Shown here piece after piece: positions 1-64,000 of a DNA stretch of 64,000 nucleotides. The DNA comes from Roseburia sp. (GTDB taxonomy: Bacteria > Bacillota_A > Clostridia > Lachnospirales > Lachnospiraceae). Made by a program: the position numbers and the translations under genes. Under the pieces are notes generated by a model. That model did not search any database and was not told the DNA's origin. It worked only from the letters and a program-made list of their open reading frames with translations. Each line of letters begins with the position of its first letter. Position 1 is the stretch's first letter. The stretch covers positions 62,001 to 126,000 of the forward strand of contig DXQT01000003.1 in NCBI GenBank assembly GCA_019411365.1. Direction: 5' to 3'.

Positions 1-1303
1 TGTGATGGACGATGGATGGTTTGGCCACAGGGACAATGACCGGTCATCGCTAGGAGACTGGAAGGTGAATACGAAAAAGCTTCCGAACGGGTTGGCTGGT
101 CTCTGCAAAAAAATCAACGATCTTGGTATGGATTTTGGCATCTGGGTAGAGCCGGAGATGGTGAACGTGGACAGTGAACTTTATAAGGCGCACCCGGACT
201 GGGCGATGGATATTCCGGGCAAAAATCATTCCGAGGGAAGAAACCAGCGGCTGCTCGACCTGAGCCGGGCAGAGGTGCAGGACTATATCATTGGGCAGAT
301 GAGTGACCTGTTCTCATCTGCCAATATCGCCTATGTGAAATGGGATATGAACCGGATCGTGACCGATTATTATTCAAAGATACTTCCACCGGAGCGGCAA
401 GGGGAGGTGGCACACCGTTATGTGCTTGGACTCTACCGGTGTATGAAGGAGTTGACAGAGCGATTCCCGGAAATTTTATTTGAGGGATGTGCAGCAGGCG
501 GCAACCGGTTTGATCTTGGAATTTTATCGTATTTTCCACAGATCTGGGCGAGTGATGACACAGACGCACTGTGCCGTGCGGAGATTCAGACCGGATACAG
601 TTACGGTTATCCGATGTCCGTGGTGAGCGCACATGTCTCATCCTGCCCGAATCACCAGACGCTCCGAATGACACCGCTTGAGACAAGATTTCAGGTGGCA
701 GCGTTTGGAATCTGCGGATATGAATGTAATTTCTGCGACATGAAAAAGGAGGATTTCGATGCAGTAAAAACGCAGATCGCACTTTATAAAGAGTGGCGCA
801 AAGTGCTGCAGACCGGTTCTTTTTACCGGGGAAGAAATTTTTCGGATCAGGGCAGCACCGGCAGTTTGTCAGGTCCGCTGACCGGAAATATTCAGGAGTG
901 GACGTGTGTATCGGAAGACCGGGAAAAAGCGGTTGGCTTTCTGATGCAGAAACTTGTGTCGCCGAACACGCAGTTTGAATATTATCGTCCGAATGGGTTA
1001 AACCCGGAAGCCAGATATCATTTTTACAACCGTAGTTTAAAATACAATGTAAAAGAGTTTGGTGATCTGGTAAACACCGTGGCTCCGGTGCATATCAGGC
1101 AGGATTCTGTCGCACATAATCTGATCGCAAAGTTTGTCAAAATGGATGGTGAGGCAGAAGATTTCTGTGCATATGGCGATGCACTCATGTATGCCGGAGT
1201 AAAATTAAAGCAGGCATTTGGAGGCACCGGCTACAATGAACAGATAAGGCATTTCCCAGACTTTGCATCCAGGATGTACTTTATGGAGCAGATGAACGAT
1301 TGA
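1..1303 (+). CDS. Alpha-galactosidase (GH36), 3' part
   Basis: Hydrolyses terminal alpha-1,6-galactosides such as raffinose or melibiose, probably in the cytoplasm. The reading frame enters from the left edge, so the N-terminal beta-sandwich domain and the start codon lie outside the window; about 433 residues of a roughly 730-residue family are present. Visible GH36 landmarks, counted from the first methionine in view: DDGWFG at the start of the barrel, the KWDMNR nucleophile motif (Asp115), the SDDTDA motif holding the acid/base Asp (185/186), and a C-terminal beta domain. The stop codon lies inside the end of the large inverted repeat that follows. Family assignment is firm; the exact substrate is not determined. 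Confidence 0.93.
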   Translation, partial: VMDDGWFGHRDNDRSSLGDWKVNTKKLPNGLAGLCKKINDLGMDFGIWVEPEMVNVDSELYKAHPDWAMDIPGKNHSEGRNQRLLDLSRAEVQDYIIGQMSDLFSSANIAYVKWDMNRIVTDYYSKILPPERQGEVAHRYVLGLYRCMKELTERFPEILFEGCAAGGNRFDLGILSYFPQIWASDDTDALCRAEIQTGYSYGYPMSVVSAHVSSCPNHQTLRMTPLETRFQVAAFGICGYECNFCDMKKEDFDAVKTQIALYKEWRKVLQTGSFYRGRNFSDQGSTGSLSGPLTGNIQEWTCVSEDREKAVGFLMQKLVSPNTQFEYYRPNGLNPEARYHFYNRSLKYNVKEFGDLVNTVAPVHIRQDSVAHNLIAKFVKMDGEAEDFCAYGDALMYAGVKLKQAFGGTGYNEQIRHFPDFASRMYFMEQMND

Positions 1304-1837
1304 CGGAGTGAAAAATTTAGAGGTGCGTTTCTTCCATGGCTTCTGTGTGTTGATAGAAATGAAATGACAAGAGGGGCTCTGTGAAAATATTGTGAGGATT
1401 GTGTAAATTTATCCATGGTTCGTTTTAGACTTTAAGTTTATGTACATTCATAAATGGACGTCTGGCTCTCTGTGTCCGTCTACGGAAAATTCTCTGCAAC
1501 TTTATTTAGCGCAAGTAAATGTCAGAATCAGCATCGTTTATTGTAGGGCAAAAATTAAAAAATACCCGGATAATTTTTGCCCTACTTCTCTGCTGATTTT
1601 CTGACATGTAACTTGCGCACAATAAAGTTGCAAAGAGAGTTTTCCGTAGACGGACACAGAGAGCCAGACGTCCATTTTTTGAATGAACATAAACAATCGA
1701 AGAAGTCTAAAACGAACCATGGATAAATAAACAATCCGAGCTATTTTCACAGAGCCCCTCTTGCCATTTCATTTTTTATTGTACGTTAAAAGCCATGGAA
1801 GAAACGCACCTCCAAATTTTTCATTCGGTCAATCGTT
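1295..1837. repeat. 543-bp near-palindromic inverted repeat between convergent genes
   Basis: The left arm (1295-1556) is complementary to the right arm (1572-1837) over almost its whole length, with a spacer of about 15 bases centred near 1564. By eye about 80-85% of positions pair, in long perfect blocks: the segment at 1464-1495 (ggacgtctggctctctgtgt and beyond) pairs with about 1640-1672, and aggtgcgtttcttccatggc at 1321-1340 pairs with about 1793-1812. The arms include the last bases of both flanking convergent genes, since cgattga occurs at each stop region. RNA from either side would fold into a very long hairpin that would end transcription. It has no credible ORF and no transposase. 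It could be an inverted duplication or a MITE-like element. Confidence 0.9.
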
Positions 1838-3032
1838 TTTTCGCTTCGTTGATCACATCCTGGATGAAGCCTTCTGTGTCGTCGCGGACGGTCTGCCAGT
1901 CAATGTGTTCCATGTCTGGCGAATCGAGGTCGGCGCCACGGAATACATCCGGCAGATTTTTTTCTTTTGTGATCGTTCCGATAAAGGAAAAAGTGCCAAG
2001 CAGGTCATCGCCCTGCATGACGGAAAGGTTTTTGACATTTATTTCGCAACCGTTGTCGTCTGGCTGAGTGGTGATATAACCGCTCGCTGTAAAATTGTCG
2101 CCCTGATTTGTCTCATAGAGACAGTCCATGTAGATAAAATTCACATGGGTGACAGACGGATTGCGGACATAGGTGAGTGTCATGCGTTCTCCATTTGGCA
2201 TTTCATAGCTTAAAACACAGGTTCCGGCATCTGTTCCGTCAATGATCATGGAAGCACCTTCTGTGATATCAGACAGATCGACCTCCATACGGCTCATCCG
2301 GCACAGATCGGTCAGATATAGGGAAATGCGGATGTCATAGTCCGGGGCATCCATGCCCAAAAGCTCCCAGATAAAACCGCCGGAACCCTCCGGGATCGTG
2401 ACGAGGTATTCGTGGCTTTTTACATCATCAGAATCTGTTCTTGTTTTTCCGATTTCCTCAATCTGAATCTGTCTGGTCAGTTCGATAATATTGGAGAAGT
2501 TGTCGTGAAACCATTCCTGATCAATATCATGTGTCAGCTCCGGTGCTTTTTTGAAATAAGTATTGCTGGTGGTCATGGCATAAGAAAGATTGTCTAACAT
2601 TGGAACCATGAAATAAACGGTATTGGGATTCATATAAAAATCCATCTCGCCAACATTCAGCGTCAGAACATCCATATCGGAGATTATGGAAAGCTTTTTC
2701 TGTGTAAAAGAGCGCTCCCCGGAGATGTCCATGGAAGAGGAGTAATTAAAATTTTTGATATCGTTCATGTAGGCTTTTCCCTCAAATGAGATATCCCCAT
2801 TGAAGTAATCCTGGCATAATTCCATAATGTCAATGTGGTAGGCAATATAAGCCGGATCTTTCAGGGTATCCTGCATAAAATAAATGACAGACAAAAGCAT
2901 TCTGGCACGTGGATTCTTAGAAATATAAACAAAACTGCAGAGAAACAGAAAAAGCAGACATGCAAAAAATATGCCACATCTGCGAAGTCTTTTTTTCTTT
3001 TTTCTGCCCGGAACTGTTTTGGTCTGCTCCAT
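1821..3032 (-). CDS. Membrane-anchored protein of unknown function
   Basis: Function not recognised. 403 residues from the chosen ATG at 3032, which follows AGGAG at a 7-base spacing; upstream in-frame ATG and TTG codons lack a comparable site. The N-terminus has a strongly basic patch (GRKKKKRLRRC) followed by one hydrophobic segment at about residues 20-38. The rest is a hydrophilic, presumably extracytoplasmic domain rich in Asp and in beta-type sequence. This suggests a type II membrane anchor. A role in the cell envelope is only inference. It is convergent with the alpha-galactosidase and its end overlaps the large inverted repeat. Its upstream region holds a copy of the dispersed palindromic element. 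Confidence 0.8.
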   Translation of the reverse strand: MEQTKTVPGRKKKKRLRRCGIFFACLLFLFLCSFVYISKNPRARMLLSVIYFMQDTLKDPAYIAYHIDIMELCQDYFNGDISFEGKAYMNDIKNFNYSSSMDISGERSFTQKKLSIISDMDVLTLNVGEMDFYMNPNTVYFMVPMLDNLSYAMTTSNTYFKKAPELTHDIDQEWFHDNFSNIIELTRQIQIEEIGKTRTDSDDVKSHEYLVTIPEGSGGFIWELLGMDAPDYDIRISLYLTDLCRMSRMEVDLSDITEGASMIIDGTDAGTCVLSYEMPNGERMTLTYVRNPSVTHVNFIYMDCLYETNQGDNFTASGYITTQPDDNGCEINVKNLSVMQGDDLLGTFSFIGTITKEKNLPDVFRGADLDSPDMEHIDWQTVRDDTEGFIQDVINEAKKRLTE

Positions 3033-3063
3033 AAAAATGCTCCTGTTTTTATTTGTCATAATC

Positions 3064-3309
3064 ATAGACAATTGCGAAATTTTGCCTTAATTACGTTAAA
3101 TTGTTCAAAATTAACAAAAACATTCAAGACACGCTCTCGCTACGTGTCGCTCGCAACGGTACTAAGAAGCTAGTCACGTCCTACGGTCGCACCTACCTTC
3201 TAAGAACCAATCGAACTTGTTCGATTTTTGCTCCCCAGTGTCTTTCATGTCTTTTGTCAATTTTTCACAATTCAATTTACGCTCTTAAAAATTTCGTAAT
3301 TGTCTATTC
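3064..3309 (-). repeat. Dispersed palindromic element, copy 1 (inverted)
   Basis: About 246 bp and in the opposite orientation to the other three copies. The outer arms agacaattgcgaaatttt (3066-3083) and aaaatttcgtaattgtct (about 3287-3304) are inverted complements. Inside lie aaattgttcaaaattaac against aatttttcacaattcaattt, then the conserved core (acacgctctcgctacgtgtc, 3130-3149), actaagaagctag with cctaccttctaag, and gctccccagtgtcttt. This copy carries an extra small hairpin (atcgaacttgttcgat, 3208-3223) not seen in the others. It fills the space between the divergent unknown gene and selD. Confidence 0.85.
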
Positions 3310-3417
3310 ATTATAATATGAACGCAAAAAATTAACCACATAAAATGGATGATTTTTATAAAAATTTAATGTACAATATAAAAGACATAAATACGATTCT
3401 GACAGGAGAACCAGAAG

Positions 3418-4437
3418 ATGATGAACGAATTTTGCAAGGGCGGAGGCTGCACGGCGAAGCTTGGACCGGGAATTTTGGACAAGGTATTAAAAATGATACC
3501 GAAAAAAGCTGATCCGAAGCTTTTGGTCGGTTTTGACCATTCCGATGATGCGGCAGTGTATCAGCTTACGGACGAGCTTGCAGTGGTGCAGACGCTTGAT
3601 TTCTTTCCGCCGATGGTGGAAGATCCTTATCTCTTTGGAAAAATCGCAGCCACCAACGCATTGAGCGATATTTATGCGATGGGAGGAGAAGTTAAAACAG
3701 CATTAAATATTGCGTGCTTTCCGGAGAGCATGGACGCCAACATTTTAGGACAGATTTTACTTGGTGGAAATGAGAAAGTGACGGAGGCAGGCGGCGTGTT
3801 GGCAGGTGGTCATTCCATCAATGATGTGGATGTGAAGTATGGACTGTCCGTGATGGGAACGATTCACCCGAAACGTATTCTGGAAAACAATCACTGCAAG
3901 GAAGGAGATCTGCTGCTTTTGACCAAGCCGTTAGGAGTAGGGATCGTCATGACGGCATCCTGCATGAAAGCAGTGTCTGAAGAAGCCTTTGACCAGGCGG
4001 TGGAATCGATGACTACTTTGAATAAATATGCGGCAGAGATTTTTAAAAAGTACGGGATACATGCCTGCACGGACATTACCGGATTTGGATTGCTGGTACA
4101 TCTTGGTGAAATGCTGGGCGAAAACTTTTCCGCAGAGGTGTGGACTTCACAGATTCCTTATATCAGGGCGTGCGAGGATTATGTGGAAGAATTTTACATC
4201 ACAGCCGCAGGACAGCGCAACCGCAACCATATCGGTGCACAGGTGGCATTTGAAAATTGCAGTTTTGCGATGGAAGAGATTTTATTTGATCCGCAGACTT
4301 CCGGGGGACTTCTTGTGGCAATCCCGGAAAATGAGGCCAAAAAGGCGCTGAAGGAGATCGAAGCACTTGGACTGGACTGTGGAATAATAGGAAGAGTGAC
4401 AGAGAAGAAGGAAAAGAAAATCTATGTCCTGAAATAA
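3418..4437 (+). CDS. selD: Selenide, water dikinase SelD
   Basis: Makes selenophosphate from selenide and ATP, the selenium donor for selenium-containing products. 339 residues, usual length. The catalytic N-terminal motif is GGGCTAK: Cys11 with Lys14 at the C+3 position, as in E. coli C17/K20, so this is the Cys and not the selenocysteine form. AIRS-type ATP-binding features follow ([36 protein letters not shown]). There are two adjacent ATG codons; the first has AGGAG nine bases upstream. It starts a run with yedF, yqeB and a desulfurase-YqeC fusion. That is the context described for selD genes serving the labile selenium cofactor of molybdenum hydroxylases; no selA or selB is in the window. 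Confidence 0.96.
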
Positions 4438-4498
4438 AGAAAATACAGCATTAGCTGCCGATTGAAAAAATGTAAATAAACAGATGGAGGCATGAAAA

Positions 4499-5140
4499 AT
4501 GAATATTCAGATTGACGCAAAAGGAAAACAGTGCCCATTGCCGGTGATCGAGGCAAAAAATGCAATTTCCGGCATGACTGAGGCAGGAATCGTGGAAGTG
4601 ACTGTGGACAATGAGATTGCAATACAAAATCTCACCAAAATGGCAGACCACAAAGGGTTAAAAGCAAAGAGCGAGAAAAAATCCAATCAGGAATACACGG
4701 TATGGATGGAAGTGACAGAAGAGTTTGTGAAAAATAATATAAAGGATGGGAATGTTTCATCCACACCGGTCACTGAGGAAAATTGTATTCCGGACATCCG
4801 AAAGAAAAAAACAGTCGTTGTGCTCGGTGCAGACCACATGGGCGAGGGGGATGAAAAGCTTGGAAAAATGCTGATGAAGGGATTTGTCTATGCGCTGACG
4901 CAGCTGGAGGAACTGCCACAGACGATTTTACTTTTTAATTCCGGTGCATATTTAAGCTGTGAAGGTTCCGACTCCGTCGAAGATTTAAAGAGCATGGAGG
5001 CGCAGGGCGTGGAGGTCATGACCTGTGGAACATGTCTGAACCATTACGGATTGACCGAAAAACTGGCGGTTGGTTCTGTGACCAATATGTATGTGATCGC
5101 GCAGACAATGATGGAAGCAGATCACATTGTAAAACCATAA
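4499..5140 (+). CDS. yedF: Sulfurtransferase-like selenium metabolism protein YedF
   Basis: 213 residues in two parts. The N-terminal TusA-like domain (about 1-75) has the KQCPLP motif, with Cys12 as the likely persulfide/perselenide carrier. The C-terminal DsrE-like domain (about 100-213) has VVLGADHMGEGDEKLG and a late CGTCLNHYG cysteine pair. This architecture is the selenium-associated YedF family, normally beside selD. A role in handling reactive selenium or sulfur for the hydroxylase cofactor is known only by association. It lies 61 bases after selD and 12 bases before yqeB, consistent with one transcript. The start at 4499 follows a GGAGG-type site. Confidence 0.92.
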   Translation: MNIQIDAKGKQCPLPVIEAKNAISGMTEAGIVEVTVDNEIAIQNLTKMADHKGLKAKSEKKSNQEYTVWMEVTEEFVKNNIKDGNVSSTPVTEENCIPDIRKKKTVVVLGADHMGEGDEKLGKMLMKGFVYALTQLEELPQTILLFNSGAYLSCEGSDSVEDLKSMEAQGVEVMTCGTCLNHYGLTEKLAVGSVTNMYVIAQTMMEADHIVKP

Positions 5141-5152
5141 AGGATCAGGAAA

Positions 5153-6004
5153 ATGAAAAAAAATATCATTATCGTCCGCGGCGGCGGGGATATCGCCACG
5201 GGCACAATTTATAAACTGCACCAGAGCGGTTATCCGGTTCTGGTGACCGAAATTGCAAATCCGTCTGCAATCCGGCGTCAGGTTGCATTTTCGGAGGTGG
5301 TCTATGAGAAAAGTTACACTGTGGAAGGCGTTACATGTTATTTTGCAGAGAATTTGACACGGGCATATGAACTCCTGAAGCAGAGGAAAGTTGCGTTGAT
5401 GATCGATCCGGACGGAGCGGTGATCCGGGAGGTGAAACCGGCGGCAGTGGTCGACGGAATCCTTGCAAAGAAAAATCTTGGGACTACCATGGATATGGCA
5501 CCGTTTACGGTTGCATTAGGTCCTGGATTTACGGCGGGGGTGGACGTGCATGCGGTTGTTGAGACAATGCGCGGACATAAGCTTGGCAGAATTATTTATG
5601 AGGGAAATGCGATTCCGAATACCGGGATTCCGGGTGCTATCGCAGGTGTTGCGAAAGAGCGCGTGATTCATGCGGAGTGCGCAGGTATTTTATATGGAGA
5701 AAAAAAGATTTCCGATTACGTGCAAAAAGACGAAGTGATCGCCTTCATTTATCCGGATACGCAGGGGAAGGATGCTTCCGGGCAGGAGAAAAAAGACGGT
5801 GCATTTGCAGTGAGAGCCACCATTTCCGGGATTCTCCGTGGACTCATCCGGGACGGTTATCCGGTGACAAAAGGATTTAAAATTGCAGACATTGATCCGA
5901 GAGAATCCGAGTATGAAAACTGTTTTACAATCTCGGATAAGGCAAGATGCATTGCAGGAGGTGTGTTAGAAGCACTGCTTCATGCGGGAATCCTTCCAGA
6001 GTGA
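5153..6004 (+). CDS. yqeB: Selenium-dependent molybdenum hydroxylase maturation protein YqeB
   Basis: 283 residues of the EF2563/YqeB family, an accessory factor for selenium-dependent molybdenum hydroxylases. The N-terminal RGGGDIATGTIYKL has a nucleotide-binding look. Family-typical blocks include DPDGA, GPGFTAGVDVH, GRIIYEGNAIPNTG and the C-terminal DIDPR..YCFTISDKAR-type segment, here followed by a glycine-rich end. No catalytic activity is established for the family. Its tight position between yedF and the desulfurase-YqeC fusion supports a joint function. Confidence 0.92.
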   Translation: MKKNIIIVRGGGDIATGTIYKLHQSGYPVLVTEIANPSAIRRQVAFSEVVYEKSYTVEGVTCYFAENLTRAYELLKQRKVALMIDPDGAVIREVKPAAVVDGILAKKNLGTTMDMAPFTVALGPGFTAGVDVHAVVETMRGHKLGRIIYEGNAIPNTGIPGAIAGVAKERVIHAECAGILYGEKKISDYVQKDEVIAFIYPDTQGKDASGQEKKDGAFAVRATISGILRGLIRDGYPVTKGFKIADIDPRESEYENCFTISDKARCIAGGVLEALLHAGILPE

Positions 6005-6061
6005 TGGAAATAACGCAGGTATTCAGAGAAGCTGACAGAGGGAAAGGCAGGAACGGTTGCA

Positions 6062-7918
6062 ATGATATACTTTGACAATGCCGCAACTACTTTGCAGAAA
6101 CCAGAGGAGGTTGCACAGGCGGTAAAAGAATCATTTTCTTATATAGGCAATGCAGGAAGAGGGGCGAATGAGGCTTCTCTTTTTACATCCAGATTGATTT
6201 TTCAGACACGGAAACAGATTGCAGAGCTGTTTCATATGAAAGATGGAGAACAGTCTCTTGGGGCAGAGCGTGTGGTGTTTACTATGAATGCGACCGAGAG
6301 TTTAAATATTGTGCTGAAAGGACTATTGCATCCGGGCGACCATGTGATCACCACTGAGATGGAGCACAACAGTGTTCTGCGTCCGCTTTATGAGCTTGAG
6401 GAGAAGGGCATCGGTGTCACAATCGTTTTCTGTGAGAAAAATGGAACAATTTCCTGTGAAAAAATAAAGCAGGCAATCGGTAAAAACACAAAAGCAATCG
6501 TGTGCACGCATGCTTCCAATGTGACAGGTGATGGAAATGATATCGCACAAATTGGAACTTTATGTGAAAAATATAATCTATATTTTATTTTAGATGCCTC
6601 TCAGACAGCAGGAACAATCGAGATTGACATGGAACAGAATCATATTTCTGCAATTTGTTTTACTGGGCATAAAGGACTGTTTGGTCCGCAGGGAACCGGT
6701 GGGATCGCACTGGCAGATGGAGTGTGTGTAAAACCGCTTTTATCCGGTGGAAGCGGCGTACATTCATTTGAGAGAAAACATCCCATGGAGCTGCCGGCTG
6801 CTCTGGAGGCAGGAACGCTGAACGGACATGGGATCGCAGGACTCCATGCTGCTCTGGACTGGATCAAAAAGACCGGGATCGCAGCTATCCATGAGAAAGA
6901 AATGGCGTTAGCTGAACAGTTTCAGCGAGGAATTGAAACAATTCCGGGCATTCACCTCTACGGAGGTGAAAAACGGGTGGCAGCAATCGTATCGTGTAAT
7001 CTGGCGGATCTTGATTCCGCTTATGTCAGTGACTGCCTTGCAGAAGATTATGGGATTGCGACAAGGGCGGGGGTACACTGTGCACCTCTGATGCACACCC
7101 ATTTTGGCACAGAAAAACAAGGCATGGTACGATTTAGTTTCTCTTGTTTTAATACGACAGAAGAGGTGGAGAAAGCAGTCAGGGCGATGCAGGATATTGC
7201 AGCGGAAAACCGTGGAAAAGTGACGGCATATGTCGGAGCCGGAGGAAAGACGTCAAGTATCCGAAAGCGTGCCGAGACATTGCGCGCAGAGGGAAAAAGA
7301 GTTTTGATCCTTACGACAACTAAAATGATGGTGCCACAGGAGCAGGAGATATTTGCAGCGTATGAGCAGACCGGGCAGGAGAGCGTAATATCAGCTACAG
7401 CGTCCGTCTGGCAGGAGCGCAGGGCAGCAGAAAAGCAACTGAAAGAGCGGGTACAGTCTGTCCTTGACACATACGGCTGCTGTGTCGCAGGGAGCCTGAT
7501 CCCCGGCACGGAAAAGTTTGGAATGCTGCCGGAAAAGCTGATGGAGGATCTGCTATATCTGGCAGATGAGATTCTGATCGAGGCGGACGGTTCCGCACAT
7601 ATGCCGGTCAAAGCTCCGGCGGAGCATGAGCCGGTTCTGTTTCCCTACATGGATGAAGTTGTCATTGTCATGGGGACACATGCGATTGGAAAACCACTGC
7701 GGGAAGTGTGCCACAGAGTCGACTATGCAAAAGAACTTTTAAAATGTGATGCCGACAAGATTGTGACAGCGGCGGATCTCGAGACACTTGCAGAGCAGGG
7801 ATACGCGATTCCAATTCAGAAACAATATCCATGGATGAAAATTTCGAAAGTAACAGGAAAAGATATTAAGCTGTGTCTGACAGCTGAAAAGAAAGATAAA
7901 GAGAGGGACAAACAATGA
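6062..7918 (+). CDS. Cysteine desulfurase fused to YqeC
   Basis: 618 residues, two proteins in one chain. Residues 1-380 are a class V aminotransferase/cysteine desulfurase: PLP lysine in FTGHKG (Lys204), PLP-site histidine and aspartate blocks, and the mobile-loop cysteine in GVHCAPL (Cys340). Residues about 385-618 are YqeC: a P-loop-like VGAGGKT (391-397), TTTKMM, and the family signature EADGSAHMPVKAPAEHEP. YqeC is usually a separate protein of about 230-250 residues, and the whole unit is retained here. The fusion suggests that sulfur or selenium mobilised from cysteine or selenocysteine passes to the YqeB/YqeC maturation step; this is inference. It overlaps the next gene by four bases (ATGA). 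Confidence 0.9.
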   Translation: MIYFDNAATTLQKPEEVAQAVKESFSYIGNAGRGANEASLFTSRLIFQTRKQIAELFHMKDGEQSLGAERVVFTMNATESLNIVLKGLLHPGDHVITTEMEHNSVLRPLYELEEKGIGVTIVFCEKNGTISCEKIKQAIGKNTKAIVCTHASNVTGDGNDIAQIGTLCEKYNLYFILDASQTAGTIEIDMEQNHISAICFTGHKGLFGPQGTGGIALADGVCVKPLLSGGSGVHSFERKHPMELPAALEAGTLNGHGIAGLHAALDWIKKTGIAAIHEKEMALAEQFQRGIETIPGIHLYGGEKRVAAIVSCNLADLDSAYVSDCLAEDYGIATRAGVHCAPLMHTHFGTEKQGMVRFSFSCFNTTEEVEKAVRAMQDIAAENRGKVTAYVGAGGKTSSIRKRAETLRAEGKRVLILTTTKMMVPQEQEIFAAYEQTGQESVISATASVWQERRAAEKQLKERVQSVLDTYGCCVAGSLIPGTEKFGMLPEKLMEDLLYLADEILIEADGSAHMPVKAPAEHEPVLFPYMDEVVIVMGTHAIGKPLREVCHRVDYAKELLKCDADKIVTAADLETLAEQGYAIPIQKQYPWMKISKVTGKDIKLCLTAEKKDKERDKQ

Positions 7919-8955
7919 TTCGATTTAACAGTGACTACACAGAAGGATGCCATACGGCAATTTTAGAGAAGTTAGTTGAAACCAATATGGAGCAGACAGC
8001 AGGCTATGGAGAAGATGAGTATTGCGGACAGGCGAGAGAGCTGATCCGGAAGGCATGTGGGGATGAGCGTGTGGATGTGCATTTCCTGGTGGGAGGTACA
8101 CAGACGAATGTCACTGTGATCTCAGCTGCATTAAAGCATTATCAGGGAGTGATCACGGCAAAAACAGGGCATATCAATGTCCATGAGACAGGCGCTCTGG
8201 AGGCATGCGGCCATAAATGCCTGTGTATTGAAACACCAGATGGAAAGCTGACGGCTGAGCAGATCGCAGCGTACACAGATGCACATTTTGCAGACGAGAG
8301 TTTTGAACATATGGTACAGCCGAAAATGGTGTACATTTCCAATCCGACAGAGATCGGAACGATTTATAAAAAGGCGGAACTGGAAGCAATTTATCAGGTG
8401 TGCAAAAAGCGTGGGCTCTATCTTTTCATGGATGGGGCGAGACTTGGCTATGGACTGATGTGCAAGGAAAATGATCTGACACTTTCTGATATCACAGCCA
8501 ACACAGATGTATTCTATATCGGCGGAACAAAAGTGGGAGCACTTTTTGGAGAGGCAGTTGTGATCCGCAATGAGGAACTGAAAAAAGACTTCCGTTACAA
8601 TATCAAGCAGCGTGGCGGTATGCTGGCGAAAGGCAGACTGCTTGGAATCCAGTTTCTGACCTTGTTTGAGGAAAACCGGTATTTTGATATTTCCGCACAT
8701 GCAGCACGATTAGCGGAAAAGTTAAAAGACGAATTAACAAAAATGGGAGTGAAATTCTATATTGATTCTCCGACTAATCAGCAGTTTCCAATTCTGCCGG
8801 ATGCTGTGCTTGCGGAACTGAAAAAGAAATATAGTTTTGCTTATCAGGAGCGTATGGATGAGACACACAGTGCAGTCCGTTTTTGTACCTGCTGGGCAAC
8901 GAAAGAGGAAAATGTGGATATGCTGCTTGCAGATATTCGTGAGCTACTTGCCTGA
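7915..8955 (+). CDS. Threonine aldolase-type PLP enzyme
   Basis: 346 residues of the beta-eliminating lyase / low-specificity L-threonine aldolase family, which cleaves L-threonine or related beta-hydroxy amino acids to glycine and an aldehyde. Key blocks: GGTQTN for phosphate binding, HINVHETGA, the FMDGARLGY aspartate contacting the pyridinium ring, and IGGTKVG with the PLP lysine (Lys206). It is translationally coupled to the desulfurase-YqeC fusion by a 4-base overlap, so it belongs to the selenium cluster transcript. Whether it acts in that pathway, for instance on a selenium or sulfur amino acid, cannot be told from sequence. Confidence 0.88.
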   Translation: MIRFNSDYTEGCHTAILEKLVETNMEQTAGYGEDEYCGQARELIRKACGDERVDVHFLVGGTQTNVTVISAALKHYQGVITAKTGHINVHETGALEACGHKCLCIETPDGKLTAEQIAAYTDAHFADESFEHMVQPKMVYISNPTEIGTIYKKAELEAIYQVCKKRGLYLFMDGARLGYGLMCKENDLTLSDITANTDVFYIGGTKVGALFGEAVVIRNEELKKDFRYNIKQRGGMLAKGRLLGIQFLTLFEENRYFDISAHAARLAEKLKDELTKMGVKFYIDSPTNQQFPILPDAVLAELKKKYSFAYQERMDETHSAVRFCTCWATKEENVDMLLADIRELLA

Positions 8956-9045
8956 TTGAAGGAGTATACTAAAAAAAGACTGATTTATTCAGAAAATTTA
9001 AATGAAAATGAATATGCAGATCAGTGAAAATGGGAGAAATGCAGC

Positions 9046-10065
9046 ATGTCAGACAGAAAAAACATTTTACTCATCGCAACAGGCGGTACAATTGCATCCA
9101 AAAAATCAGACAACGGATTAAAACCACAGATCTCACCGGAAGAACTGATGCAGTATATCCCGCAGGTGAAAGATATCTGTGATTTTCATGCTGTCCAGCT
9201 TATAAATCTGGACAGCTCGAACATGGAACCGAAACATTGGAAAATGATGGTGCATACCATCCGTGAAAATTATGAAAAATACGATGGCTTCGTCATCGCC
9301 CATGGTACGGACACAATGGCATACACTGCGGCGGCACTTTCCTATATGATACAGAATTCAAAAAAACCGATCGTGATCACCGGCGCACAGAAACCGATCG
9401 ACCTTGAGATCACCGATGCAAAATCAAATCTGCTTGACAGTTTTTTATATGCATCCGATGAAAACTCGCAGGGGGTTCAGATCGTTTTTGATGGAAAAGT
9501 CATTGCCGGAACGCGAGCAAAAAAAGTCCGTTCAAAAAGCTACAATGCATTTTCTAGCATTGATTTTCCATGTCTTGCCATGATCCAGGATGGCAATATC
9601 ATGCGTTACATTCCACCGGTTCCGTATGAAGAGGAAGTACAGTTTTATGAGGAACTGGATGAAAATGTGTATCTGATCAAGATGATCCCGGGAATCAAGC
9701 CGAGAATTCTGCGCAGTGTCTTTGAAAATTACGACTGCATTATTGTAGAAAGCTTTGGGGTGGGTGGTATCCCACGATCGATCGCAGATGATTTCTATAA
9801 GCTATGCCAGGAGTTCCCGGATCGACTTGTGGTGATGTCTACACAGGTCGCACATGAGGGCAGCGATATGACGGTCTATGAAGTGGGGCACGATATGAAA
9901 AAATATTGCCGCTTTCTCGAATCTTACGATATGACCTTGGAATCTGTCATTGCAAAAGTGATGTGGATGTTAGGCAACCGGGAGGCATTAGGCGGTAATT
10001 TAGAAGACATCTTTTATCAAAATGTGAACTATGATGTCATTTTCGGGAAAAACAGGAAGTGCTGA
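9046..10065 (+). CDS. ansA: Type I L-asparaginase
   Basis: 339 residues, the length of cytoplasmic bacterial asparaginase I, hydrolysing asparagine to aspartate and ammonia. Both active-site threonine signatures are intact: ATGGTIAS near the N-terminus (Thr12 region) and HGTDTMAYT (about residues 85-93), with the catalytic lysine in ITGAQKP. No signal peptide, so it is cytoplasmic. A short intergenic gap after the aldolase-like gene leaves open whether it is co-transcribed. Confidence 0.93.
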   Translation: MSDRKNILLIATGGTIASKKSDNGLKPQISPEELMQYIPQVKDICDFHAVQLINLDSSNMEPKHWKMMVHTIRENYEKYDGFVIAHGTDTMAYTAAALSYMIQNSKKPIVITGAQKPIDLEITDAKSNLLDSFLYASDENSQGVQIVFDGKVIAGTRAKKVRSKSYNAFSSIDFPCLAMIQDGNIMRYIPPVPYEEEVQFYEELDENVYLIKMIPGIKPRILRSVFENYDCIIVESFGVGGIPRSIADDFYKLCQEFPDRLVVMSTQVAHEGSDMTVYEVGHDMKKYCRFLESYDMTLESVIAKVMWMLGNREALGGNLEDIFYQNVNYDVIFGKNRKC

Positions 10066-10142
10066 CAGAAGTATCATCTCCCGGACAGCCCAGAGGGAAG
10101 AGAGAGGGGCGGCATGAATCTGCGTGTCCCCTGTAGGCTATA

Positions 10143-11054
10143 CTATTGATTGGCTTTGAGAATTTTTACATCATCCAAAGATACACCAGAGAAAGCAGCA
10201 ATTTCTTCCAGGGAAAAATTGTTAGTTTTCAACATACGTTTGGCGATTTCAATTGCCGCATGTTTTTCACCCTCTGCAAAACCGTATTCATACTCAGCTT
10301 TCCGTAACTTCTTTTCTTCCAATTCTTTATCATACTCAAAAATACTCATACTGATAACCTCATTTCGGTTTCGGGCAAGAAATTCCGCCAGAATCCCTTC
10401 CCGGATGCATTCGTCCACAGCACGTTTTACAGCCTGATTTAAAGGCATGTCTGACGCATAGTGGCGCACTCTGGCAACATACTGTGCATATTCTTTTAAC
10501 ATACTGCAATGCTGCATCAACTCTGCATTGTGTCCTTCATTGACATTCAAAACAGTAACAATTAATTCGAGCTTTGGTTCACCTGACAGATGTTCAAATG
10601 CTGAGGAAAGCCGAAGCTCTGTACAGTCAGCAATTGCCGTCGAACCATTGTAAAACTCGATAAAATTTGGTGCAGGGATTTTCTGTAAGGTGGAAGAGTA
10701 CAGAGATTTCTTATCCACAAGTTTCTGATATTCACTGCAAATATAAAACAGATCACGAAGAGGCATATTGGGATTGTATGTTGACTGATGCTCATACAGA
10801 TATAAATTGGTATCCATAATAAATGCCAGATCGTTTTTCATCCCCATATAAATAGCATTTTCTAATGTCACAATTTCCAACTCTTCCGGGTTTTTATAAT
10901 CACTTTGATTGACCGCATTGTAAAGTGAGAGCAGATTCTTCCGGTCAGAAAATAACATACGAAAAACGGTGTCCTTGTAGTTCCTGTTTGCTGTCGGTGT
11001 TTTAACGGTGAAGTTTCGCTTTGCTCTGTTACGGTTTCTTTTACATTTTGCCAA
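10143..11054 (-). CDS. Rpn family recombination-promoting nuclease (PD-(D/E)XK)
   Basis: 303 residues using a TTG start at 11054 that sits eight bases after AGGAGG; an upstream ATG in frame has no comparable site. The N-terminal nuclease-like domain shows NYKDTVFRMLF, then KNDLAFIM with the metal aspartate and LYEHQS with the Glu-x-Gln pair typical of the Rpn/YhgA fold. The C-terminal third is charged (EYDKELEEKKLRKAEYEYGFAEG) and ends in a short helical segment resembling a helix-turn-helix. Members promote RecA-independent recombination in E. coli; copies are often numerous in Lachnospiraceae genomes. It is convergent with ansA. Confidence 0.85.
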   Translation of the reverse strand: MAKCKRNRNRAKRNFTVKTPTANRNYKDTVFRMLFSDRKNLLSLYNAVNQSDYKNPEELEIVTLENAIYMGMKNDLAFIMDTNLYLYEHQSTYNPNMPLRDLFYICSEYQKLVDKKSLYSSTLQKIPAPNFIEFYNGSTAIADCTELRLSSAFEHLSGEPKLELIVTVLNVNEGHNAELMQHCSMLKEYAQYVARVRHYASDMPLNQAVKRAVDECIREGILAEFLARNRNEVISMSIFEYDKELEEKKLRKAEYEYGFAEGEKHAAIEIAKRMLKTNNFSLEEIAAFSGVSLDDVKILKANQ

Positions 11055-11467
11055 AATTGTTTCCTCCTGATATGTGGCAGAACAGCCTATGTTTAAAACG
11101 GTTCTCTGCTTGCAGGAGAATAACAACTGTTTATGATTCCAAGTTCATTTCGTCTCCTGCTTTTCAATTGTTGATGGGTAACAAAAAGCATAGATACGAA
11201 TGAAGTACACAGATTCTAAAAAAAACGAATCTGTCGTTCTTAGAATATAGATGACAAAAATGTCATGAAGATTTTGTAAAATATGCTTTTAGTCATTGTA
11301 ACACAGAAATTATATGGGAAGCAAGAAAAATTGGCTGTTTACTTCAACTTTTTTGTAGAGTAAAATAATAAAATTATAATTAGTGAAAATTTTGGGGGAA
11401 AGATTTGCATCTTATGATCGTTGGTATCATAATGGTGCAAAGGATACTTTGGAAAGGTGGTTTAGAT
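11055..11467. other. Intergenic region between divergent Rpn and GNAT genes
   Basis: 413 bases without a credible gene. It is AT-rich and holds a short inverted repeat, acagattc-N10-gaatctgt (11209-11234), that lacks a U-run on either strand. A promoter-like pair near 11353-11380 faces the GNAT gene. I see no riboswitch or other structured leader. Confidence 0.6.
11353..11380 (+). promoter_or_regulatory. Sigma-70/SigA-type promoter for the GNAT gene
   Basis: TTGTAG (11353-11358), 16-base spacer, TATAAT (11375-11380). About 88 bases ahead of the chosen GNAT start. Confidence 0.6.
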
Positions 11468-12016
11468 ATGAAATTTGGACCGATTGAAATCAAGGATAAA
11501 AGTAATCGGACGATTGTACTGAGAAATGCAACGCCGGAAGATGCAGAAGATTTAATCACGTACTTAAAAGTCACCACAGCGGAAACACCATATCTGATCC
11601 GGGAACCGGAAGAAGTTGTCATGACACAGGAGCAGGAGACAGCGTTTATCAATAATTGTCTGAATTCGGACAGATCCTTAATGTTAATTGCAACGTTGGA
11701 TGGAAAACATATCGGAAACTGTTCTTTCAATCCGGTTGGAAACTATAAGAGATATCGGCACAGATGCGAAGTGGCAATTGCTTTATATCAGGAATTCTGC
11801 GGATATGGTATTGGAAAAATCATGATGGAAACAGTGCTGAAAGCAGCAAAAGAGATTGGATTTGAACAGGCGGAGCTTGAAGTGATCTCAGATAATCAAA
11901 ATGCAATTACATTGTATGAAAAACTGGGATTCCAGAAATATGGCACATTTCCAGATAACATGAAATATGCGGATGAACATTATGCGTCTGCGGACTGGAT
12001 GATGAAAAAATTATAA
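11468..12016 (+). CDS. GNAT family N-acetyltransferase
   Basis: 182 residues from an ATG preceded by AAAGGTGG at a 7-base spacing; longer upstream in-frame codons were rejected. GNAT features are present: motif A-like GYGIGKIMMETVLKAAKE, which binds acetyl-CoA pyrophosphate, followed by LEVISDNQNAITLYEKLGFQ, the motif B region of Rim/Ard-like enzymes. The acceptor is unknown; a protein N-terminus or small amine are both possible. Confidence 0.88.
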   Translation: MKFGPIEIKDKSNRTIVLRNATPEDAEDLITYLKVTTAETPYLIREPEEVVMTQEQETAFINNCLNSDRSLMLIATLDGKHIGNCSFNPVGNYKRYRHRCEVAIALYQEFCGYGIGKIMMETVLKAAKEIGFEQAELEVISDNQNAITLYEKLGFQKYGTFPDNMKYADEHYASADWMMKKL

Positions 12017-12045
12017 GATAACAAAAACTGCCCTCATTTTTAACG

Positions 12046-12086
12046 AAATCCATCCGGTATTGTTAAGGATACCTGGTGGATTTTCC
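12046..12086 (+). terminator. Intrinsic terminator after the GNAT gene
   Basis: aaatccatccggtat (12046-12060) pairs with atacctggtggattt (12069-12083) with two mismatches and an 8-base loop, followed by T-rich ttttcc... Confidence 0.65.
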
Positions 12087-12138
12087 ATTTTCTGCAATTT
12101 ATAATAATGTTAAAAATAATTGCAAAGGTGGTAAAAAT

Positions 12139-13209
12139 ATGAGAAAGTTATACATAGACAATATCAGATGGATCACAGTTGTGCTTGTGGTTTTGTATCA
12201 TGTTATTTATATGTTCAATGGAATTGAAACATTTGGAGTGATCGGACCATTTTCGGATGTGCAATATCAGGATGCATTTCAGTATATCGTATACCCATGG
12301 TTTATGCTGTTGTTGTTTGCGGTATCCGGAATGAGCGCAAGGTATGAGCTGGTTCGTCGCTCAGAAAAAGAATTTATAAAAAAAAGGACGGGAAAATTGT
12401 TGGTTCCATCCACCCTTGGGCTTTTGGTGTTCTGGTGGATTTTAGGATACTACAATCTGCTGATCGGCGGTGGACTAGAGCAGATGGCAGCAGTTCCAAA
12501 ACCGGTTTTATTTATCATCATGGCAGTCAGTGGCATCGGACCGCTATGGTACATCCAGATGTTATGGATTTTTTCAGTACTGCTCATATGGGTTCGCAGA
12601 GTGGAAAAAGACAGATTGTGGAAGCTGGGAGAGAAAGCAAACGTTCCATTTCTTGTGCTGTTTGCAATTGTGATCTGGGGCGCAGCTCAGATTTTAAACA
12701 CACCAATGATTGTGGTATATCGCTTTGGTATCTATGGGGTTGGATTCTTTGTGGGATATTTCATTTTCTCACAAGATGAAGTGATGGAACGCCTGGAAAA
12801 ATGCTGGCTGCCGCTCACGGTGTGTGCCGTAATTTTAGCGGTTGTATTTACGGTAATGTACTGGGGCAGACCATACGCCGAGCATTCGGTTTTAGACACA
12901 CCGCTATGCAACCTGTTTGCATGGATTGCGACCATTGCAATTTTGGCTTTCATGAAAAAATGGGGGAATATTTCCAACACATTTACAAGATGGATGGCAG
13001 CGAAATCCTGGGGACTTTATTTATTTCATTACCTCTTTATTGCGATGACAGCATACTACCTGACCATGTATACAAAATTTCCGGCAGTGCTTCTTTATTT
13101 TTTTGTGGCAGCTGCGGGATTTGCCGGTGCATATCTGGCCAATGAGATCATCCGCCGTATTCCGGTGCTCCGGTGGATCGTCTGTGGAATTGGAGGAAAG
13201 AAAAAATAA
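12139..13209 (+). CDS. Membrane acyltransferase (acyltransferase 3 family)
   Basis: 356 residues, with about ten hydrophobic helices through the chain. The N-terminal RKLYIDNIRWITVVLVVLYH carries the family-typical early Asp/Arg/His pattern seen in acyltransferase 3 proteins, which O-acetylate cell-surface glycans or other acceptors. Start chosen at 12139 after AAAGGTGG. The last codon overlaps the start of the XRE-AbrB regulator by one base, so the two are translationally coupled. The substrate is unknown. Confidence 0.82.
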   Translation: MRKLYIDNIRWITVVLVVLYHVIYMFNGIETFGVIGPFSDVQYQDAFQYIVYPWFMLLLFAVSGMSARYELVRRSEKEFIKKRTGKLLVPSTLGLLVFWWILGYYNLLIGGGLEQMAAVPKPVLFIIMAVSGIGPLWYIQMLWIFSVLLIWVRRVEKDRLWKLGEKANVPFLVLFAIVIWGAAQILNTPMIVVYRFGIYGVGFFVGYFIFSQDEVMERLEKCWLPLTVCAVILAVVFTVMYWGRPYAEHSVLDTPLCNLFAWIATIAILAFMKKWGNISNTFTRWMAAKSWGLYLFHYLFIAMTAYYLTMYTKFPAVLLYFFVAAAGFAGAYLANEIIRRIPVLRWIVCGIGGKKK

Positions 13210-13628
13210 TGTTTGCAGACAATCTCATTCAGCTTCGGAAATTAAATCATATGTCGCAGGATGAACTGGCAGATCAGATTGGTGTGTCCAGACAGACACT
13301 CTCGAAATATGAGACAGGGGAATCCCTGCCGGATATCGAAAAGTGCAAAAGGCTTGCAGATGTCTTTGGCGTGACGGTGGATGACCTGATCAATTATGAA
13401 AAAAAGGATTCTCTTGGGTTGGAAGTCCCACCGAAAGGAAAACACATTTTTGGCATGGTAAAAGTAGGCGAGAAAGGTCAGATTGTGATTCCGGCAAAAG
13501 CCAGAAAAATATTTGACATCAGGCCCGGAGACAATCTCATTGTGTTAGGTGATGAGGGGCAGGGCATTGCGCTGATCAAGGAAAAAGGACTGCTTGATCT
13601 TCTGAAAGCCGCAAGGGAAGAACATTAA
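13209..13628 (+). CDS. XRE-AbrB two-domain transcriptional regulator
   Basis: 139 residues. The N-terminal Cro/C1-type helix-turn-helix (about residues 1-62) includes MSQDELADQIGVSRQTLSKYE. The C-terminal AbrB/SpoVT swapped-hairpin domain (about 75-120) includes GEKGQIVIPAKARKIFDIRPGD. Each domain is a DNA-binding type, an arrangement common in Clostridia. The ATG at 13209 shares its first base with the stop of the acyltransferase and follows GGAGG. It probably controls its own operon or neighbouring membrane genes; no target site was identified. Confidence 0.88.
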   Translation: MFADNLIQLRKLNHMSQDELADQIGVSRQTLSKYETGESLPDIEKCKRLADVFGVTVDDLINYEKKDSLGLEVPPKGKHIFGMVKVGEKGQIVIPAKARKIFDIRPGDNLIVLGDEGQGIALIKEKGLLDLLKAAREEH

Positions 13629-13630
13629 AA

Positions 13631-13676
13631 AACTTCCCACATATCGCAGGAAAACCGGATATGTGGGAAGTTTTTA
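13631..13676. terminator. Bidirectional terminator
   Basis: aacttcccacatatc (13631-13645) and gatatgtgggaagtt (13658-13672) form a 15-bp perfect stem with a 12-base loop, A-rich before and T-rich after. It serves the convergent XRE-AbrB and ClC genes. Confidence 0.88.
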
Positions 13677-14933
13677 ATGTGTTTTGCGGTTGATATAATT
13701 GGTCTTATATTTGGAGTAAATAATTTTCTGGCTGCTGTAGAGTCCATAGTATCCGGAAAGCATGTAGCTGAATGCAACGGCAAGCAAAAAGTAAGGCATG
13801 CCGTCATAGCCGAACAACTCAAAGCTGATGAGCAGGGCAGTGATCGGGCAGTTTGTCACACCACAGAAAACTGCAGCCATGCCGACTGCCGTACAGAGGG
13901 TCGGTGAAAAGCCTGACAGGTTTCCAAACAGACAGCCAAATGCCGCTCCGGTAAAAAACGATGGAACAATCTCGCCACCTTTAAATCCGGCACCTAATGT
14001 TAAAGCAGTAAAGAGCATTTTCATAAAAAAGGCTTCCGGGCGGACCGTACCGTCAATACACTGTTCAATGATATTGATTCCCGTACCGTTATAATTCTGG
14101 TTGCCCACAAGCAGCGTTAAAATGAGTACGAAACATCCACCGGCGAAAATGCGCACATAAGGATTTTTGAAAAACTTCTTATAAAGGTGTTCTGACTGAT
14201 GCAGCATGACACAGAAAATAATGCTGACACCGGCACATAGAATCGCAAGGACAGAGATTTTTACAGCACTTGTGATCTTAAAAGCAGGAATCTGGCCGAT
14301 CAGGAACATTTCCTGTGAGACACCAAAGAATTCTGCAACAGCATGTGCGACCAGTGAGGAGATCACGCACGGGACTAACGCCGCATAATACATAACGCCG
14401 ACACTGACAACTTCCATGGAAAAGACAGCCGCAGCCATCGGTGTGCCAAACAATGCAGAGAATGCGGCGCTCATGCCGCACATGATCATAATGTGTTTGT
14501 CTTTTTCATCAAAGCGGAACAGTTTTCCAAGACCGTTTCCGATACTTCCACCGAGCTGTAACGCAGCACCTTCACGTCCGGCAGAACCACCAAACAGGTG
14601 GGTGATGAGTGTGGAGATAAAAATCAGCGGAGCCATGCGCAGCGGCAGATCTTCATCAGAATGTATCGCAGATAATACAAGGTTGGTTCCGGTATCTTTT
14701 TCATCATGAAACAGGCGGTAACATCCGACGATCAGGATACCACTCACCGGGAGCAGAAAAATAAGCCACGGGTTTTTGGTTCTGGTCAGTGTGACCACAT
14801 ACATGCCGAAATAGAAGAGTGTGCCAACGCCTCCGACAAGCAGTCCGGAGACAATGGAGAAAAGCACCCATTTGGCAGAGGTTTTTATTCGTTTGAAATC
14901 ATGTTGTAATTTATGACAGATCAGTTCTTTCAT
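13674..14933 (-). CDS. ClC family chloride channel/antiporter
   Basis: 419 residues with about ten or more membrane helices. The selectivity-filter motif GGSAGREGAALQ is present, with the gating glutamate retained but the usual proline replaced by Ala (GREGA for GREGP). A second filter block, GAGFKGGEIVPSFFTGAAFG, is also visible. The family exchanges Cl-/H+ or conducts Cl- or F-; which applies here is unknown. There is no C-terminal CBS or TrkA domain. It is transcribed alone and shares a terminator with the regulator downstream. Confidence 0.9.
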   Translation of the reverse strand: MKELICHKLQHDFKRIKTSAKWVLFSIVSGLLVGGVGTLFYFGMYVVTLTRTKNPWLIFLLPVSGILIVGCYRLFHDEKDTGTNLVLSAIHSDEDLPLRMAPLIFISTLITHLFGGSAGREGAALQLGGSIGNGLGKLFRFDEKDKHIMIMCGMSAAFSALFGTPMAAAVFSMEVVSVGVMYYAALVPCVISSLVAHAVAEFFGVSQEMFLIGQIPAFKITSAVKISVLAILCAGVSIIFCVMLHQSEHLYKKFFKNPYVRIFAGGCFVLILTLLVGNQNYNGTGINIIEQCIDGTVRPEAFFMKMLFTALTLGAGFKGGEIVPSFFTGAAFGCLFGNLSGFSPTLCTAVGMAAVFCGVTNCPITALLISFELFGYDGMPYFLLAVAFSYMLSGYYGLYSSQKIIYSKYKTNYINRKTH

Positions 14934-15377
14934 ATGTTCTTTCCACTTTCCCTTTTGATCAGAATGAAACGGCAGTGCCCGGATTTCATTTCCATAATAT
15001 TATAGTAGCATTTCAAAAAATCTTTTTCAATGTAAAACATCATTGCATTCTAATTTTATGAAATAAAAGCGGCAGGGCAGAAAGTAATACTTTGAGCAAA
15101 TTTCCACCAGAAAAAAGAAAAATAAGAAAAATAAGAAAAAAGCATCTTGCTGATATACAATTTGCACAAAAAACAAAAACAAAAATTATGAAATATAGAG
15201 AAGATAACGATTCAGTATTGCTTTTTTATGAAAAAAGAATATAATTCAATTATCGACTGAAAACGTTACCGAAAACAATACCGAAAATGTTACCGGGAAC
15301 ATTTCAGCGAAGTGGCAGAGTGCCAGAACAATCATTGCACAATACAGATGTGCAGAAAGTATACGGGAGGAAACGAC
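14934..15377. other. Divergent intergenic region with operator array
   Basis: About 440 bases between the ClC gene and the sugar ABC operon. It contains A-rich simple sequence (repeated gaaaaataa units near 15115-15142) and, at 15259-15305, the tandem 12-bp operator-like repeats described separately. TATAAT on the minus strand (14999-15004) could be the -10 element of the ClC gene. No coding potential seen. Confidence 0.6.
15259..15305 (+). promoter_or_regulatory. Tandem 12-bp operator-like repeats
   Basis: Three exact-length units, gaaaacgttacc (15259-15270), gaaaacaatacc (15271-15282) and gaaaatgttacc (15283-15294), followed by a degenerate gggaacattt. The first and third contain aacgtt/aatgtt centres like LacI-family half-sites. 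They lie about 75-120 bases before the substrate-binding protein start, so the LacI regulator at 18680 is the natural candidate to bind. Confidence 0.65.
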
Positions 15378-16802
15378 ATGAAGAGAAAAGTTTTATCAGT
15401 AATGCTTGCTACAGCAATGACAGCAACTTTATTTGCAGGATGCGGCAGTGATGCTTCCAATGCAGACAGTGCAAACAGTGCAGATGCAACAGCAAGTACA
15501 ACAGAAGCAGGAGATGCGAAAACAGATGCAGCAGCATCAGGAAGTGGTTCCGTTTATTATCTGAACTTTAAACCGGAACAGGATCAGCAGTGGCAGGATC
15601 TGGCAGCAAAATACACAGCAGAGACCGGAACAGAGGTTACAGTTATCACGGCTGCAGATGGTACATATGAGCAGACATTAAAATCAGAGATGGCAAAATC
15701 AGAAGTACCAACCTTATTCCAGGTAAACGGACCAGTAGGACTTGCAAACTGGAAAGATTATTGCTTGGATCTTTCAGGCAGTGAGTTATATTCACATCTG
15801 ACAAGTGATGATTTTGTATTAAAAGATGGAAACGCAGTACAGGGTATCGCTTATGTTATCGAGACTTACGGTATCATTTACAATAAGACAATCTTAAATG
15901 ACTACTGCACAATGGACAACGCAGTGATCTCTTCTGTTGATGAGATCAACAACTTTGCAACATTAAAAGCAGTTGCAGATGATATCCAGTCCAGATTAGA
16001 TGAGATTAATGAGAAGTTTGGATACGATCTTCAGGGAGCATTTACTTCCGCAGGTATGGATGGATCATCTGACTGGAGATTTAAAACTCATTTGGCAAAT
16101 CTTCCAATTTACTATGAATACAAAGACAAAGGAATTAATTCTACAGATGCAATAGAAGGAACATACCTTGACAATTACAAACAGATCTGGGATTTATACA
16201 TTACAGATTCTACCTGTGAGCCGGGAATGCTCTCCTCTAAGACAGGTGATGAAGCAGAATCTGAATTCGGTATGGAAGAGGCAGTATTCTACCAGAATGG
16301 TACATGGGAGTATGGTAACCTCACAAATGAAGAGAATGGTTATCTTGTAACCGCTGATGATATGAGTATGATGCCAATCTATATTGGTGTTGAGGGAGAA
16401 GAGAATCAGGGACTCTGCACAGGTTCTGAGAACTACTGGTGTGTAAACAGCAAAGCTTCTGCAGAAGATCAGCAGGCAACACTTGATTTCCTGAACTGGG
16501 TTATTACATCTGACGCAGGACGTGAATCCATAGCTCATGAAATGGGATTTACAACACCATTTGATACATTCACAGGCGAATATGAAGCAGATAATGTATT
16601 TATCCAGGCTTCTAACCAGTACATCGCTGATGGAAAATATTCTGTAACATGGAACTTCTCTACTATTCCATCTGAGACATGGAAAGACGGTGTAGGTTCT
16701 GCATTATTAGAGTACGCACAGGGAACAGGTGACTGGGACGGCGTTGTCAGTGCATTCGTTGACGGATGGGCTACTGAGTATGCAGCAGCTGCAAACAAAT
16801 AA
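15378..16802 (+). CDS. Sugar ABC transporter substrate-binding lipoprotein
   Basis: 474 residues. Signal peptide with lipobox LFAGC (lipidated Cys22), then a low-complexity Ala/Ser/Asp/Thr linker and a family 1 extracellular binding domain. The ATG at 15378 follows GGGAGG. Next to two MalFG-type permeases, a LacI regulator and MalQ, the ligand is most likely maltodextrins; this is inferred from context. Family proteins of this kind are among the more abundant surface proteins of related gut bacteria. Confidence 0.9.
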   Translation: MKRKVLSVMLATAMTATLFAGCGSDASNADSANSADATASTTEAGDAKTDAAASGSGSVYYLNFKPEQDQQWQDLAAKYTAETGTEVTVITAADGTYEQTLKSEMAKSEVPTLFQVNGPVGLANWKDYCLDLSGSELYSHLTSDDFVLKDGNAVQGIAYVIETYGIIYNKTILNDYCTMDNAVISSVDEINNFATLKAVADDIQSRLDEINEKFGYDLQGAFTSAGMDGSSDWRFKTHLANLPIYYEYKDKGINSTDAIEGTYLDNYKQIWDLYITDSTCEPGMLSSKTGDEAESEFGMEEAVFYQNGTWEYGNLTNEENGYLVTADDMSMMPIYIGVEGEENQGLCTGSENYWCVNSKASAEDQQATLDFLNWVITSDAGRESIAHEMGFTTPFDTFTGEYEADNVFIQASNQYIADGKYSVTWNFSTIPSETWKDGVGSALLEYAQGTGDWDGVVSAFVDGWATEYAAAANK

Positions 16803-16889
16803 AAAGTAATGATGAAGTAACATGGAAAGGGTGTGTGGCCTGCCACTCACCCTTTCAGATTATTAAGGTTTTATGAGAGGATGGAAATT

Positions 16890-17732
16890 ATGGAGAAAGC
16901 AATCAAAAAATATTTTCCTGTTTTTGCACTCCCTACATTAGTGGCATTTACAATAGGTTTTATAGTTCCTTTTATTATGGGTATCTACTTATCATTCTGT
17001 GAATTTACAACCGTTACAGATGCAAAATTTGTAGGATTAAAAAATTATCTGCGCGTGTTCAGTGATTCGACATTTATGCATGCATTATGGTTCACTGCAT
17101 TATTCACCATTGTATCAGTGCTGACGATCAATGTTTTTGCATTTGTAATTGCGATGCTTTTAACAAAGGGAATTAAAGGTACGAACTTCTTCCGTACAGT
17201 ATTTTTTATGCCAAACCTTATTGGTGGTATAGTTTTAGGTTATATCTGGCAGATCCTGCTGAATGGAATCTTAGGTCATTTTGGAAGAACACTTACTTAT
17301 TCTTCTTCCTATGGATTCTGGGGATTGATCATTTTAATGAACTGGCAGCAGGTCGGTTATATGATGATCATTTATATCGCCGGTATCCAGAATATTCCGG
17401 GCGAGCTGATCGAGGCGGCAAAAATGGACGGGGCGTCCAACTGGCAGTTATTGAAGAGTGTTACGATTCCAATGGTAATGCCATCCATCACGATCTGTAC
17501 ATTCTTAACACTGACGAACTCTTTCAAACTGTTCGATCAGAACCTGGCATTGACAGCAGGAGAGCCGTCCAATAATTCGCAGATGCTTGCGCTTAACATC
17601 TTTGAGACATTCTATGGAAGAACCGGTTGGGAAGGTGTCGGTCAGGCGAAAGCAGTTATCTTCTTTATTATAGTAGCAGTTATCGCACTGGCACAGAACA
17701 GACTGACCAGAACAAAGGAGGTACAGCAGTAA
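16890..17732 (+). CDS. Sugar ABC transporter permease (MalF-like)
   Basis: 280 residues, about six membrane helices. The cytoplasmic EAA loop is seen as ELIEAAKMDGASNWQLLKSVTIPMVMPS, which docks to an ATPase. Start at 16890 after GAGAGG; the ATG nine bases earlier lies in the ribosome-binding region. The last base overlaps the start of the second permease. No ATPase gene follows; Firmicute maltodextrin systems often share a distant MsmK/MsmX ATPase, and I infer the same here. Confidence 0.9.
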   Translation: MEKAIKKYFPVFALPTLVAFTIGFIVPFIMGIYLSFCEFTTVTDAKFVGLKNYLRVFSDSTFMHALWFTALFTIVSVLTINVFAFVIAMLLTKGIKGTNFFRTVFFMPNLIGGIVLGYIWQILLNGILGHFGRTLTYSSSYGFWGLIILMNWQQVGYMMIIYIAGIQNIPGELIEAAKMDGASNWQLLKSVTIPMVMPSITICTFLTLTNSFKLFDQNLALTAGEPSNNSQMLALNIFETFYGRTGWEGVGQAKAVIFFIIVAVIALAQNRLTRTKEVQQ

Positions 17733-18604
17733 TGGCAAAGAAAGTAAAAGAAAATAATGAGGTAAGTGCTGTAAGAAGATCAAAACACGGAGGAGTGCTG
17801 ACCGTATTTTTCAGTCTGCTGACCGTTTTTTATCTGTATCCGATTTTTCTGGTGCTGATCAATTCCTTCAAGAAAAAAGGATTTATCACAAAAAATGCAT
17901 TTGCACTGCCGGATGAGAGATCCTTTACCGGATTGTCAAATTTCATCCGGGGTATTGAAAAAACAAACTTTTTTCAGGCGTTTGGCTACTCGGTGCTCAT
18001 CACCGTTGGCTCTGTTGCAGTGATCATCTTATGCACCTCCATGTGTGCATGGTATATTACAAGAGTACATAATAAAGTGAATGCAACCATTTATATGTTA
18101 TGTCTGTTTTCCATGATCGTACCATTCCAGATGGTAATGTTCACCTTGTCAAAACTGGCAAATATGATGCATCTGAGCAACCCGGTCGGTATCATTTTAG
18201 TATACCTTGGATTCGGTGCAGGACTTGCGGTGTTTATGTTCTGCGGCTTTGTAAAAAGTATTCCGATCGAGATAGAAGAGGCGGCGATGATCGATGGATG
18301 TACTCCGATCCAGACATTCTTTCAGGTGGTATTTCCAATTATGAAACCAACGGCGATCACCGTTGCAATTTTACAGGCAATGTGGATCTGGAACGATTAT
18401 TTACTTCCTTATCTGGTATTGGATATCAAAAAATACAAGACGATTCCAATCGTCATTCAGTACTTAAAAGGTGGTTATGGAGCAGTAGACTGGGGTACGA
18501 TGATGGCAATGCTTGTACTTGCAATTGTTCCAATTGTAGTTTTCTATGTGGCTTGTCAGAAATATATTATTGAAGGAGTAGTTGCAGGAGCGGTCAAAGG
18601 CTGA
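17732..18604 (+). CDS. Sugar ABC transporter permease (MalG-like)
   Basis: 290 residues with about six helices. The EAA motif reads EIEEAAMIDGCTPIQTFFQVVFPIMKP. The ATG at 17732 overlaps the stop of the first permease by one base and follows AAAGGAGG, giving translational coupling and the usual heterodimer. It precedes the LacI regulator by 75 bases. Confidence 0.9.
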   Translation: MAKKVKENNEVSAVRRSKHGGVLTVFFSLLTVFYLYPIFLVLINSFKKKGFITKNAFALPDERSFTGLSNFIRGIEKTNFFQAFGYSVLITVGSVAVIILCTSMCAWYITRVHNKVNATIYMLCLFSMIVPFQMVMFTLSKLANMMHLSNPVGIILVYLGFGAGLAVFMFCGFVKSIPIEIEEAAMIDGCTPIQTFFQVVFPIMKPTAITVAILQAMWIWNDYLLPYLVLDIKKYKTIPIVIQYLKGGYGAVDWGTMMAMLVLAIVPIVVFYVACQKYIIEGVVAGAVKG

Positions 18605-18679
18605 TATTACAGTAGAAGATTGTAAAAAATACATGTTTTACGAAAAAAAACGAAAAAACAGTAGACAGGAAAGAAAAAT

Positions 18680-19690
18680 ATGGTTACGATAAAGGATATA
18701 GCCAGGGAATCAGGATATTCCATCAGCACGGTTTCCAGAGTCCTGAATCATAGAAATGATGTCAGTCCCGATGCAAAGAAAAAAATCGAAGAAGTAGTTG
18801 AAAAATTTCATTTTGTTCCGAATAATAATGCGAAGCATTTGAAGCAGAGCAATACGAAAACAATTGTTGTATTAGTCAAAGGTATTTCCAATATGCTGTT
18901 CTCCAACATTGTGGAGGAGATCCAGCAGATGATCGGAAGGACCGACTATACACTGGTTGTTTCCTACATTGACGAGGACGACAATGAGGTGGAACAGGCA
19001 TTACAGCTCTGCAGGGAGCGAAAGCCGTTAGGACTTCTGTTTTTAGGTGGTAACCCGGAATTTTTTAAACAGGGATTTGCAAAGGTGGATGTGCCGAGTG
19101 TGCTTGTGACAAACCGGGCAAATAATCTTCCATTTGAGAACCTTTCCAGTGTTGCAACAGATGATATTGCCGCAGGAAAGTGTGCTGTGGATGCTTTGCT
19201 TGAAGCAGGACATGACAAGATTGGTATTATCGGTGGTGATCCGGTAAAATCATACACCAGCCACCAGAGATATTTAGGATGTAAGGAAAGCTTTGCAGAA
19301 CATGGTAAGGAAATGGATCTTGAAGTCTGCTATGAGAAAGCAAGATTCTCATTTGACAGTGCTTACCGGGCGATGAAACGTCTGGTGGAAAAGTATCCTG
19401 ATCTGACAGCAGTATTTGCAATGTCAGATGTGATGGCTATCGGCGCGATCCGTGCGCTGCGCGATATGGATTATCGTGTACCGGAAGATATTTCTGTGAT
19501 TGGTTTTGATGGCACCGTATTAGCAGAATATTATAATCCGAAACTCGCCACGATCAGACAGCAGTATCAGACACTTGCAGTGAGAAGTGTGGAGATACTG
19601 TTTGGACAGATCGAACTGAAGAAAGAACCGATTTATGAGGTGGTTCCGTTTGAGTTCGCAAGTGGGGAGAGTATAAAGAATTTGAAATAG
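18680..19690 (+). CDS. LacI family transcriptional regulator
   Basis: 336 residues. N-terminal helix-turn-helix with hinge (TIKDIARESGYSISTVSRVLN, about 3-23), then a periplasmic-binding-protein-like sensor domain. Within the operon it most likely governs the ABC genes and malQ in response to maltodextrin or a related sugar. The tandem 12-bp repeats at 15259-15305 are its candidate operators; binding is not shown. Confidence 0.92.
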   Translation: MVTIKDIARESGYSISTVSRVLNHRNDVSPDAKKKIEEVVEKFHFVPNNNAKHLKQSNTKTIVVLVKGISNMLFSNIVEEIQQMIGRTDYTLVVSYIDEDDNEVEQALQLCRERKPLGLLFLGGNPEFFKQGFAKVDVPSVLVTNRANNLPFENLSSVATDDIAAGKCAVDALLEAGHDKIGIIGGDPVKSYTSHQRYLGCKESFAEHGKEMDLEVCYEKARFSFDSAYRAMKRLVEKYPDLTAVFAMSDVMAIGAIRALRDMDYRVPEDISVIGFDGTVLAEYYNPKLATIRQQYQTLAVRSVEILFGQIELKKEPIYEVVPFEFASGESIKNLK

Positions 19691-19724
19691 GAGTTTTTGA
19701 ACTCAAATAGGAGGAATTATTGTT

Positions 19725-21248
19725 ATGAGAAGCAGCGGTGTTTTAATGCACATTTCATCCCTGCCATCCCCTTATGGAATTGGTACAATGGGAAAAGAGG
19801 CAAGAAAGTTCGTAGATTTTCTTGATAAATCAGGTCAGAAATACTGGCAGATCCTTCCAATCTGTCCGACCAGCTATGGTGATTCACCATATCAGTCATT
19901 TTCCAGTTTTGCAGGAAATCCTTATTTTATCGATCTTGAGATTTTATGCAGGGAAAAACTGTTAAAAAAAGCAGAGTGTGAATCTTTTCCATGGGGCAGC
20001 AATCCTCATTATGTAGACTATGGGGTTATGTACAATTCCCGCTATGCATTACTGAAAAAAGCCTATGTACGTTTCATGAAAAAACAGCCGGAGGATTTTG
20101 CATCTTTCTGTGAGAAAGAAGCAGAATGGCTCGAGGATTATGCACTGTTTATGGCATTAAAAGATGCCCATGGCGGAATTGCATGGTTTGAATGGGAAAA
20201 AGAATTAAAGACAAGAGAACAGAAAGCATTGTCAGAAGCAAAAGAAACTTATGCAGATGACATTCTGTTTTACAAAATGCTCCAGTATCTGTTCTTTAAA
20301 CAGTGGTGGGCGTTGAAGGAATATGTAAATGAAAAAGGCATTGAGATCATCGGAGATGTTCCAATTTATGTTGCAGGAGATTCTGCGGATGTATGGGCTA
20401 ATCCAGCTCAGTTCTACTTGGATGAGAACTTAGATCCAATCGATGTTGCAGGATGTCCGCCGGATGCATTCTCCGCAGATGGACAGCTTTGGGGAAATCC
20501 GCTGTTCCGCTGGGATGAGATGAAAAAAGACGGTTATAGCTGGTGGACAAAACGGATCAAAGCAATGTCAAAATTATATGATATTGTACGTATCGATCAT
20601 TTCCGTGGATTTGATTCTTACTATGCGATTCCTGGAACGGACGACACGGCACGTAATGGTGAGTGGAGAGAGGGTCCTGGAATGGATCTGTTTCATGCAT
20701 TGGAGAAGAAGCTTGGCAAGTTAAATATCATTGTGGAGGATCTTGGATTCCTGACACCTTCTGTATTGAAGCTTGTAAAAGATTCCGGTTTCCCGGGTAT
20801 GAAAGTGGTACAGTTTGCATTTGATTCCAGAGAGGGAAGCGATTATTTGCCACATAACTACCCGACACACTGTGTTGTATACACAGGAACACACGACAAT
20901 GATACGATCCTTGGCTGGATGAATACAGCACCGAAGGCAAGTGTAAAATTTGCAAAAGAGTACTTAAACCTCACAAAAGAGGAAGGTTATAACTGGGGCA
21001 TGATGCGCGGTGCATGGGCTTCCGTCGGTGATCTCGCAATCGTTCCGATGCAGGATATCATCGGTGTCGGTTCTGAGGGACGTATGAATACGCCATCCAC
21101 CTTAGGCGGCAACTGGGAGTGGAGAGCAACCGCAGACCAGATTGACAACAAACTTACAAAACACCTTTATAAATACATGCAAATGTACGGACGTGTCAGG
21201 AAAGATGTGAAGGAAGAAGCCAAAGAAGAAGCTAAAGAAGAAGCGTAG
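19725..21248 (+). CDS. malQ: 4-alpha-glucanotransferase
   Basis: 507 residues, GH77. Transfers maltosyl and longer glucan chains between maltooligosaccharides in the cytoplasm. Active-site residues are in place: nucleophile Asp291 in RIDHFRGF, acid/base Glu338 in VEDLGF, and the stabilising Asp391 in GTHDND. The C-terminus carries a KEEA repeat tail (about residues 496-507) encoded by near-identical 12-bp units. It lies 34 bases downstream of the LacI gene and completes a maltodextrin uptake and use operon, ending in a strong terminator. Confidence 0.95.
   Translation: MRSSGVLMHISSLPSPYGIGTMGKEARKFVDFLDKSGQKYWQILPICPTSYGDSPYQSFSSFAGNPYFIDLEILCREKLLKKAECESFPWGSNPHYVDYGVMYNSRYALLKKAYVRFMKKQPEDFASFCEKEAEWLEDYALFMALKDAHGGIAWFEWEKELKTREQKALSEAKETYADDILFYKMLQYLFFKQWWALKEYVNEKGIEIIGDVPIYVAGDSADVWANPAQFYLDENLDPIDVAGCPPDAFSADGQLWGNPLFRWDEMKKDGYSWWTKRIKAMSKLYDIVRIDHFRGFDSYYAIPGTDDTARNGEWREGPGMDLFHALEKKLGKLNIIVEDLGFLTPSVLKLVKDSGFPGMKVVQFAFDSREGSDYLPHNYPTHCVVYTGTHDNDTILGWMNTAPKASVKFAKEYLNLTKEEGYNWGMMRGAWASVGDLAIVPMQDIIGVGSEGRMNTPSTLGGNWEWRATADQIDNKLTKHLYKYMQMYGRVRKDVKEEAKEEAKEEA
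21213..21245 (+). repeat. 12-bp tandem repeat encoding the MalQ KEEA tail
   Basis: gaagaagccaaa, gaagaagctaaa and gaagaagcg in frame just before the stop, giving EEAKEEAKEEA. Nearly identical units can gain or lose copies by slippage without breaking the frame. Confidence 0.75.
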
Positions 21249-21270
21249 ATAATAAAAAAGTAAATTGTAG

Positions 21271-21356
21271 AAAGAAAAGTCGCACAGACAACAGTGATTT
21301 CCTTTGTGAGCTCTGCGAGCAGGAACATCACAGTTGTCTGTGTGACTTTTCTTTTT
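21271..21356 (+). terminator. Terminator after malQ
   Basis: aaaagtcgcacagacaacagtgat pairs with atcacagttgtctgtgtgactttt around a loop region with an internal ctctgcgag-type hairpin, followed by ctttttg. The long stem is largely symmetrical, so it could act on both strands. Confidence 0.85.
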
Positions 21357-21390
21357 GCCAAAAACTTGAATATCTACGCTTCCCAATGGC

Positions 21391-21419
21391 TTGTAAAAAT
21401 GGAGAAAACCATCTATAAT
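21391..21419 (+). promoter_or_regulatory. Promoter for the alarmone synthetase operon
   Basis: TTGTAA (21391-21396), 17-base spacer, TATAAT (21414-21419), about 50 bases before the start codon. Confidence 0.75.
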
Positions 21420-21470
21420 AAGTAGGCTGTGGTATATCCACGGAATACGTGAGAGAAGAAGGTTTTACAT

Positions 21471-22181
21471 ATGCTGATCGAGAAATTTTTAAAACAGGCA
21501 AAAGAAGAGATTATCATGGATACCGTGTTATCCGATGAGTTTATGGATAAAGTGCAGGACAATTTTGCACCGATCGAGAGTCTGATGGCATACTACCGGT
21601 GTGCGATCATGGAAGTGGAGACAAAGTTCAATGTTTTGAATGAGCAGTTTTCCCTGCAATATGACAGAAATCCGATCGAGTCCATTAAGGCGAGAGTGAA
21701 ATCGTTTGACAGTATTTTAAAGAAAGTGAAGCGGAAACAGATTCCGTTTTCACTGGAATCCATAGAGGAAAATATCAACGATATCGCAGGAGTCCGCGTG
21801 ATCTGTTCATTTCAGGAAGATATTTATATGCTGGCGGATTGTCTGCTGCAGCAGGACGATGTCAGACTGATCGAGCGGAAAGATTATATTAAAAACCCGA
21901 AGCCGGGTGGATACCGCAGTCTGCATCTGATTATCGAAGTGCCGATTTTCCTTGAAAAAGAAAAACGTCCGATGAAGGTGGAGGTTCAGCTTCGGACGAT
22001 CGCAATGGATTTCTGGGCAAGTCTGGAGCATAAATTACGTTATAAGAAGAACATTCCGGAAAGCGAGGCAGAGTATCTGGCAAAAGAACTGGTGGAGTGT
22101 GCCGGCATCAGTGCATCCCTGGATCAGAGAATGGAAGCTATCCGTGACCGGATGGAAGCTGCACAGGAGAAGATATCATGA
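21471..22181 (+). CDS. Small alarmone synthetase, (p)ppGpp synthetase (RelA/SpoT domain)
   Basis: 236 residues with a single RelA/SpoT synthetase domain and no hydrolase, TGS or ACT domain, so it should make (p)ppGpp from ATP and GDP/GTP. Motifs: DIAGVRVICSF, KNPKPGGYRSLHLI (GTP-binding tyrosine) and VEVQLRT with the catalytic glutamate, then AMDFWASLEHKL. The size fits RelP/RelQ-type enzymes. Start at 21471 after GAAGAAGG; an internal ATG at 21516 is possible. It overlaps the MATE gene by four bases (ATGA). Confidence 0.9.
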   Translation: MLIEKFLKQAKEEIIMDTVLSDEFMDKVQDNFAPIESLMAYYRCAIMEVETKFNVLNEQFSLQYDRNPIESIKARVKSFDSILKKVKRKQIPFSLESIEENINDIAGVRVICSFQEDIYMLADCLLQQDDVRLIERKDYIKNPKPGGYRSLHLIIEVPIFLEKEKRPMKVEVQLRTIAMDFWASLEHKLRYKKNIPESEAEYLAKELVECAGISASLDQRMEAIRDRMEAAQEKIS

Positions 22182-23524
22182 CAACACAGGAAAAGAACGG
22201 GATCACAGAGGGAGTGATCTGGAAACAGCTGTTGATTTTCTTCTTTCCGATTCTGGTGGGAAGTTTTTTTCAGCAGTTATATAATACGGTGGATTCTGTC
22301 ATTGTGGGACAGTTTGTCGGAAAAGAAGCACTGTCGAGTGTCGGCGGCTCTGCCGGGCAGATCATAAGCCTTGTGGTAGGGTTTTTCACAGGCGTGTCCA
22401 CGGGAGCTACCGTTATTATCTCACAGTATTTTGGTGCCGGAAAAAAAGAGGAGATAGAAGAGTCTCTTCACACCGCTTACGCATTTGCACTTGTGGGAGG
22501 ACTTGTGCTCGGAATTGCCGGGATCGTGTTTGCACCGCAGATGTTACGCTGGATGAACACACCGGAGGAACTGATCGCAGAATCGGTACTGTACGTGCGG
22601 GTGTATTTTTCAGGACTGATTTTTATTTTCATTTACAATATGGGTGCTGCGATTTTAAGGGCAGTCGGGGATTCGAAAAGACCATTATATTATCTGATCG
22701 TCTGCAGTGTGGTAAATATTATATTGGATCTTTTACTCATTCTGGTTATTCCATTAGGCGTTTTAGGTGCGGCCATTGCCACCCTGATCGCTCAGGCGGT
22801 CAGTGCTGTTTTGGTGACAGTTACACTGATGTACCGCACGGAGGGCATGAAACTGTGTCTCTCACAGATCCGCATGTACAAAAGAATGCTGCAGAGTATT
22901 TTAAAAATAGGTCTTCCGGCGGGATTTGAGGCAATCATGTACAGTATTTCGAATATTATCGTGCAGGTGTCCATCAATAATTTTGGCGTGGACACGATGG
23001 CGGCATGGACGGCTTATTCCAAAATTGATTTTATTTTCTGGATGATCAACAGCGCATTCGGAATCTCTGTTATGACATTTGTAGGACAAAACTATGGAGC
23101 AGGAAAATGGGACCGCATCCGGAGAGGTACAAAAATCTGTCTTGGCATGGCACTGATATCGGCGGTTTCTGTGAGTATCATCTTAATGTCTGCAGAAAGA
23201 TTTCTGTTTGGAATCTTTGTCAATGATGCGGGCGTGGTAGAGATCGGTATCCGCATGATGAATGTGATCGCACCGGCGTACTTATTATTTGCCTTTATCG
23301 AAGTGTTTTCCGGGGCACTGCGTGCACAGGGAGCAGTGGTAGTTTCCACGCTGATCACGATGGTTGGCATCTGTGTGCTCCGTATGATCTGGGTGACACT
23401 TGTGGCAGCTCACGGAACCTTAGAGCAGGTCATCATCTGCTATCCGATCACATGGGCGGCAGGTGCGCTTGCGATGAGCATCTATTACATTTACAAGCAG
23501 AGAAAAATATTTCAGGCAAGATAG
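22178..23524 (+). CDS. MATE family multidrug exporter
   Basis: 448 residues, about twelve helices, typical MATE length. Internal duplication is visible: QLYNTVDSVIVGQFVGKEAL in the first half and a matching FGISVMTFVGQNYGAGKWDRI block in the second. Na+ or H+ driven efflux of drugs or metabolites; substrate unknown. Translationally coupled to the alarmone synthetase, an association whose meaning is open. One of four MATE genes in the window. Confidence 0.92.
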   Translation: MTTQEKNGITEGVIWKQLLIFFFPILVGSFFQQLYNTVDSVIVGQFVGKEALSSVGGSAGQIISLVVGFFTGVSTGATVIISQYFGAGKKEEIEESLHTAYAFALVGGLVLGIAGIVFAPQMLRWMNTPEELIAESVLYVRVYFSGLIFIFIYNMGAAILRAVGDSKRPLYYLIVCSVVNIILDLLLILVIPLGVLGAAIATLIAQAVSAVLVTVTLMYRTEGMKLCLSQIRMYKRMLQSILKIGLPAGFEAIMYSISNIIVQVSINNFGVDTMAAWTAYSKIDFIFWMINSAFGISVMTFVGQNYGAGKWDRIRRGTKICLGMALISAVSVSIILMSAERFLFGIFVNDAGVVEIGIRMMNVIAPAYLLFAFIEVFSGALRAQGAVVVSTLITMVGICVLRMIWVTLVAAHGTLEQVIICYPITWAAGALAMSIYYIYKQRKIFQAR

Positions 23525-23604
23525 CCACTAAAATACGTGAATATATAAGAGAAACCTATTTATTATTTATTTTGATAATGAACAGGTTTCTTTTCTCATT
23601 TATT

Positions 23605-23809
23605 GCGAAACTCATAAAATGTAAATTAAATTGTGAAAAATCGACAAAAGCTTGAGAAAACACTGGAGAGCGGTCGGTTCTTAGAAGGCAGGTGCGACAA
23701 TAGTCGTGACTGGCTTCTTAGTACCGTTACCAGCGACACGTAGCGAAAGCGTGTTTTCGAAAATTTTGTTGATTTTTCACAATTTGACATAGCATGAGAA
23801 GAGTTTCGC
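23605..23809 (+). repeat. Dispersed palindromic element, copy 2
   Basis: 205 bp. Outer arms gcgaaactc (23605-23613) and gagtttcgc (23801-23809), then aaattgtgaaaaatc against gatttttcacaattt. Conserved core ggttcttagaa ... ttcttagtaccgt ... gcgacacgtagcg. The apical variable stem (aaggcaggtgcgac / gtcgtgactggctt) is shorter than in copies 3 and 4. Located between the MATE gene and the metal-responsive repressor. Confidence 0.85.
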
Positions 23810-23839
23810 CCCCAAAATGAAAAAGATACAAGAATTCTA

Positions 23840-23892
23840 TTGACAGATATATAAATGACTGATAATATAAACATATGAACAGATATTCATAT
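23840..23892 (+). promoter_or_regulatory. Promoter and ArsR/SmtB-type operator of the metal-efflux operon
   Basis: TTGACA (23840-23845) with TAATAT (23863-23868) at a 17-base spacing. Just downstream, atatgaac-agat-attcatat (23873-23892) is an imperfect palindrome of the kind bound by SmtB/ArsR/CadC repressors (TGAA...TTCA with AT flanks). Bound repressor would block initiation until metal releases it. Confidence 0.82.
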
Positions 23893-23910
23893 AACACGGA
23901 GGTGAAATGA

Positions 23911-24270
23911 TTGGCAATTAATGATGTAGAACACTGTGAAACGTGCGAGATCCACGAGGATAAGATCAAACAGGTGAGTGAGCACATGCCGGACGAAGAT
24001 GAACTGTACGATCTGGCAGAACTGTTTAAAATATTCGGTGATTCAACCAGAATCCGGATTTTGTATGTGTTGTTTGAGTCAGAGGTGTGTGTCTGTGATC
24101 TTGCGGAAATGCTTCATATGAACCAGTCAGCGATTTCCCATCAGCTTAAAATATTAAAGCAGGCGAAGCTTGTAACCGGCAGAAGAGAAGGCAAATCCGT
24201 GATTTATTCGCTGGCAGATGAACATGTGCGCACGATCATCGATCAGGGAAGAGAACATATTGAAGAATAA
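23911..24270 (+). CDS. CadC-like ArsR family metal-responsive repressor
   Basis: 119 residues, winged helix-turn-helix. Starts at TTG 23911, eight bases after GGAGG; a nearby ATG opens only a four-codon frame. Soft-metal ligands are recognisable: N-terminal HCETC (Cys9, Cys12) and the VCVCDLAE block (Cys60, Cys62) at the recognition-helix-proximal site, the CadC-type arrangement for Cd/Pb/Zn. QSAISHQLKILKQA is the recognition helix. Autoregulation through the palindrome at 23873-23892 and control of the ATPase downstream are inferred. Confidence 0.92.
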   Translation: MAINDVEHCETCEIHEDKIKQVSEHMPDEDELYDLAELFKIFGDSTRIRILYVLFESEVCVCDLAEMLHMNQSAISHQLKILKQAKLVTGRREGKSVIYSLADEHVRTIIDQGREHIEE

Positions 24271-24289
24271 GAAAATGGAGGAATGGATC

Positions 24290-24508
24290 ATGAAGAAAAA
24301 ATTTAAATTAGAAGACCTTGACTGTGCAAACTGCGCAGCAAAAATGGAAGATGCGATCAAAAAAATCCCGGGTGTCAACGATGCAAGCGTAAGCTTTATG
24401 ACACAGAAAATGAGCATTGATGCAGAGGATGCAAAATTCGACGAGATTATGAAAGAAGTCGTTGCTGTTTGTGCAAAGGTTGAGCCGGACTGCAAAATTT
24501 TATTTTAA
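24290..24508 (+). CDS. Heavy-metal-associated (HMA) domain protein
   Basis: 72 residues, a single ferredoxin-like HMA domain with CANC (Cys12, Cys15) in a DCANCAAKM loop. ATG at 24290 follows GGAGG. Such proteins hand metal ions to an exporter. The next gene's P-type ATPase lacks its own HMA domain, so this looks like the detached metal-binding domain. The Asp before CxxC is typical of Zn/Cd rather than copper HMA domains. Confidence 0.88.
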   Translation: MKKKFKLEDLDCANCAAKMEDAIKKIPGVNDASVSFMTQKMSIDAEDAKFDEIMKEVVAVCAKVEPDCKILF

Positions 24509-24514
24509 TGAATC

Positions 24515-24546
24515 AATGGCTGCTGCGTGATGCGGCAGCCATTTCT
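24515..24546 (+). terminator. Hairpin between HMA and ATPase genes
   Basis: aatggctgc (24515-24523) and gcagccatt (24535-24543) form a stem with loop tgcgtgatgcg and a weak tctat tail. It may partly attenuate transcription into the ATPase gene. Confidence 0.5.
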
Positions 24547-24614
24547 ATCCCAAGGAGAGTAATTTGTGCCTGCGGCATAAAGTCTGCAGGTTACAGAAAG
24601 GCATGGTAAATAAT

Positions 24615-26480
24615 ATGACAAAGAAACAGAAAAAGATGCTTTACCGCATCATTGTCACATTTCTGCTGTTTGCAGTCCTGATGGTCTGTGAACATACGGG
24701 ACGGATGGACGGATGGAACAAAATTGTGTTATTTGTGATTTATCTGGTTCCGTATCTGGTCATTGGTTATGATATTGTATACAAGGCGGCACGAAACATC
24801 AGCCACGGACAGGTGTTTGATGAGAATTTCCTTATGATGATCGCCACATTCGGAGCGTTTGGCGTAGGTGAATATTCCGAGGCTGTCGCTGTTATGCTGT
24901 TTTATCAGGTAGGCGAACTGTTCCAGGGCTATGCGGTTGGAAAATCCCGCCAGTCCATTTCTGATATGATGGACATTTGTCCGGAATATGCCAATATCGA
25001 GGAAGACGGAGTTTTAAAACAGGTTGATCCGGATGATGTGGAAGTTGGAAGCATTATCGTAGTGAAACCGGGGGAGCGTATTCCTTTGGACGGTATTGTT
25101 GTGGAGGGTGAATCCCTGATCGATACCGCAGCACTGACCGGCGAGTCGGTACCAAGAAGCGCAAAAGCCGGGGATGAGATCATCAGTGGTTGTGTGAACG
25201 GAAGCGGAACATTAAAAGTAAAAACAACAAAAGAGTTTGACGATTCCACGGTTGCAAAGATTCTGGAACTTGTGGAGAATGCAAGCAGCAAAAAAGCAAA
25301 AGTTGAGAATTTCATCACACGTTTTGCAAAATACTATACTCCGGTTGTCACGATCGGTGCAGTGATCCTCGCAATTTTGCCACCACTGATCATTGGCGGC
25401 GGATGGGCAGAATGGATTCAGAGAGCATGTATTTTCCTTGTTATTTCCTGCCCATGTGCGTTGGTAATCTCCGTTCCTTTAGGATTCTTCGGAGGAATCG
25501 GTGCAGCGTCTAAGATCGGTGTCCTTGTAAAAGGAAGCAACTATTTAGAGGCAGTGGCAGAGATGACCACAATTGTTTTTGATAAGACCGGAACACTGAC
25601 CAAAGGCGAGTTTAAAGTGACAGATGTCATCACCGAAAACGGTTCCAAAGAGGAACTGATCGAACTTGCTGCATTGGGAGAGGGTTATTCCAATCATCCG
25701 ATTGCAAATTCCATCCGCGAAGCTTACGGAAAAGAGCTGGATTTAAACCGTGTGACAAACACAGAGGAGATCGCAGGACACGGAATCAAAGCTGTGATCG
25801 ACGGAAAGACCGTATTACTCGGAAACGAAAAACTTATGAAGTCAGAGAGTATTTTCTATACATCTTGCAAGAGCATGGGAACCGTTGTTTATGTGGCATG
25901 CAATGGTGTGTTTGAAGGAGCGGTTGTCATCTCCGACACCATTAAAGACGGAGCAAAAGAGGCGATCCGCGATATGAAACAGGTAGGTGTCAGACATACA
26001 GTCATGCTGACCGGAGACCGCAGAGAGGCAGCAGAGACAGTGGCACAGACACTTGGTATTGATGAGGTACATGCAGAACTGTTACCGGGTGGTAAAGTAG
26101 AGCAGGTGGAAGCACTCTTAAAAGCTGAAAAAGAAAAAGAGCGTCTTGCATTTGTTGGAGATGGAATCAATGATGCTCCGGTACTCACCAGAGCGGACAT
26201 CGGAATCGCAATGGGAAGCATGGGTTCCGATGCGGCGATCGAAGCAGCGGATATTGTCCTGATGGATGATGATGTGACAAAGATTGCATCGGTTGTTAAG
26301 ATTGCAAGAAAGACACTCCGCATTGTAAAACAGAACATTGTGTTTGCACTTGCAATAAAAGCACTTGTTCTGATCCTCGGCGCACTTGGTATGGCGAATA
26401 TGTGGGAGGCCGTATTTGCGGATGTAGGAGTTTCTGTCATCGCAATCTTAAATTCCATGCGTACTTTAAATGAAAAGTAA
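24615..26480 (+). CDS. Zn/Cd/Pb-transporting P1B-type ATPase
   Basis: 621 residues from ATG 24615; ATG 24603 is also possible, as neither has an ideal ribosome binding site. Motifs in order: TGES actuator loop, CPCALV (Cys279-Cys281) in the metal-transport helix, DKTGTLT with the phosphorylated Asp323, HP in the nucleotide domain (SNHPIA), and GDGINDAP. The CPC motif with the CadC-like regulator argues for Zn/Cd/Pb export. The N-terminal HMA domain is missing and is instead encoded by the gene just upstream. Confidence 0.94.
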   Translation: MTKKQKKMLYRIIVTFLLFAVLMVCEHTGRMDGWNKIVLFVIYLVPYLVIGYDIVYKAARNISHGQVFDENFLMMIATFGAFGVGEYSEAVAVMLFYQVGELFQGYAVGKSRQSISDMMDICPEYANIEEDGVLKQVDPDDVEVGSIIVVKPGERIPLDGIVVEGESLIDTAALTGESVPRSAKAGDEIISGCVNGSGTLKVKTTKEFDDSTVAKILELVENASSKKAKVENFITRFAKYYTPVVTIGAVILAILPPLIIGGGWAEWIQRACIFLVISCPCALVISVPLGFFGGIGAASKIGVLVKGSNYLEAVAEMTTIVFDKTGTLTKGEFKVTDVITENGSKEELIELAALGEGYSNHPIANSIREAYGKELDLNRVTNTEEIAGHGIKAVIDGKTVLLGNEKLMKSESIFYTSCKSMGTVVYVACNGVFEGAVVISDTIKDGAKEAIRDMKQVGVRHTVMLTGDRREAAETVAQTLGIDEVHAELLPGGKVEQVEALLKAEKEKERLAFVGDGINDAPVLTRADIGIAMGSMGSDAAIEAADIVLMDDDVTKIASVVKIARKTLRIVKQNIVFALAIKALVLILGALGMANMWEAVFADVGVSVIAILNSMRTLNEK

Positions 26481-26636
26481 AAAGAAATATTCATAGTAGT
26501 CAAAATAAAAATTCGGATTCTCAGTCAAAAATTGTCAGAAATAAGTTGACTTTATATCTGTAAAAAAGTACTATTTTTGTAGGAGAAAGGATGACATAAA
26601 TGAGACAGTCCTAAAATAGCAACGGAGAAAGGGAAA

Positions 26637-27719
26637 ATGAACAAGATCCTTGATTTGATTTTTGAAGATGTAAAGAATGAGAATGAAACAAAGAAAACAG
26701 CGGTGACACTGCGTATCAGTGCGCTGATCTTCATTGGATATTTTCTCTGCCTTATGGCAGTTTTCTGTAGCATGGGCGACTGGATGAATGTGGGTGGCTG
26801 TCTGGTGTGCGGAGTATGCTATGTGTTATCTTTTTACACGACGTACTTGGATCATACGAGAGAGTCAGCGTGGATCTCACAGATACTTATGATCGTGTGG
26901 ATCATCCTGTTTATTGTGATGTTTGGCTGGGATTGCGGAGTACAGCATTATCTGTTTGCATTTCTTGCGCTGAACTTTACGGTGAGTACTGCAGGAGAGC
27001 GGAGAAAAGTGCTGACTGCGGTCGGAGCATGTGCACTCCGTCTGGCTTTGTATGCCTACGCCCGGAATTTCAAACCGTACAGCCCACTGGATCCCGGCAT
27101 AAGTGTTCTGATACAGATTTTAAATACCATTTTTATTTTTGCGCAGATCACCGCTGTCATGATCATATTTACGAAGGATGCCCAGAAAATGGAACAGAAG
27201 CTTGTACGGTATAATACAAAACTGCAAAAGTTAGCTTCTGTTGACGCACTTACCGGTCTTTGGAACCGCCGGAGCATGTGGGAATATATCCGTGCAGTGG
27301 AGTATGATTATGAGGTCGGAAATGCAGGCTTTGTATCGATCGCCATTGCAGATATTGATTTCTTTAAAAGGATCAATGATACCTATGGGCATGATGCAGG
27401 TGATGAAGTGTTAAAGGCAGTGGCTGAACTTTTCATGGACAAAATGAAAACATATGGAAGGGTGTGCCGCTGGGGAGGCGAGGAGTTCCTGTTTGTATTT
27501 TATGGCAGAAACGGCGATGCGGCATATGATGTGCTGCAGGAGATTTATGACGAGATCCACAGGCTGACGGTGTCGTATGAAAATGAGGAGATCCGCATTA
27601 CCATGACGTTTGGACTGGAAGAGTACGATAAGAACGATGGTATGGAAATGGCGATCCGCAGGGCAGATGAGAAGTTATATCAGGGAAAAGAGACCGGACG
27701 CGATAAGATCGTTTATTGA
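26637..27719 (+). CDS. Membrane diguanylate cyclase (GGDEF)
   Basis: 360 residues: about six N-terminal helices (residues 25-185), then a GGDEF domain with an intact active-site GGEEF (280-284) and DIDFFKRINDTYGHDAGDE. It should make cyclic-di-GMP. The inhibitory RxxD site normally five residues before GGEEF is absent (KTYG), so product feedback through that site is not expected. Start after GGAGAAAGGG. Followed by a chemoreceptor gene, which fits a motility-related signalling neighbourhood. Confidence 0.92.
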   Translation: MNKILDLIFEDVKNENETKKTAVTLRISALIFIGYFLCLMAVFCSMGDWMNVGGCLVCGVCYVLSFYTTYLDHTRESAWISQILMIVWIILFIVMFGWDCGVQHYLFAFLALNFTVSTAGERRKVLTAVGACALRLALYAYARNFKPYSPLDPGISVLIQILNTIFIFAQITAVMIIFTKDAQKMEQKLVRYNTKLQKLASVDALTGLWNRRSMWEYIRAVEYDYEVGNAGFVSIAIADIDFFKRINDTYGHDAGDEVLKAVAELFMDKMKTYGRVCRWGGEEFLFVFYGRNGDAAYDVLQEIYDEIHRLTVSYENEEIRITMTFGLEEYDKNDGMEMAIRRADEKLYQGKETGRDKIVY

Positions 27720-27852
27720 AGCAGGTGGCGTATCTGAAAAAAATATGCATATTATGCAGAAAATACTATGGAATTTTTTGGAAAAATAAGGTATAATATG
27801 CTATATTGTGAAAAGGCTTACATGATAACAAGAGAGGAGTTAACGAAAAACA

Positions 27853-29343
27853 ATGGAAGAAAATAAATATCGTTATAATGACATTTCGGAACGATTGCGG
27901 AGAATGAATAGAATATATATGGGAGCCACGATCTTTATGGCGGCACTGATTTTGTTGTATCTGTGGATGAAACAGATGAATCATAACATCAAGACGGTGA
28001 CCGTCTATGGAAATACGGTTCTTTTACTTGCATTTACCGTGGTGAACGCGGTTATTTATTGCAGGAATAAGGCAACAAGCAAGTTAAAAGTGGCGGTAAC
28101 CATGGAGATGGGAATTGAGTATTTGCTGATTGGTATGCAGACAGATGCGCATTTTATTACCTATATACTGATTGTTTCTCTTGCATTACAGATTCCTTAT
28201 TATGATAAAAAGGGATTAAGGAGAACCTCAATTGGACTTGGAATTTTATATATCCTTGTGACTGTTGTACAGTCTGTCAAGGGAATTAATGTGATAGATG
28301 TGGATACCATCTGTGGTATTTGGGGTGTGCTTGGAATTCTCTTTATCATCGCAAAAATCGGTGATATCACGATTATGTTTAATGATGATGCACTTGGCTC
28401 TATCGCAGAAGAACATGAGAAGGAAAAACGGGTACTGGAAGGGGTGCTTGGCATTTCACAATCTATCCAGACAGAATCTGTAAAGAGCGGTGAACTGATC
28501 GAAAAGCTGGTTGGCGTGACAGAATCTGTAACAAACAGCATGCAGGAGATTTCAGCTTCTGCCAATACAACCGCAGGCAGCATTGAAGAACAGAGTACAA
28601 TGACCAATTCCATTCAGGATGCAATTGGTGTAACCGGAGAGAGTTCAAAGCAGATGGTGGATATTGCAATGAATTCCAACGAGAGTATTCAGGAAAATAT
28701 CCGTGTAATGGAAGAATTAAGGACACAGTCAGAACTGATCACGAATACAAACCACGAAGTGACGACCGCAATGACAAAGCTTCAGAACAAAACAAAAGAA
28801 GTGGAAGAGATTGCAGGAATGATCTTAAATATTTCCAGCCAGACGAATCTTCTTGCACTGAATGCATCGATCGAAAGTGCAAGAGCCGGTGAGGCAGGCC
28901 GCGGATTTGCTGTCGTGGCAGAACAGATCAGACAGCTTGCAGAGCAGACAAAGAATTCTACGGAGCAGATCACGAGGATCGTCAATGAGCTGAATGAGAA
29001 TGCCAATGAAGTAGTTTCTTCTGTGGAAGAATCTGTAGAGGCCGTTGAGAGCCAGAATCAGAAGATCGTTGCAGCATCTGAGACATTTGAGATATTGAAC
29101 CGTAATATGACAGATCTGATCGATCATATCGAGGAAGTAAACCGGCAGGTGGATGGACTTTCTGAGTCTAATAATAAGATCGTGGAAAATATATCCCAGT
29201 TGTCTGCTGCAACAGAGGAAGTGACCGCAAGTGCAGAACAGGTACATGGCATGAGTGAACAGAATCTCCAGTTTGCAGAGCAGGTACAGCAGGCAGTAGA
29301 TAAGATGCGTGCAACGGCAGATGATCTGAAAAAGTATTTATAA
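27853..29343 (+). CDS. Methyl-accepting chemotaxis protein with multi-helix membrane domain
   Basis: 496 residues. The N-terminal part has about six hydrophobic segments (roughly 20-190) rather than a periplasmic ligand domain. The cytoplasmic signalling helical hairpin has the conserved tip [39 protein letters not shown]. No HAMP domain is obvious. Possibly an energy or membrane-state receptor. A TATAAT at 27792-27797 lies before it. Its transcript seems to end inside the convergent HAD gene. Confidence 0.92.
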
Positions 29344-29366
29344 GAAAAGAGCTGCAGGATGCAGCC

Positions 29367-30161
29367 CTAAAGAAAGGAAAAATGTTCCAGAGCGAAGGCG
29401 ATACCGTCTTCGCTCGCTTTTTTTGTGACAAAGGACACCCGGTCAAAAAGAGAAGCCGGGTATGCATTTCCCATCGCAACACTGTTCGGGAGATAGGAGA
29501 GCATCGGAAGATCATTGTTGCTGTCTCCGAATGCATAGGCATCCTCTTTTGACAGATTGTAATGATCAAGGACAAACTGGATTCCGGTTGCTTTGCTGTA
29601 GCCGTGAGGGACAAATTCCCGGAATGTGCCGCCCCGGTCAATGCAGTTGAAATGTACGTCGCTGATCTTTCGGAAAGCCTGCAGCTGCTCTTTGTCCTGA
29701 AACCAGATAACAAATTTATCACAGGTAAAATCCGGTGACTCCAGATCCGTTGGCATTGTATAACCGCGTTTCACGAAAGCGTCATATTGTGCCACGGCAT
29801 CCGGATGAATGACCGGACGGACCGGATCATAAGCAACCGCAGTGGATGATTCGAAAACAATGTCCACATTGGTGTCTCTTGCTGCTTTTAACAGTTCCAT
29901 TGTAATTTCATGGGACTGTGTGACATGTAAAAGATTCTTTCCGCCGCAGTAAATATCAGTGCCGCATCCGCAGACAAATCCGTCAAAGCCGACTTCCTGA
30001 AAGCGTGGCTCCACGTTCTGGATACATCTTCCGGTATTTAAAAACATCAGGTTTCCGTTTGCTCTGGCTTTTCGTATCGCAGTGATGGCACTCTGTGGTA
30101 TAGAACCGTCGATTTCGGAAGTTAAAGTTCCGTCTATATCAAAAAAAGCTATTTTTTTCAT
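29367..30161 (-). CDS. HAD superfamily Cof-type phosphatase
   Basis: 264 residues; ATG at 30161 follows AAGGAG at 8 bases. HAD motifs: FFDIDGTLTS (nucleophile Asp plus acid/base Asp), a motif II Thr in LNTGR, and motif IV AFGDSNNDLPML. This is the type IIB cap (Cof) group that dephosphorylates sugar phosphates and related metabolites. It is convergent with the chemoreceptor at 27853; its 3' end carries the terminator hairpin for that gene. Confidence 0.9.
   Translation of the reverse strand: MKKIAFFDIDGTLTSEIDGSIPQSAITAIRKARANGNLMFLNTGRCIQNVEPRFQEVGFDGFVCGCGTDIYCGGKNLLHVTQSHEITMELLKAARDTNVDIVFESSTAVAYDPVRPVIHPDAVAQYDAFVKRGYTMPTDLESPDFTCDKFVIWFQDKEQLQAFRKISDVHFNCIDRGGTFREFVPHGYSKATGIQFVLDHYNLSKEDAYAFGDSNNDLPMLSYLPNSVAMGNAYPASLFDRVSFVTKKASEDGIAFALEHFSFL
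29391..29424 (+). terminator. Terminator for the chemoreceptor, inside the HAD gene
   Basis: agcgaag (29391-29397) pairs with cttcgct (29408-29414), followed by cgcttttttt. It lies within the 3' coding part of the opposite-strand HAD gene. Confidence 0.7.
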
Positions 30162-30324
30162 TTGGGATTCTCCTTTTCCATCGTATTTCAAACGATTGCA
30201 TTGTATAGTATTTCTTGGAAATAGTCAAAGAAAATATGAAAAATCAGTAAATTCGGATACCATAAGCATGAAAAATATGGTAAAATATGTATAACTTTGA
30301 TGAACACGGAGGTTTCGGATAATT

Positions 30325-30609
30325 ATGGAGCAGGATAACAGTAAAGTGGCCTGGGGGAAAGCCTTAAAACCGATATTTGCATTGTTGCTTGTCATTGTTT
30401 TATGGCAGGTGCTTGTATTGGAAATGTTAAAGAATGGAATCATCAGCACGTTGATTGCAGTTGTGCTGGTAAGTGCGGTCAGTGTTGTGATTTTTGGGAT
30501 CGTATTCTGGGTTGTGAAATCACTGCTGAACCAGTTTCTTACAATAGCCCAGGGAAAAACAGAAGATGAACAGAGCAGACGAAGATCGGAGAAAAAGCGA
30601 AAAAGCTGA
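30325..30609 (+). CDS. N-terminal membrane part of a split chemoreceptor
   Basis: 94 residues with two hydrophobic segments (about 15-35 and 40-65). It ends in a basic tail read out of frame ([13 protein letters not shown]). The next reading frame continues the expected helix ([17 protein letters not shown]) right up to its own ATG. The two genes therefore appear to have been one chemoreceptor, separated by a five-base near-duplication, cagag|cagac (30571-30580). Stop and next start overlap as TGATG, so the second part could be made by translational coupling. Start after CACGGAGG. Confidence 0.75.
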
Positions 30610-31628
30610 TGGAGCGTGAGGACGACATCGGATTGATGATGCGTTCCGTACATGATTCCATCAGTTCATTTGCAACTGTGATTTCCGGTATCAAAACAGC
30701 AACAGAAGAATTAAAATCTGTATCCGATGATTTTAATAATATCTTTCATGATATGGAAGATTCCTTGAAGATCACACAGGATTCAACGCATACGATCGCA
30801 GATAACACTGTGACGCAGGCAGCACAGACGGCAGATATGAAAGAGAAGATCGATGCGATCGGCGATCTGATCGCTATGATTTCCGAGAATGTCGATGCCT
30901 TGAATGCAAGTGCAGATAAGATGCAGGAATGTAATGAGTCTGCTGAAAATATTATGGGAGAACTGATCGACATCAGTAAGAAGAATGGGGAAGCGATTGA
31001 GAATGTAAGAGAGCAGTCTAAGCTTACCAATGATTCTGCCCAGCAGATCCAGACAGTTACCGATATTATTGCGGATATTTCAAATCAGACGAATCTGCTT
31101 GCATTAAATGCAAGTATTGAGGCAGCCAGAGCCGGAGAACACGGAAGAGGGTTTGCGGTGGTTGCAGAGCAGATCCGTACTTTGGCAGATCAGTCCAGAG
31201 AATCTACGGAGCGTATTAACCAGCTTGTAGCAGACCTTATGGATAAGGCAAATGTGAGCGTGGAGATCACTGAGAAGGTATCCGAGGCAGTCAGCCTCCA
31301 GAATGAGAAGATCGATCAGACAAAGGAGATCTTTACAATATTGAACGGTGAGATCGGTCAGGTCGGAAGTGCGATCGAAGGCATCAGCTCTGAGGTGGAA
31401 GAATTAAAGAATCACAGTGATAACATTGAGACGGAGACGGTTTCCCTGAAAGAATTTGCAGCTCAGAATGCGGAGAGTGCACAGATCACGATCGAGCATA
31501 TGAATGAGTTAGACAGCACAGTCAGCAAGTGCAATGCAGCTACAGAACGTGTGGTTGGAGTATCTGATAAGCTGATCGGTTATGTGCATGAGACAGAGGA
31601 CAGAAAGAAAATATTACCAATCAAATAA
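30609..31628 (+). CDS. Methyl-accepting chemotaxis signalling domain (C-terminal part of split receptor)
   Basis: 339 residues, all cytoplasmic-type helices. Signalling tip [39 protein letters not shown] is intact. It lacks membrane segments, which lie in the preceding reading frame and were probably fused before a frameshift. As it stands it could be a soluble receptor fragment, or a frameshift may restore the full protein. The coding pattern after the frame change is clean, suggesting a recent event or a sequencing error. Confidence 0.85.
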
Positions 31629-31647
31629 TGCATAAAATGAATATTGC

Positions 31648-31661
31648 GTTGTAAATACAAC
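31648..31661. promoter_or_regulatory. Candidate operator near hcp
   Basis: GTTGTA-AA-TACAAC, perfect six-base arms. A possible site for a redox or nitrosative-stress regulator of hcp, but it lies before a terminator hairpin, so the link is uncertain. Confidence 0.3.
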
Positions 31662-31710
31662 AGAAAAATAACGATGTTTTTATTACAATCTGTACATACC
31701 TCGTAACAAG

Positions 31711-31750
31711 CGCTGGTGTGCAGGGGTAGCCCCCTGTATATCAGCGTTTT
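31711..31750 (+). terminator. Terminator between split chemoreceptor and hcp
   Basis: cgctggtgtgcagggg and cccctgtatatcagcg pair across a short tag loop, followed by tttt. G+C-rich upper stem. Confidence 0.8.
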
Positions 31751-31786
31751 ACATTACAACATTTCATAAAAAGGAGATTACACAAT

Positions 31787-33379
31787 ATGGAACAGAAAAT
31801 GTTTTGTTTTCAGTGTGAACAGACTGCGGGATGCAGTGGATGTACAGGAAATGCAGGTGTGTGTGGCAAATCTGCAAATACAGCAAAATTACAGGATGAA
31901 CTGACCGGAGCATTGATCGGTCTTGCAAAATCCTGTGGAAATAATCCCAAAACAGAAAATACCGACCGTATTATCATCGAAGGTTTATTTACAACGATCA
32001 CGAATGTGAATTTCAATGATGAGACTTTAAAAGAGATGATCGCAAAAGTCAAAGCAGAGAAAAATAAAATTGTACCGGATTGCAGTGCCTGTCAGAATCC
32101 ATGTGGCAACACAGACGATTATGACATGAACAATCTGTGGAATGACAATGAGGATATCCGCTCTTTAAAATCACTGATTTTATTTGGAATCCGTGGTATG
32201 GCAGCTTACGCTTACCATGCGATGGTGTTGGGCTACACTTCGGACGAAGTGAACAGCTTCTTTTACCGCGCATTATCCGTGATCGGTTATGACATGGATA
32301 TGGATCTTCTGCTTCCGGTCGTACTCGAAGTGGGAGAGAAAAATCTGATCTGTATGGAACTTTTAGATAAGGCAAACACGGAGACATTTGGGACACCGAC
32401 ACCAACCACAGTTCCATTGTCCGTAGAAAAAGGCCCATTTATTGTGATCACTGGACATGATCTTTATGACCTGAAACTGTTATTAGAGCAGACAAAGGAT
32501 AAAGGAATCAATATTTACACCCACGGAGAGATGCTCCCGGCACATGCTTATCCGGAATTGAAGAAATATCCGCATTTAAAAGGAAATTTTGGAACTGCAT
32601 GGCAGAACCAGCAGAAGGAATTTGATCATCTTCCGGCACCAATCCTTTATACAACAAACTGTCTGATGCCGGTAAAACCAAGCTATGCAGACCGTGTATT
32701 TACGACAGAGGTGGTTTCTTATCCTGAGATGGTTCACATAGGGGAAGAAAAAGACTTTACCCCGGTCATTGAGAAAGCATTAGAACTTGGCGGCTATGAA
32801 GCTGACCGTGAGATGACAGGGATCAATGGCGGTAAGACGGTCATGACCGGTTTTGGACATGGAACCGTGTTAGGAGTTGCAAATCAGGTGATCGATGCTG
32901 TGAAATCCGGAGCAATCAGCCACTTTTTCTTAGTGGGTGGCTGTGATGGAGCAAGAGTTGGAAGAAACTACTATACGGAATTTGTAAAACAGACACCAAA
33001 GGATTCTGTCATTCTCACGCTTGCCTGTGGAAAATACCGTTTTAATGACCTTGATCTTGGAACCATCGGCGGACTTCCAAGAATTATGGATATGGGACAG
33101 TGTAACGATGCTTATAGTGCAATCAAGGTTGCAATTGCGCTCGCAGAAGCGTTTGACTGCAACGTGAACGAACTTCCACTTTCCATGGTATTGTCCTGGT
33201 ATGAGCAGAAAGCAGTCTGCATTTTACTGACGTTGTTACACCTTGGTATTAAAAATATTTATCTTGGACCAACTCTGCCGGCGTTTCTTTCACCGAATAT
33301 TTTGAATTATCTGGTAGAAAATTATCAGATTTCTCCGATCAGCACCCCGGAGGAAGATCTGAAAAAAATACTTGGCTGA
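31787..33379 (+). CDS. hcp: Hydroxylamine reductase / hybrid cluster protein
   Basis: 530 residues. N-terminal cysteine cluster CFQCEQTAGCSGCTGNAGVC (Cys7, 10, 19, 26, with an extra Cys16) binds a proximal Fe-S cluster. Downstream blocks for the hybrid Fe-S-O cluster include ITGHDLYDL, TTNCLMP, GGCDGAR and LACGKYRFN. Hcp reduces hydroxylamine or nitric oxide and gives protection against nitrosative stress in anaerobes. AAGGAG precedes the ATG. No hcr reductase gene is adjacent. Confidence 0.96.
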   Translation: MEQKMFCFQCEQTAGCSGCTGNAGVCGKSANTAKLQDELTGALIGLAKSCGNNPKTENTDRIIIEGLFTTITNVNFNDETLKEMIAKVKAEKNKIVPDCSACQNPCGNTDDYDMNNLWNDNEDIRSLKSLILFGIRGMAAYAYHAMVLGYTSDEVNSFFYRALSVIGYDMDMDLLLPVVLEVGEKNLICMELLDKANTETFGTPTPTTVPLSVEKGPFIVITGHDLYDLKLLLEQTKDKGINIYTHGEMLPAHAYPELKKYPHLKGNFGTAWQNQQKEFDHLPAPILYTTNCLMPVKPSYADRVFTTEVVSYPEMVHIGEEKDFTPVIEKALELGGYEADREMTGINGGKTVMTGFGHGTVLGVANQVIDAVKSGAISHFFLVGGCDGARVGRNYYTEFVKQTPKDSVILTLACGKYRFNDLDLGTIGGLPRIMDMGQCNDAYSAIKVAIALAEAFDCNVNELPLSMVLSWYEQKAVCILLTLLHLGIKNIYLGPTLPAFLSPNILNYLVENYQISPISTPEEDLKKILG

Positions 33380-33393
33380 TTGAAGTCTGCCAT

Positions 33394-33422
33394 TTGTATT
33401 CGAACATAGAGTGTGCTAGAAT
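33394..33422 (+). promoter_or_regulatory. Promoter for tandem MATE genes
   Basis: TTGTAT (33394-33399), 17-base spacer, TAGAAT (33417-33422), leaving a leader of about 110 bases to the MATE start. Confidence 0.6.
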
Positions 33423-33537
33423 AAGGTTGTTGCACTGTGAAAAGTGTGTCAGTCTTATTCTGCGTGTGTCTGATGGCAGATTTTGCACAAAAGAGATAAG
33501 GCGGAAGTTTTATTTGACAGTACAAGAGGAGATTTTT

Positions 33538-34902
33538 ATGGAAAAAGAGACAGAAAAACAGAATCTTGGGAGTGGCAGCATTCCCGGTTTAATGATAAAA
33601 CTGGCGGTGCCTACAATTATCGCACAGCTTGTAAACCTTCTATATAATTTGGTTGACCGTATTTATATCGGACATATCCGCGAGGTGGGGGATATTGCAC
33701 TGACCGGACTCGGGTTATGTTTTCCGGTACTTATGATGGTTACGGCATTTGCAATGCTCATCGGTTCCGGTGGCGCACCGAGAGCCGCAATTTATATGGG
33801 AAAAGGGGACAATGAGACAGCGGAGCGTATTCTTGGAAACAGTGTGACAAGCCTGATCGTAATCTCGGTTGTGCTGACCATCTTTCTGGAAGCAGTCGCG
33901 GAGCCGATTCTGTGGATGTTTGGCGCGAGTGAGAAAACCTTGCCATTTGCATTGGGATATATGCGGATCTATGTGGCGGGGAGTATTTTTGTCATGATGA
34001 CGCTGGGATTGAATATGTTTATCACAACACAGGGATTTGCAAAGATCAGTATGAAGACAGTTCTGATCGGAGCAATTTGCAATATCATTCTTGATCCTTT
34101 ATTTATTTTTGCATTTCATATGGGCGTAAAGGGCGCGGCCGTTGCAACGATTCTCTCACAGGCAGTTTCCGCCGTGTGGGTGTTTTCTTTTTTGAATGGA
34201 AAACAGACAAAACTTCGTATCCGAAAAGAATATTTAAAAGTACAGCCGCAGATCATTCTTCCGGTCATGGGACTTGGTCTGGCATCATTTGTCATGAATA
34301 TTACGGAGAGCCTTATAAACATTGCATTTAATGCGTCCCTGTCGAAATACGGCGGAGATGTGGCAGTGGGAGCGATGACGATCCTTGCAAGTATTATGCA
34401 GTTACAGTTCATGCCGGTGCAGGGGCTTGGACAGGGCGCACAACCGCTTATCAGCTATAACTATGGCGCGGCAAAGGTTGACCGTGTGAAAAAGACGATT
34501 CGCATTTTGATCGTGGTAAGTCTCATTTACACGATGGCATTCTGGCTGTTTGTAGAGTGTTTCCCGGGGGTTTTTGTACAGCTGTTCAACAGCAGTTCCC
34601 CGGAATTGTATGAGATGACGACGTGGGCTGCCCGGATTTATATGGGCATGACCGGTATCTTTGGAATCCAGATGGCAATCCAGCAGACGTTTATGTCGCT
34701 TGGACAGGCAAAACTTTCCTTATTCATTGCATGTTTAAGAAAAATCATCTTGTTGCTCCCACTGATCTATCTGATGCCGATGTTCATTGAGAACAAAGTG
34801 TTTGCAGTGTTTTTAGCAGAGCCTGTTTCGGACTTTATTTCGGTTGCAGTGGCTTCCACACTGTTTTTATGTAATATAAAAAAGATTCTGGCAAAGGCGT
34901 AA
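33538..34902 (+). CDS. MATE family exporter
   Basis: 454 residues, about twelve helices. ATG at 33538 preceded by AGAGGAG; upstream in-frame codons give a hydrophilic extension without a ribosome binding site. Typical blocks: NLLYNLVDRIYIGHI, FMPVQGLGQGAQPLISYNYGA. The four bases between its stop and the next MATE gene indicate co-transcription. Substrate unknown. Confidence 0.92.
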   Translation: MEKETEKQNLGSGSIPGLMIKLAVPTIIAQLVNLLYNLVDRIYIGHIREVGDIALTGLGLCFPVLMMVTAFAMLIGSGGAPRAAIYMGKGDNETAERILGNSVTSLIVISVVLTIFLEAVAEPILWMFGASEKTLPFALGYMRIYVAGSIFVMMTLGLNMFITTQGFAKISMKTVLIGAICNIILDPLFIFAFHMGVKGAAVATILSQAVSAVWVFSFLNGKQTKLRIRKEYLKVQPQIILPVMGLGLASFVMNITESLINIAFNASLSKYGGDVAVGAMTILASIMQLQFMPVQGLGQGAQPLISYNYGAAKVDRVKKTIRILIVVSLIYTMAFWLFVECFPGVFVQLFNSSSPELYEMTTWAARIYMGMTGIFGIQMAIQQTFMSLGQAKLSLFIACLRKIILLLPLIYLMPMFIENKVFAVFLAEPVSDFISVAVASTLFLCNIKKILAKA

Positions 34903-34906
34903 GAAT

Positions 34907-36253
34907 ATGACAAAAGATCTGACACAGGGGAAAATTACTCCATTACTTGTAAAATTTACGATACCACTTTTATTTGGAAACATTTTTCAGTTGATGTATA
35001 ACTCAGTGGACAGCATTATCGTCGGTCAGCTTGTGGGAAAAGAGGCATTGGCGGCGGTCGGCACAAGCAATCCATTAATGACACTTGCAATTTTGTTTGT
35101 GAACGGTATGTGTATCGGGGCTTCTATTTTGATGGGAACCCAGTACGGCGCAAAGAAAATGGATGTTTTAAAGCGGCAGATCAGCACGACGATGATCGCA
35201 GGAATTGTGTTCTCCATTACGGTCACGTTGTTTTGCATTCTTTTTGCCAGACCGTTATTATTACTGATTCGGGTGCAGGAGGAAGTGCTTCCGCTTGCAG
35301 TTCCTTATCTGAGAATCGTGTTTTTGGGATTTATTTTTACATTTATCTATAATTTTTTTGCATGCACATTGCGGGCGCTGGGAGACAGCACGACACCGCT
35401 CTATTTTCTTGTGGCAAGCTCGGTGCTCAATATCATCGGGGATTTGTTTTTCGTGGCAGTGCTCAGATGGGGCAGCATGGGCTGTGCGGTCGCAACGGTC
35501 GTCAGCGAGGCGGTGTGTTGTATGCTTTGCATCATTTACATTAAGAGAAAGGTGCCGGAGTTAAATCTTGGAAAAGCATGGTTTGTATTCGATGGAACGC
35601 TGCTGAAACAGACGATCCTCTATGGATGGACGAGTGCGATGCAGCAGGGAACCGTGCAGCTTGGAAAAATCGGCGTGCAGGCAATTGCCAACACAATGGG
35701 AGTTTCCGTGATGGCGGCGTATACGATCGTGAACCGCATTGATGATTTTGCGTGCCTTCCGGAACAGAATATTGCGCACTCTATGACGTCTTTTATGGCG
35801 CAGAACAGCGGAGCAGGAAAAAAAGACCGTGTGCGAAAGGGATTCTGGGGCGGTATGAAGATCGAAATGGTTTATGGAATGGTCATTTTTCTGGTGTGCT
35901 TCTTTTTTGCAGAGCCGGTTGTGCGTTTGTTCGTCAGTGACACAGATGTTATAAAAGAGGGCGTCACTTATCTGAAACTGATCTCATTTATGTATCTGCT
36001 CCCGGCAGTTACGAATGGCATACAGGGATATTTCCGGGGAATCGGAGATCTGAAGATCACTTTGATCAGTAGTATGGTGAATATGGGAGTGCGTGTGCTC
36101 GCAGCATTTGTTTTTGTGTTTGGCTTTGCAATGAAGGTAGAGACATTCCCGTTTGCGTGTCTGGCAGGATGGATTGCCATGCTGATTACGGAAGTGCCTC
36201 TTTTAGTGCGCAGTTATGGGTGTCTGAAGCGCGGAGAGAATGCTGTGATCTAA
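34907..36253 (+). CDS. MATE family exporter (second of tandem pair)
   Basis: 448 residues, about twelve helices. LMYNSVDSIIVGQLVGKEAL and FMAQNSGAGKKDRVRKG are the two repeat-equivalent blocks. It is more similar by eye to the MATE at 22178 than to its immediate neighbour, so the pair may not be a recent duplication. Confidence 0.92.
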   Translation: MTKDLTQGKITPLLVKFTIPLLFGNIFQLMYNSVDSIIVGQLVGKEALAAVGTSNPLMTLAILFVNGMCIGASILMGTQYGAKKMDVLKRQISTTMIAGIVFSITVTLFCILFARPLLLLIRVQEEVLPLAVPYLRIVFLGFIFTFIYNFFACTLRALGDSTTPLYFLVASSVLNIIGDLFFVAVLRWGSMGCAVATVVSEAVCCMLCIIYIKRKVPELNLGKAWFVFDGTLLKQTILYGWTSAMQQGTVQLGKIGVQAIANTMGVSVMAAYTIVNRIDDFACLPEQNIAHSMTSFMAQNSGAGKKDRVRKGFWGGMKIEMVYGMVIFLVCFFFAEPVVRLFVSDTDVIKEGVTYLKLISFMYLLPAVTNGIQGYFRGIGDLKITLISSMVNMGVRVLAAFVFVFGFAMKVETFPFACLAGWIAMLITEVPLLVRSYGCLKRGENAVI

Positions 36254-36293
36254 GACGGATATACAGGATATTGGACATGAATGACAGGGAAAA

Positions 36294-37400
36294 ATGATGG
36301 AAGAGAACAGGGCAGAACAATTGTTTTTTTTATGGGAAAAAATTTCAGAAGGAGAAATCCGTCTGCTTCGGGTATTCGGAGAACAGCCGGTCGTGACAGT
36401 GCCGGGATTTATCGATGGAAGATGCGTGCGGGAACTGGGCGATTATTGCTTTTCAAGAAGAAAGCTTCCGGAGAATGAGATCCGGTATTCAAGGTACTGC
36501 GGAGGTATGTGGGAGAGCGGTCTGTCTGTGTTGAAAGACAAAGAGAAAAAGGATCGTATTTCCTCAGAACAGGAAGAAAATATTATTTCTTTGGAAACAA
36601 TAGAACGGGATGGAAAACTGCACGAATTATCGGAAAAATATATCAAAGAGGTACAACTTCCGGCAGACATTGTGAAAATAGGAAGCTGTGCGTTTTATAA
36701 CTGTACGAAAATGGAAAGGATCAGTGTTTATCCAAAACTTGTGGAAGTGGGAAGCGATGCGTTTATGAATTGCCTGAATCTGCGAAGCTTACGGATGTGT
36801 GCAGGGGTAGAGGAGCCGACCGGACTAAAACAGCTTCTCGCGCAGATCAAATGGCAGGTGGAAGTATCGTTTGAACAGGAGGACGGAGAGAGAGAGGCAG
36901 TTCTTATGTATCCGGAATATTATGAGAGTTATGATGAGATCGGACCGGCGCATATTTTTGAACTGAATCTTACCGGAGAGGGTTTCCGTGCAAGACAGTG
37001 CTTTAAGGAGGGTGTCATTTTACTGAATGCCTATGATGAGATTTTCCCACAGGCGTGTGTGGAGGAGTCCGCAGAGGTGCTCATTCCGATGGCTTGGAAC
37101 CGCTTATATGCTGCATGTGGGCTGTCACCGGAGGCAAGGGCAGATTATGAGGAATATGTGAGGGAACAGTCCGGAAAGGTTTTAACCATTCTTTTAAAGA
37201 AAAGAGAGTTAAAACCGTTACATTTCTTCTTTGAGAAAGGATACGGCAGGAAAGAACAGATAGAGGATGCCGTTGCAATCGCATCGCATGAGGAATGGAT
37301 GGAGGGTGTGGCAAGCCTCATCGCATGGAAGCGGCAGTTATTTGCAGAACCAGAGAAAACGGCGGATGTGAAGAGCCGATATTCATTTCAGGATTTTTAA
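36294..37400 (+). CDS. BspA-type leucine-rich-repeat protein
   Basis: 368 residues without a signal peptide, so probably cytoplasmic. Residues about 113-165 hold BspA-like LRR_5 units (VKIGSCAFYNCTKMERI, VEVGSDAFMNCLNLRSL). The C-terminal half is unassigned and rich in charged helices. Two adjacent ATG codons; the ribosome binding site is weak. It precedes the DUF2201 and MoxR genes in the same direction and, apart from the palindromic element copy 3 now in between, would form one operon with them. A shared role is inferred. Confidence 0.75.
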   Translation: MMEENRAEQLFFLWEKISEGEIRLLRVFGEQPVVTVPGFIDGRCVRELGDYCFSRRKLPENEIRYSRYCGGMWESGLSVLKDKEKKDRISSEQEENIISLETIERDGKLHELSEKYIKEVQLPADIVKIGSCAFYNCTKMERISVYPKLVEVGSDAFMNCLNLRSLRMCAGVEEPTGLKQLLAQIKWQVEVSFEQEDGEREAVLMYPEYYESYDEIGPAHIFELNLTGEGFRARQCFKEGVILLNAYDEIFPQACVEESAEVLIPMAWNRLYAACGLSPEARADYEEYVREQSGKVLTILLKKRELKPLHFFFEKGYGRKEQIEDAVAIASHEEWMEGVASLIAWKRQLFAEPEKTADVKSRYSFQDF

Positions 37401-37405
37401 GATAT

Positions 37406-37644
37406 AATTGCAAAACTCATACAAATGTAAATTGAATTGTGAAAAATTAACAAAAGACATGAAAGACACTGGGGAGCCGCCGGTCCTTAGAAGTCAGATT
37501 CTGTATTTCATTCTGATTTATCAGAAATGAAATGCAGGATCTGACTTCTTAGTACCGCTGCGAGTGACACGTAGCGAGAGCGTGTCTTGAATGTTTTTGT
37601 TAATTTTGAACAATTCGAAAAAGATTACGAGGAGTTTTGAAATT
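37406..37644 (+). repeat. Dispersed palindromic element, copy 3
   Basis: 239 bp and the clearest copy. Outer arms aattgcaaaactc (37406-37418) and gagttttgaaatt (37632-37644). Next arms aattgtgaaaaattaacaaa with tttgttaattttgaacaatt, then gacatgaaagacac with gtgtcttgaatgt. Conserved core ggagccgccggtccttagaa, ttcttagtaccgctgcgag and gacacgtagcgagagcgtg. The apical hairpin has a long stem (aagtcagattctgtatttcat / atgaaatgcaggatctgactt) with a ctgatttatcag tip. It separates the LRR gene from the DUF2201 gene. Confidence 0.88.
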
Positions 37645-37670
37645 ATTAATTTAACAATAAAGGAGCTGAC

Positions 37671-39008
37671 ATGGAGCAGTTTAGGAGTAAACATAAGCAG
37701 ACACAGAGCGAGTGGGAGGCAGAGATGTCGAAGAAAGTTCTGGAGTTTGTGCGAAGTGAACTATATATGGATCTGCGCTTTTTAGATATTGCACTCGGCA
37801 CGCTTGTTTACCGGGCGGATGAGAATATCAGAAGCTTTGCGACTGACGGCACATATCTTTATTTTTCCACGGAGCAGGTGTTAAGGGTGTTTCAGGGCAA
37901 CCCGAAATATCTCGACAGGGCATACCTGCACAGCGTGCTGCACTGTATCTTTTTCCATCTCTGGATCGGTGGAAAGAGAGACCGGGAAAAATGGAATCTT
38001 GCCTGCGATATTGCGGTGGAATACACGATCGACCAGATGGACAAACCGAGTACGAGGCGGATCTTAAGCTGGCAGAGACAAACGGTTTATGAAGAACTAA
38101 AACAGCAAAAAAGCGGGATTTCCGCAGCGGTCATTTACCGTTATCTAAGTGGCAGAAAGCCGGAAGAACTGATCGCACTGCAAAAGGAATTTTACACGGA
38201 CGACCATCGTTACTGGCCGAAGGAGGAACAGAAAAATGCCGTAAATGAGGACGCCAGAAAACAGTGGGATAAAATTGCAAGGCAGACGCGCATGGAAAAG
38301 GAATCCAGAGGGGATGAGACAGAGGATGGAGAAGAAATTCTTGCTGTACAGCTGAAGGCAGAGAAGAGCAGACAAAGTTATGCAGATTTTCTGCGTAAAT
38401 TTTCCGTTCTGCGGGAGGAACTGCATGCGGATCCCGATGAGTTTGACCTGAATTATTATATTTATGGATTGCGGCTTTACGAAAATATGCCGCTCATTGA
38501 GCCGGTGGAGAGCCGGGAGGTCAAAAAAATCCAGGAGTTTGTCATTGTGGTCGATACGAGTTATTCGACCAGCGGAGAACTCATCCACAATTTTTTGAAA
38601 GAGACCTATACGATCCTGACCGAACAGAACAGTTTTTTTGCAAAAAGCAGAATACGCATCATTCAGTGTGACAATCAGGTGCGCATGGATGAGGAGGTAA
38701 AAAACAGCCGCGAACTCGAACAGCTTTTAAATCGTTTTACAGTTATAGGAGGCGGCGGAACAGATTTCAGACCGGCTTTTGCTTATGTGAACGAATTATT
38801 AGAGCAGGGCGTGTTGAAAAATCTTGGCGGGTTGTTATATTTTACGGATGGCAAGGGCATTTATCCGAAGAAACGGCCGGAATATAAGACCGCATTTCTG
38901 TTTCTGGATGATTATGATGAGAGTGCCGTTCCACCGTGGGCAATGAGACTCCGGGTGGAACAGGAGGATATTTTGGCAGAGGAGACAAGGAGAAACCATG
39001 AACATTAA
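37671..39008 (+). CDS. VWA-like / DUF2201 protein
   Basis: 445 residues. The N-terminal half is the putative metallopeptidase region of DUF2201; its helix reads HSVLHCIFFH and is followed by NLACDIAVEY. The usual HExxH glutamate is Ser here, so proteolytic activity is doubtful. The C-terminal half (about 290-440) is a von Willebrand A-like fold with a MIDAS motif DTSYS and a later GGGGTDF threonine. Such proteins pair with MoxR-type ATPases, and the ATPase gene overlaps this one by 11 bases. Possible role: an adaptor or chaperone module acting on a client protein. Confidence 0.85.
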   Translation: MEQFRSKHKQTQSEWEAEMSKKVLEFVRSELYMDLRFLDIALGTLVYRADENIRSFATDGTYLYFSTEQVLRVFQGNPKYLDRAYLHSVLHCIFFHLWIGGKRDREKWNLACDIAVEYTIDQMDKPSTRRILSWQRQTVYEELKQQKSGISAAVIYRYLSGRKPEELIALQKEFYTDDHRYWPKEEQKNAVNEDARKQWDKIARQTRMEKESRGDETEDGEEILAVQLKAEKSRQSYADFLRKFSVLREELHADPDEFDLNYYIYGLRLYENMPLIEPVESREVKKIQEFVIVVDTSYSTSGELIHNFLKETYTILTEQNSFFAKSRIRIIQCDNQVRMDEEVKNSRELEQLLNRFTVIGGGGTDFRPAFAYVNELLEQGVLKNLGGLLYFTDGKGIYPKKRPEYKTAFLFLDDYDESAVPPWAMRLRVEQEDILAEETRRNHEH

Positions 39009-40506
39009 GCAGGCAAAAGAAGAGATCAAACATACCGTGCAGGCATATCTGAGCAAAGATGCATTTGGCGAATATAAAATCCCGGCGGTCAGACAGCGTC
39101 CGGTTCTGTTGATTGGACCACCGGGAATCGGAAAGACACAGATCATGGAGCAGATTGCCAGAGAGTGTGAGATCGGGCTTGTGGCGTATACCATCACCCA
39201 CCACACAAGGCAGAGCGCAGTAGGACTTCCGTTTATTAAGGAGGAGCAGTACGACGGAAAAACATATTCTGTGACGGAGTACACCATGAGCGAGATTATT
39301 GCGAGTGTCTACCGCAAAATCGAGGAGGGCGGCAGGAAAGAGGGAATCCTTTTTATTGACGAGATCAACTGCGTTTCTGAGACGCTGGCGCCGACCATGC
39401 TGCAATTTTTGCAGTGTAAAACGTTTGGCAACCAGGCAGTCCCGGAGGGATGGATCATTGTTGCAGCCGGAAATCCGCCGGAGTACAACAAGTCGGTAAG
39501 AGATTTTGATATGGTAACGTTAGACCGTGTGCGCTGCATGAATATCGAGGCAGATCTTGGCGTGTGGAAGGAATATGCAAGAGAAAAACGTTTAAACAGC
39601 GCAATTTTAAGCTATCTGGAACTTCGTCCGAAGAATTTTTACCGCGTGGAGGCGGACGTGGACGGATTACAGTTTGTGACCGCCAGAGGCTGGGAGGATT
39701 TAAGCAATCTTATGGATGTCTACGAGGAACTTGGAATTCCTGTGGACGAGGAGATCATTCATGAGTTTCTGCGGCATGAAGATGTGGCGGAGGATGTGTC
39801 TGCCTACTTTGATCTGTATAAAAAATATCAGGACGATTATGGCATTGCAGAGATTTTGGAGGGAAAAGTAAAGCCTTCCGTCTATGCGCGTATCGATCAG
39901 GCAGCGTTTGATGAGAGGCTTTCGGTGGTCAATCTGCTGCTGGATGGTGTCTCAAATGTCTTTTATCAGATACAGAGAGAGCGTGAGATCACGGATGCAT
40001 GGTATGATTTTTTGAAGGAATACCGTCAGAAATTAAAAAATTCTTTGCAGGCAAAAGGAATTTTTGAAACGATTCTTGCAGAAAAAACAGCGTCAGATGA
40101 GCAGAACGAGAAACAGCAGTTTGTCTCAAAAGCACAGAGTGACCGTGCACGCAGCCTGAACGAAAAATTGAAGGAATGTGCGAAAAAGATTGTAGCCGAG
40201 GAAACAATTAATATAGAAGAAACTGCTTTATTTGCGCTCGCAAAAGAGCCGTTTGACGCACAGTGTGAAAAACTGCAAAGCCTTGAAAATCAAGGGATTG
40301 AAACCTTAGAACATGCATTTACATTTATGGAGCAGGCATTTTCGGATGGACAGGAAATGGTAGTTTTTGTGACAGAACTTACGATCACACCGGAGATCGC
40401 GGTCTTCTTAAGTGAGCATCGCATAGAGCGTTATGAAACATATAAAAATCAGCTCCTGATCGGCACAAAACGCGCAGAAATTCTGTCTGAGATCGCAAGA
40501 GATTAA
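38998..40506 (+). CDS. MoxR-type AAA+ ATPase
   Basis: 502 residues. Walker A GPPGIGKT (about 40-47), Walker B ILFIDEIN (about 117-124), and an AAA lid. The C-terminal 250 residues are helical and unassigned. It overlaps the VWA-like gene by 11 bases, the classic MoxR-VWA pairing, in which ATP-driven remodelling is directed by the VWA partner. The client is unknown; the LRR protein upstream is the obvious candidate partner. Confidence 0.9.
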   Translation: MNIKQAKEEIKHTVQAYLSKDAFGEYKIPAVRQRPVLLIGPPGIGKTQIMEQIARECEIGLVAYTITHHTRQSAVGLPFIKEEQYDGKTYSVTEYTMSEIIASVYRKIEEGGRKEGILFIDEINCVSETLAPTMLQFLQCKTFGNQAVPEGWIIVAAGNPPEYNKSVRDFDMVTLDRVRCMNIEADLGVWKEYAREKRLNSAILSYLELRPKNFYRVEADVDGLQFVTARGWEDLSNLMDVYEELGIPVDEEIIHEFLRHEDVAEDVSAYFDLYKKYQDDYGIAEILEGKVKPSVYARIDQAAFDERLSVVNLLLDGVSNVFYQIQREREITDAWYDFLKEYRQKLKNSLQAKGIFETILAEKTASDEQNEKQQFVSKAQSDRARSLNEKLKECAKKIVAEETINIEETALFALAKEPFDAQCEKLQSLENQGIETLEHAFTFMEQAFSDGQEMVVFVTELTITPEIAVFLSEHRIERYETYKNQLLIGTKRAEILSEIARD

Positions 40507-40711
40507 GACTGTTTCCAGATTTTTTGGGGAAAAATTAATGGAAGTTGCATAAAAATAAGCAGAAAAGCTCACAATAATTGTAATATCTGACTGTTTCTGC
40601 TTTAACGCGAAAAAGTTATAACTGACTCGTTAGTAGATTATTTACACAAATGAAAAAAATATATGGTAAAATTCAAAGAAATTTTCTCAGCACAGTTCCT
40701 GAATGAGAAAT

Positions 40712-40739
40712 TTGACTTTTGGGAATAATTGAGTATGAT
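40712..40739 (+). promoter_or_regulatory. Promoter for the cell wall hydrolase
   Basis: TTGACT (40712-40717), 16-base spacer, TATGAT (40734-40739). Confidence 0.6.
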
Positions 40740-40756
40740 AGGGTTTTGTAATGAAG

Positions 40757-40790
40757 CGGCAGATAAATTTTTGGTTTATCTGTCGTTTTA
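40757..40790 (+). terminator. Terminator-like hairpin in the leader of the cell wall hydrolase
   Basis: cggcagataaa (40757-40767) pairs with tttatctgtcg (40775-40785) around a 7-base loop, followed by tttta. It lies between the promoter and the gene, so it would act as an attenuator. Confidence 0.6.
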
Positions 40791-40825
40791 CTATGTTATG
40801 TATCATTCTTGAGGAAAGGAGAAAA

Positions 40826-41569
40826 ATGAGAAAAAAAATATTGGACGCAGCATTACTTTTTGCTTTCGCATTGTGCTTGATTGTTACGTCCAACATTCAG
40901 GAAGAGGCAGCATATGTTGCAGAGCCTGAGAATGAGGCAGTACCGCTTCAGGATCAGGAGGCAGAGCCGGAAGAAATGCAATTTTCCGCCGGTGTGGCAG
41001 CTGCAATTTCCGCAAATTCATTTACCACAGAATCAGATGAAAAAACAGGTGTTGAAAAGAAAGATGTTGTTTTAGTGACAACTTCAAATGATTCAGAAAG
41101 TAATTTAGAAGAAGAGACAGACGGATCAGTTGAAACAAATACAGAAGTAAGTGAGAGTGGTCAGGTGGAGGAAGTTTCTGGAACTTCGCAGGCTCCGGCA
41201 TACAACAATCGTTGGAACATCAGCCTGACCGATGAAGAGATCGATTTGCTGGCCAAAATCGTGTGGCTGGAAGCAAACGGCGAACCTGTCGAGGGGCAGG
41301 AAGCGGTTGTCGAGGTGGTGTTAAACCGCATGGCATCCGATTTGTATCCGGATACATTATATGATGTGCTGAGCCAGAACAATCCGGTTCAGTTTGTTTC
41401 CTGGAAAAGACGGGATAAAGCGCATCCGACAGAGACAGAGTACCAGTCTATTTATAATGTATTAAATGGAAATACAGACCTATTAAGAAATGATACAATG
41501 AATTTTTCAACTTATCCGCTCACATCGAATCTTGATGTAAAAATCTGCTGTCATTATTTCTGCTACTAA
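40826..41569 (+). CDS. SleB/CwlJ-type cell wall hydrolase
   Basis: 247 residues. ATG at 40826 follows GAAAGGAG. N-terminal signal or anchor segment (about 5-23), then an acidic low-complexity linker (about 25-125), then a C-terminal hydrolase_2 domain with the catalytic glutamate in VWLEANGEP, plus QEAVVEVVLNRM and the terminal HYFCY. The family cleaves peptidoglycan in spore germination or growth. Secreted or anchored; the Glu/Ser/Thr-rich linker may span the wall. Confidence 0.88.
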   Translation: MRKKILDAALLFAFALCLIVTSNIQEEAAYVAEPENEAVPLQDQEAEPEEMQFSAGVAAAISANSFTTESDEKTGVEKKDVVLVTTSNDSESNLEEETDGSVETNTEVSESGQVEEVSGTSQAPAYNNRWNISLTDEEIDLLAKIVWLEANGEPVEGQEAVVEVVLNRMASDLYPDTLYDVLSQNNPVQFVSWKRRDKAHPTETEYQSIYNVLNGNTDLLRNDTMNFSTYPLTSNLDVKICCHYFCY

Positions 41570-41596
41570 TAAAGTACCAGGCCATGACGCAGCCAG

Positions 41597-41641
41597 CAAA
41601 AGGGATAGTACATGGATAATTTCCGTGTGCTGTCCCTTTTC
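41597..41641. terminator. Terminator after the cell wall hydrolase
   Basis: gggatagtacatgg and ccgtgtgctgtccc pair around ataattt, with aaaa before and ttttc after. Symmetric, so active from either side. Confidence 0.75.
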
Positions 41642-41733
41642 TGGATTCTGAAAATATGTTAAAATATCCGAAAAGGCAAAATGATTCAACAGAGGGCAAC
41701 ACACCCATGAATCATTTTTTCATACAGTAAATT

Positions 41734-41977
41734 GCGAATTGTAAAACTCAACACAGTGTAAATATATTGTGAAAAATTAATCCGCGCAAAAAAGACACTG
41801 GGGAGCCGCCGGTTCTTAGAAAGCAGTGGCTGTATTTCGTTCTGATTTATCAGATAAGAAATGCAGCCGGTGGTTTCTTAGTACCGTTGCGAGCGACACG
41901 TAGCGGAAGCGGGTCTCTTTATGCACGGATTAATTTTGAACAATTTAAAGACAGTATAGATGAATTTTACAATTCGC
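41734..41977 (+). repeat. Dispersed palindromic element, copy 4
   Basis: 244 bp. Outer arms gcgaattgtaaaa (41734-41746) and ttttacaattcgc (41965-41977). Middle arms aaaaattaatccgcgcaaaaaagac against gtctctttatgcacggattaatttt. The middle stem sequence differs from copy 3 yet still pairs with its partner. Core ggagccgccggttcttagaa, ttcttagtaccgttgcgagcgac and acgtagcgg. The apical stem is long, with the same ctgatttatcag tip as copy 3. It ends only 26 bases before the TetM-like start codon. Confidence 0.88.
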
Positions 41978-42003
41978 TTCACAACTTAAGGAAAAAAATA
42001 ATC

Positions 42004-44715
42004 ATGAAACAAATTATAGCAGGAATCCTGGCACATGTGGACGCCGGCAAGACCACATTGTCAGAAGCACTTTTATATAGCAGTGGAAGCATTAAAAAAA
42101 TAGGGCGCGTCGACAACGGCGATGCATTTTTAGACACGGATGCGATGGAGAAAAAACGTGGTATCACGATTTTTTCAAAGCAGGCAGAATTACAATTTGG
42201 TGACACGAAAATGACACTTTTGGACACCCCGGGACACGTGGATTTTTCCGCGGAGATGGAGCGGACGCTGATGGTGCTTGATTATGCCGTGCTTGTCATC
42301 AGTGCATCCGATGGAGTGCAGGCACATACGCAGACACTCTGGCGGCTTTTAAAACGGTATGAAATCCCGGTATTTCTTTTTATTAATAAAATGGATCAGC
42401 CTGGAACGGAACGAGAGACAATTCTTTTGGAGTTAAAAAAACAGTTGTCGGACGGATGCATTGATTTCACGGAACTTGGCGCAGGTACAGAAGAAGAAGC
42501 ACAGGAAAACGAGAAAAGCAGTACTATTATGGAAGAAATTGCTATGGAAGATGAGACTGCGATGGAAAGTTTTTTAGAGACCGGAAGGATTACCGGTGAA
42601 CAAATCAGGGAAATGATCGTGCAGCGAAAGATATTTCCGTGCTTTTTTGGTTCTGCGCTTCGGAATGCCGGCGTGGACACATTTTTACAGGGGTTTGACC
42701 GATATACACTGGCACCGGAATATCCGGATGGATTTGGCATGAAAGTTTTTAAGATCGCGAGAGATGAGGCAGGAAACCGGCTGACCTATCTGAAAGTGAC
42801 CGGAGGAACGTTAAAAGTGAAAGCGCTGCTTTCGAATGCAGACCATGTGCGGTTTGGTGAGGAAGTGTGGGAACAGAAAGTGAACCAGATCCGCATTTAT
42901 TCCGGAACAAAATATGAGCTGATCAATGAAGCGGATGCCGGAATGGTGTGCGCCGTGACCGGATTAGACCACACATATCCGGGACAGGGATTTGGAATCG
43001 AAGCGCAGGGAGAAACACCGGTACTAGAGCCGGTACTGCATTTCCGTCTGATCCTCCCGGAGGACGTGGAGCCGGCAGTCATGCTGCCAAAATTGCGCCA
43101 GATCGAGGAGGAAGAGCCGGAATTACATATTGTATGGAACGAAAAGCTTCAGGAGATCCAGATCCAGATCATGGGCGAGGTTCAGACGGAAATTTTAAAA
43201 AGCATGATCGCAGAGCGTTTTGGCGTGGAGGTGTCATTTGGTCCGGGCAAGATTGTATACAAGGAAACAATCGCAGATGCAGTGGAGGGCGTGGGACATT
43301 TTGAACCTCTCAGACATTATGCGGAAGTACATCTTTTGTTAGAGCCGCTGGAACCGGGAAGCGGTATTGTGATCGACACAGACTGCAGTGAGGATGTGCT
43401 GGACAAAAACTGGCAGCGGTTGATCGTGACACATTTAAAAGAGCGGGAGCATATCGGAGTGTTGACCGGTTCGGTGGTCACAGATATGAAAATCACAGTG
43501 ATCGGTGGAAGGGCACACACGAAACACACGGAGGGCGGCGATTTCAGACAGGCGACTTACCGGGCAGTGCGTCAGGGATTAAAACAGGCGCAGTCTGTGC
43601 TGCTGGAGCCGTATTACGAATTTCACATAGCTGTTCCGCAGAATATGGTAGGACGTGCTATGACGGATGTTGAAAAGATGCACGGAAAGTTTGAAGGACC
43701 TTATCAGGAGGGCGATGCACAGGTTCTGCGCGGCATTGCTCCGGTGGCGTGCATGGCAAATTACCAGAAGGAAGTGACTGCCTACACGAAAGGGCTTGGA
43801 AAAGTAACGTTCCGGTTTGCGGGATATTACCCATGTCACAACACGGAAGAGGTGGTCGCACAGACCGGTTATGATCCGGAGCGGGATCTTTCGCACCCGG
43901 CGGATTCTGTTTTCTGTGCGCACGGAGCAGGATTTATCGTTCCATGGAATGAAGTGCCGGATCACATGCATGTGGAAGGCAGGCTTCTGAAAAAGAAAGA
44001 GCAGCAGGAGGAAGCACCTTCCGGTAAAAAGACAAAAACCTACGATCTGGATCACTGGATCGACATTGAGGAGATTGATGCGATCTTAGCACGCACCTAT
44101 CATGCAAATAAGCATGAGAAGGGAGCGACAAAGCAGTGGCGGACCACGAAAAAAGTGATTTCGGGAGACAATGCGCCGCACTATGCACCTGTAAAGGCAG
44201 TTTCCAAAGAGGAATATCTGCTGGTGGACGGTTATAATATCATTTTTGCATGGGAGAGCTTAAAAGAGCTTGCGGCAGTCAATATCGACGGAGCAAGAGG
44301 AAAACTTTTAGATATTTTGTGCAATTATCAGGGCATAAAAAAATGCAATCTGATCGTGGTGTTTGATGCGTACCGCGTAAAAGGACACCAGACGGAAATG
44401 CTCGATCACCATAATATCCATGTCGTGTATACGAAAGAGGCGGAGACTGCCGATGCTTATATTGAAAAGTTTGCACATGAAAACGGAAGAAAATACCATG
44501 TGACAGTGGCGACTTCGGATGGTCTTGAACAGATCATCATCACCGGGCAGGGCTGTCATCTGCTCTCTGCAAGAGAGTTTGAGCGTGTGGTAGCGGCAGC
44601 AAACCAGACGCTTCGGGAAACGATCGATGGAATGAGGGAAAAATCATCCAATCACATTCTGGGAGATGCACTGAAACAATTAACCGATGAGAAAATACAA
44701 TTGCAAAACTCATAA
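42004..44715 (+). CDS. TetM-like ribosomal protection GTPase fused to a NYN domain
   Basis: 903 residues from ATG 42004 (AAGGA upstream); the open frame extends further back, but only through the palindromic repeat. Residues 1 to about 640 are a translational GTPase of the TetM/TetO/EF-G type: AHVDAGKTT (G1), RGIT switch, DTPGH (G3), NKMD (G4) and EF-G-like domains IV-V. A linker of about 90 residues follows. Residues about 735-885 are a NYN/YacP-type PIN-like nuclease fold (LVDGYNIIF, VVFDAYRVKG, TVATSDGLEQ). True TetM ends near residue 640, so the nuclease-like extension is the oddity. Whether it confers tetracycline resistance is not predictable. Confidence 0.9.
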   Translation: MKQIIAGILAHVDAGKTTLSEALLYSSGSIKKIGRVDNGDAFLDTDAMEKKRGITIFSKQAELQFGDTKMTLLDTPGHVDFSAEMERTLMVLDYAVLVISASDGVQAHTQTLWRLLKRYEIPVFLFINKMDQPGTERETILLELKKQLSDGCIDFTELGAGTEEEAQENEKSSTIMEEIAMEDETAMESFLETGRITGEQIREMIVQRKIFPCFFGSALRNAGVDTFLQGFDRYTLAPEYPDGFGMKVFKIARDEAGNRLTYLKVTGGTLKVKALLSNADHVRFGEEVWEQKVNQIRIYSGTKYELINEADAGMVCAVTGLDHTYPGQGFGIEAQGETPVLEPVLHFRLILPEDVEPAVMLPKLRQIEEEEPELHIVWNEKLQEIQIQIMGEVQTEILKSMIAERFGVEVSFGPGKIVYKETIADAVEGVGHFEPLRHYAEVHLLLEPLEPGSGIVIDTDCSEDVLDKNWQRLIVTHLKEREHIGVLTGSVVTDMKITVIGGRAHTKHTEGGDFRQATYRAVRQGLKQAQSVLLEPYYEFHIAVPQNMVGRAMTDVEKMHGKFEGPYQEGDAQVLRGIAPVACMANYQKEVTAYTKGLGKVTFRFAGYYPCHNTEEVVAQTGYDPERDLSHPADSVFCAHGAGFIVPWNEVPDHMHVEGRLLKKKEQQEEAPSGKKTKTYDLDHWIDIEEIDAILARTYHANKHEKGATKQWRTTKKVISGDNAPHYAPVKAVSKEEYLLVDGYNIIFAWESLKELAAVNIDGARGKLLDILCNYQGIKKCNLIVVFDAYRVKGHQTEMLDHHNIHVVYTKEAETADAYIEKFAHENGRKYHVTVATSDGLEQIIITGQGCHLLSAREFERVVAAANQTLRETIDGMREKSSNHILGDALKQLTDEKIQLQNS

Positions 44716-44738
44716 AAACGCAATTATGAAAATGAATC
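44698..44738 (+). repeat. Terminal remnant of the palindromic element
   Basis: caattgcaaaactcataaaa is nearly identical to the left end of copies 2 and 3 (ttgcgaaactcataaaa, aattgcaaaactcat) and is followed by aattatgaaaat, resembling aattgtgaaaaat. It overlaps the last codons and stop of the TetM-NYN gene. No right half follows, so this is a decayed or solo end. Confidence 0.55.
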
Positions 44739-44769
44739 AATAACAGGAAAAACAGGACGGAGAGAAATT

Positions 44770-46146
44770 ATGTTACCAGAACAATTTTGTGTGCGTATGA
44801 AAGAAATGCTCGGGGAGGAGTACGCAGCATTCTATGCAAGCTATGATCTGCCGAAATATCAGGCACTCAGGATCAATCCACTGAAAACAGAGCGGGATAC
44901 TTTTTTGCAGCAGGCGCCGTTTTCCTTAAACAGAGTGCCGTGGACAACGAATGGCTATTATTACAGTGGGAATGACCAGCCCGGCAGACATCCGTATCAT
45001 GAGGCGGGCGTTTATTATATCCAGGAGCCGAGTGCGATGGCTCCGGCGGAGTATCTGATGGCGGAACCGGGAGAGCGCATTTTAGATCTGTGTGCCGCAC
45101 CTGGAGGCAAGAGCACACAGATCGCATGTTCCATGCAGGGGGAAGGGCTGATCGTCTGCAATGAGATCCATCCGGCGAGAGCAAAGATCCTGTCTGAAAA
45201 CATCGAACGCATGGGTGTGTGCAATGCGCTTGTGACAAATGAGACACCACAGAAACTTTCGGATAATTTCCGTGAATATTTTGACCGCATTTTAGTGGAT
45301 GCGCCGTGTTCCGGTGAGGGGATGTTCCGCAAGAACGAGGATGCCTGTGATGAGTGGAGCCAGGAAAATGTTGAGAACTGCGTCGCAAGACAGGCGGAGA
45401 TCTTAGATTGTGCAGCGGAGATGTTAAAGCCGGGCGGACGGCTCGTGTATTCGACCTGCACGTTTGCCCCGGCGGAGAATGAAGGCAGTATCAGCCGCTT
45501 TTTAGAGCGTCACCCGGAATTTTTAATATTACCGGTGGAGAAAAAAGACGGTATGATGCCGGGTGTGCCGGCGTGGACAGAGCATCCGGCGGATGGTTTA
45601 GAACACACCATTCGTCTGTGGCCGCACCATTTAAAAGGTGAAGGCCATTACCTTGCTGTCTTACAAAAAGCGGGTGTTTTATCCAGAACCTATCAGGGCT
45701 ATTGCAGAAACGGTGCGGAGAAGGGAATCAATGAGAAAGAGTGCAGGGAATTTTTTGCATTTGCAGAGGAAAACCTTGTGAAAAATATAACAGGCAATTT
45801 TCTGAAATTCGGCGACCAGCTTTATCGGATGCCGGAGGGAATGCCGTCCATCCGGAATCTGAAAGTGCTCCGCCCGGGACTGCATCTGGGAACCTTAAAA
45901 AAGAACCGTTTCGAGCCGTCCCATGCACTGGCGTTAGCGTTAAGACCGGATCAGGTAAAGCACGTGTGCAGCTTAGCGAGCGACAGCCCGGAAATTAAGG
46001 CATATTTAAACGGACAAACCTTAAATATGGACGGAGAGAAGGGGTGGTATTTAGTGACTGTGGATGGTTACAGCATTGGCTGGGGCAAGTTAGCCGGTGG
46101 CATTTTAAAAAATCATTACCCGAAGGGACTTCGAAAAAATGGCTGA
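44770..46146 (+). CDS. NOL1/NOP2/Sun-type RNA m5C methyltransferase (RsmF-like)
   Basis: 458 residues. SAM-binding motif LDLCAAPGGKS, motif IV DAPCSGEGMFRK and the catalytic-cysteine motif VI STCTFAPAENE give a cytosine-5 RNA methyltransferase. The C-terminal 160 residues resemble the extra RsmF/YebU domains, pointing to 16S rRNA as substrate. Preceded by GGACGGAGAG. It overlaps the MATE gene by eight bases. Confidence 0.92.
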   Translation: MLPEQFCVRMKEMLGEEYAAFYASYDLPKYQALRINPLKTERDTFLQQAPFSLNRVPWTTNGYYYSGNDQPGRHPYHEAGVYYIQEPSAMAPAEYLMAEPGERILDLCAAPGGKSTQIACSMQGEGLIVCNEIHPARAKILSENIERMGVCNALVTNETPQKLSDNFREYFDRILVDAPCSGEGMFRKNEDACDEWSQENVENCVARQAEILDCAAEMLKPGGRLVYSTCTFAPAENEGSISRFLERHPEFLILPVEKKDGMMPGVPAWTEHPADGLEHTIRLWPHHLKGEGHYLAVLQKAGVLSRTYQGYCRNGAEKGINEKECREFFAFAEENLVKNITGNFLKFGDQLYRMPEGMPSIRNLKVLRPGLHLGTLKKNRFEPSHALALALRPDQVKHVCSLASDSPEIKAYLNGQTLNMDGEKGWYLVTVDGYSIGWGKLAGGILKNHYPKGLRKNG

Positions 46147-47494
46147 AGGGAAAACAGGAAAAACTTTAAATTTAACAGAGGGTAATCCGTTAAAACTGAT
46201 TTTATTATTTGCAATTCCTGTCTTTTTGGGAAGACTGTTCCAGATGATGTACAGTCTGATCGATACCAAGATCGTCGGAAGTATTTTAGGGGAAGAGGCA
46301 TTGGCAGCAGTTGGCTCCGTGTCGATCCTTTATAATCTTCTGACCGGAATTTTCAGCGGCTTTACATTGGGATTTTCCATTGTGACCGCACAGAACTATG
46401 GAAGTGGGAATGAGAAACTTTTAAAGAAAAACGTGGCGTCTTCCATAATACTGGGAATGATGACGGCGGTTGTGATCATTTTTGCAGTACTGCTTTTCTT
46501 AAATCCGATCCTTCATGCCATGAATGTTCCGGAAGAACAGTTTTGCATGGCACATGATTATATCAGGATTTTAGTGTGGGGCATGTTTGTTACACTGGCA
46601 TACAATCTGTGTGCGGATATGCTCCGGGCGATCGGGGATTCCGTGACACCACTGATCTTTCTGGTCATTGCGGCGGTCACAAATATTGTGCTTGACTATC
46701 TCTTTATCGGCGGCTTTTCCATGGGCGTGTCAGGAGCTGCCTGTGCGACGGTGCTGTCACAACTGGTCTCAGCAGTATTATGCTTTTTGCGTATCAAGTC
46801 CGGTTTCCCAATCCTTCACATCTCGAAGAATGATCTGGAGTGGGACAGAGAACGCATGAGACTTCTGTATCAGAACGGACTGGCGATGGCACTCATGTCA
46901 TCTCTGGTAAACTGCGGTACTTTGATCTTGCAGACAGGGATCAATAAACTTGGAACGAACATTATCGTGGCACATACAGCGGCGCGCAAAGTGTTTGAGA
47001 TCTTCAGTCTTCCGGTCAGCGTTTTTGGCGCCTCCATGGCAACTTACTGTGGACAGAATTACGGAGCCGGAAAGTATGACAGGATCCGGCAGGGCTTAAA
47101 GGCAGTGCTTGGAATCGGCTGTGTGTTCAGTGTGATTATTTTTATTTTATCGCATACGATATCACCGTATCTGATCTCTTTTATTGCAAGTTCAAAGAAT
47201 AAGGAGGTCATTTACTGGGGCACACAGTATCTGGTGTACGATATGTCTTTTCAGGTGGTCTGTGTGTTTATTGTGATCCTGCGCAATTCGCTGCAGGGAA
47301 TCGGAGATCAGAGGACGCCCGTCTTTTCAAGTTTTATAGAGTTGGCGGGAAAAGTGGTGTTCACGCTGGTTTTTGTGCGTAGGTTTGGTTATTGGGCAGT
47401 CATCTGGACAGAACCGGTCATATGGATCTGCATGGTGATCCCACTGATCGTGACGGCAGCAGGAAACCCGGTATTATTTGGAAAACAAAAATAG
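46139..47494 (+). CDS. MATE family exporter
   Basis: 451 residues, about twelve helices. MMYSLIDTKIVGSILGEEAL and YCGQNYGAGKYDRIRQG mark the two halves. It starts inside the end of the RNA methyltransferase gene, so it is translationally coupled to it. Fourth MATE of the window; substrate unknown. Confidence 0.92.
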   Translation: MAEGKTGKTLNLTEGNPLKLILLFAIPVFLGRLFQMMYSLIDTKIVGSILGEEALAAVGSVSILYNLLTGIFSGFTLGFSIVTAQNYGSGNEKLLKKNVASSIILGMMTAVVIIFAVLLFLNPILHAMNVPEEQFCMAHDYIRILVWGMFVTLAYNLCADMLRAIGDSVTPLIFLVIAAVTNIVLDYLFIGGFSMGVSGAACATVLSQLVSAVLCFLRIKSGFPILHISKNDLEWDRERMRLLYQNGLAMALMSSLVNCGTLILQTGINKLGTNIIVAHTAARKVFEIFSLPVSVFGASMATYCGQNYGAGKYDRIRQGLKAVLGIGCVFSVIIFILSHTISPYLISFIASSKNKEVIYWGTQYLVYDMSFQVVCVFIVILRNSLQGIGDQRTPVFSSFIELAGKVVFTLVFVRRFGYWAVIWTEPVIWICMVIPLIVTAAGNPVLFGKQK

Positions 47495-47503
47495 GAGCTT
47501 TCT

Positions 47504-48187
47504 ATGGAGCGTTGGATATGGTTTCTGGGAATGGCAGTCTTTTATGGAGTGCTGTTTCTATGGTTTTTAAATCAGGTGAAAAAGCCGGATTATAAGAAAA
47601 ATTATGTGCTTGTAAAAACACTGCAGAGTGCAGCGTTTGTGTCTGTGTTTCTGGCAGCAGCAGTTGTCAGTCAGGATATTCTGGATTTCTGGCTGATGCT
47701 TCCGGCGTTTGTCTGCTGTTTTGCAGGAGATGTAATGCTTGCTTTTTATAATAAGATCAAAAAAAAGAGACTTTTTTTGCTGGGACTTGTCACATTTTTA
47801 ATGGGGCATCTGTTCTTTATCCGCTGGTTAAACCGGATGCAGCCACCGACAATTACAGATGTAGTATTTCCTGCCATAGCGGTGATCGGAGTTTTTGCTG
47901 TGACCGGAATGGGTAGCTTTCATACCGGAAGACTCCGGCCATGCATTTTAGTCTACACTTTTTTTATTGCATACCTGTTTGCAAAAAGCATGCATATTGC
48001 AGTGAGTATCCCTGACATGCGGCATATCGTCTGTGCGGTGGGAAGTTTTCTGTTTATGGTCTCGGATATTTCCATTCTTTTTCTTTATTTTTATAAAAAT
48101 AAGAGCCGGAAAGTCCACCTGTTTAACCTTACCACGTATTATGTGGGGATTTTTCTTCTGGCAGTCAGTCCACTGCTTTGTCCATAA
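47504..48187 (+). CDS. YhhN family membrane protein (lysoplasmalogenase-like)
   Basis: 227 residues with about eight membrane helices. FAGDVMLAFYN and the later FMVSDISILF with its aspartate match the two conserved acidic positions of the YhhN/TMEM86 family, whose animal members hydrolyse the vinyl-ether bond of lysoplasmalogens. Clostridia contain plasmalogens, so the activity is plausible. It follows the MATE gene after nine bases. Confidence 0.82.
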   Translation: MERWIWFLGMAVFYGVLFLWFLNQVKKPDYKKNYVLVKTLQSAAFVSVFLAAAVVSQDILDFWLMLPAFVCCFAGDVMLAFYNKIKKKRLFLLGLVTFLMGHLFFIRWLNRMQPPTITDVVFPAIAVIGVFAVTGMGSFHTGRLRPCILVYTFFIAYLFAKSMHIAVSIPDMRHIVCAVGSFLFMVSDISILFLYFYKNKSRKVHLFNLTTYYVGIFLLAVSPLLCP

Positions 48188-48346
48188 GGCAGATTCTTTG
48201 TCGAAAAATGTTGTATCATGTTTAGAAGATGCCAGATAATGCATATTTTTGTGAAAAAAAACAAAAAAAACGCTTTTTTATGTAAAAATTATGTATAATA
48301 GCTAAAGAGATGATACATTATCGAATCAGGAAGGTACTAATCAGAT

Positions 48347-50287
48347 ATGAACAGACAACTGACAATGCTCATTGTAGATGACATGGAAGTGGAACGCATT
48401 TCGTTTGCAGAAATCTTTAAAGATGAATATCAGATTCTGGAGGCAGAAAACGGAAAACAGGCGATGGAACAACTGGAACAACAAAAGGTACATATTGTTC
48501 TTCTTGATCTTTGTATGCCGGTGATGGATGGATTTGAAGTGATCCATGAGATGAAACAGCAGGAAAAGTATGCGGATATCCCGATCGTCGCAAAAACTGC
48601 AATTGATGAGAAAACAGAGGTTCAGGCGTTGGAGGCTGGAGCGGACGAGTATATTTTTTCTCCGTGTGATCCGGCCATCGTGAAAAAAAGAGTTCGTAAT
48701 CTTGTGGAAAAATATATCCTGGAACGCGAGAAGATCAGGGCACAGTTAGAGAGAGAGCAGGAGATGGGAAAGGCAAAGGAACTGTTTCTTGCGAGGATGT
48801 CCCATGAGCTTCGCACACCGATCAATGGGATTTTGGGCATTACACAGCTTGCCCATTATAAAGATGCAGAAGTCCGGGAGGATTTTAAGAAGATCCGTTA
48901 TCAGGCGGAGTATCTGTGGGAACTGGTCAATGATGTGCTGGATATGGCAGCCATTGACAATGGGAAAATGACGATCCGTCATGTACCGTTTTCGCTCAAT
49001 GAGGTCGTGTCGGAGGTCTCTGGTCTTTTTTATTCCCAGTGCAGGATGAAAAGGATTTATTTTTATTTCCGGGTTGACAATGTGACACATGAATATCTGG
49101 TGGGAGATGCGATCCGTGTCAAGCAGGTGCTTGTGAATCTGCTCTCAAATTCGTTTAAGTTTACCGAGAAGGGCGGAACCATTGAGGTGTGCATGTCTGA
49201 GCTGGATGTGGATGACAGCAGGACGGTTTTACATATTACAGTGCGTGATACCGGATGTGGGATTTCGGATAAAGCATTGGAAAAAATCTGGGAACCGTTT
49301 GAGCAGGAACAGCATGAAAACGGAAAAGATTACGGTGGCAGCGGTCTGGGACTTCCGATCACAAAGAGCATTGTCGAACAGATGCACGGAACGATCAATG
49401 TGGCATCCGAATATAATGTGGGTTCAAAATTTATCGTGGACATTCCTTTTGAGATTAGAAAAAGTATTGTGCGGGAGAAACGTAAGTTCAGATCATTAAA
49501 AGTTTTTCTGGTAAACAATGATGAGATCGCACTACATTATATGATGTCGACGCTGACGAGACTTGGGATCCGGTATGACAGTTCAACAGACGGGAAGGAG
49601 ATCATCCGGATACTCAAAGAAGCGTATGAACGCGGGGAAGGCTACGACATCTGTTTTGTCTGCTGGCAGATGCCGGGTGGATTCGGCAAAAAACTGGTCA
49701 GGGAAATGAGGGAGATATTTGACCGTGATACATTAAAAATCGTCACATCTTCCTATGATACAGAGGATTATGAGGAAGAGATGCGCGGGGCGGGTGTAGA
49801 TTATATCCTGAAAAAACCGGTGTTGCAGTCTCAGGTATACAGTCTGATCTCAGAGATCTGCAGTGTGCCGGAGACAGAGAAAAATAAAACGGAGGACTAT
49901 GATTTTTCCGGAAAGCGTGCACTGCTGGCGGAGGATAATGCAGTTAATGCAGAGGTCTTTCAGGGATTTTTGAAGGCTGTCCACGTAGAAGTGGAATGTG
50001 TCGATAATGGGGAAGCAGCACTTTCACGCTATCAGAATATGCCGGATTACTATTATGACATGATTTTTATGGATCTGAATATGCCGATCATGGATGGGTA
50101 TGAGGCAGCAAAGAGTATCCGGGGCAGCGAAAAGCCGGACGCATCGGATATCCCGATTCTGGCAGTCACTGCAAATGCGATGGCAAAGGATATCGTGAAA
50201 GTGCATGAGGCAGGCATGAATGAAAGAATCACAAAGCCGGTACAGAGAGAGCTGTTGTATCAGACAATGGAAAAATATATTCTGTAA
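48347..50287 (+). CDS. Multi-receiver hybrid sensor histidine kinase
   Basis: 646 residues and no membrane helices, so cytoplasmic. Order: receiver (1-125, phospho-Asp54 in LLDLCMP), coiled linker, dimerisation/phosphoacceptor domain with His153 in MSHELRTPINGILG, HATPase (about 255-370, DTGCGIS and GGSGLGLPI), a degenerate receiver (about 382-510) whose phospho-Asp is replaced by Cys439 (FVCWQMPG), and a second intact receiver (about 520-646, Asp576 in FMDLNMP). It has no output domain and no sensor domain other than the first receiver, so it probably takes input by phosphotransfer. Followed by a strong terminator. Confidence 0.93.
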   Translation: MNRQLTMLIVDDMEVERISFAEIFKDEYQILEAENGKQAMEQLEQQKVHIVLLDLCMPVMDGFEVIHEMKQQEKYADIPIVAKTAIDEKTEVQALEAGADEYIFSPCDPAIVKKRVRNLVEKYILEREKIRAQLEREQEMGKAKELFLARMSHELRTPINGILGITQLAHYKDAEVREDFKKIRYQAEYLWELVNDVLDMAAIDNGKMTIRHVPFSLNEVVSEVSGLFYSQCRMKRIYFYFRVDNVTHEYLVGDAIRVKQVLVNLLSNSFKFTEKGGTIEVCMSELDVDDSRTVLHITVRDTGCGISDKALEKIWEPFEQEQHENGKDYGGSGLGLPITKSIVEQMHGTINVASEYNVGSKFIVDIPFEIRKSIVREKRKFRSLKVFLVNNDEIALHYMMSTLTRLGIRYDSSTDGKEIIRILKEAYERGEGYDICFVCWQMPGGFGKKLVREMREIFDRDTLKIVTSSYDTEDYEEEMRGAGVDYILKKPVLQSQVYSLISEICSVPETEKNKTEDYDFSGKRALLAEDNAVNAEVFQGFLKAVHVEVECVDNGEAALSRYQNMPDYYYDMIFMDLNMPIMDGYEAAKSIRGSEKPDASDIPILAVTANAMAKDIVKVHEAGMNERITKPVQRELLYQTMEKYIL

Positions 50288-50293
50288 GAAAGG

Positions 50294-50324
50294 GCAGGAG
50301 CACATTGCGTGTTCCTGCTTTTTA
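50294..50324 (+). terminator. Terminator after the histidine kinase
   Basis: gcaggagcac (50294-50303) pairs with gtgttcctgc (50309-50318), followed by ttttta. Confidence 0.88.
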
Positions 50325-50360
50325 TGCAATAGGAAATGTTTGAAAAGAGAGAAGCTGTGC

Positions 50361-50390
50361 TTGACAACGAATCCGTTTCTGTGATAGGTT
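50361..50390 (+). promoter_or_regulatory. Promoter for the amino-acid ABC operon
   Basis: Consensus TTGACA (50361-50366) with a weak -10, TAGGTT (50385-50390), at 18 bases. Confidence 0.5.
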
Positions 50391-50451
50391 ATAAGCAGAC
50401 GCTTTAATGTGGTAGCGTGGTAATAAACTGAAAATAAAGGATGGAGATTTT

Positions 50452-51255
50452 ATGAAGAAATTTATGGCATTATTACTTGTTGCAGGGATGACATTGTCGC
50501 TGACAGCGTGTGGAGGTTCCACTGATACAGCAAAAACGGATCAAGCAGACGGAAAAGATACATTTACTGTTGGATTTGACCAGGATTTTCCGCCGTTTGG
50601 TTATGTGGGGGATGATGGCGAATTTACAGGGTTTGACATTGAGATGGCGACGGAGTGTGCAGCGCGTATGGGCAAAAAGATTGTGTTACAGCCGATCGAC
50701 TGGGATGCAAAGGATATGGAGTTAGAAGCCGGTACGATCGACTGTATCTGGAATGGATTTACGATGAATGGACGTGAAGATCAGTATACATGGACAGATC
50801 CATATATGGACAACAGCCAGGTGGTTGTGGTAAAGAAAGATTCCGGAATTAACACACTTGCGGATCTTGCAGGAAAAGTGGTGGAGGTACAGAAAGAGTC
50901 TGCCGCAGAGACCGCATTAAACGATGAAGAACATGCAGATCTGACGGCTTCCTTTGCACAGCTTTTATCGGTAGGCGAATACAACACCGCATTTATGGAT
51001 CTTGAGTCTGGCGCAGTCGATGCTGTTGCGATAGATATCGGTGTCGCACAGTTCCAGATTGAGGGAAAAGAAGATCAGTATCAGATTTTAGATGAGACGA
51101 TTTCCTCAGAACAGTATGCGGTTGGATTTTTCCTTGGAAACACAGCACTTCGCGATGAAGTGCAGAGCACTTTATTAGAGATGGTAGAGGACGGCACATT
51201 CGCAGAAATATCCAACAAATATTTCGGTTATGATGTCTGCACGCTCGGCAAATAA
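50452..51255 (+). CDS. Amino-acid ABC transporter substrate-binding lipoprotein
   Basis: 267 residues; signal peptide and lipobox LTAC (Cys20). Solute-binding family 3: FTVGFDQDFPPFGY, GFDIEMATECA, DSGINTLADLAGKVVEVQ, GAVDAVAID. Polar amino-acid or related ligand. ATG after AAAGGATGGAG. First of three ABC genes. Confidence 0.93.
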   Translation: MKKFMALLLVAGMTLSLTACGGSTDTAKTDQADGKDTFTVGFDQDFPPFGYVGDDGEFTGFDIEMATECAARMGKKIVLQPIDWDAKDMELEAGTIDCIWNGFTMNGREDQYTWTDPYMDNSQVVVVKKDSGINTLADLAGKVVEVQKESAAETALNDEEHADLTASFAQLLSVGEYNTAFMDLESGAVDAVAIDIGVAQFQIEGKEDQYQILDETISSEQYAVGFFLGNTALRDEVQSTLLEMVEDGTFAEISNKYFGYDVCTLGK

Positions 51256-51300
51256 CAGCGCATTGGTTTTACAGTAGAAAAAGATAGGGGTTCTTTTTAT

Positions 51301-51951
51301 ATGAGCTTTCAGGTAATGATTTCCCAGCTTGGTTCCGGGATGATGACAACAATTCAGATTTTCTTATTAACACTTATTTTTTCACTGCCGCTTGGACTTC
51401 TGGTAGCCTTCGGAAGAATGTCAAAAAATGCTGTGATAAGAACGATCACCAAAATATATATTTCCATTATGCGTGGAACTCCCTTAATGCTACAGCTTTT
51501 GGTGGTATATTTTGGACCATACTATATTTTCGGCGTGAATATTTCGTCAAGCTACCGCGCATATGCGGTTGTGATCGCATTTGCAATCAACTATGCTGCA
51601 TATTTTGCAGAGATATACCGTGGTGGTATTGAGTCCATGCCGGTTGGACAGTATGAGGCGGCAAAAGTATTAGGCTATGGAAAAACACAGACATTTGTAA
51701 AGATCATCCTTCCACAGGTGATCAAGCGTATTCTTCCGTCCGTGACCAATGAGGTGATCACGCTGGTAAAAGACACGTCACTTGCGTTTTCCATTGCTTA
51801 TGCAGAGATGTTTTCACAGGCAAAGGCACTGGCAGCTTCACAGAAGAGCATGATCCCGTTTGTGGCAGCCGCGATATTCTATTATGTTTTTAACTATGTG
51901 GTGGCATTTATCATGGAATTTTTTGAGAAAAAGATGAGTTATTATCATTAG
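51301..51951 (+). CDS. Amino-acid ABC transporter permease
   Basis: 216 residues, five or so helices, HisMQ family. [14 protein letters not shown] and the EAA-type loop [22 protein letters not shown] are present. Only one permease gene is in the operon, so it likely forms a homodimer with two copies of the ATPase. Confidence 0.93.
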
Positions 51952-51991
51952 AGATACAATCGTAGTAAAATTAAGGCAAAGAGGAAATGAT

Positions 51992-52753
51992 ATGAATTTA
52001 CTGGAAATGCAGCATGTAAAAAAGGGCTTCGGCGAAAACGAAGTTTTAAAAGATATCAGTTTAAGCGTTGCAGAGGGCGAGGTTGTCTCCATCATCGGAC
52101 CTTCTGGTTCTGGAAAATCCACCCTGCTGCGATGCGCGACACTGTTAGAGCAGATGGATGACGGAAGCTTAACGTATATGGGGGAAAAGGCGGCAGAGAG
52201 TATCAATGGAAAAACGGTTTATGCGAAACCGGCAGATTTGAAAAAGATACAGAGACATTTTGGACTGGTATTCCAGAATTTTAACCTGTTTCCACATTAT
52301 TCTGTCTTAAAAAATATCATTGATGCCCCGGTCAGTGTTCAGAAGCGGAAAAAAGAAGAGGTTGTTGCAGAAGCAAAGGTATTACTGGAGAAGATGGGAT
52401 TAAGCGGCAGGGAAGATGCCTATCCATGTCAGCTTTCCGGCGGACAGCAGCAGAGGGTATCCATTGCGCGGGCACTTGCCATGCGGCCGGAAATATTATT
52501 TTTTGATGAACCGACTTCCGCGCTCGACCCGGAACTGACGCTTGAGATCCTAAAAGTCATCCGGGAGCTTGCGGAGGAGAAAATGACGATGGTCATTGTC
52601 ACGCATGAGATGAACTTTGCAAAAGATGTGTCAAACCGTATGATCTTTATGGATAAAGGTGTGATCGTGGAGGAGACGACACCGGAGTTATTATTTACTT
52701 CGACAAATCAGAGAACGAGGGAGTTCCTTGGAAAATATCATGACATGGCGTAG
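51992..52753 (+). CDS. Amino-acid ABC transporter ATP-binding protein
   Basis: 253 residues. Walker [11 protein letters not shown]-loop FQNFNLFPH, signature LSGGQQQR, Walker [15 protein letters not shown], switch His in VTHEM. Polar amino-acid (GlnQ/HisP) group. Completes the three-gene importer with the binding protein and permease upstream. Confidence 0.95.
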
Positions 52754-52804
52754 TGGTCGCATGTTTTGTATAAAAAATCATCTGTCCTGCATGGAAAAAA
52801 ATAT

Positions 52805-52888
52805 TTGACATCAAATGCGTGGATCAATATAATAAAGAACGGTAAAAAGATGTGAGATGTAATGTGAATCATAAACTCACATCTTTTT
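52805..52888 (+). ncRNA. Consensus promoter followed at once by a terminator hairpin
   Basis: TTGACA (52805-52810), exactly 17 bases, TATAAT (52828-52833): a perfect SigA promoter. The predicted transcript start (about 52840) is followed by aaaaagatgtgag (52844-52856) pairing with ctcacatcttttt (52876-52888). The RNA would be about 50 nt, just a hairpin with a 19-base loop and U-tail. Either a small RNA or an attenuated leader for the RmlD-like gene 43 bases downstream. Confidence 0.55.
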
Positions 52889-52931
52889 CTATGCTTTGAG
52901 AAATACTAGAAGAGAAAATGGAGGAACAGTG

Positions 52932-53789
52932 ATGCAGAAAATCTGGGTATGTGGTGCCCGCGGTCAGATTGGCCAGGCAGTGAATGATGTTGTGGATAAA
53001 TTGGAATTTGAAATGTTAGATACAGATGTGGATGACCTTGATGTGACGGATACAGATGAAGTACTTCGTTTTGGCGAGATGAACCGCCCGGACATTATCA
53101 TCAATTGTTCCGGTATGACGGATATCAGTTCCTGTGAGGAAAATCCTTCGCAGGCGTTTAAAGTAAATGCACTGGGAGCCAGAAATCTGGCGATCGTTGC
53201 AGCAAAAATGCAGGCAAAAATGGTACAGCTTTCCACGGATGATGTGTTTGACGGCAAAAGCACAGAGCCTTACACAGAATTTGACATTACAAATCCGGGA
53301 ACGGTTTATGGAAAGTCCAAGCTTGCGGGGGAAAACTATGTGAAAGAATTCACAACAAAACATTTTATCGTGCGGAGCACCTGGGTGTATGGAAAGGGAC
53401 AGAATTTTATCAATGGTTTCTTAAAAAAAGTGGACGCAGGCGAGCAGTTATCGATTGCCTCCGACCAGTTTGGATCACCGACGAGCGCAAACGAACTGGC
53501 AAGATTTTTATTACATCTTGTGCATACAAGCGAGTACGGAACTTACCATGCGACGAACAAGGGCGTGTGCAGCCGTTATGCGTTTGCACAGGAGATTTTG
53601 AAAATGACAGGAAAGACGGCTTCCATGCAGCCGGTTCCAACTGTCATGTCGGATTTTTCCAAGGTGAGACCGGCGTATGCGGTGCTCGATAATTTTATTA
53701 TGAGCATGGTTCCGATTTATGATTTCCCAGACTGGCAGGATTCCCTGAGAGAATATCTGGAAGAGAGGGGATTATATCATGCAGAATAG
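52932..53789 (+). CDS. RmlD-like NAD(P)-dependent sugar-nucleotide reductase
   Basis: 285 residues, extended short-chain dehydrogenase fold. GxxGxxG-type GARGQIG at the N-terminus, catalytic YGKSK (Tyr-x-x-x-Lys), and RmlD-like substrate region (SDQFGSPTSANELARF). Family members reduce dTDP-4-keto-rhamnose; no other rml genes lie nearby, so the true substrate is open. ATG at 52932 follows GGAGG. Overlaps the symporter gene by 11 bases. Confidence 0.85.
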   Translation: MQKIWVCGARGQIGQAVNDVVDKLEFEMLDTDVDDLDVTDTDEVLRFGEMNRPDIIINCSGMTDISSCEENPSQAFKVNALGARNLAIVAAKMQAKMVQLSTDDVFDGKSTEPYTEFDITNPGTVYGKSKLAGENYVKEFTTKHFIVRSTWVYGKGQNFINGFLKKVDAGEQLSIASDQFGSPTSANELARFLLHLVHTSEYGTYHATNKGVCSRYAFAQEILKMTGKTASMQPVPTVMSDFSKVRPAYAVLDNFIMSMVPIYDFPDWQDSLREYLEERGLYHAE

Positions 53790-55062
53790 AGTTCAAAAGA
53801 AGAAAAAGATAAGCCTTACCACGATGATCTTTATTGCGCTTCTTGCAGGAGCTTTGGCCGGTGTGATCATCAACTATCTGATTCCATCGAACTACGTGGT
53901 GGATGATATCATTGTGCAGGGTGTCTTTTATATTGTCGGACAGGGATTTATCCGTCTGATGCGTATGCTCGTCGTTCCGCTTGTATTCTGCTCCATCGTC
54001 TGCGGAAGCATGGCAGTGGGAGATACGAAAAAGCTTGGAAGCGTCGGTGTGAAGACACTAATTTTTTATCTGTGTACGACAGCGCTTGCGATTACCGTTG
54101 CGCTGTCGATCGCCAATATTTTTAATCCGGGAAAAGGACTTGATATGTCACAGATCCAGGTGACTTCCACCGTGAGTGAGACAACACAGTCCATGAGCAT
54201 GACAGAAACACTGTTAGACATTATCCCGGTCAATATTTTTAATTCCTTAAGCGAGGGAAATATGCTGCAGATCATTGTGTTTGCATTGATCCTCGGTGTG
54301 ATTCTCGCAAACATGGGAGACCGTGTTGACATTGTGAAGAACTTCTTTGGACAGTTCAATGATATTATGATGGAAATGACGATGGCTGTCATGAAGCTTG
54401 CACCGATCGGAGTGTTCTGCCTGATCGCAAAAACATTTGCAGAGATCGGTTTTGAGGTGTTCATCCCATTGTTAAAATATATGTTCTGCGTTCTGCTTGC
54501 ACTCGCAGTGCAGTGTTTTGTGGTGTACCTCGGATTGCTGAAAATATTTTCAGGGCTCAACCCGTTTATTTTCATCAAGAATTTCTTCCCGGTTATGGCG
54601 TTTGCATTCTCAACCTCAACTTCGAATGCAACCATTCCAATGAATATTGATACGCTTGCGGAAAAAATGGGTGTTTCTAAAAAAATTTCATCTTTCACGA
54701 TCCCGCTCGGAGCGACCATTAACATGGATGGAACATCGATTATGCAGGGGGTGGCGGTTGTGTTCACCGCGCAGGCGTTTGGAATCCCGCTTGACATGAT
54801 GGATTACCTCACCGTCATTGGAACCGCAACACTTGCCTCCATCGGAACCGCCGGAGTGCCGAGTGTGGGACTGATCACACTGACGATGGTATTTAATTCC
54901 GTTGGACTTCCAATCGAGGGAATCGCGCTGATCATGGGTATCGACCGAATCCTTGATATGACACGTACCGCAGTCAACATCACAGGAGACGCTGTCTGCA
55001 CGACGATCGTTGCCTCCTGGAATAAGGCGGTGGATAGAGATGTGTATTATAATCGGAAGTAA
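53779..55062 (+). CDS. Dicarboxylate/amino-acid:cation symporter (DAACS family)
   Basis: 427 residues, GltP/SstT-type. Signatures: the serine/threonine-rich tip of hairpin 1 (FSTSTSNATIPM), NMDGTS, and the later DRILDMTRTAVNITGDAVCTTIV substrate-binding helix. It imports glutamate, aspartate, serine/threonine or dicarboxylates with Na+ or H+. Coupled translationally to the RmlD-like reductase, a pairing with no obvious metabolic logic. Confidence 0.93.
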   Translation: MQNRVQKKKKISLTTMIFIALLAGALAGVIINYLIPSNYVVDDIIVQGVFYIVGQGFIRLMRMLVVPLVFCSIVCGSMAVGDTKKLGSVGVKTLIFYLCTTALAITVALSIANIFNPGKGLDMSQIQVTSTVSETTQSMSMTETLLDIIPVNIFNSLSEGNMLQIIVFALILGVILANMGDRVDIVKNFFGQFNDIMMEMTMAVMKLAPIGVFCLIAKTFAEIGFEVFIPLLKYMFCVLLALAVQCFVVYLGLLKIFSGLNPFIFIKNFFPVMAFAFSTSTSNATIPMNIDTLAEKMGVSKKISSFTIPLGATINMDGTSIMQGVAVVFTAQAFGIPLDMMDYLTVIGTATLASIGTAGVPSVGLITLTMVFNSVGLPIEGIALIMGIDRILDMTRTAVNITGDAVCTTIVASWNKAVDRDVYYNRK

Positions 55063-55637
55063 GTGGGAAACATCAAGAGGGTATTTGAGCGAATGGAACT
55101 TTCGATAGAAGTTCGTGCCAAATAAGCGCAAAGTTTTGGAGGCAGCACGTTAAAATTAAAATATTTAAATGAAAAGATTCTATATAAAATTAATGACATA
55201 AAAGACCCTGTGAATTATTTCACAAACAAAATAAAATGTCAGAATAGATTCATATAGAAAAAATGTTTCGAAAAAACTCTATAAATAAAAGGAAAAATCA
55301 TTCAATCTTTTACTTTGAATGATTTTTTCTTTTATTAATGGAATCACTTATGATGAAAAAATGATATAGATACATTTAGTTAAAAAAGGGATAGTTTGAG
55401 CAGAAAAAAAGGAGTATTTTTACATAATTATTTTGTATAGATACAAAGTGTTATTATTTTGCCATTTTTGGTTAAGTGTTCTTAAGTTCTCTGATAGACC
55501 CTGCCACACCATAATATTCAATATTATACTTTTTTGCGCAAAATCACTTGTAAGTTCCATGATAATAGGGTATGATAAACAAATCTTATCAATCTGACCC
55601 ATTCAGCTATTTCAGCAGCATTCCCAAATGAGAAAGG
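55063..55637. other. AT-rich intergenic region
   Basis: 575 bases without a convincing gene. It holds an imperfect inverted repeat near 55080-55125 (ggaactt tcgat agaagttc centre) and a terminator at 55292-55335. The right part (55440-55600) includes a short minus-strand open frame of 60 codons which looks spurious. Base composition drops clearly compared with neighbours and continues low into the next gene. Confidence 0.6.
55292..55335. terminator. Intrinsic terminator
   Basis: aaaaatcattcaa pairs with ttgaatgatttttt around tcttttac, flanked by A- and T-runs. Probably ends the symporter transcript. Confidence 0.75.
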
Positions 55638-56426
55638 ATGGAGAACACTATAAGTATTTATCAACAGGCTTTAGAGGAAAAAGCATTTTTGGAAAGACAA
55701 ATTGGTGAATTGGAAAAAAGAATAAAAAAATATCCAAAAGGAAAACTTATTTGCTGCAAATCAGATGATCATGTGAAGTGGTATTTGAGCGAAAACGGTA
55801 AAAGACAATATATTCCGAAAAAGAAACGGAAGTTTGCAGAGCAACTGGCACTCAAAAGATATGAAAAGTTAAAACTTCAGGAAATGATGAGTGAAAGAAT
55901 GGCAATTGATTTTTATTTGAGGCATCATTCAGATAATACAGCAGAGAAAGAATTATTGGCGAAAAGCGGTTTTCAGGAATTGCTAGAACCATATTTTAAA
56001 AATGCTGTGCAGGAATTCGAAGAATGGATGCATCGAAATTACGAGACAAATACATTTCATCAGGAACAGCTTATTCATAAAACATGTTCTGGCATTTATG
56101 TACGTTCGAAATCGGAAGCAATGATTCTTATGCTGTTAGAGCAGAGGCATATACCATACCGGTACGAAAGTGAATTGCATTTAGGTAATCGTGATATATA
56201 TCCTGATTTTACATTAATACATCCCAAAACAGGTAAAATGCTATATTGGGAGCATTTTGGAATGATGGATGATGCAAAATATTACCGGGACGCCTGTGCA
56301 AAACTGGAATTCTATTTATCAAATCAAATATATCCATTAGATCAATTAATAGTAACATTTGAGACAAAAGAAAACCCATTAACTACAGAAAAAATTGAAA
56401 AAACAATTCAACTATATTTTGGATGA
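55638..56426 (+). CDS. Uncharacterised protein with PD-(D/E)XK nuclease-like region
   Basis: 262 residues; no named family recognised with certainty. The N-terminal third is a charged helical, coiled-coil-like region (QALEEKAFLERQIGELEKRIKK). The C-terminal half has RSKSEAMI, then YPDF, then YWEHFGM: the Glu / Asp / Glu-x-His spacing seen in PD-(D/E)XK-like nucleases. No signal peptide. The gene is richer in A+T than its neighbours and sits alone behind an AT-rich gap, hinting at horizontal transfer. Start follows AGAAAGGATGG closely; the ATG at 55638 is the best. Confidence 0.7.
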   Translation: MENTISIYQQALEEKAFLERQIGELEKRIKKYPKGKLICCKSDDHVKWYLSENGKRQYIPKKKRKFAEQLALKRYEKLKLQEMMSERMAIDFYLRHHSDNTAEKELLAKSGFQELLEPYFKNAVQEFEEWMHRNYETNTFHQEQLIHKTCSGIYVRSKSEAMILMLLEQRHIPYRYESELHLGNRDIYPDFTLIHPKTGKMLYWEHFGMMDDAKYYRDACAKLEFYLSNQIYPLDQLIVTFETKENPLTTEKIEKTIQLYFG

Positions 56427-56462
56427 TGCGAAGCTAAATGGCGGATTGATAAGATTTTTTGG

Positions 56463-56510
56463 TTGACAAATACAAATGTGTTAGTGTATTCTAACCTGGC
56501 TAACGGTTAG
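56463..56510 (+). promoter_or_regulatory. Promoter with overlapping DtxR-like palindromes
   Basis: TTGACA (56463-56468), 18-base spacer, TATTCT (56487-56492). Overlapping the -10 is TTAG-N6-CTAA (56481-56494), and next to it CTAACC-N8-GGTTAG (56491-56510). TTAG/CTAA-based palindromes resemble sites of DtxR/IdeR/MntR metal-dependent repressors. Controls the YbaN/YgbA/ABC operon. Confidence 0.6.
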
Positions 56511-56557
56511 ATAAAACTAATCAAAAGCAAAAAGATTACATAGAAAGAGAGCACGAT

Positions 56558-56973
56558 ATGAAAAAATAATTCGCGCAATTTATTTAGTACTGGCATTTTT
56601 ATTCCTTGGAATTGGTATTGCAGGGATTGTTCTTCCGATTCTTCCAACGACGCCGTTTTTGCTTTTGACGGCAGCGTTATTCGCAAAAAGTTCGGAGAGG
56701 TTTCATAAATGGTTTGTCTCGACTAAGTTATACGATAAATACATTGATCAGGCATTGAATCGAAAAGCAATGACAAAAGAGACAAAGCGTAAGGCGATGG
56801 CAACACTTGGAATTATATTCTTGGCAGGTTTTCTTTTTTCGCCGGTATGGTATGCAAAAGCAATCATCGTGGTGATCGCAGCAGGACATTTGTATTATTT
56901 CTTGGCTAAGATCAAGACAGTGGAAGAGTCTGAGGAAGAAAGCCAGAACGAGAGACTTATTCCAGAAGAATAA
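56558..56973 (+). pseudogene. YbaN/DUF454 inner-membrane protein, frameshifted at the start
   Basis: The natural start, ATG 56558 behind AAGAGAG, is followed by six A and then TAA. With one more A the frame would read MKKIIRAIYLVLAFLFLGIG and join the otherwise intact 130-residue DUF454 protein (GIVLPILPTTPFLLLTAALFAKSS, then a second membrane hairpin). The body is open from about 56511 to 56973, but without a proper start of its own; TTG 56659 would omit the first helix. Could be a sequencing error, a recent mutation, a phase-variable tract, or rescued by slippage on the A-run. Confidence 0.75.
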
Positions 56974-57030
56974 ATTACAAAATACATGAAAAGCAAATGA
57001 CGAAAATGTAACAAAAGGATAAGAAAGACT

Positions 57031-57387
57031 ATGACATCAGAAGAAAAACGGGAGCATGAAAAAAAGGCGGTAGATCTGATGATCCGGATATACTGTCATG
57101 GAAATCATCATACAAAAGGAAAGTCATTGTGCAAAGACTGTGAAGAACTGACCAGTTACTGCAATCTGCGCACAGACAAATGTCCTTTTATGGAAACAAA
57201 AACTTTTTGCAGTGCCTGTAAAGTGCATTGCTATTCAAAAGAAAACAAAGAAAAAATCCGGAAAGTGATGCGGTATGCAGGTCCGCGTATGCTGTTATAT
57301 CACCCTGTGCTTGCGATTAAGCACGCAGTCATTACATTAAAACAGAAACAAGAGCTGAAAAAGCAACAGGACCGGTCATTCATATAA
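57031..57387 (+). CDS. YgbA_NO family (nitrous oxide-stimulated promoter) protein
   Basis: 118 residues with eight cysteines in CKDCEEL, YCNLRTDKCPF, FCSACKVHCY; a probable metal or Fe-S site. This pattern and the final RYAGPRMLLYHP block mark the YgbA_NO family, named from nitrogen-oxide-induced genes in Gammaproteobacteria. Function unknown; linked to nitrosative stress and iron. It sits between YbaN and the ABC pair in a putatively metal-regulated operon. Confidence 0.88.
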   Translation: MTSEEKREHEKKAVDLMIRIYCHGNHHTKGKSLCKDCEELTSYCNLRTDKCPFMETKTFCSACKVHCYSKENKEKIRKVMRYAGPRMLLYHPVLAIKHAVITLKQKQELKKQQDRSFI

Positions 57388-57415
57388 AATAAATCAATAA
57401 GAAACGGAGTAAAAC

Positions 57416-59137
57416 ATGTTCCACAAAAGACTCTTAAAAGAATTTAAAGAAAATCAAAAATTAGTAGCAGGCATGGTCATGACACAGTGGATCACACTGT
57501 TGGCAAATGTTGTGCTTGTTTTTGCGTTAGCCCTCTTTGTCAGCAATTTGCTGCAGGGACAGACACAGGGAAAGCTGCTTTGGATACTGCCGGTGACGCT
57601 GATCGCAGTCATGCTGGTACGCGGCATTGCAAACACAGTCAACCAGAAATTATCATTTCAGGCATCTTCGAATGTGAAACGCAGACTGCGTGAACTGACG
57701 TATGAAAAACTGATGCGGTTAGGCACAAAATACCATGAGAATATTGCTACTTCGGAGGCAGTTCAGATCAGCACAGAGGGCGTTGACCAGTTGGAGATCT
57801 ATTTTGGAAAATATGTGCCGCAGTTTTTTTACAGTTTATTGGCACCACTCACGTTATTTGTGATCGTTGGTACGATGAGCATGAAAGTAGCAGCAGTGCT
57901 GTTACTGTGTGTGCCGTTAATTCCAATCTCAATCGTGGCAGTACAGAAGTTTGCCAAGAAAATGCTGCAAAAATACTGGGGTACTTACACAGAGCTTGGT
58001 GATTCTTTTCTGGAAAATCTGCAGGGACTGACCACGTTGAAAATTTATCAGGCAGACGAACGCTATGAGAAGAAAATGGACGAGGAAGCAGAAAAATTCC
58101 GAAAAGTCACGATGCGTGTTTTGATCATGCAGTTGAACTCTATCAGTGTCATGGATATCGTTGCTTACGGTGGAGCAGCTATCGGCATGATCTTAAGTGT
58201 TCTGGAACTAAGAGCCGGTGCAATTTCGCTGGCACAGTGTTTCTTTATCATTATGGTGTCGGCAGAATTTTTCCTGCCACTGCGTATGCTCGGTTCTTTT
58301 TTTCATATTGCAATGAACGGAAATGAGGCGGCAAACAAGATTTTTGCCCTGTCAGACAGTGCAGAAAAAGAAAAAGGAACGAAGACTTCCTGTGATGGAG
58401 ATACGATTTGTTTTTCACACGTGACATTCGGTTATGAGGAACATCAGCAGGTGTTAAAGGATGTTTCATTTACGATTCCGGAAAAAAGCTTTACGGCAAT
58501 TGTCGGAGTTTCCGGCTGCGGAAAGAGCACGACCGCATCGCTTTTAATGGGAGATCTGGGTGAGAACAGCGGAGAGATCACCATTGGTGGTGTGCAGGTA
58601 AAGGAGCTGGAAGAAGCCTTTTTACATAAGAAAATAACCCGTGTCCGGCATGATAGTTATCTGTTTGCAGGAACATTAAGGGATAATCTTGCTATGGCGA
58701 TGAAGTCGCCGGATGAAGATAAAATGTATGCGGCTTTAAAACAGGTGGAACTCTATGACACCGTTATGGAAAAGGGCGGTCTTTCTATGGAGATCACAGA
58801 GAAGGCAGCAAATCTTTCCGGTGGTCAGAAACAGAGGGTGGCATTAGCGAGAGCCATGCTGCATGACAGCGATATTTATATTTTTGATGAGGCAGCTTCG
58901 AATGTGGATGTGGAGAGTGAAAACAAGATTATGGAAGTAATCACAGTGCTTGCAAAGGAGAAGACGGTCATTCTGATCTCACACCGTCTGGCAAACGTTG
59001 TGAATGCAGACCAGGTGCTTGTGATGAAAGACGGCATTGTGGAAGAAAGCGGCACGCATGAGAAGCTTATGGAGAAGCACGGATATTACAGAGAACTTTT
59101 CCTTGCCCAGAAGGAACTTGAAAATTTCGCAAAATAA
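57416..59137 (+). CDS. ABC exporter half-transporter (CydD-like)
   Basis: 573 residues: six-helix transmembrane domain (about 1-310), then ATPase with GVSGCGKST (about 364-372), signature LSGGQKQR, Walker B IYIFDEAAS and switch His (SHRLA). Similar to CydD in the CydDC thiol exporter family. It is paired with a second half-transporter, implying a heterodimer. Substrate unknown; the operon suggests a link to metal or redox homeostasis. Confidence 0.88.
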   Translation: MFHKRLLKEFKENQKLVAGMVMTQWITLLANVVLVFALALFVSNLLQGQTQGKLLWILPVTLIAVMLVRGIANTVNQKLSFQASSNVKRRLRELTYEKLMRLGTKYHENIATSEAVQISTEGVDQLEIYFGKYVPQFFYSLLAPLTLFVIVGTMSMKVAAVLLLCVPLIPISIVAVQKFAKKMLQKYWGTYTELGDSFLENLQGLTTLKIYQADERYEKKMDEEAEKFRKVTMRVLIMQLNSISVMDIVAYGGAAIGMILSVLELRAGAISLAQCFFIIMVSAEFFLPLRMLGSFFHIAMNGNEAANKIFALSDSAEKEKGTKTSCDGDTICFSHVTFGYEEHQQVLKDVSFTIPEKSFTAIVGVSGCGKSTTASLLMGDLGENSGEITIGGVQVKELEEAFLHKKITRVRHDSYLFAGTLRDNLAMAMKSPDEDKMYAALKQVELYDTVMEKGGLSMEITEKAANLSGGQKQRVALARAMLHDSDIYIFDEAASNVDVESENKIMEVITVLAKEKTVILISHRLANVVNADQVLVMKDGIVEESGTHEKLMEKHGYYRELFLAQKELENFAK

Positions 59138-59198
59138 GGAGACAAAAATCCTCTCCTCACAAGAGTTCGGATTTTGCTTCGCAAAACAAGGAGGCTTT

Positions 59199-60845
59199 AT
59201 GAACAGGAATCGAAGTGGCTTTGCGGTTATGGCAGGGCTGATTGGAATGATAAAACCAATGCTTGGCATCATGCTTTTAGCGGTGCTCATGGGCTGCATT
59301 GGCAATCTCATGGCAACATTTATTACGGTACTTGGCGGTTATGGTCTTTTAATCGTGACAGGATATTATGGAAAAATGTCACTGGCACTCATTATAACGC
59401 TCATGGCAGTGTTTGCCATTTTGCGCGGCATACTGCGCTATGCGGAGCAGGCGTGCAATCATTTTATTGCGTTTAAACTGCTGGCACGCATCCGGCATCA
59501 GGTGTTTGCAGCACTTCGAAAGCTTGCACCAGCAAAACTTGACGGAAGCGAGAAGGGAAATCTGATCTCGATCATTACAAGTGATATTGAACTTCTGGAA
59601 GTGTTTTATGCACACACGATCTCACCGATCGCAATCGCTGTGATCACATCGGTTGTGATGTGTGTTTATCTGGGAAGCATGTCTGCGTGGTTTGCGGTGA
59701 TCGCAGCATGTTTTTACGTGCTGGTCGGCGTTGTGATCCCACTGTGGAATGGAAAAAGAGGAAGCGCCTATGGAAAAAATTACCGGGATTCTTTTGGAAA
59801 ATTAAATACCACGGTGCTGGATAACCTTTACGGTCTCGAAGAAACCATTCAGTATGAGAGACAGGGGGAGCGCATGAAGGTTATGTCGGAGCAGACCGAT
59901 GCGTTGGAGCGGGTGAACCGGACCCTTAAAAATCAGGAAAAGACACAGCGTATCTTAACGGACTGGGTGATTCTCGCCTCCGGCGTGGTTATGGCGTGTG
60001 CAGGTTCTTATCTCACGGAACGTGGAGCCATTGCAGGGTATCAGGCGGTGACCGCCGTCATTGCGATGATGAGCTCCTTCGGACCGACAGCGGCACTTTC
60101 CGAGCTGTCGAACAACTTGAATCAGACACTTGCATGTGGAAACCGTGTGTTGAATCTGTTGGAGGAAGAGCCGGCAGTCTGCGATGTCGAGGTAGGAACG
60201 GAATTTGTTTCCGGGGATATCACCTGCGAGCAGGTGGACTTTTCCTATGGAAAAGAACCGATTTTATCTGATTTTACACAGGTGTTTGCAAAAAACAAAA
60301 TTCACGGAATTCTCGGAAAGAGCGGTTGTGGCAAATCTACGTTATTAAAGCTTCTCATGCGTTTTTACGAGACGGACGGTGGAAACATCCGTTATGGAGT
60401 GGACAATGTCAATGCGATCAACACGGAATCTCTGCGGAAACATATCGCTTACGTGACGCAGGAGACATTTTTATTCCACGATACGATCGAAAACAATATC
60501 AAAGTTGCAAAGGCAGACGCAACGCGCGAGGAAGTGATCGGGGCGGCAAAAAAAGCGTCTGTCCACGAGTTTATCTGCTCCCTGCCAAATGGATATGAGA
60601 CAAATGTAGCAGAACTTGGAAGCTCTTTATCCGGCGGGGAGAGACAGCGTATCGGAATTGCGAGGGCATTCCTGCATGACTGTGAAGTGATCTTATTAGA
60701 TGAGCCGACGAGCAATATCGACAGTCTGAATGAGGGCATGATCTTAAAGAGTTTACAGGCAGAAAAAGAGGAGAAAACGATTCTTCTCGTGTCCCACCGG
60801 AGATCGACGATGGGAATCGCGGATGAGATGACGGTATTTGAATAG
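59199..60845 (+). CDS. ABC exporter half-transporter (CydC-like)
   Basis: 548 residues from ATG 59199 (AGGAGG four bases before); the open frame extends upstream into the previous gene but with non-protein-like sequence. TMD about 15-310, then GKSGCGKST, LSGGERQR, VILLDEPTSNIDS and SHRRST. Partner of the gene at 57416. The D-loop and catalytic Glu are intact in both subunits, so both ATP sites may work. Confidence 0.88.
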   Translation: MNRNRSGFAVMAGLIGMIKPMLGIMLLAVLMGCIGNLMATFITVLGGYGLLIVTGYYGKMSLALIITLMAVFAILRGILRYAEQACNHFIAFKLLARIRHQVFAALRKLAPAKLDGSEKGNLISIITSDIELLEVFYAHTISPIAIAVITSVVMCVYLGSMSAWFAVIAACFYVLVGVVIPLWNGKRGSAYGKNYRDSFGKLNTTVLDNLYGLEETIQYERQGERMKVMSEQTDALERVNRTLKNQEKTQRILTDWVILASGVVMACAGSYLTERGAIAGYQAVTAVIAMMSSFGPTAALSELSNNLNQTLACGNRVLNLLEEEPAVCDVEVGTEFVSGDITCEQVDFSYGKEPILSDFTQVFAKNKIHGILGKSGCGKSTLLKLLMRFYETDGGNIRYGVDNVNAINTESLRKHIAYVTQETFLFHDTIENNIKVAKADATREEVIGAAKKASVHEFICSLPNGYETNVAELGSSLSGGERQRIGIARAFLHDCEVILLDEPTSNIDSLNEGMILKSLQAEKEEKTILLVSHRRSTMGIADEMTVFE

Positions 60846-60955
60846 GGGGACGGATTGCTTTAGATAGTCACTGAACTAATTACACAAAAAAGTGCAGGGA
60901 AAATTGTTACTTTGCACAAAAAGCTTATGTATTACAATAAAAACATCAGAGGTAC

Positions 60956-60983
60956 TTGTAATTCCATACATTTTCGATATAAT
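60956..60983 (+). promoter_or_regulatory. Promoter of the hydrogenase-like gene
   Basis: TTGTAA (60956-60961), 16-base spacer, TATAAT (60978-60983), about 50 bases before the ATG. Confidence 0.7.
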
Positions 60984-61033
60984 GTCTTAGATGGTTAAAA
61001 AATTAACGAACAAAAACGAGTGAGGTATTTACA

Positions 61034-62482
61034 ATGTACGCTGATGAAAATGTGATCAAAATTAAACACGATGTACTTTATGAAGTGGCAAAACTTGCAT
61101 TTGCAGGTGAGCTTGAGGAGAAGAAAGACTACATTGCAAACCAATTAATCCCAGGACCAGCAGCACATTTCCGCTGCTGCATCTATAAAGAGCGAGAGAT
61201 TATCAGACAGAGAGTCAGACTGGCAGAAGGAAAAGCTCCTGGACCAGTAGATGACGGTAATGTGATCCAGGTGATCAGTTCTGCCTGTGAAGATTGTCCG
61301 ATTTCCAGTTATACAGTGACAGAAAACTGCCAGAACTGTCTTGGAAAGGCATGTATCAATGCATGTAAATTTGGTGCGATCGAGCCGGGAAGACTTCGTT
61401 CCCACATTGATCCACAGAAATGTAAAGAGTGTGGCAAATGTGCTCAGGCCTGTCCGTACAATGCGATCGCACATTTAAAGAGACCATGTAAATTCAGCTG
61501 TCCGGTCAATGCGATTACATATGACGAGTACGGAATCTCTGTTATTGACGAGAAGAAATGTATCCGCTGCGGAAAATGTATCCACAGCTGTCCATTCGGT
61601 GCGATCGGATCTAAGACCTATATTGTAAATGTAATTGAAGCATTAAAATCTAATAAAAAAGTTTATGCAATGGCAGCTCCTGCAACAGAGGGACAGTTCG
61701 GTGATGATATCACGATGAATAGCTGGAAGAAAGCAATGGAGGCAGTTGGTTTTGATGGTTTCTTTGAAGTCGGTCTCGGCGGAGATATGACAGCTGCTTA
61801 TGAGGCAGAAGAGTGGGCAGAAGCTTACAAAGAAGGCAAGAAGAAAGTAACTTCCTGTTGTCCTGCATTTGTCAATATGGTAAGACGTCATTTTCCGGAG
61901 CTTGCAGACAATATTTCTACCACGATTTCTCCGATGGCAGCAGTATCCCGCCTGATCAAAGCAAAAGATCCGGAGGCAGTTACCGTATTTATCGGACCAT
62001 GTATCGCTAAGAAATCCGAGGTGGTAGACCAGAAGATCGAAGGCAATGCAGATTATGTATTAACTTATTCTGAGATCCGTGCCATCATGAAAGCGAAGAG
62101 TGTGGCATTAGAACCGGATGAGAACAGCTATCAGGAATCTTCTGTATACGGTAAGAGATTTGCCAATGCAGGCGGTGTGACTGCAGCAGTTCTTCAGAGC
62201 TTAAAAGAATCTGAAGATGAGATTGATGCAAAGGTATGCAAGTGTAATGGTGCAGCAGAGTGTAAGAAAGCGCTGTTATTAATGAAAGCCGGAAGATTGC
62301 TGGAAGACTTCATTGAAGGTATGGTATGTGAAGGCGGATGTGTCGGCGGACCAAGTGCATTCAACGATCAGATCTCTTCCAAGAAGAACAGGGATGCATT
62401 GATCAGCAATGCGGATGGACGCGGAATCCACGAAAACTTAAAGAATTATGATATGGACAGTTTCTCTATGCATCGTGAATAA
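61034..62482 (+). CDS. [FeFe]-hydrogenase-like protein, group B type
   Basis: 482 residues. N-terminal cysteine clusters (CEDCPISSY, CQNCLGKACINAC, CKECGKCAQACPYNA, CIRCGKCIHSCPFGA) give several [4Fe-4S] centres. The H-cluster motifs are variants: TSCCPAF (273-279), GPCIAKK (321-327) and MVCEGGCVGGP with Cys432 and Cys436, in place of TSCCPxW, MPCxxK and MACxxGCxxGGGQP of classic enzymes. The cysteines that carry the H-cluster are kept. These variants fit group B [FeFe]-hydrogenases, whose physiological role is poorly known. Cytoplasmic, single gene; maturases HydEFG are not in the window. Confidence 0.88.
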   Translation: MYADENVIKIKHDVLYEVAKLAFAGELEEKKDYIANQLIPGPAAHFRCCIYKEREIIRQRVRLAEGKAPGPVDDGNVIQVISSACEDCPISSYTVTENCQNCLGKACINACKFGAIEPGRLRSHIDPQKCKECGKCAQACPYNAIAHLKRPCKFSCPVNAITYDEYGISVIDEKKCIRCGKCIHSCPFGAIGSKTYIVNVIEALKSNKKVYAMAAPATEGQFGDDITMNSWKKAMEAVGFDGFFEVGLGGDMTAAYEAEEWAEAYKEGKKKVTSCCPAFVNMVRRHFPELADNISTTISPMAAVSRLIKAKDPEAVTVFIGPCIAKKSEVVDQKIEGNADYVLTYSEIRAIMKAKSVALEPDENSYQESSVYGKRFANAGGVTAAVLQSLKESEDEIDAKVCKCNGAAECKKALLLMKAGRLLEDFIEGMVCEGGCVGGPSAFNDQISSKKNRDALISNADGRGIHENLKNYDMDSFSMHRE

Positions 62483-62495
62483 TGTTGATTTTACA

Positions 62496-62522
62496 GGGCT
62501 CGCAGCAGTTGCTGCGGGCTCT
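62496..62522 (+). terminator. Hairpin after the hydrogenase-like gene
   Basis: gggctcgcagca pairs with tgctgcgggctc around a two-base tip; the following cttgaatt is only weakly U-rich. Confidence 0.65.
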
Positions 62523-62588
62523 TGAATTGTACGATTTGTTTTAATTTAATATTTTTTATAAAAAATTTGAAAAATAGTGAAAAAAGGG

Positions 62589-62617
62589 TTGCAATATCCA
62601 TATCCATGTGTTATATT
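62589..62617 (+). promoter_or_regulatory. tRNA-Glu promoter
   Basis: TTGCAA (62589-62594), 17-base spacer, TATATT (62612-62617), 13 bases before the tRNA. Confidence 0.7.
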
Positions 62618-62629
62618 AAATGAGTACTT

Positions 62630-62701
62630 GGTTCGTTGGTCAAGCGGTTAAGACGCCGCCCTCTCACGGCGGAATCAGGGGTTCGATTCCCCTACGAACT
62701 G
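62630..62701 (+). tRNA. tRNA-Glu (CTC)
   Basis: Acceptor arms ggttcgt/acgaact (first pair G-U), D arm, anticodon stem ccgcc/ggcgg with loop ctctcac giving anticodon CUC, T arm aggggttcgattcccct, discriminator G. The CCA end is not encoded. Confidence 0.92.
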
Positions 62702-62715
62702 CTATAGTCATGCGA

Positions 62716-62744
62716 GGAAGCATATTTATATGCTTCCTTTTTTA
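62716..62744 (+). terminator. Terminator after tRNA-Glu
   Basis: ggaagcatat pairs with atatgcttcc around tt, followed by tttttt. Confidence 0.9.
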
Positions 62745-62862
62745 GTGTACAAAAAGACGATTTGTACCTTGCAAATCGGTGGAAGAGTGCTATACTAAAG
62801 AAAATAAGCAGTTTTGAAAAAGTTTTGTGAAAACTGGGGAAGAACAAAGGAGAACATGGGGT

Positions 62863-64000
62863 TTGAAAAGTATCAGAACAAGATTAACATTATTTTTTCT
62901 GCTGATATGTGTGGGATGTCTGGCAATTGCAATGGCAGTGTCTTCCATTTTCAGCAGGTCTGCTTTGACAGACACAAACGACAGGCTGCATGAGCAGCAG
63001 GCAGAGTATTATGCGTCTATGATCGACAGCTGGCTTCAGGAAAATACAGGTGATGTGGATGCAGCATGTACCTTTTTGGAGGCAAAGAGCCTGATCGATG
63101 AGGTGACGATCCGCCCGGTTATGGAACAGTACACAAATAATAACGTGAATGCGATCAATGTCAATGTAGGTTTTGAAAATAAGCTGTTTATTGATGGTAC
63201 TGGCTGGAAACCGGAAGCTGGATGGGACTGTACGGGAAGACCGTGGTATACGGATGCAAAAGCGGCAGGTGGAGAGAAGTATTTTGGCGATCCTTATGTG
63301 GATGCAGTCACTGGAGAATTGATCATCAGTGTGTCTAAGATGTTCCATACAGGCTCCGGCATGGAAGGCGTAGTCAATATGGATCTGAAGCTGAGCACAT
63401 TGTTTGATATGATGAACGAGATCACCGATACTTCGGATGGCAGTTACAGTTTTATTTATAATGAGAATGGCGCCATTTTAATGCATCCGAACAGTGAGTT
63501 TATATCAACTGGTGAGAATGTAGTGAATGTAAGCGATCTGATCGGCGGAGCATACGAGAAGGCAATGACGTCCCAGAGAGCATTTACCGACTATGACGGC
63601 AAAGCCAAATACCTGAAGGCTGCCACAGTTGCAGGAAGCGGATGGAAAGAGGTTCTGGTCACACCTGTTGCCGCTTATAACAGTGCAGCGAACGAAATGC
63701 TTATGGTTCTCGTTGTGGTTACTGTCCTGTCATCGGTAATTGCAGCAGTACTTGTGATCTTGTATGCCGGAAGCATAACAAAACCGATCCTGAAGATCCA
63801 GAAGCAGATCAATCATTTACAGGAACTGAATTTAAAGGAAATTGACATCAAGGAAAACAGACAGAAGGATGAGCTTGGAAGAATGAACCATGATGTGCTG
63901 GAGCTGCAGAAGACACTCGGACATATTATACAGCAGATGGGCGACTCCTCCACGAATTTGTCAGAGCAGTATGATATTGTGAATTCTTCCGTTTCTACCC
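62863..64000 (+). CDS. Methyl-accepting chemotaxis protein with dCache sensor domain, truncated
   Basis: At least 379 codons; it runs off the right edge. TTG 62863 is chosen as start because AAAGGAG lies ten bases upstream and the frame opens directly into membrane helix 1 (about residues 6-28); the ATG at 62856 is in another frame. Residues about 35-275 form a double-Cache periplasmic domain: the typical RPWYTDAK motif with GDPYVDAVTGELIISVSK after it, then VVNMDLKLSTLFDMM. Helix 2 at about 278-302 is followed by a HAMP domain (SITKPILKIQKQINHL). Such domains sense amino acids, amines or organic acids outside the cell. The signalling domain is outside the window. Confidence 0.88.
   Translation, partial: MKSIRTRLTLFFLLICVGCLAIAMAVSSIFSRSALTDTNDRLHEQQAEYYASMIDSWLQENTGDVDAACTFLEAKSLIDEVTIRPVMEQYTNNNVNAINVNVGFENKLFIDGTGWKPEAGWDCTGRPWYTDAKAAGGEKYFGDPYVDAVTGELIISVSKMFHTGSGMEGVVNMDLKLSTLFDMMNEITDTSDGSYSFIYNENGAILMHPNSEFISTGENVVNVSDLIGGAYEKAMTSQRAFTDYDGKAKYLKAATVAGSGWKEVLVTPVAAYNSAANEMLMVLVVVTVLSSVIAAVLVILYAGSITKPILKIQKQINHLQELNLKEIDIKENRQKDELGRMNHDVLELQKTLGHIIQQMGDSSTNLSEQYDIVNSSVST

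Follow-up and report, generated by a model that had tools for sequence, protein, structure and literature searches.

The window, as we call the whole 64-kb stretch of DNA analysed here, contains four copies of a palindromic element (Table 1). By eye, all four stand before a gene read in the sense direction. Specifically, copy 1 precedes a minus-strand gene starting at 3032, and copy 3 is flanked by two same-strand reading frames and lies directly 5' of the ribosome-binding site of the frame that starts at 37671. The script used below for start-codon context scored copies 2 and 4 as having neither orientation and copy 1 as having both. A sequence-only reading of this DNA had proposed the four copies, and all of them were found where it had placed them, by motif count as well as with a covariance model, the core of copy 1 being on the minus strand. 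With up to three mismatches allowed, a 31-base core motif has four matches in the window and none in 100 shuffles. At E 0.001 the covariance model returns these four copies and no fifth one in the 64 kb. Every copy is predicted to form one long hairpin, with energies from −91.7 to −103.4 kcal/mol. Copy 1 has the terminal repeats TAGACAATTGCGAAATTT and AAATTTCGTAATTGTCTA; copies 2 and 4 can be placed only approximately, owing to decay of their ends.

Table 1. Positions of the four elements in the window and of conserved parts of the copy 3 core
Feature	Position	Strand	Remark
Copy 1, whole element	3065..3306	-	core 3124-3233 on the minus strand; covariance model 34.8 bits
Copy 2, whole element, right end decayed	~23599..23812	+	core 23653-23759; 79.9 bits
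Copy 3, whole element	37401..37649	+	core 37459-37590; 80.2 bits
Copy 4, whole element	~41734..41977	+	core 41788-41919; 73.3 bits; ATG downstream at 42004
Copy 3, 5' CUUAG strand of the conserved helix with central U-U mismatch	37486..37490	+	read from sequence; kept in both alignments
Copy 3, 3' CUUAG strand of the helix with U-U mismatch	37548..37552	+	read from sequence; kept in both alignments
Copy 3, AGC-GAGA-GC mini-hairpin with GNRA tetraloop, at the three-way junction	37573..37581	+	GNRA in 169/178 copies

The fold was studied in two alignments, one of 29 copies from the window species and one of 32 copies from many genera. Both give a consensus in which a long outer stem leads to a three-way junction, followed by an inner helix and an apical hairpin of variable length. 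The arm pairs previously quoted for copies 3 and 4 are correct as given, and so is the remark that the apical hairpin varies between copies. On the 3' strand of the junction sits a mini-hairpin of two base pairs, AGC-GNRA-GC. The inner helix has a two-base bulge (YU), followed by the tract GGUNCUUAG...CUUAGUACC with a central U-U mismatch. The most frequent type has a G-A/A-G tandem and a bulged A at the start of this helix; the type found in genome G269 has, by eye, plain pairs there. In the core of copy 1 and in one other copy (L016) an extra small hairpin (AATCGAACAAGTTCGATT) takes the place of part of the inner helix.

Across 178 copies aligned to a model that already contains the pairs in question, the tetraloop is GNRA in 169 (GAGA 56, GAAA 46, GCAA 34, GGGA 15, GCGA 9, GGAA 8, GTAA 1) and its third base is a purine in 176, while the stem pairs are GC/GC in 148, GT/AC in 19, AC/GT in 4, GC/GT in 3 and AT/AT in 2, the changes retaining pairing. 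The figure of 169 covers all model-aligned copies and replaces a narrower count of 79/80 obtained from a regular-expression subset of 80. Of the nine loops that are not GNRA, seven have A for G in the first place and two are partial or antisense alignments.

Covariation had been proposed from the four window copies and proved strong in both alignments. In the single-species set, 94.3% of the cells of 52 pairs are paired and 32 pairs have changed on both sides (shuffled mean 12.8, 0/500 as high); when the structure is slid by one to three columns only 4-9 such pairs remain. In the many-genera set both-side changes are found in 22 of 32 pairs (shuffled mean 13.8, 0/500) and the covariation score is 0.423 against 0.189. 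One of five measures there, the number of further pair types (45), does not rise above the shuffles (mean 47.0, 435/500 as high). It is important to note that both structures were picked after inspecting the sequences and that the shuffles ignore phylogeny. The suggestion that this is more than plain duplication agrees with the motif shuffles and the covariation counts, which reject both plain duplication and chance. A simpler test on an ungapped 20-base window of the arms (regular-expression subset, 75 copies) gave self-complementarity of 0.93 within copies against 0.50 between copies in G070, and modest values in G269 (0.70 vs 0.52) and G242 (0.63 vs 0.50). For G250, G156 and R. inulinivorans this test is uninformative, because their arms are common to several copies.

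If complementarity were kept at the level of DNA only, G-T and A-C mismatches would be expected in equal numbers, a G-T on one strand being an A-C on the other. On the core strand of 154 copies the inner 12 pairs have 139 G-U and 16 A-C, and pairs 13-30 have 100 and 43. These copies were kept from 186 hits after removal of duplicates, of hits shorter than 80 bases and of hits without a recognisable mini-hairpin. In a second set of 182 copies, from which arm alignments scoring under 8 were excluded, G-U:A-C in pairs 1-12 is 61:8 with visible transposon ends and 115:19 without, and in pairs 13-28 it is 41:20 and 55:22, so that the inner excess has the same direction whether or not ends are recognisable. 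Because of the relatedness of the copies and a fixed GGUGC/GUGCC motif that they have in common by the junction, the G-U and A-C counts are not independent and their nominal p-values are too optimistic; moreover, the sets of 154, 158 and 182 copies used here all require parts of the mini-hairpin by regular expression. Together with the GNRA loop, the excess of G-U over A-C speaks for selection at the RNA level on a single strand, acting on the core and the inner 25-30 pairs. The earlier reading had left the choice between a folded RNA and a REP/MITE-like element. Its first half fits the GNRA loop with a covarying stem, the G-U excess on one strand and the compensated double changes between orthologs described below.

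The second half holds for young copies, which are MITE-like and have terminal repeats and target duplications matching those of an autonomous IS1182-like element. Many copies end in TAGRYNNTTGCGAAACTC or a near variant. Among the 180 of the 182 copies that have enough flank, 23 stand between direct repeats of 10 bp or more, as compared to 21 of 2000 controls with mismatched left and right flanks. A check for target-site duplications had been suggested: young copies have them, 10-13 bp long (one 15-base match runs into the element end), and in the four window copies no clean one was found. The transposase with matching ends that had also been asked after came to light by an end-pattern search in the nearest genome, R. 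inulinivorans DSM 16841 (G001), which has 63% of the window's sampled 31-mers in common; the window itself most likely stems from a strain of this species. There a 1753-bp IS has the same ends and an 11-bp duplication. Its protein of 485 amino acids carries a DUF772 transposase domain above the cut-off, while it reaches 72.2 bits of the 270 required by the IS1182 family model NF033551; we therefore name it IS1182-like only. The sequence TAGRYNNTTGCGAAAC is found at MITE ends and, with few mismatches, at both IS ends in L280-L284, L286 and L288. Other genera have related IS with these ends, and duplications of 10-12 bp were read by eye in 5 of 14 IS loci (L280, L282, L283, L284, L288). The two IS ends are slightly unlike each other (GGCGTTT vs GGTAATT) and several MITEs show the same difference.

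The ends and the core are separable. Six palindromes of 54-93 bp in G001 (L090, L096, L100, L101, L102, L103) have the same ends and are too short for the core, therefore the ends travel without the core. A regular expression found no core within the IS copies of L280-L293. By hand count, the IS is found in 34 and the core in 118 of 298 genomes, and both in 15 (13.5 expected by chance), so that their presence does not correlate; 103 of the 118 core-bearing genomes are without such an IS at the threshold used. Genome G959 has 16 copies (L368-L383) of few closely similar subtypes with unrelated ends, CTATACTTTATTGTT or near it, often beside other repeated hairpins, and no IS with CTATACTTTATTGTT ends was found in 14 stretches round unpaired ends. 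This sequence pattern hints that the core may have been mobilised by more than one system. Three copies in G250 (L170, L171, L172) have TAGCCATGAGCAAAAC-like sequence at both ends, still as an inverted repeat, and copies with the usual ends are present in the same genome; the tetraloop of these three is AAAA in place of GNRA. Near one end (TAGACGTTTGCGAAACGC) of L095, on contig C169 of G001, there is a second, broken transposase of IS5/IS1182 type.

Compared with MITEs of IS1182-like elements, the present elements are alike in being short, without coding capacity seen, with terminal repeats shared with an IS, target duplications and high copy number. They differ in the inner conserved RNA fold, which is also found in copies lacking these ends and in a lineage whose ends are of another kind.

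The covariance-model search of related Lachnospiraceae that had been proposed, run with a 92-position core model (R1) at E 0.001 or better, gave hits in 118 of the 298 genomes sampled within this family and in 114 of its 280 sampled genera; 14 candidates were scored per genome and copy numbers are lower bounds. In an order-wide sample 43 of 245 genomes are positive and in a phylum-wide sample 4 of 299, in both cases all within Lachnospiraceae; the listed unmatched genomes of the phylum span at least 20 other families. Plain BLAST found 8 of 62 genomes in the genus of G001 and 28 of 397 in the family. G001 itself has at least 40 distinct matching places, some partial (56 matches, 40 of 85 candidates scored), when self-matches on the opposite strand are left out. 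One match lies in a metagenome bin labelled Bacteroides, which we take for an error of binning or naming. No viral contig had an exact match to the one pattern searched.

The sequence-only reading knew no named family for this element, which agrees with our searches. At the gathering score Rfam 15 returns only a tRNA in the window and no family on the element, and for six other loci only microRNA hairpins below the gathering score (E up to 1). No title or abstract opening returned by our literature searches describes the element family. The main text of PMC8040213, a study of the human microbiome, contains neither Roseburia nor Lachnospir, and overlap in its supplementary tables is possible; like the present elements, its candidates are palindromic structured RNAs of gut bacteria, and the named examples differ in coming from Bacteroidetes. 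Apparently, therefore, a large family of mobile palindromes that folds as RNA has gone undescribed, and it is a possibility that its core is a new RNA class. Dispersed intergenic imperfect palindromes able to fold as RNA are known from other bacteria, namely the bcr1 repeats of the Bacillus cereus group and ERIC, and these differ from the present elements in hosts, size, ends and core. As compared to them, a single core here spans 114 of the 280 sampled genera of one bacterial family. A fold in about 40% of sampled family genomes, often before housekeeping-like genes, would be a sizeable unannotated RNA family, and it would model how transposons seed regulatory RNA.

The element occupies the same places in the sister species G269 and G756, and on this comparison the orthologous copies must predate the species split. 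By eye, no IS1182-like ends are seen in these copies. For 11 elements at 10 loci the cores are 95.7% identical (973/1017 columns; single pairs 0.77 to 1.00), and DNA 150-1200 bp away, presumably mostly coding, is 91.6% identical. Gene conversion between copies could help to conserve the core. In 12 ortholog pairs, which include window copy 4 with its partner in G001, stem pairs predicted from one partner are unchanged in 670 cases and gapped in 23. Where both sides have changed, 37 still pair and 4 do not; where one side has changed, 29 keep pairing and 50 break it. In L366/L356 the two-pair GNRA stem itself has, by eye, changed on both sides.

We consider it probable that the element is a MITE with a conserved structured RNA inside it, which often takes the place of a leader in sense orientation. 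It would be a non-autonomous mobile palindrome of about 200-260 bp, its inner part being the conserved RNA, and young copies were most likely moved in trans by the IS1182-like (DUF772) transposase of the 1.75-kb IS. As far as sequence comparison can tell, the RNA of one strand would be selected to fold into an outer stem, a three-way junction with the GNRA mini-hairpin, the YU bulge, the CUUAG/CUUAG helix and the apical hairpin, and the core would stay conserved after the ends have decayed. We regard the two main parts of this explanation, IS1182-like mobility and selection at the RNA level, as well supported, so far as sequence goes. A hairpin DNA intermediate, which had also been considered, is not needed to explain the elements. 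The element would be transcribed as part of the transcripts around it and would often form their 5' leader, in sense orientation, directly before the ribosome-binding site; its compact fold may keep the insertion harmless or act in cis on the stability or processing of the mRNA. Most likely it works in cis, folding up as a leader or spacer that protects the transcript or shields the downstream gene from the insertion. The outer arms are probably under a pairing constraint and no sequence constraint.

A bolder version is possible, and we put it forward tentatively. In it the core is a new functional class of structured RNA of Lachnospiraceae that is selected by the host at orthologous sites and carried by several sets of transposon ends (IS1182-like, the TAGCCATGAGCAAAAC variant and the unrelated CTATACTTTATTGTT), and template switching rewrites both long outer arms together; the old copies of some genomes would then nearly all have a private, well-paired stem.

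Gene context bears on the leader role and on the main rival of this explanation. Among 158 copies scored by our own script, which is not a gene finder, 54 have a start codon with a ribosome-binding site near them in the sense direction only and 22 in the antisense direction only (p = 0.0003); three have them both ways and 79 neither way. The sense bias is distinct in R. inulinivorans (18 vs 5) and in the mixed rest (34 vs 15) and absent in the genus of G269 (2 vs 2). A first crude count over 141 rows, a few of which are false matches of a loose pattern, had 47 copies in line with both flanking frames and 30 against both, 19 between convergent and 17 between divergent frames, and 28 with one side missing. 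A universal 5'-leader regulator was rejected as a general rule: the contexts are mixed and a mere sense bias remains. Judged by eye from N-termini, the genes behind sense copies look like housekeeping genes (pheS, pheT, clpC, dnaG, clpX, thiI, ilvC and others). A shared downstream pathway was also looked for among these genes by eye, and no theme was found.

The main rival, which we regard as unlikely, sees in the core an RNA that acts in trans or binds protein, such as a dispersed sRNA or a regulon element, and that is mobile only incidentally. The purifying selection seen at orthologous sites and the conserved unpaired features (the bulged YU, the U-U in CUUAG and the GNRA loop) are in line with it. 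The many core-bearing genomes in which the IS was not detected and the 16 closely similar copies of G959, of few subtypes and with different ends, fit as well. However, the want of a common theme among the downstream genes speaks against it, and so do the promoter-like sites of the window copies, which number 1 in copy 3, 3 in copy 4, 1 in copy 2 and 1 in copy 1 as compared to shuffle means of 0.8-0.9. The three sites of copy 4 are about two standard deviations above the shuffles and a promoter may be present there.

The outer arms require a separate discussion, since they behave differently from the core. Between G269 and G756 the first 12 bases beyond the core are 86% identical, arm bases 13-35 are 70.1% identical and the flanks 73.5%. 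At two loci (L365/L357 and L367/L361) most of the outer-arm sequence has been replaced on both sides of a nearly unchanged core, and each version is paired with itself; in L129/L330 the outer arms of L330 no longer pair. Arms that change about as fast as the flanks and yet mostly stay complementary suggest that both sides change together, as in template switching, a process proposed to create and maintain RNA hairpins (PMC8794818). A further rival explanation is that pairing of the whole element is maintained at the DNA level, by template switching between the palindrome arms (quasi-palindrome correction), with an RNA that has no function. We think this quite improbable for the element as a whole. 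The outermost pairs, where the transposon ends sit, do have no G-U excess (80 G-U vs 131 A-C in the 154 copies), and in pairs 29-45 of the 182-copy set G-U:A-C is 15:12 in copies without visible ends. On the other hand, it is 21:6 in the same pairs of copies with visible ends. A strand-blind process predicts equal G-U and A-C and no GNRA loop, which is different from the 139:16 of the inner pairs and the 169 GNRA loops in 178 copies, and conservation of the core exceeds that of DNA 150-1200 bp away. Template switching is likely to hold for the outer arms only. Within the explanation that we prefer, a mobile palindrome with an RNA-selected core, both arm sides would be rewritten at about the rate of neighbouring DNA, probably via template switching across the palindrome. 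The sister-species pairs, whose cores hardly change and whose paired arms do, would allow a test of a long-standing question: are long RNA stems altered step by step through compensation, or in concert by templated mutation?

Another rival has the elements move in the form of single-stranded DNA hairpins with the help of RAYT, the IS200/IS605-type tyrosine transposase of REP/BIME elements. This would suit repeats that are palindromic, intergenic, of high copy number and sometimes in inverted pairs. We consider it very unlikely: the target duplications and the ends of a DUF772, IS1182-like IS already disfavour it for young copies, and the elements are about 200-260 bp long as compared to 20-40 bp for REP (PMC3733652). 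The REP/BIME repeats described there (GTAG and CGTC repeats) resemble the present elements as intergenic palindromes that sometimes form inverted pairs and are possibly active as RNA; they differ in that the present elements are not 20-40 bp long and have target duplications and DUF772-type IS ends. BIME-like inverted pairs, with 5' ends facing and 87-273 bp between the cores, were observed in L062, L088, L197, L200, L201, L204 and L205. Equally far-fetched is that stable hairpins between genes are intrinsic terminators or attenuators alike by chance, since the four window copies contain no terminator-like site (GC-rich hairpin followed by a T run), a conserved core with terminal repeats is atypical of such hairpins and many copies precede start codons.

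The four window copies are in different states in G001. Copies 2 and 3 are 100% identical at the G001 loci. Copy 1 is deleted there save about 11 bp of one end; a clean empty site was considered for it and rejected, as the remnant marks a deletion. At the site of copy 4 (L003) G001 has another version of the element, with arms that are different and yet self-complementary. When positions 41550-42010 of the window are compared to L003, the whole intergenic stretch of copy 4 is strongly diverged and the flanking genes are nearly identical. A hairpin neighbouring copy 4 (GGGAYAG...CTGTCCC) also differs between the two. By eye, the start of the reading frame behind copy 4 (42004-44715) looks like that of a translation-factor GTPase akin to ribosomal protection proteins.
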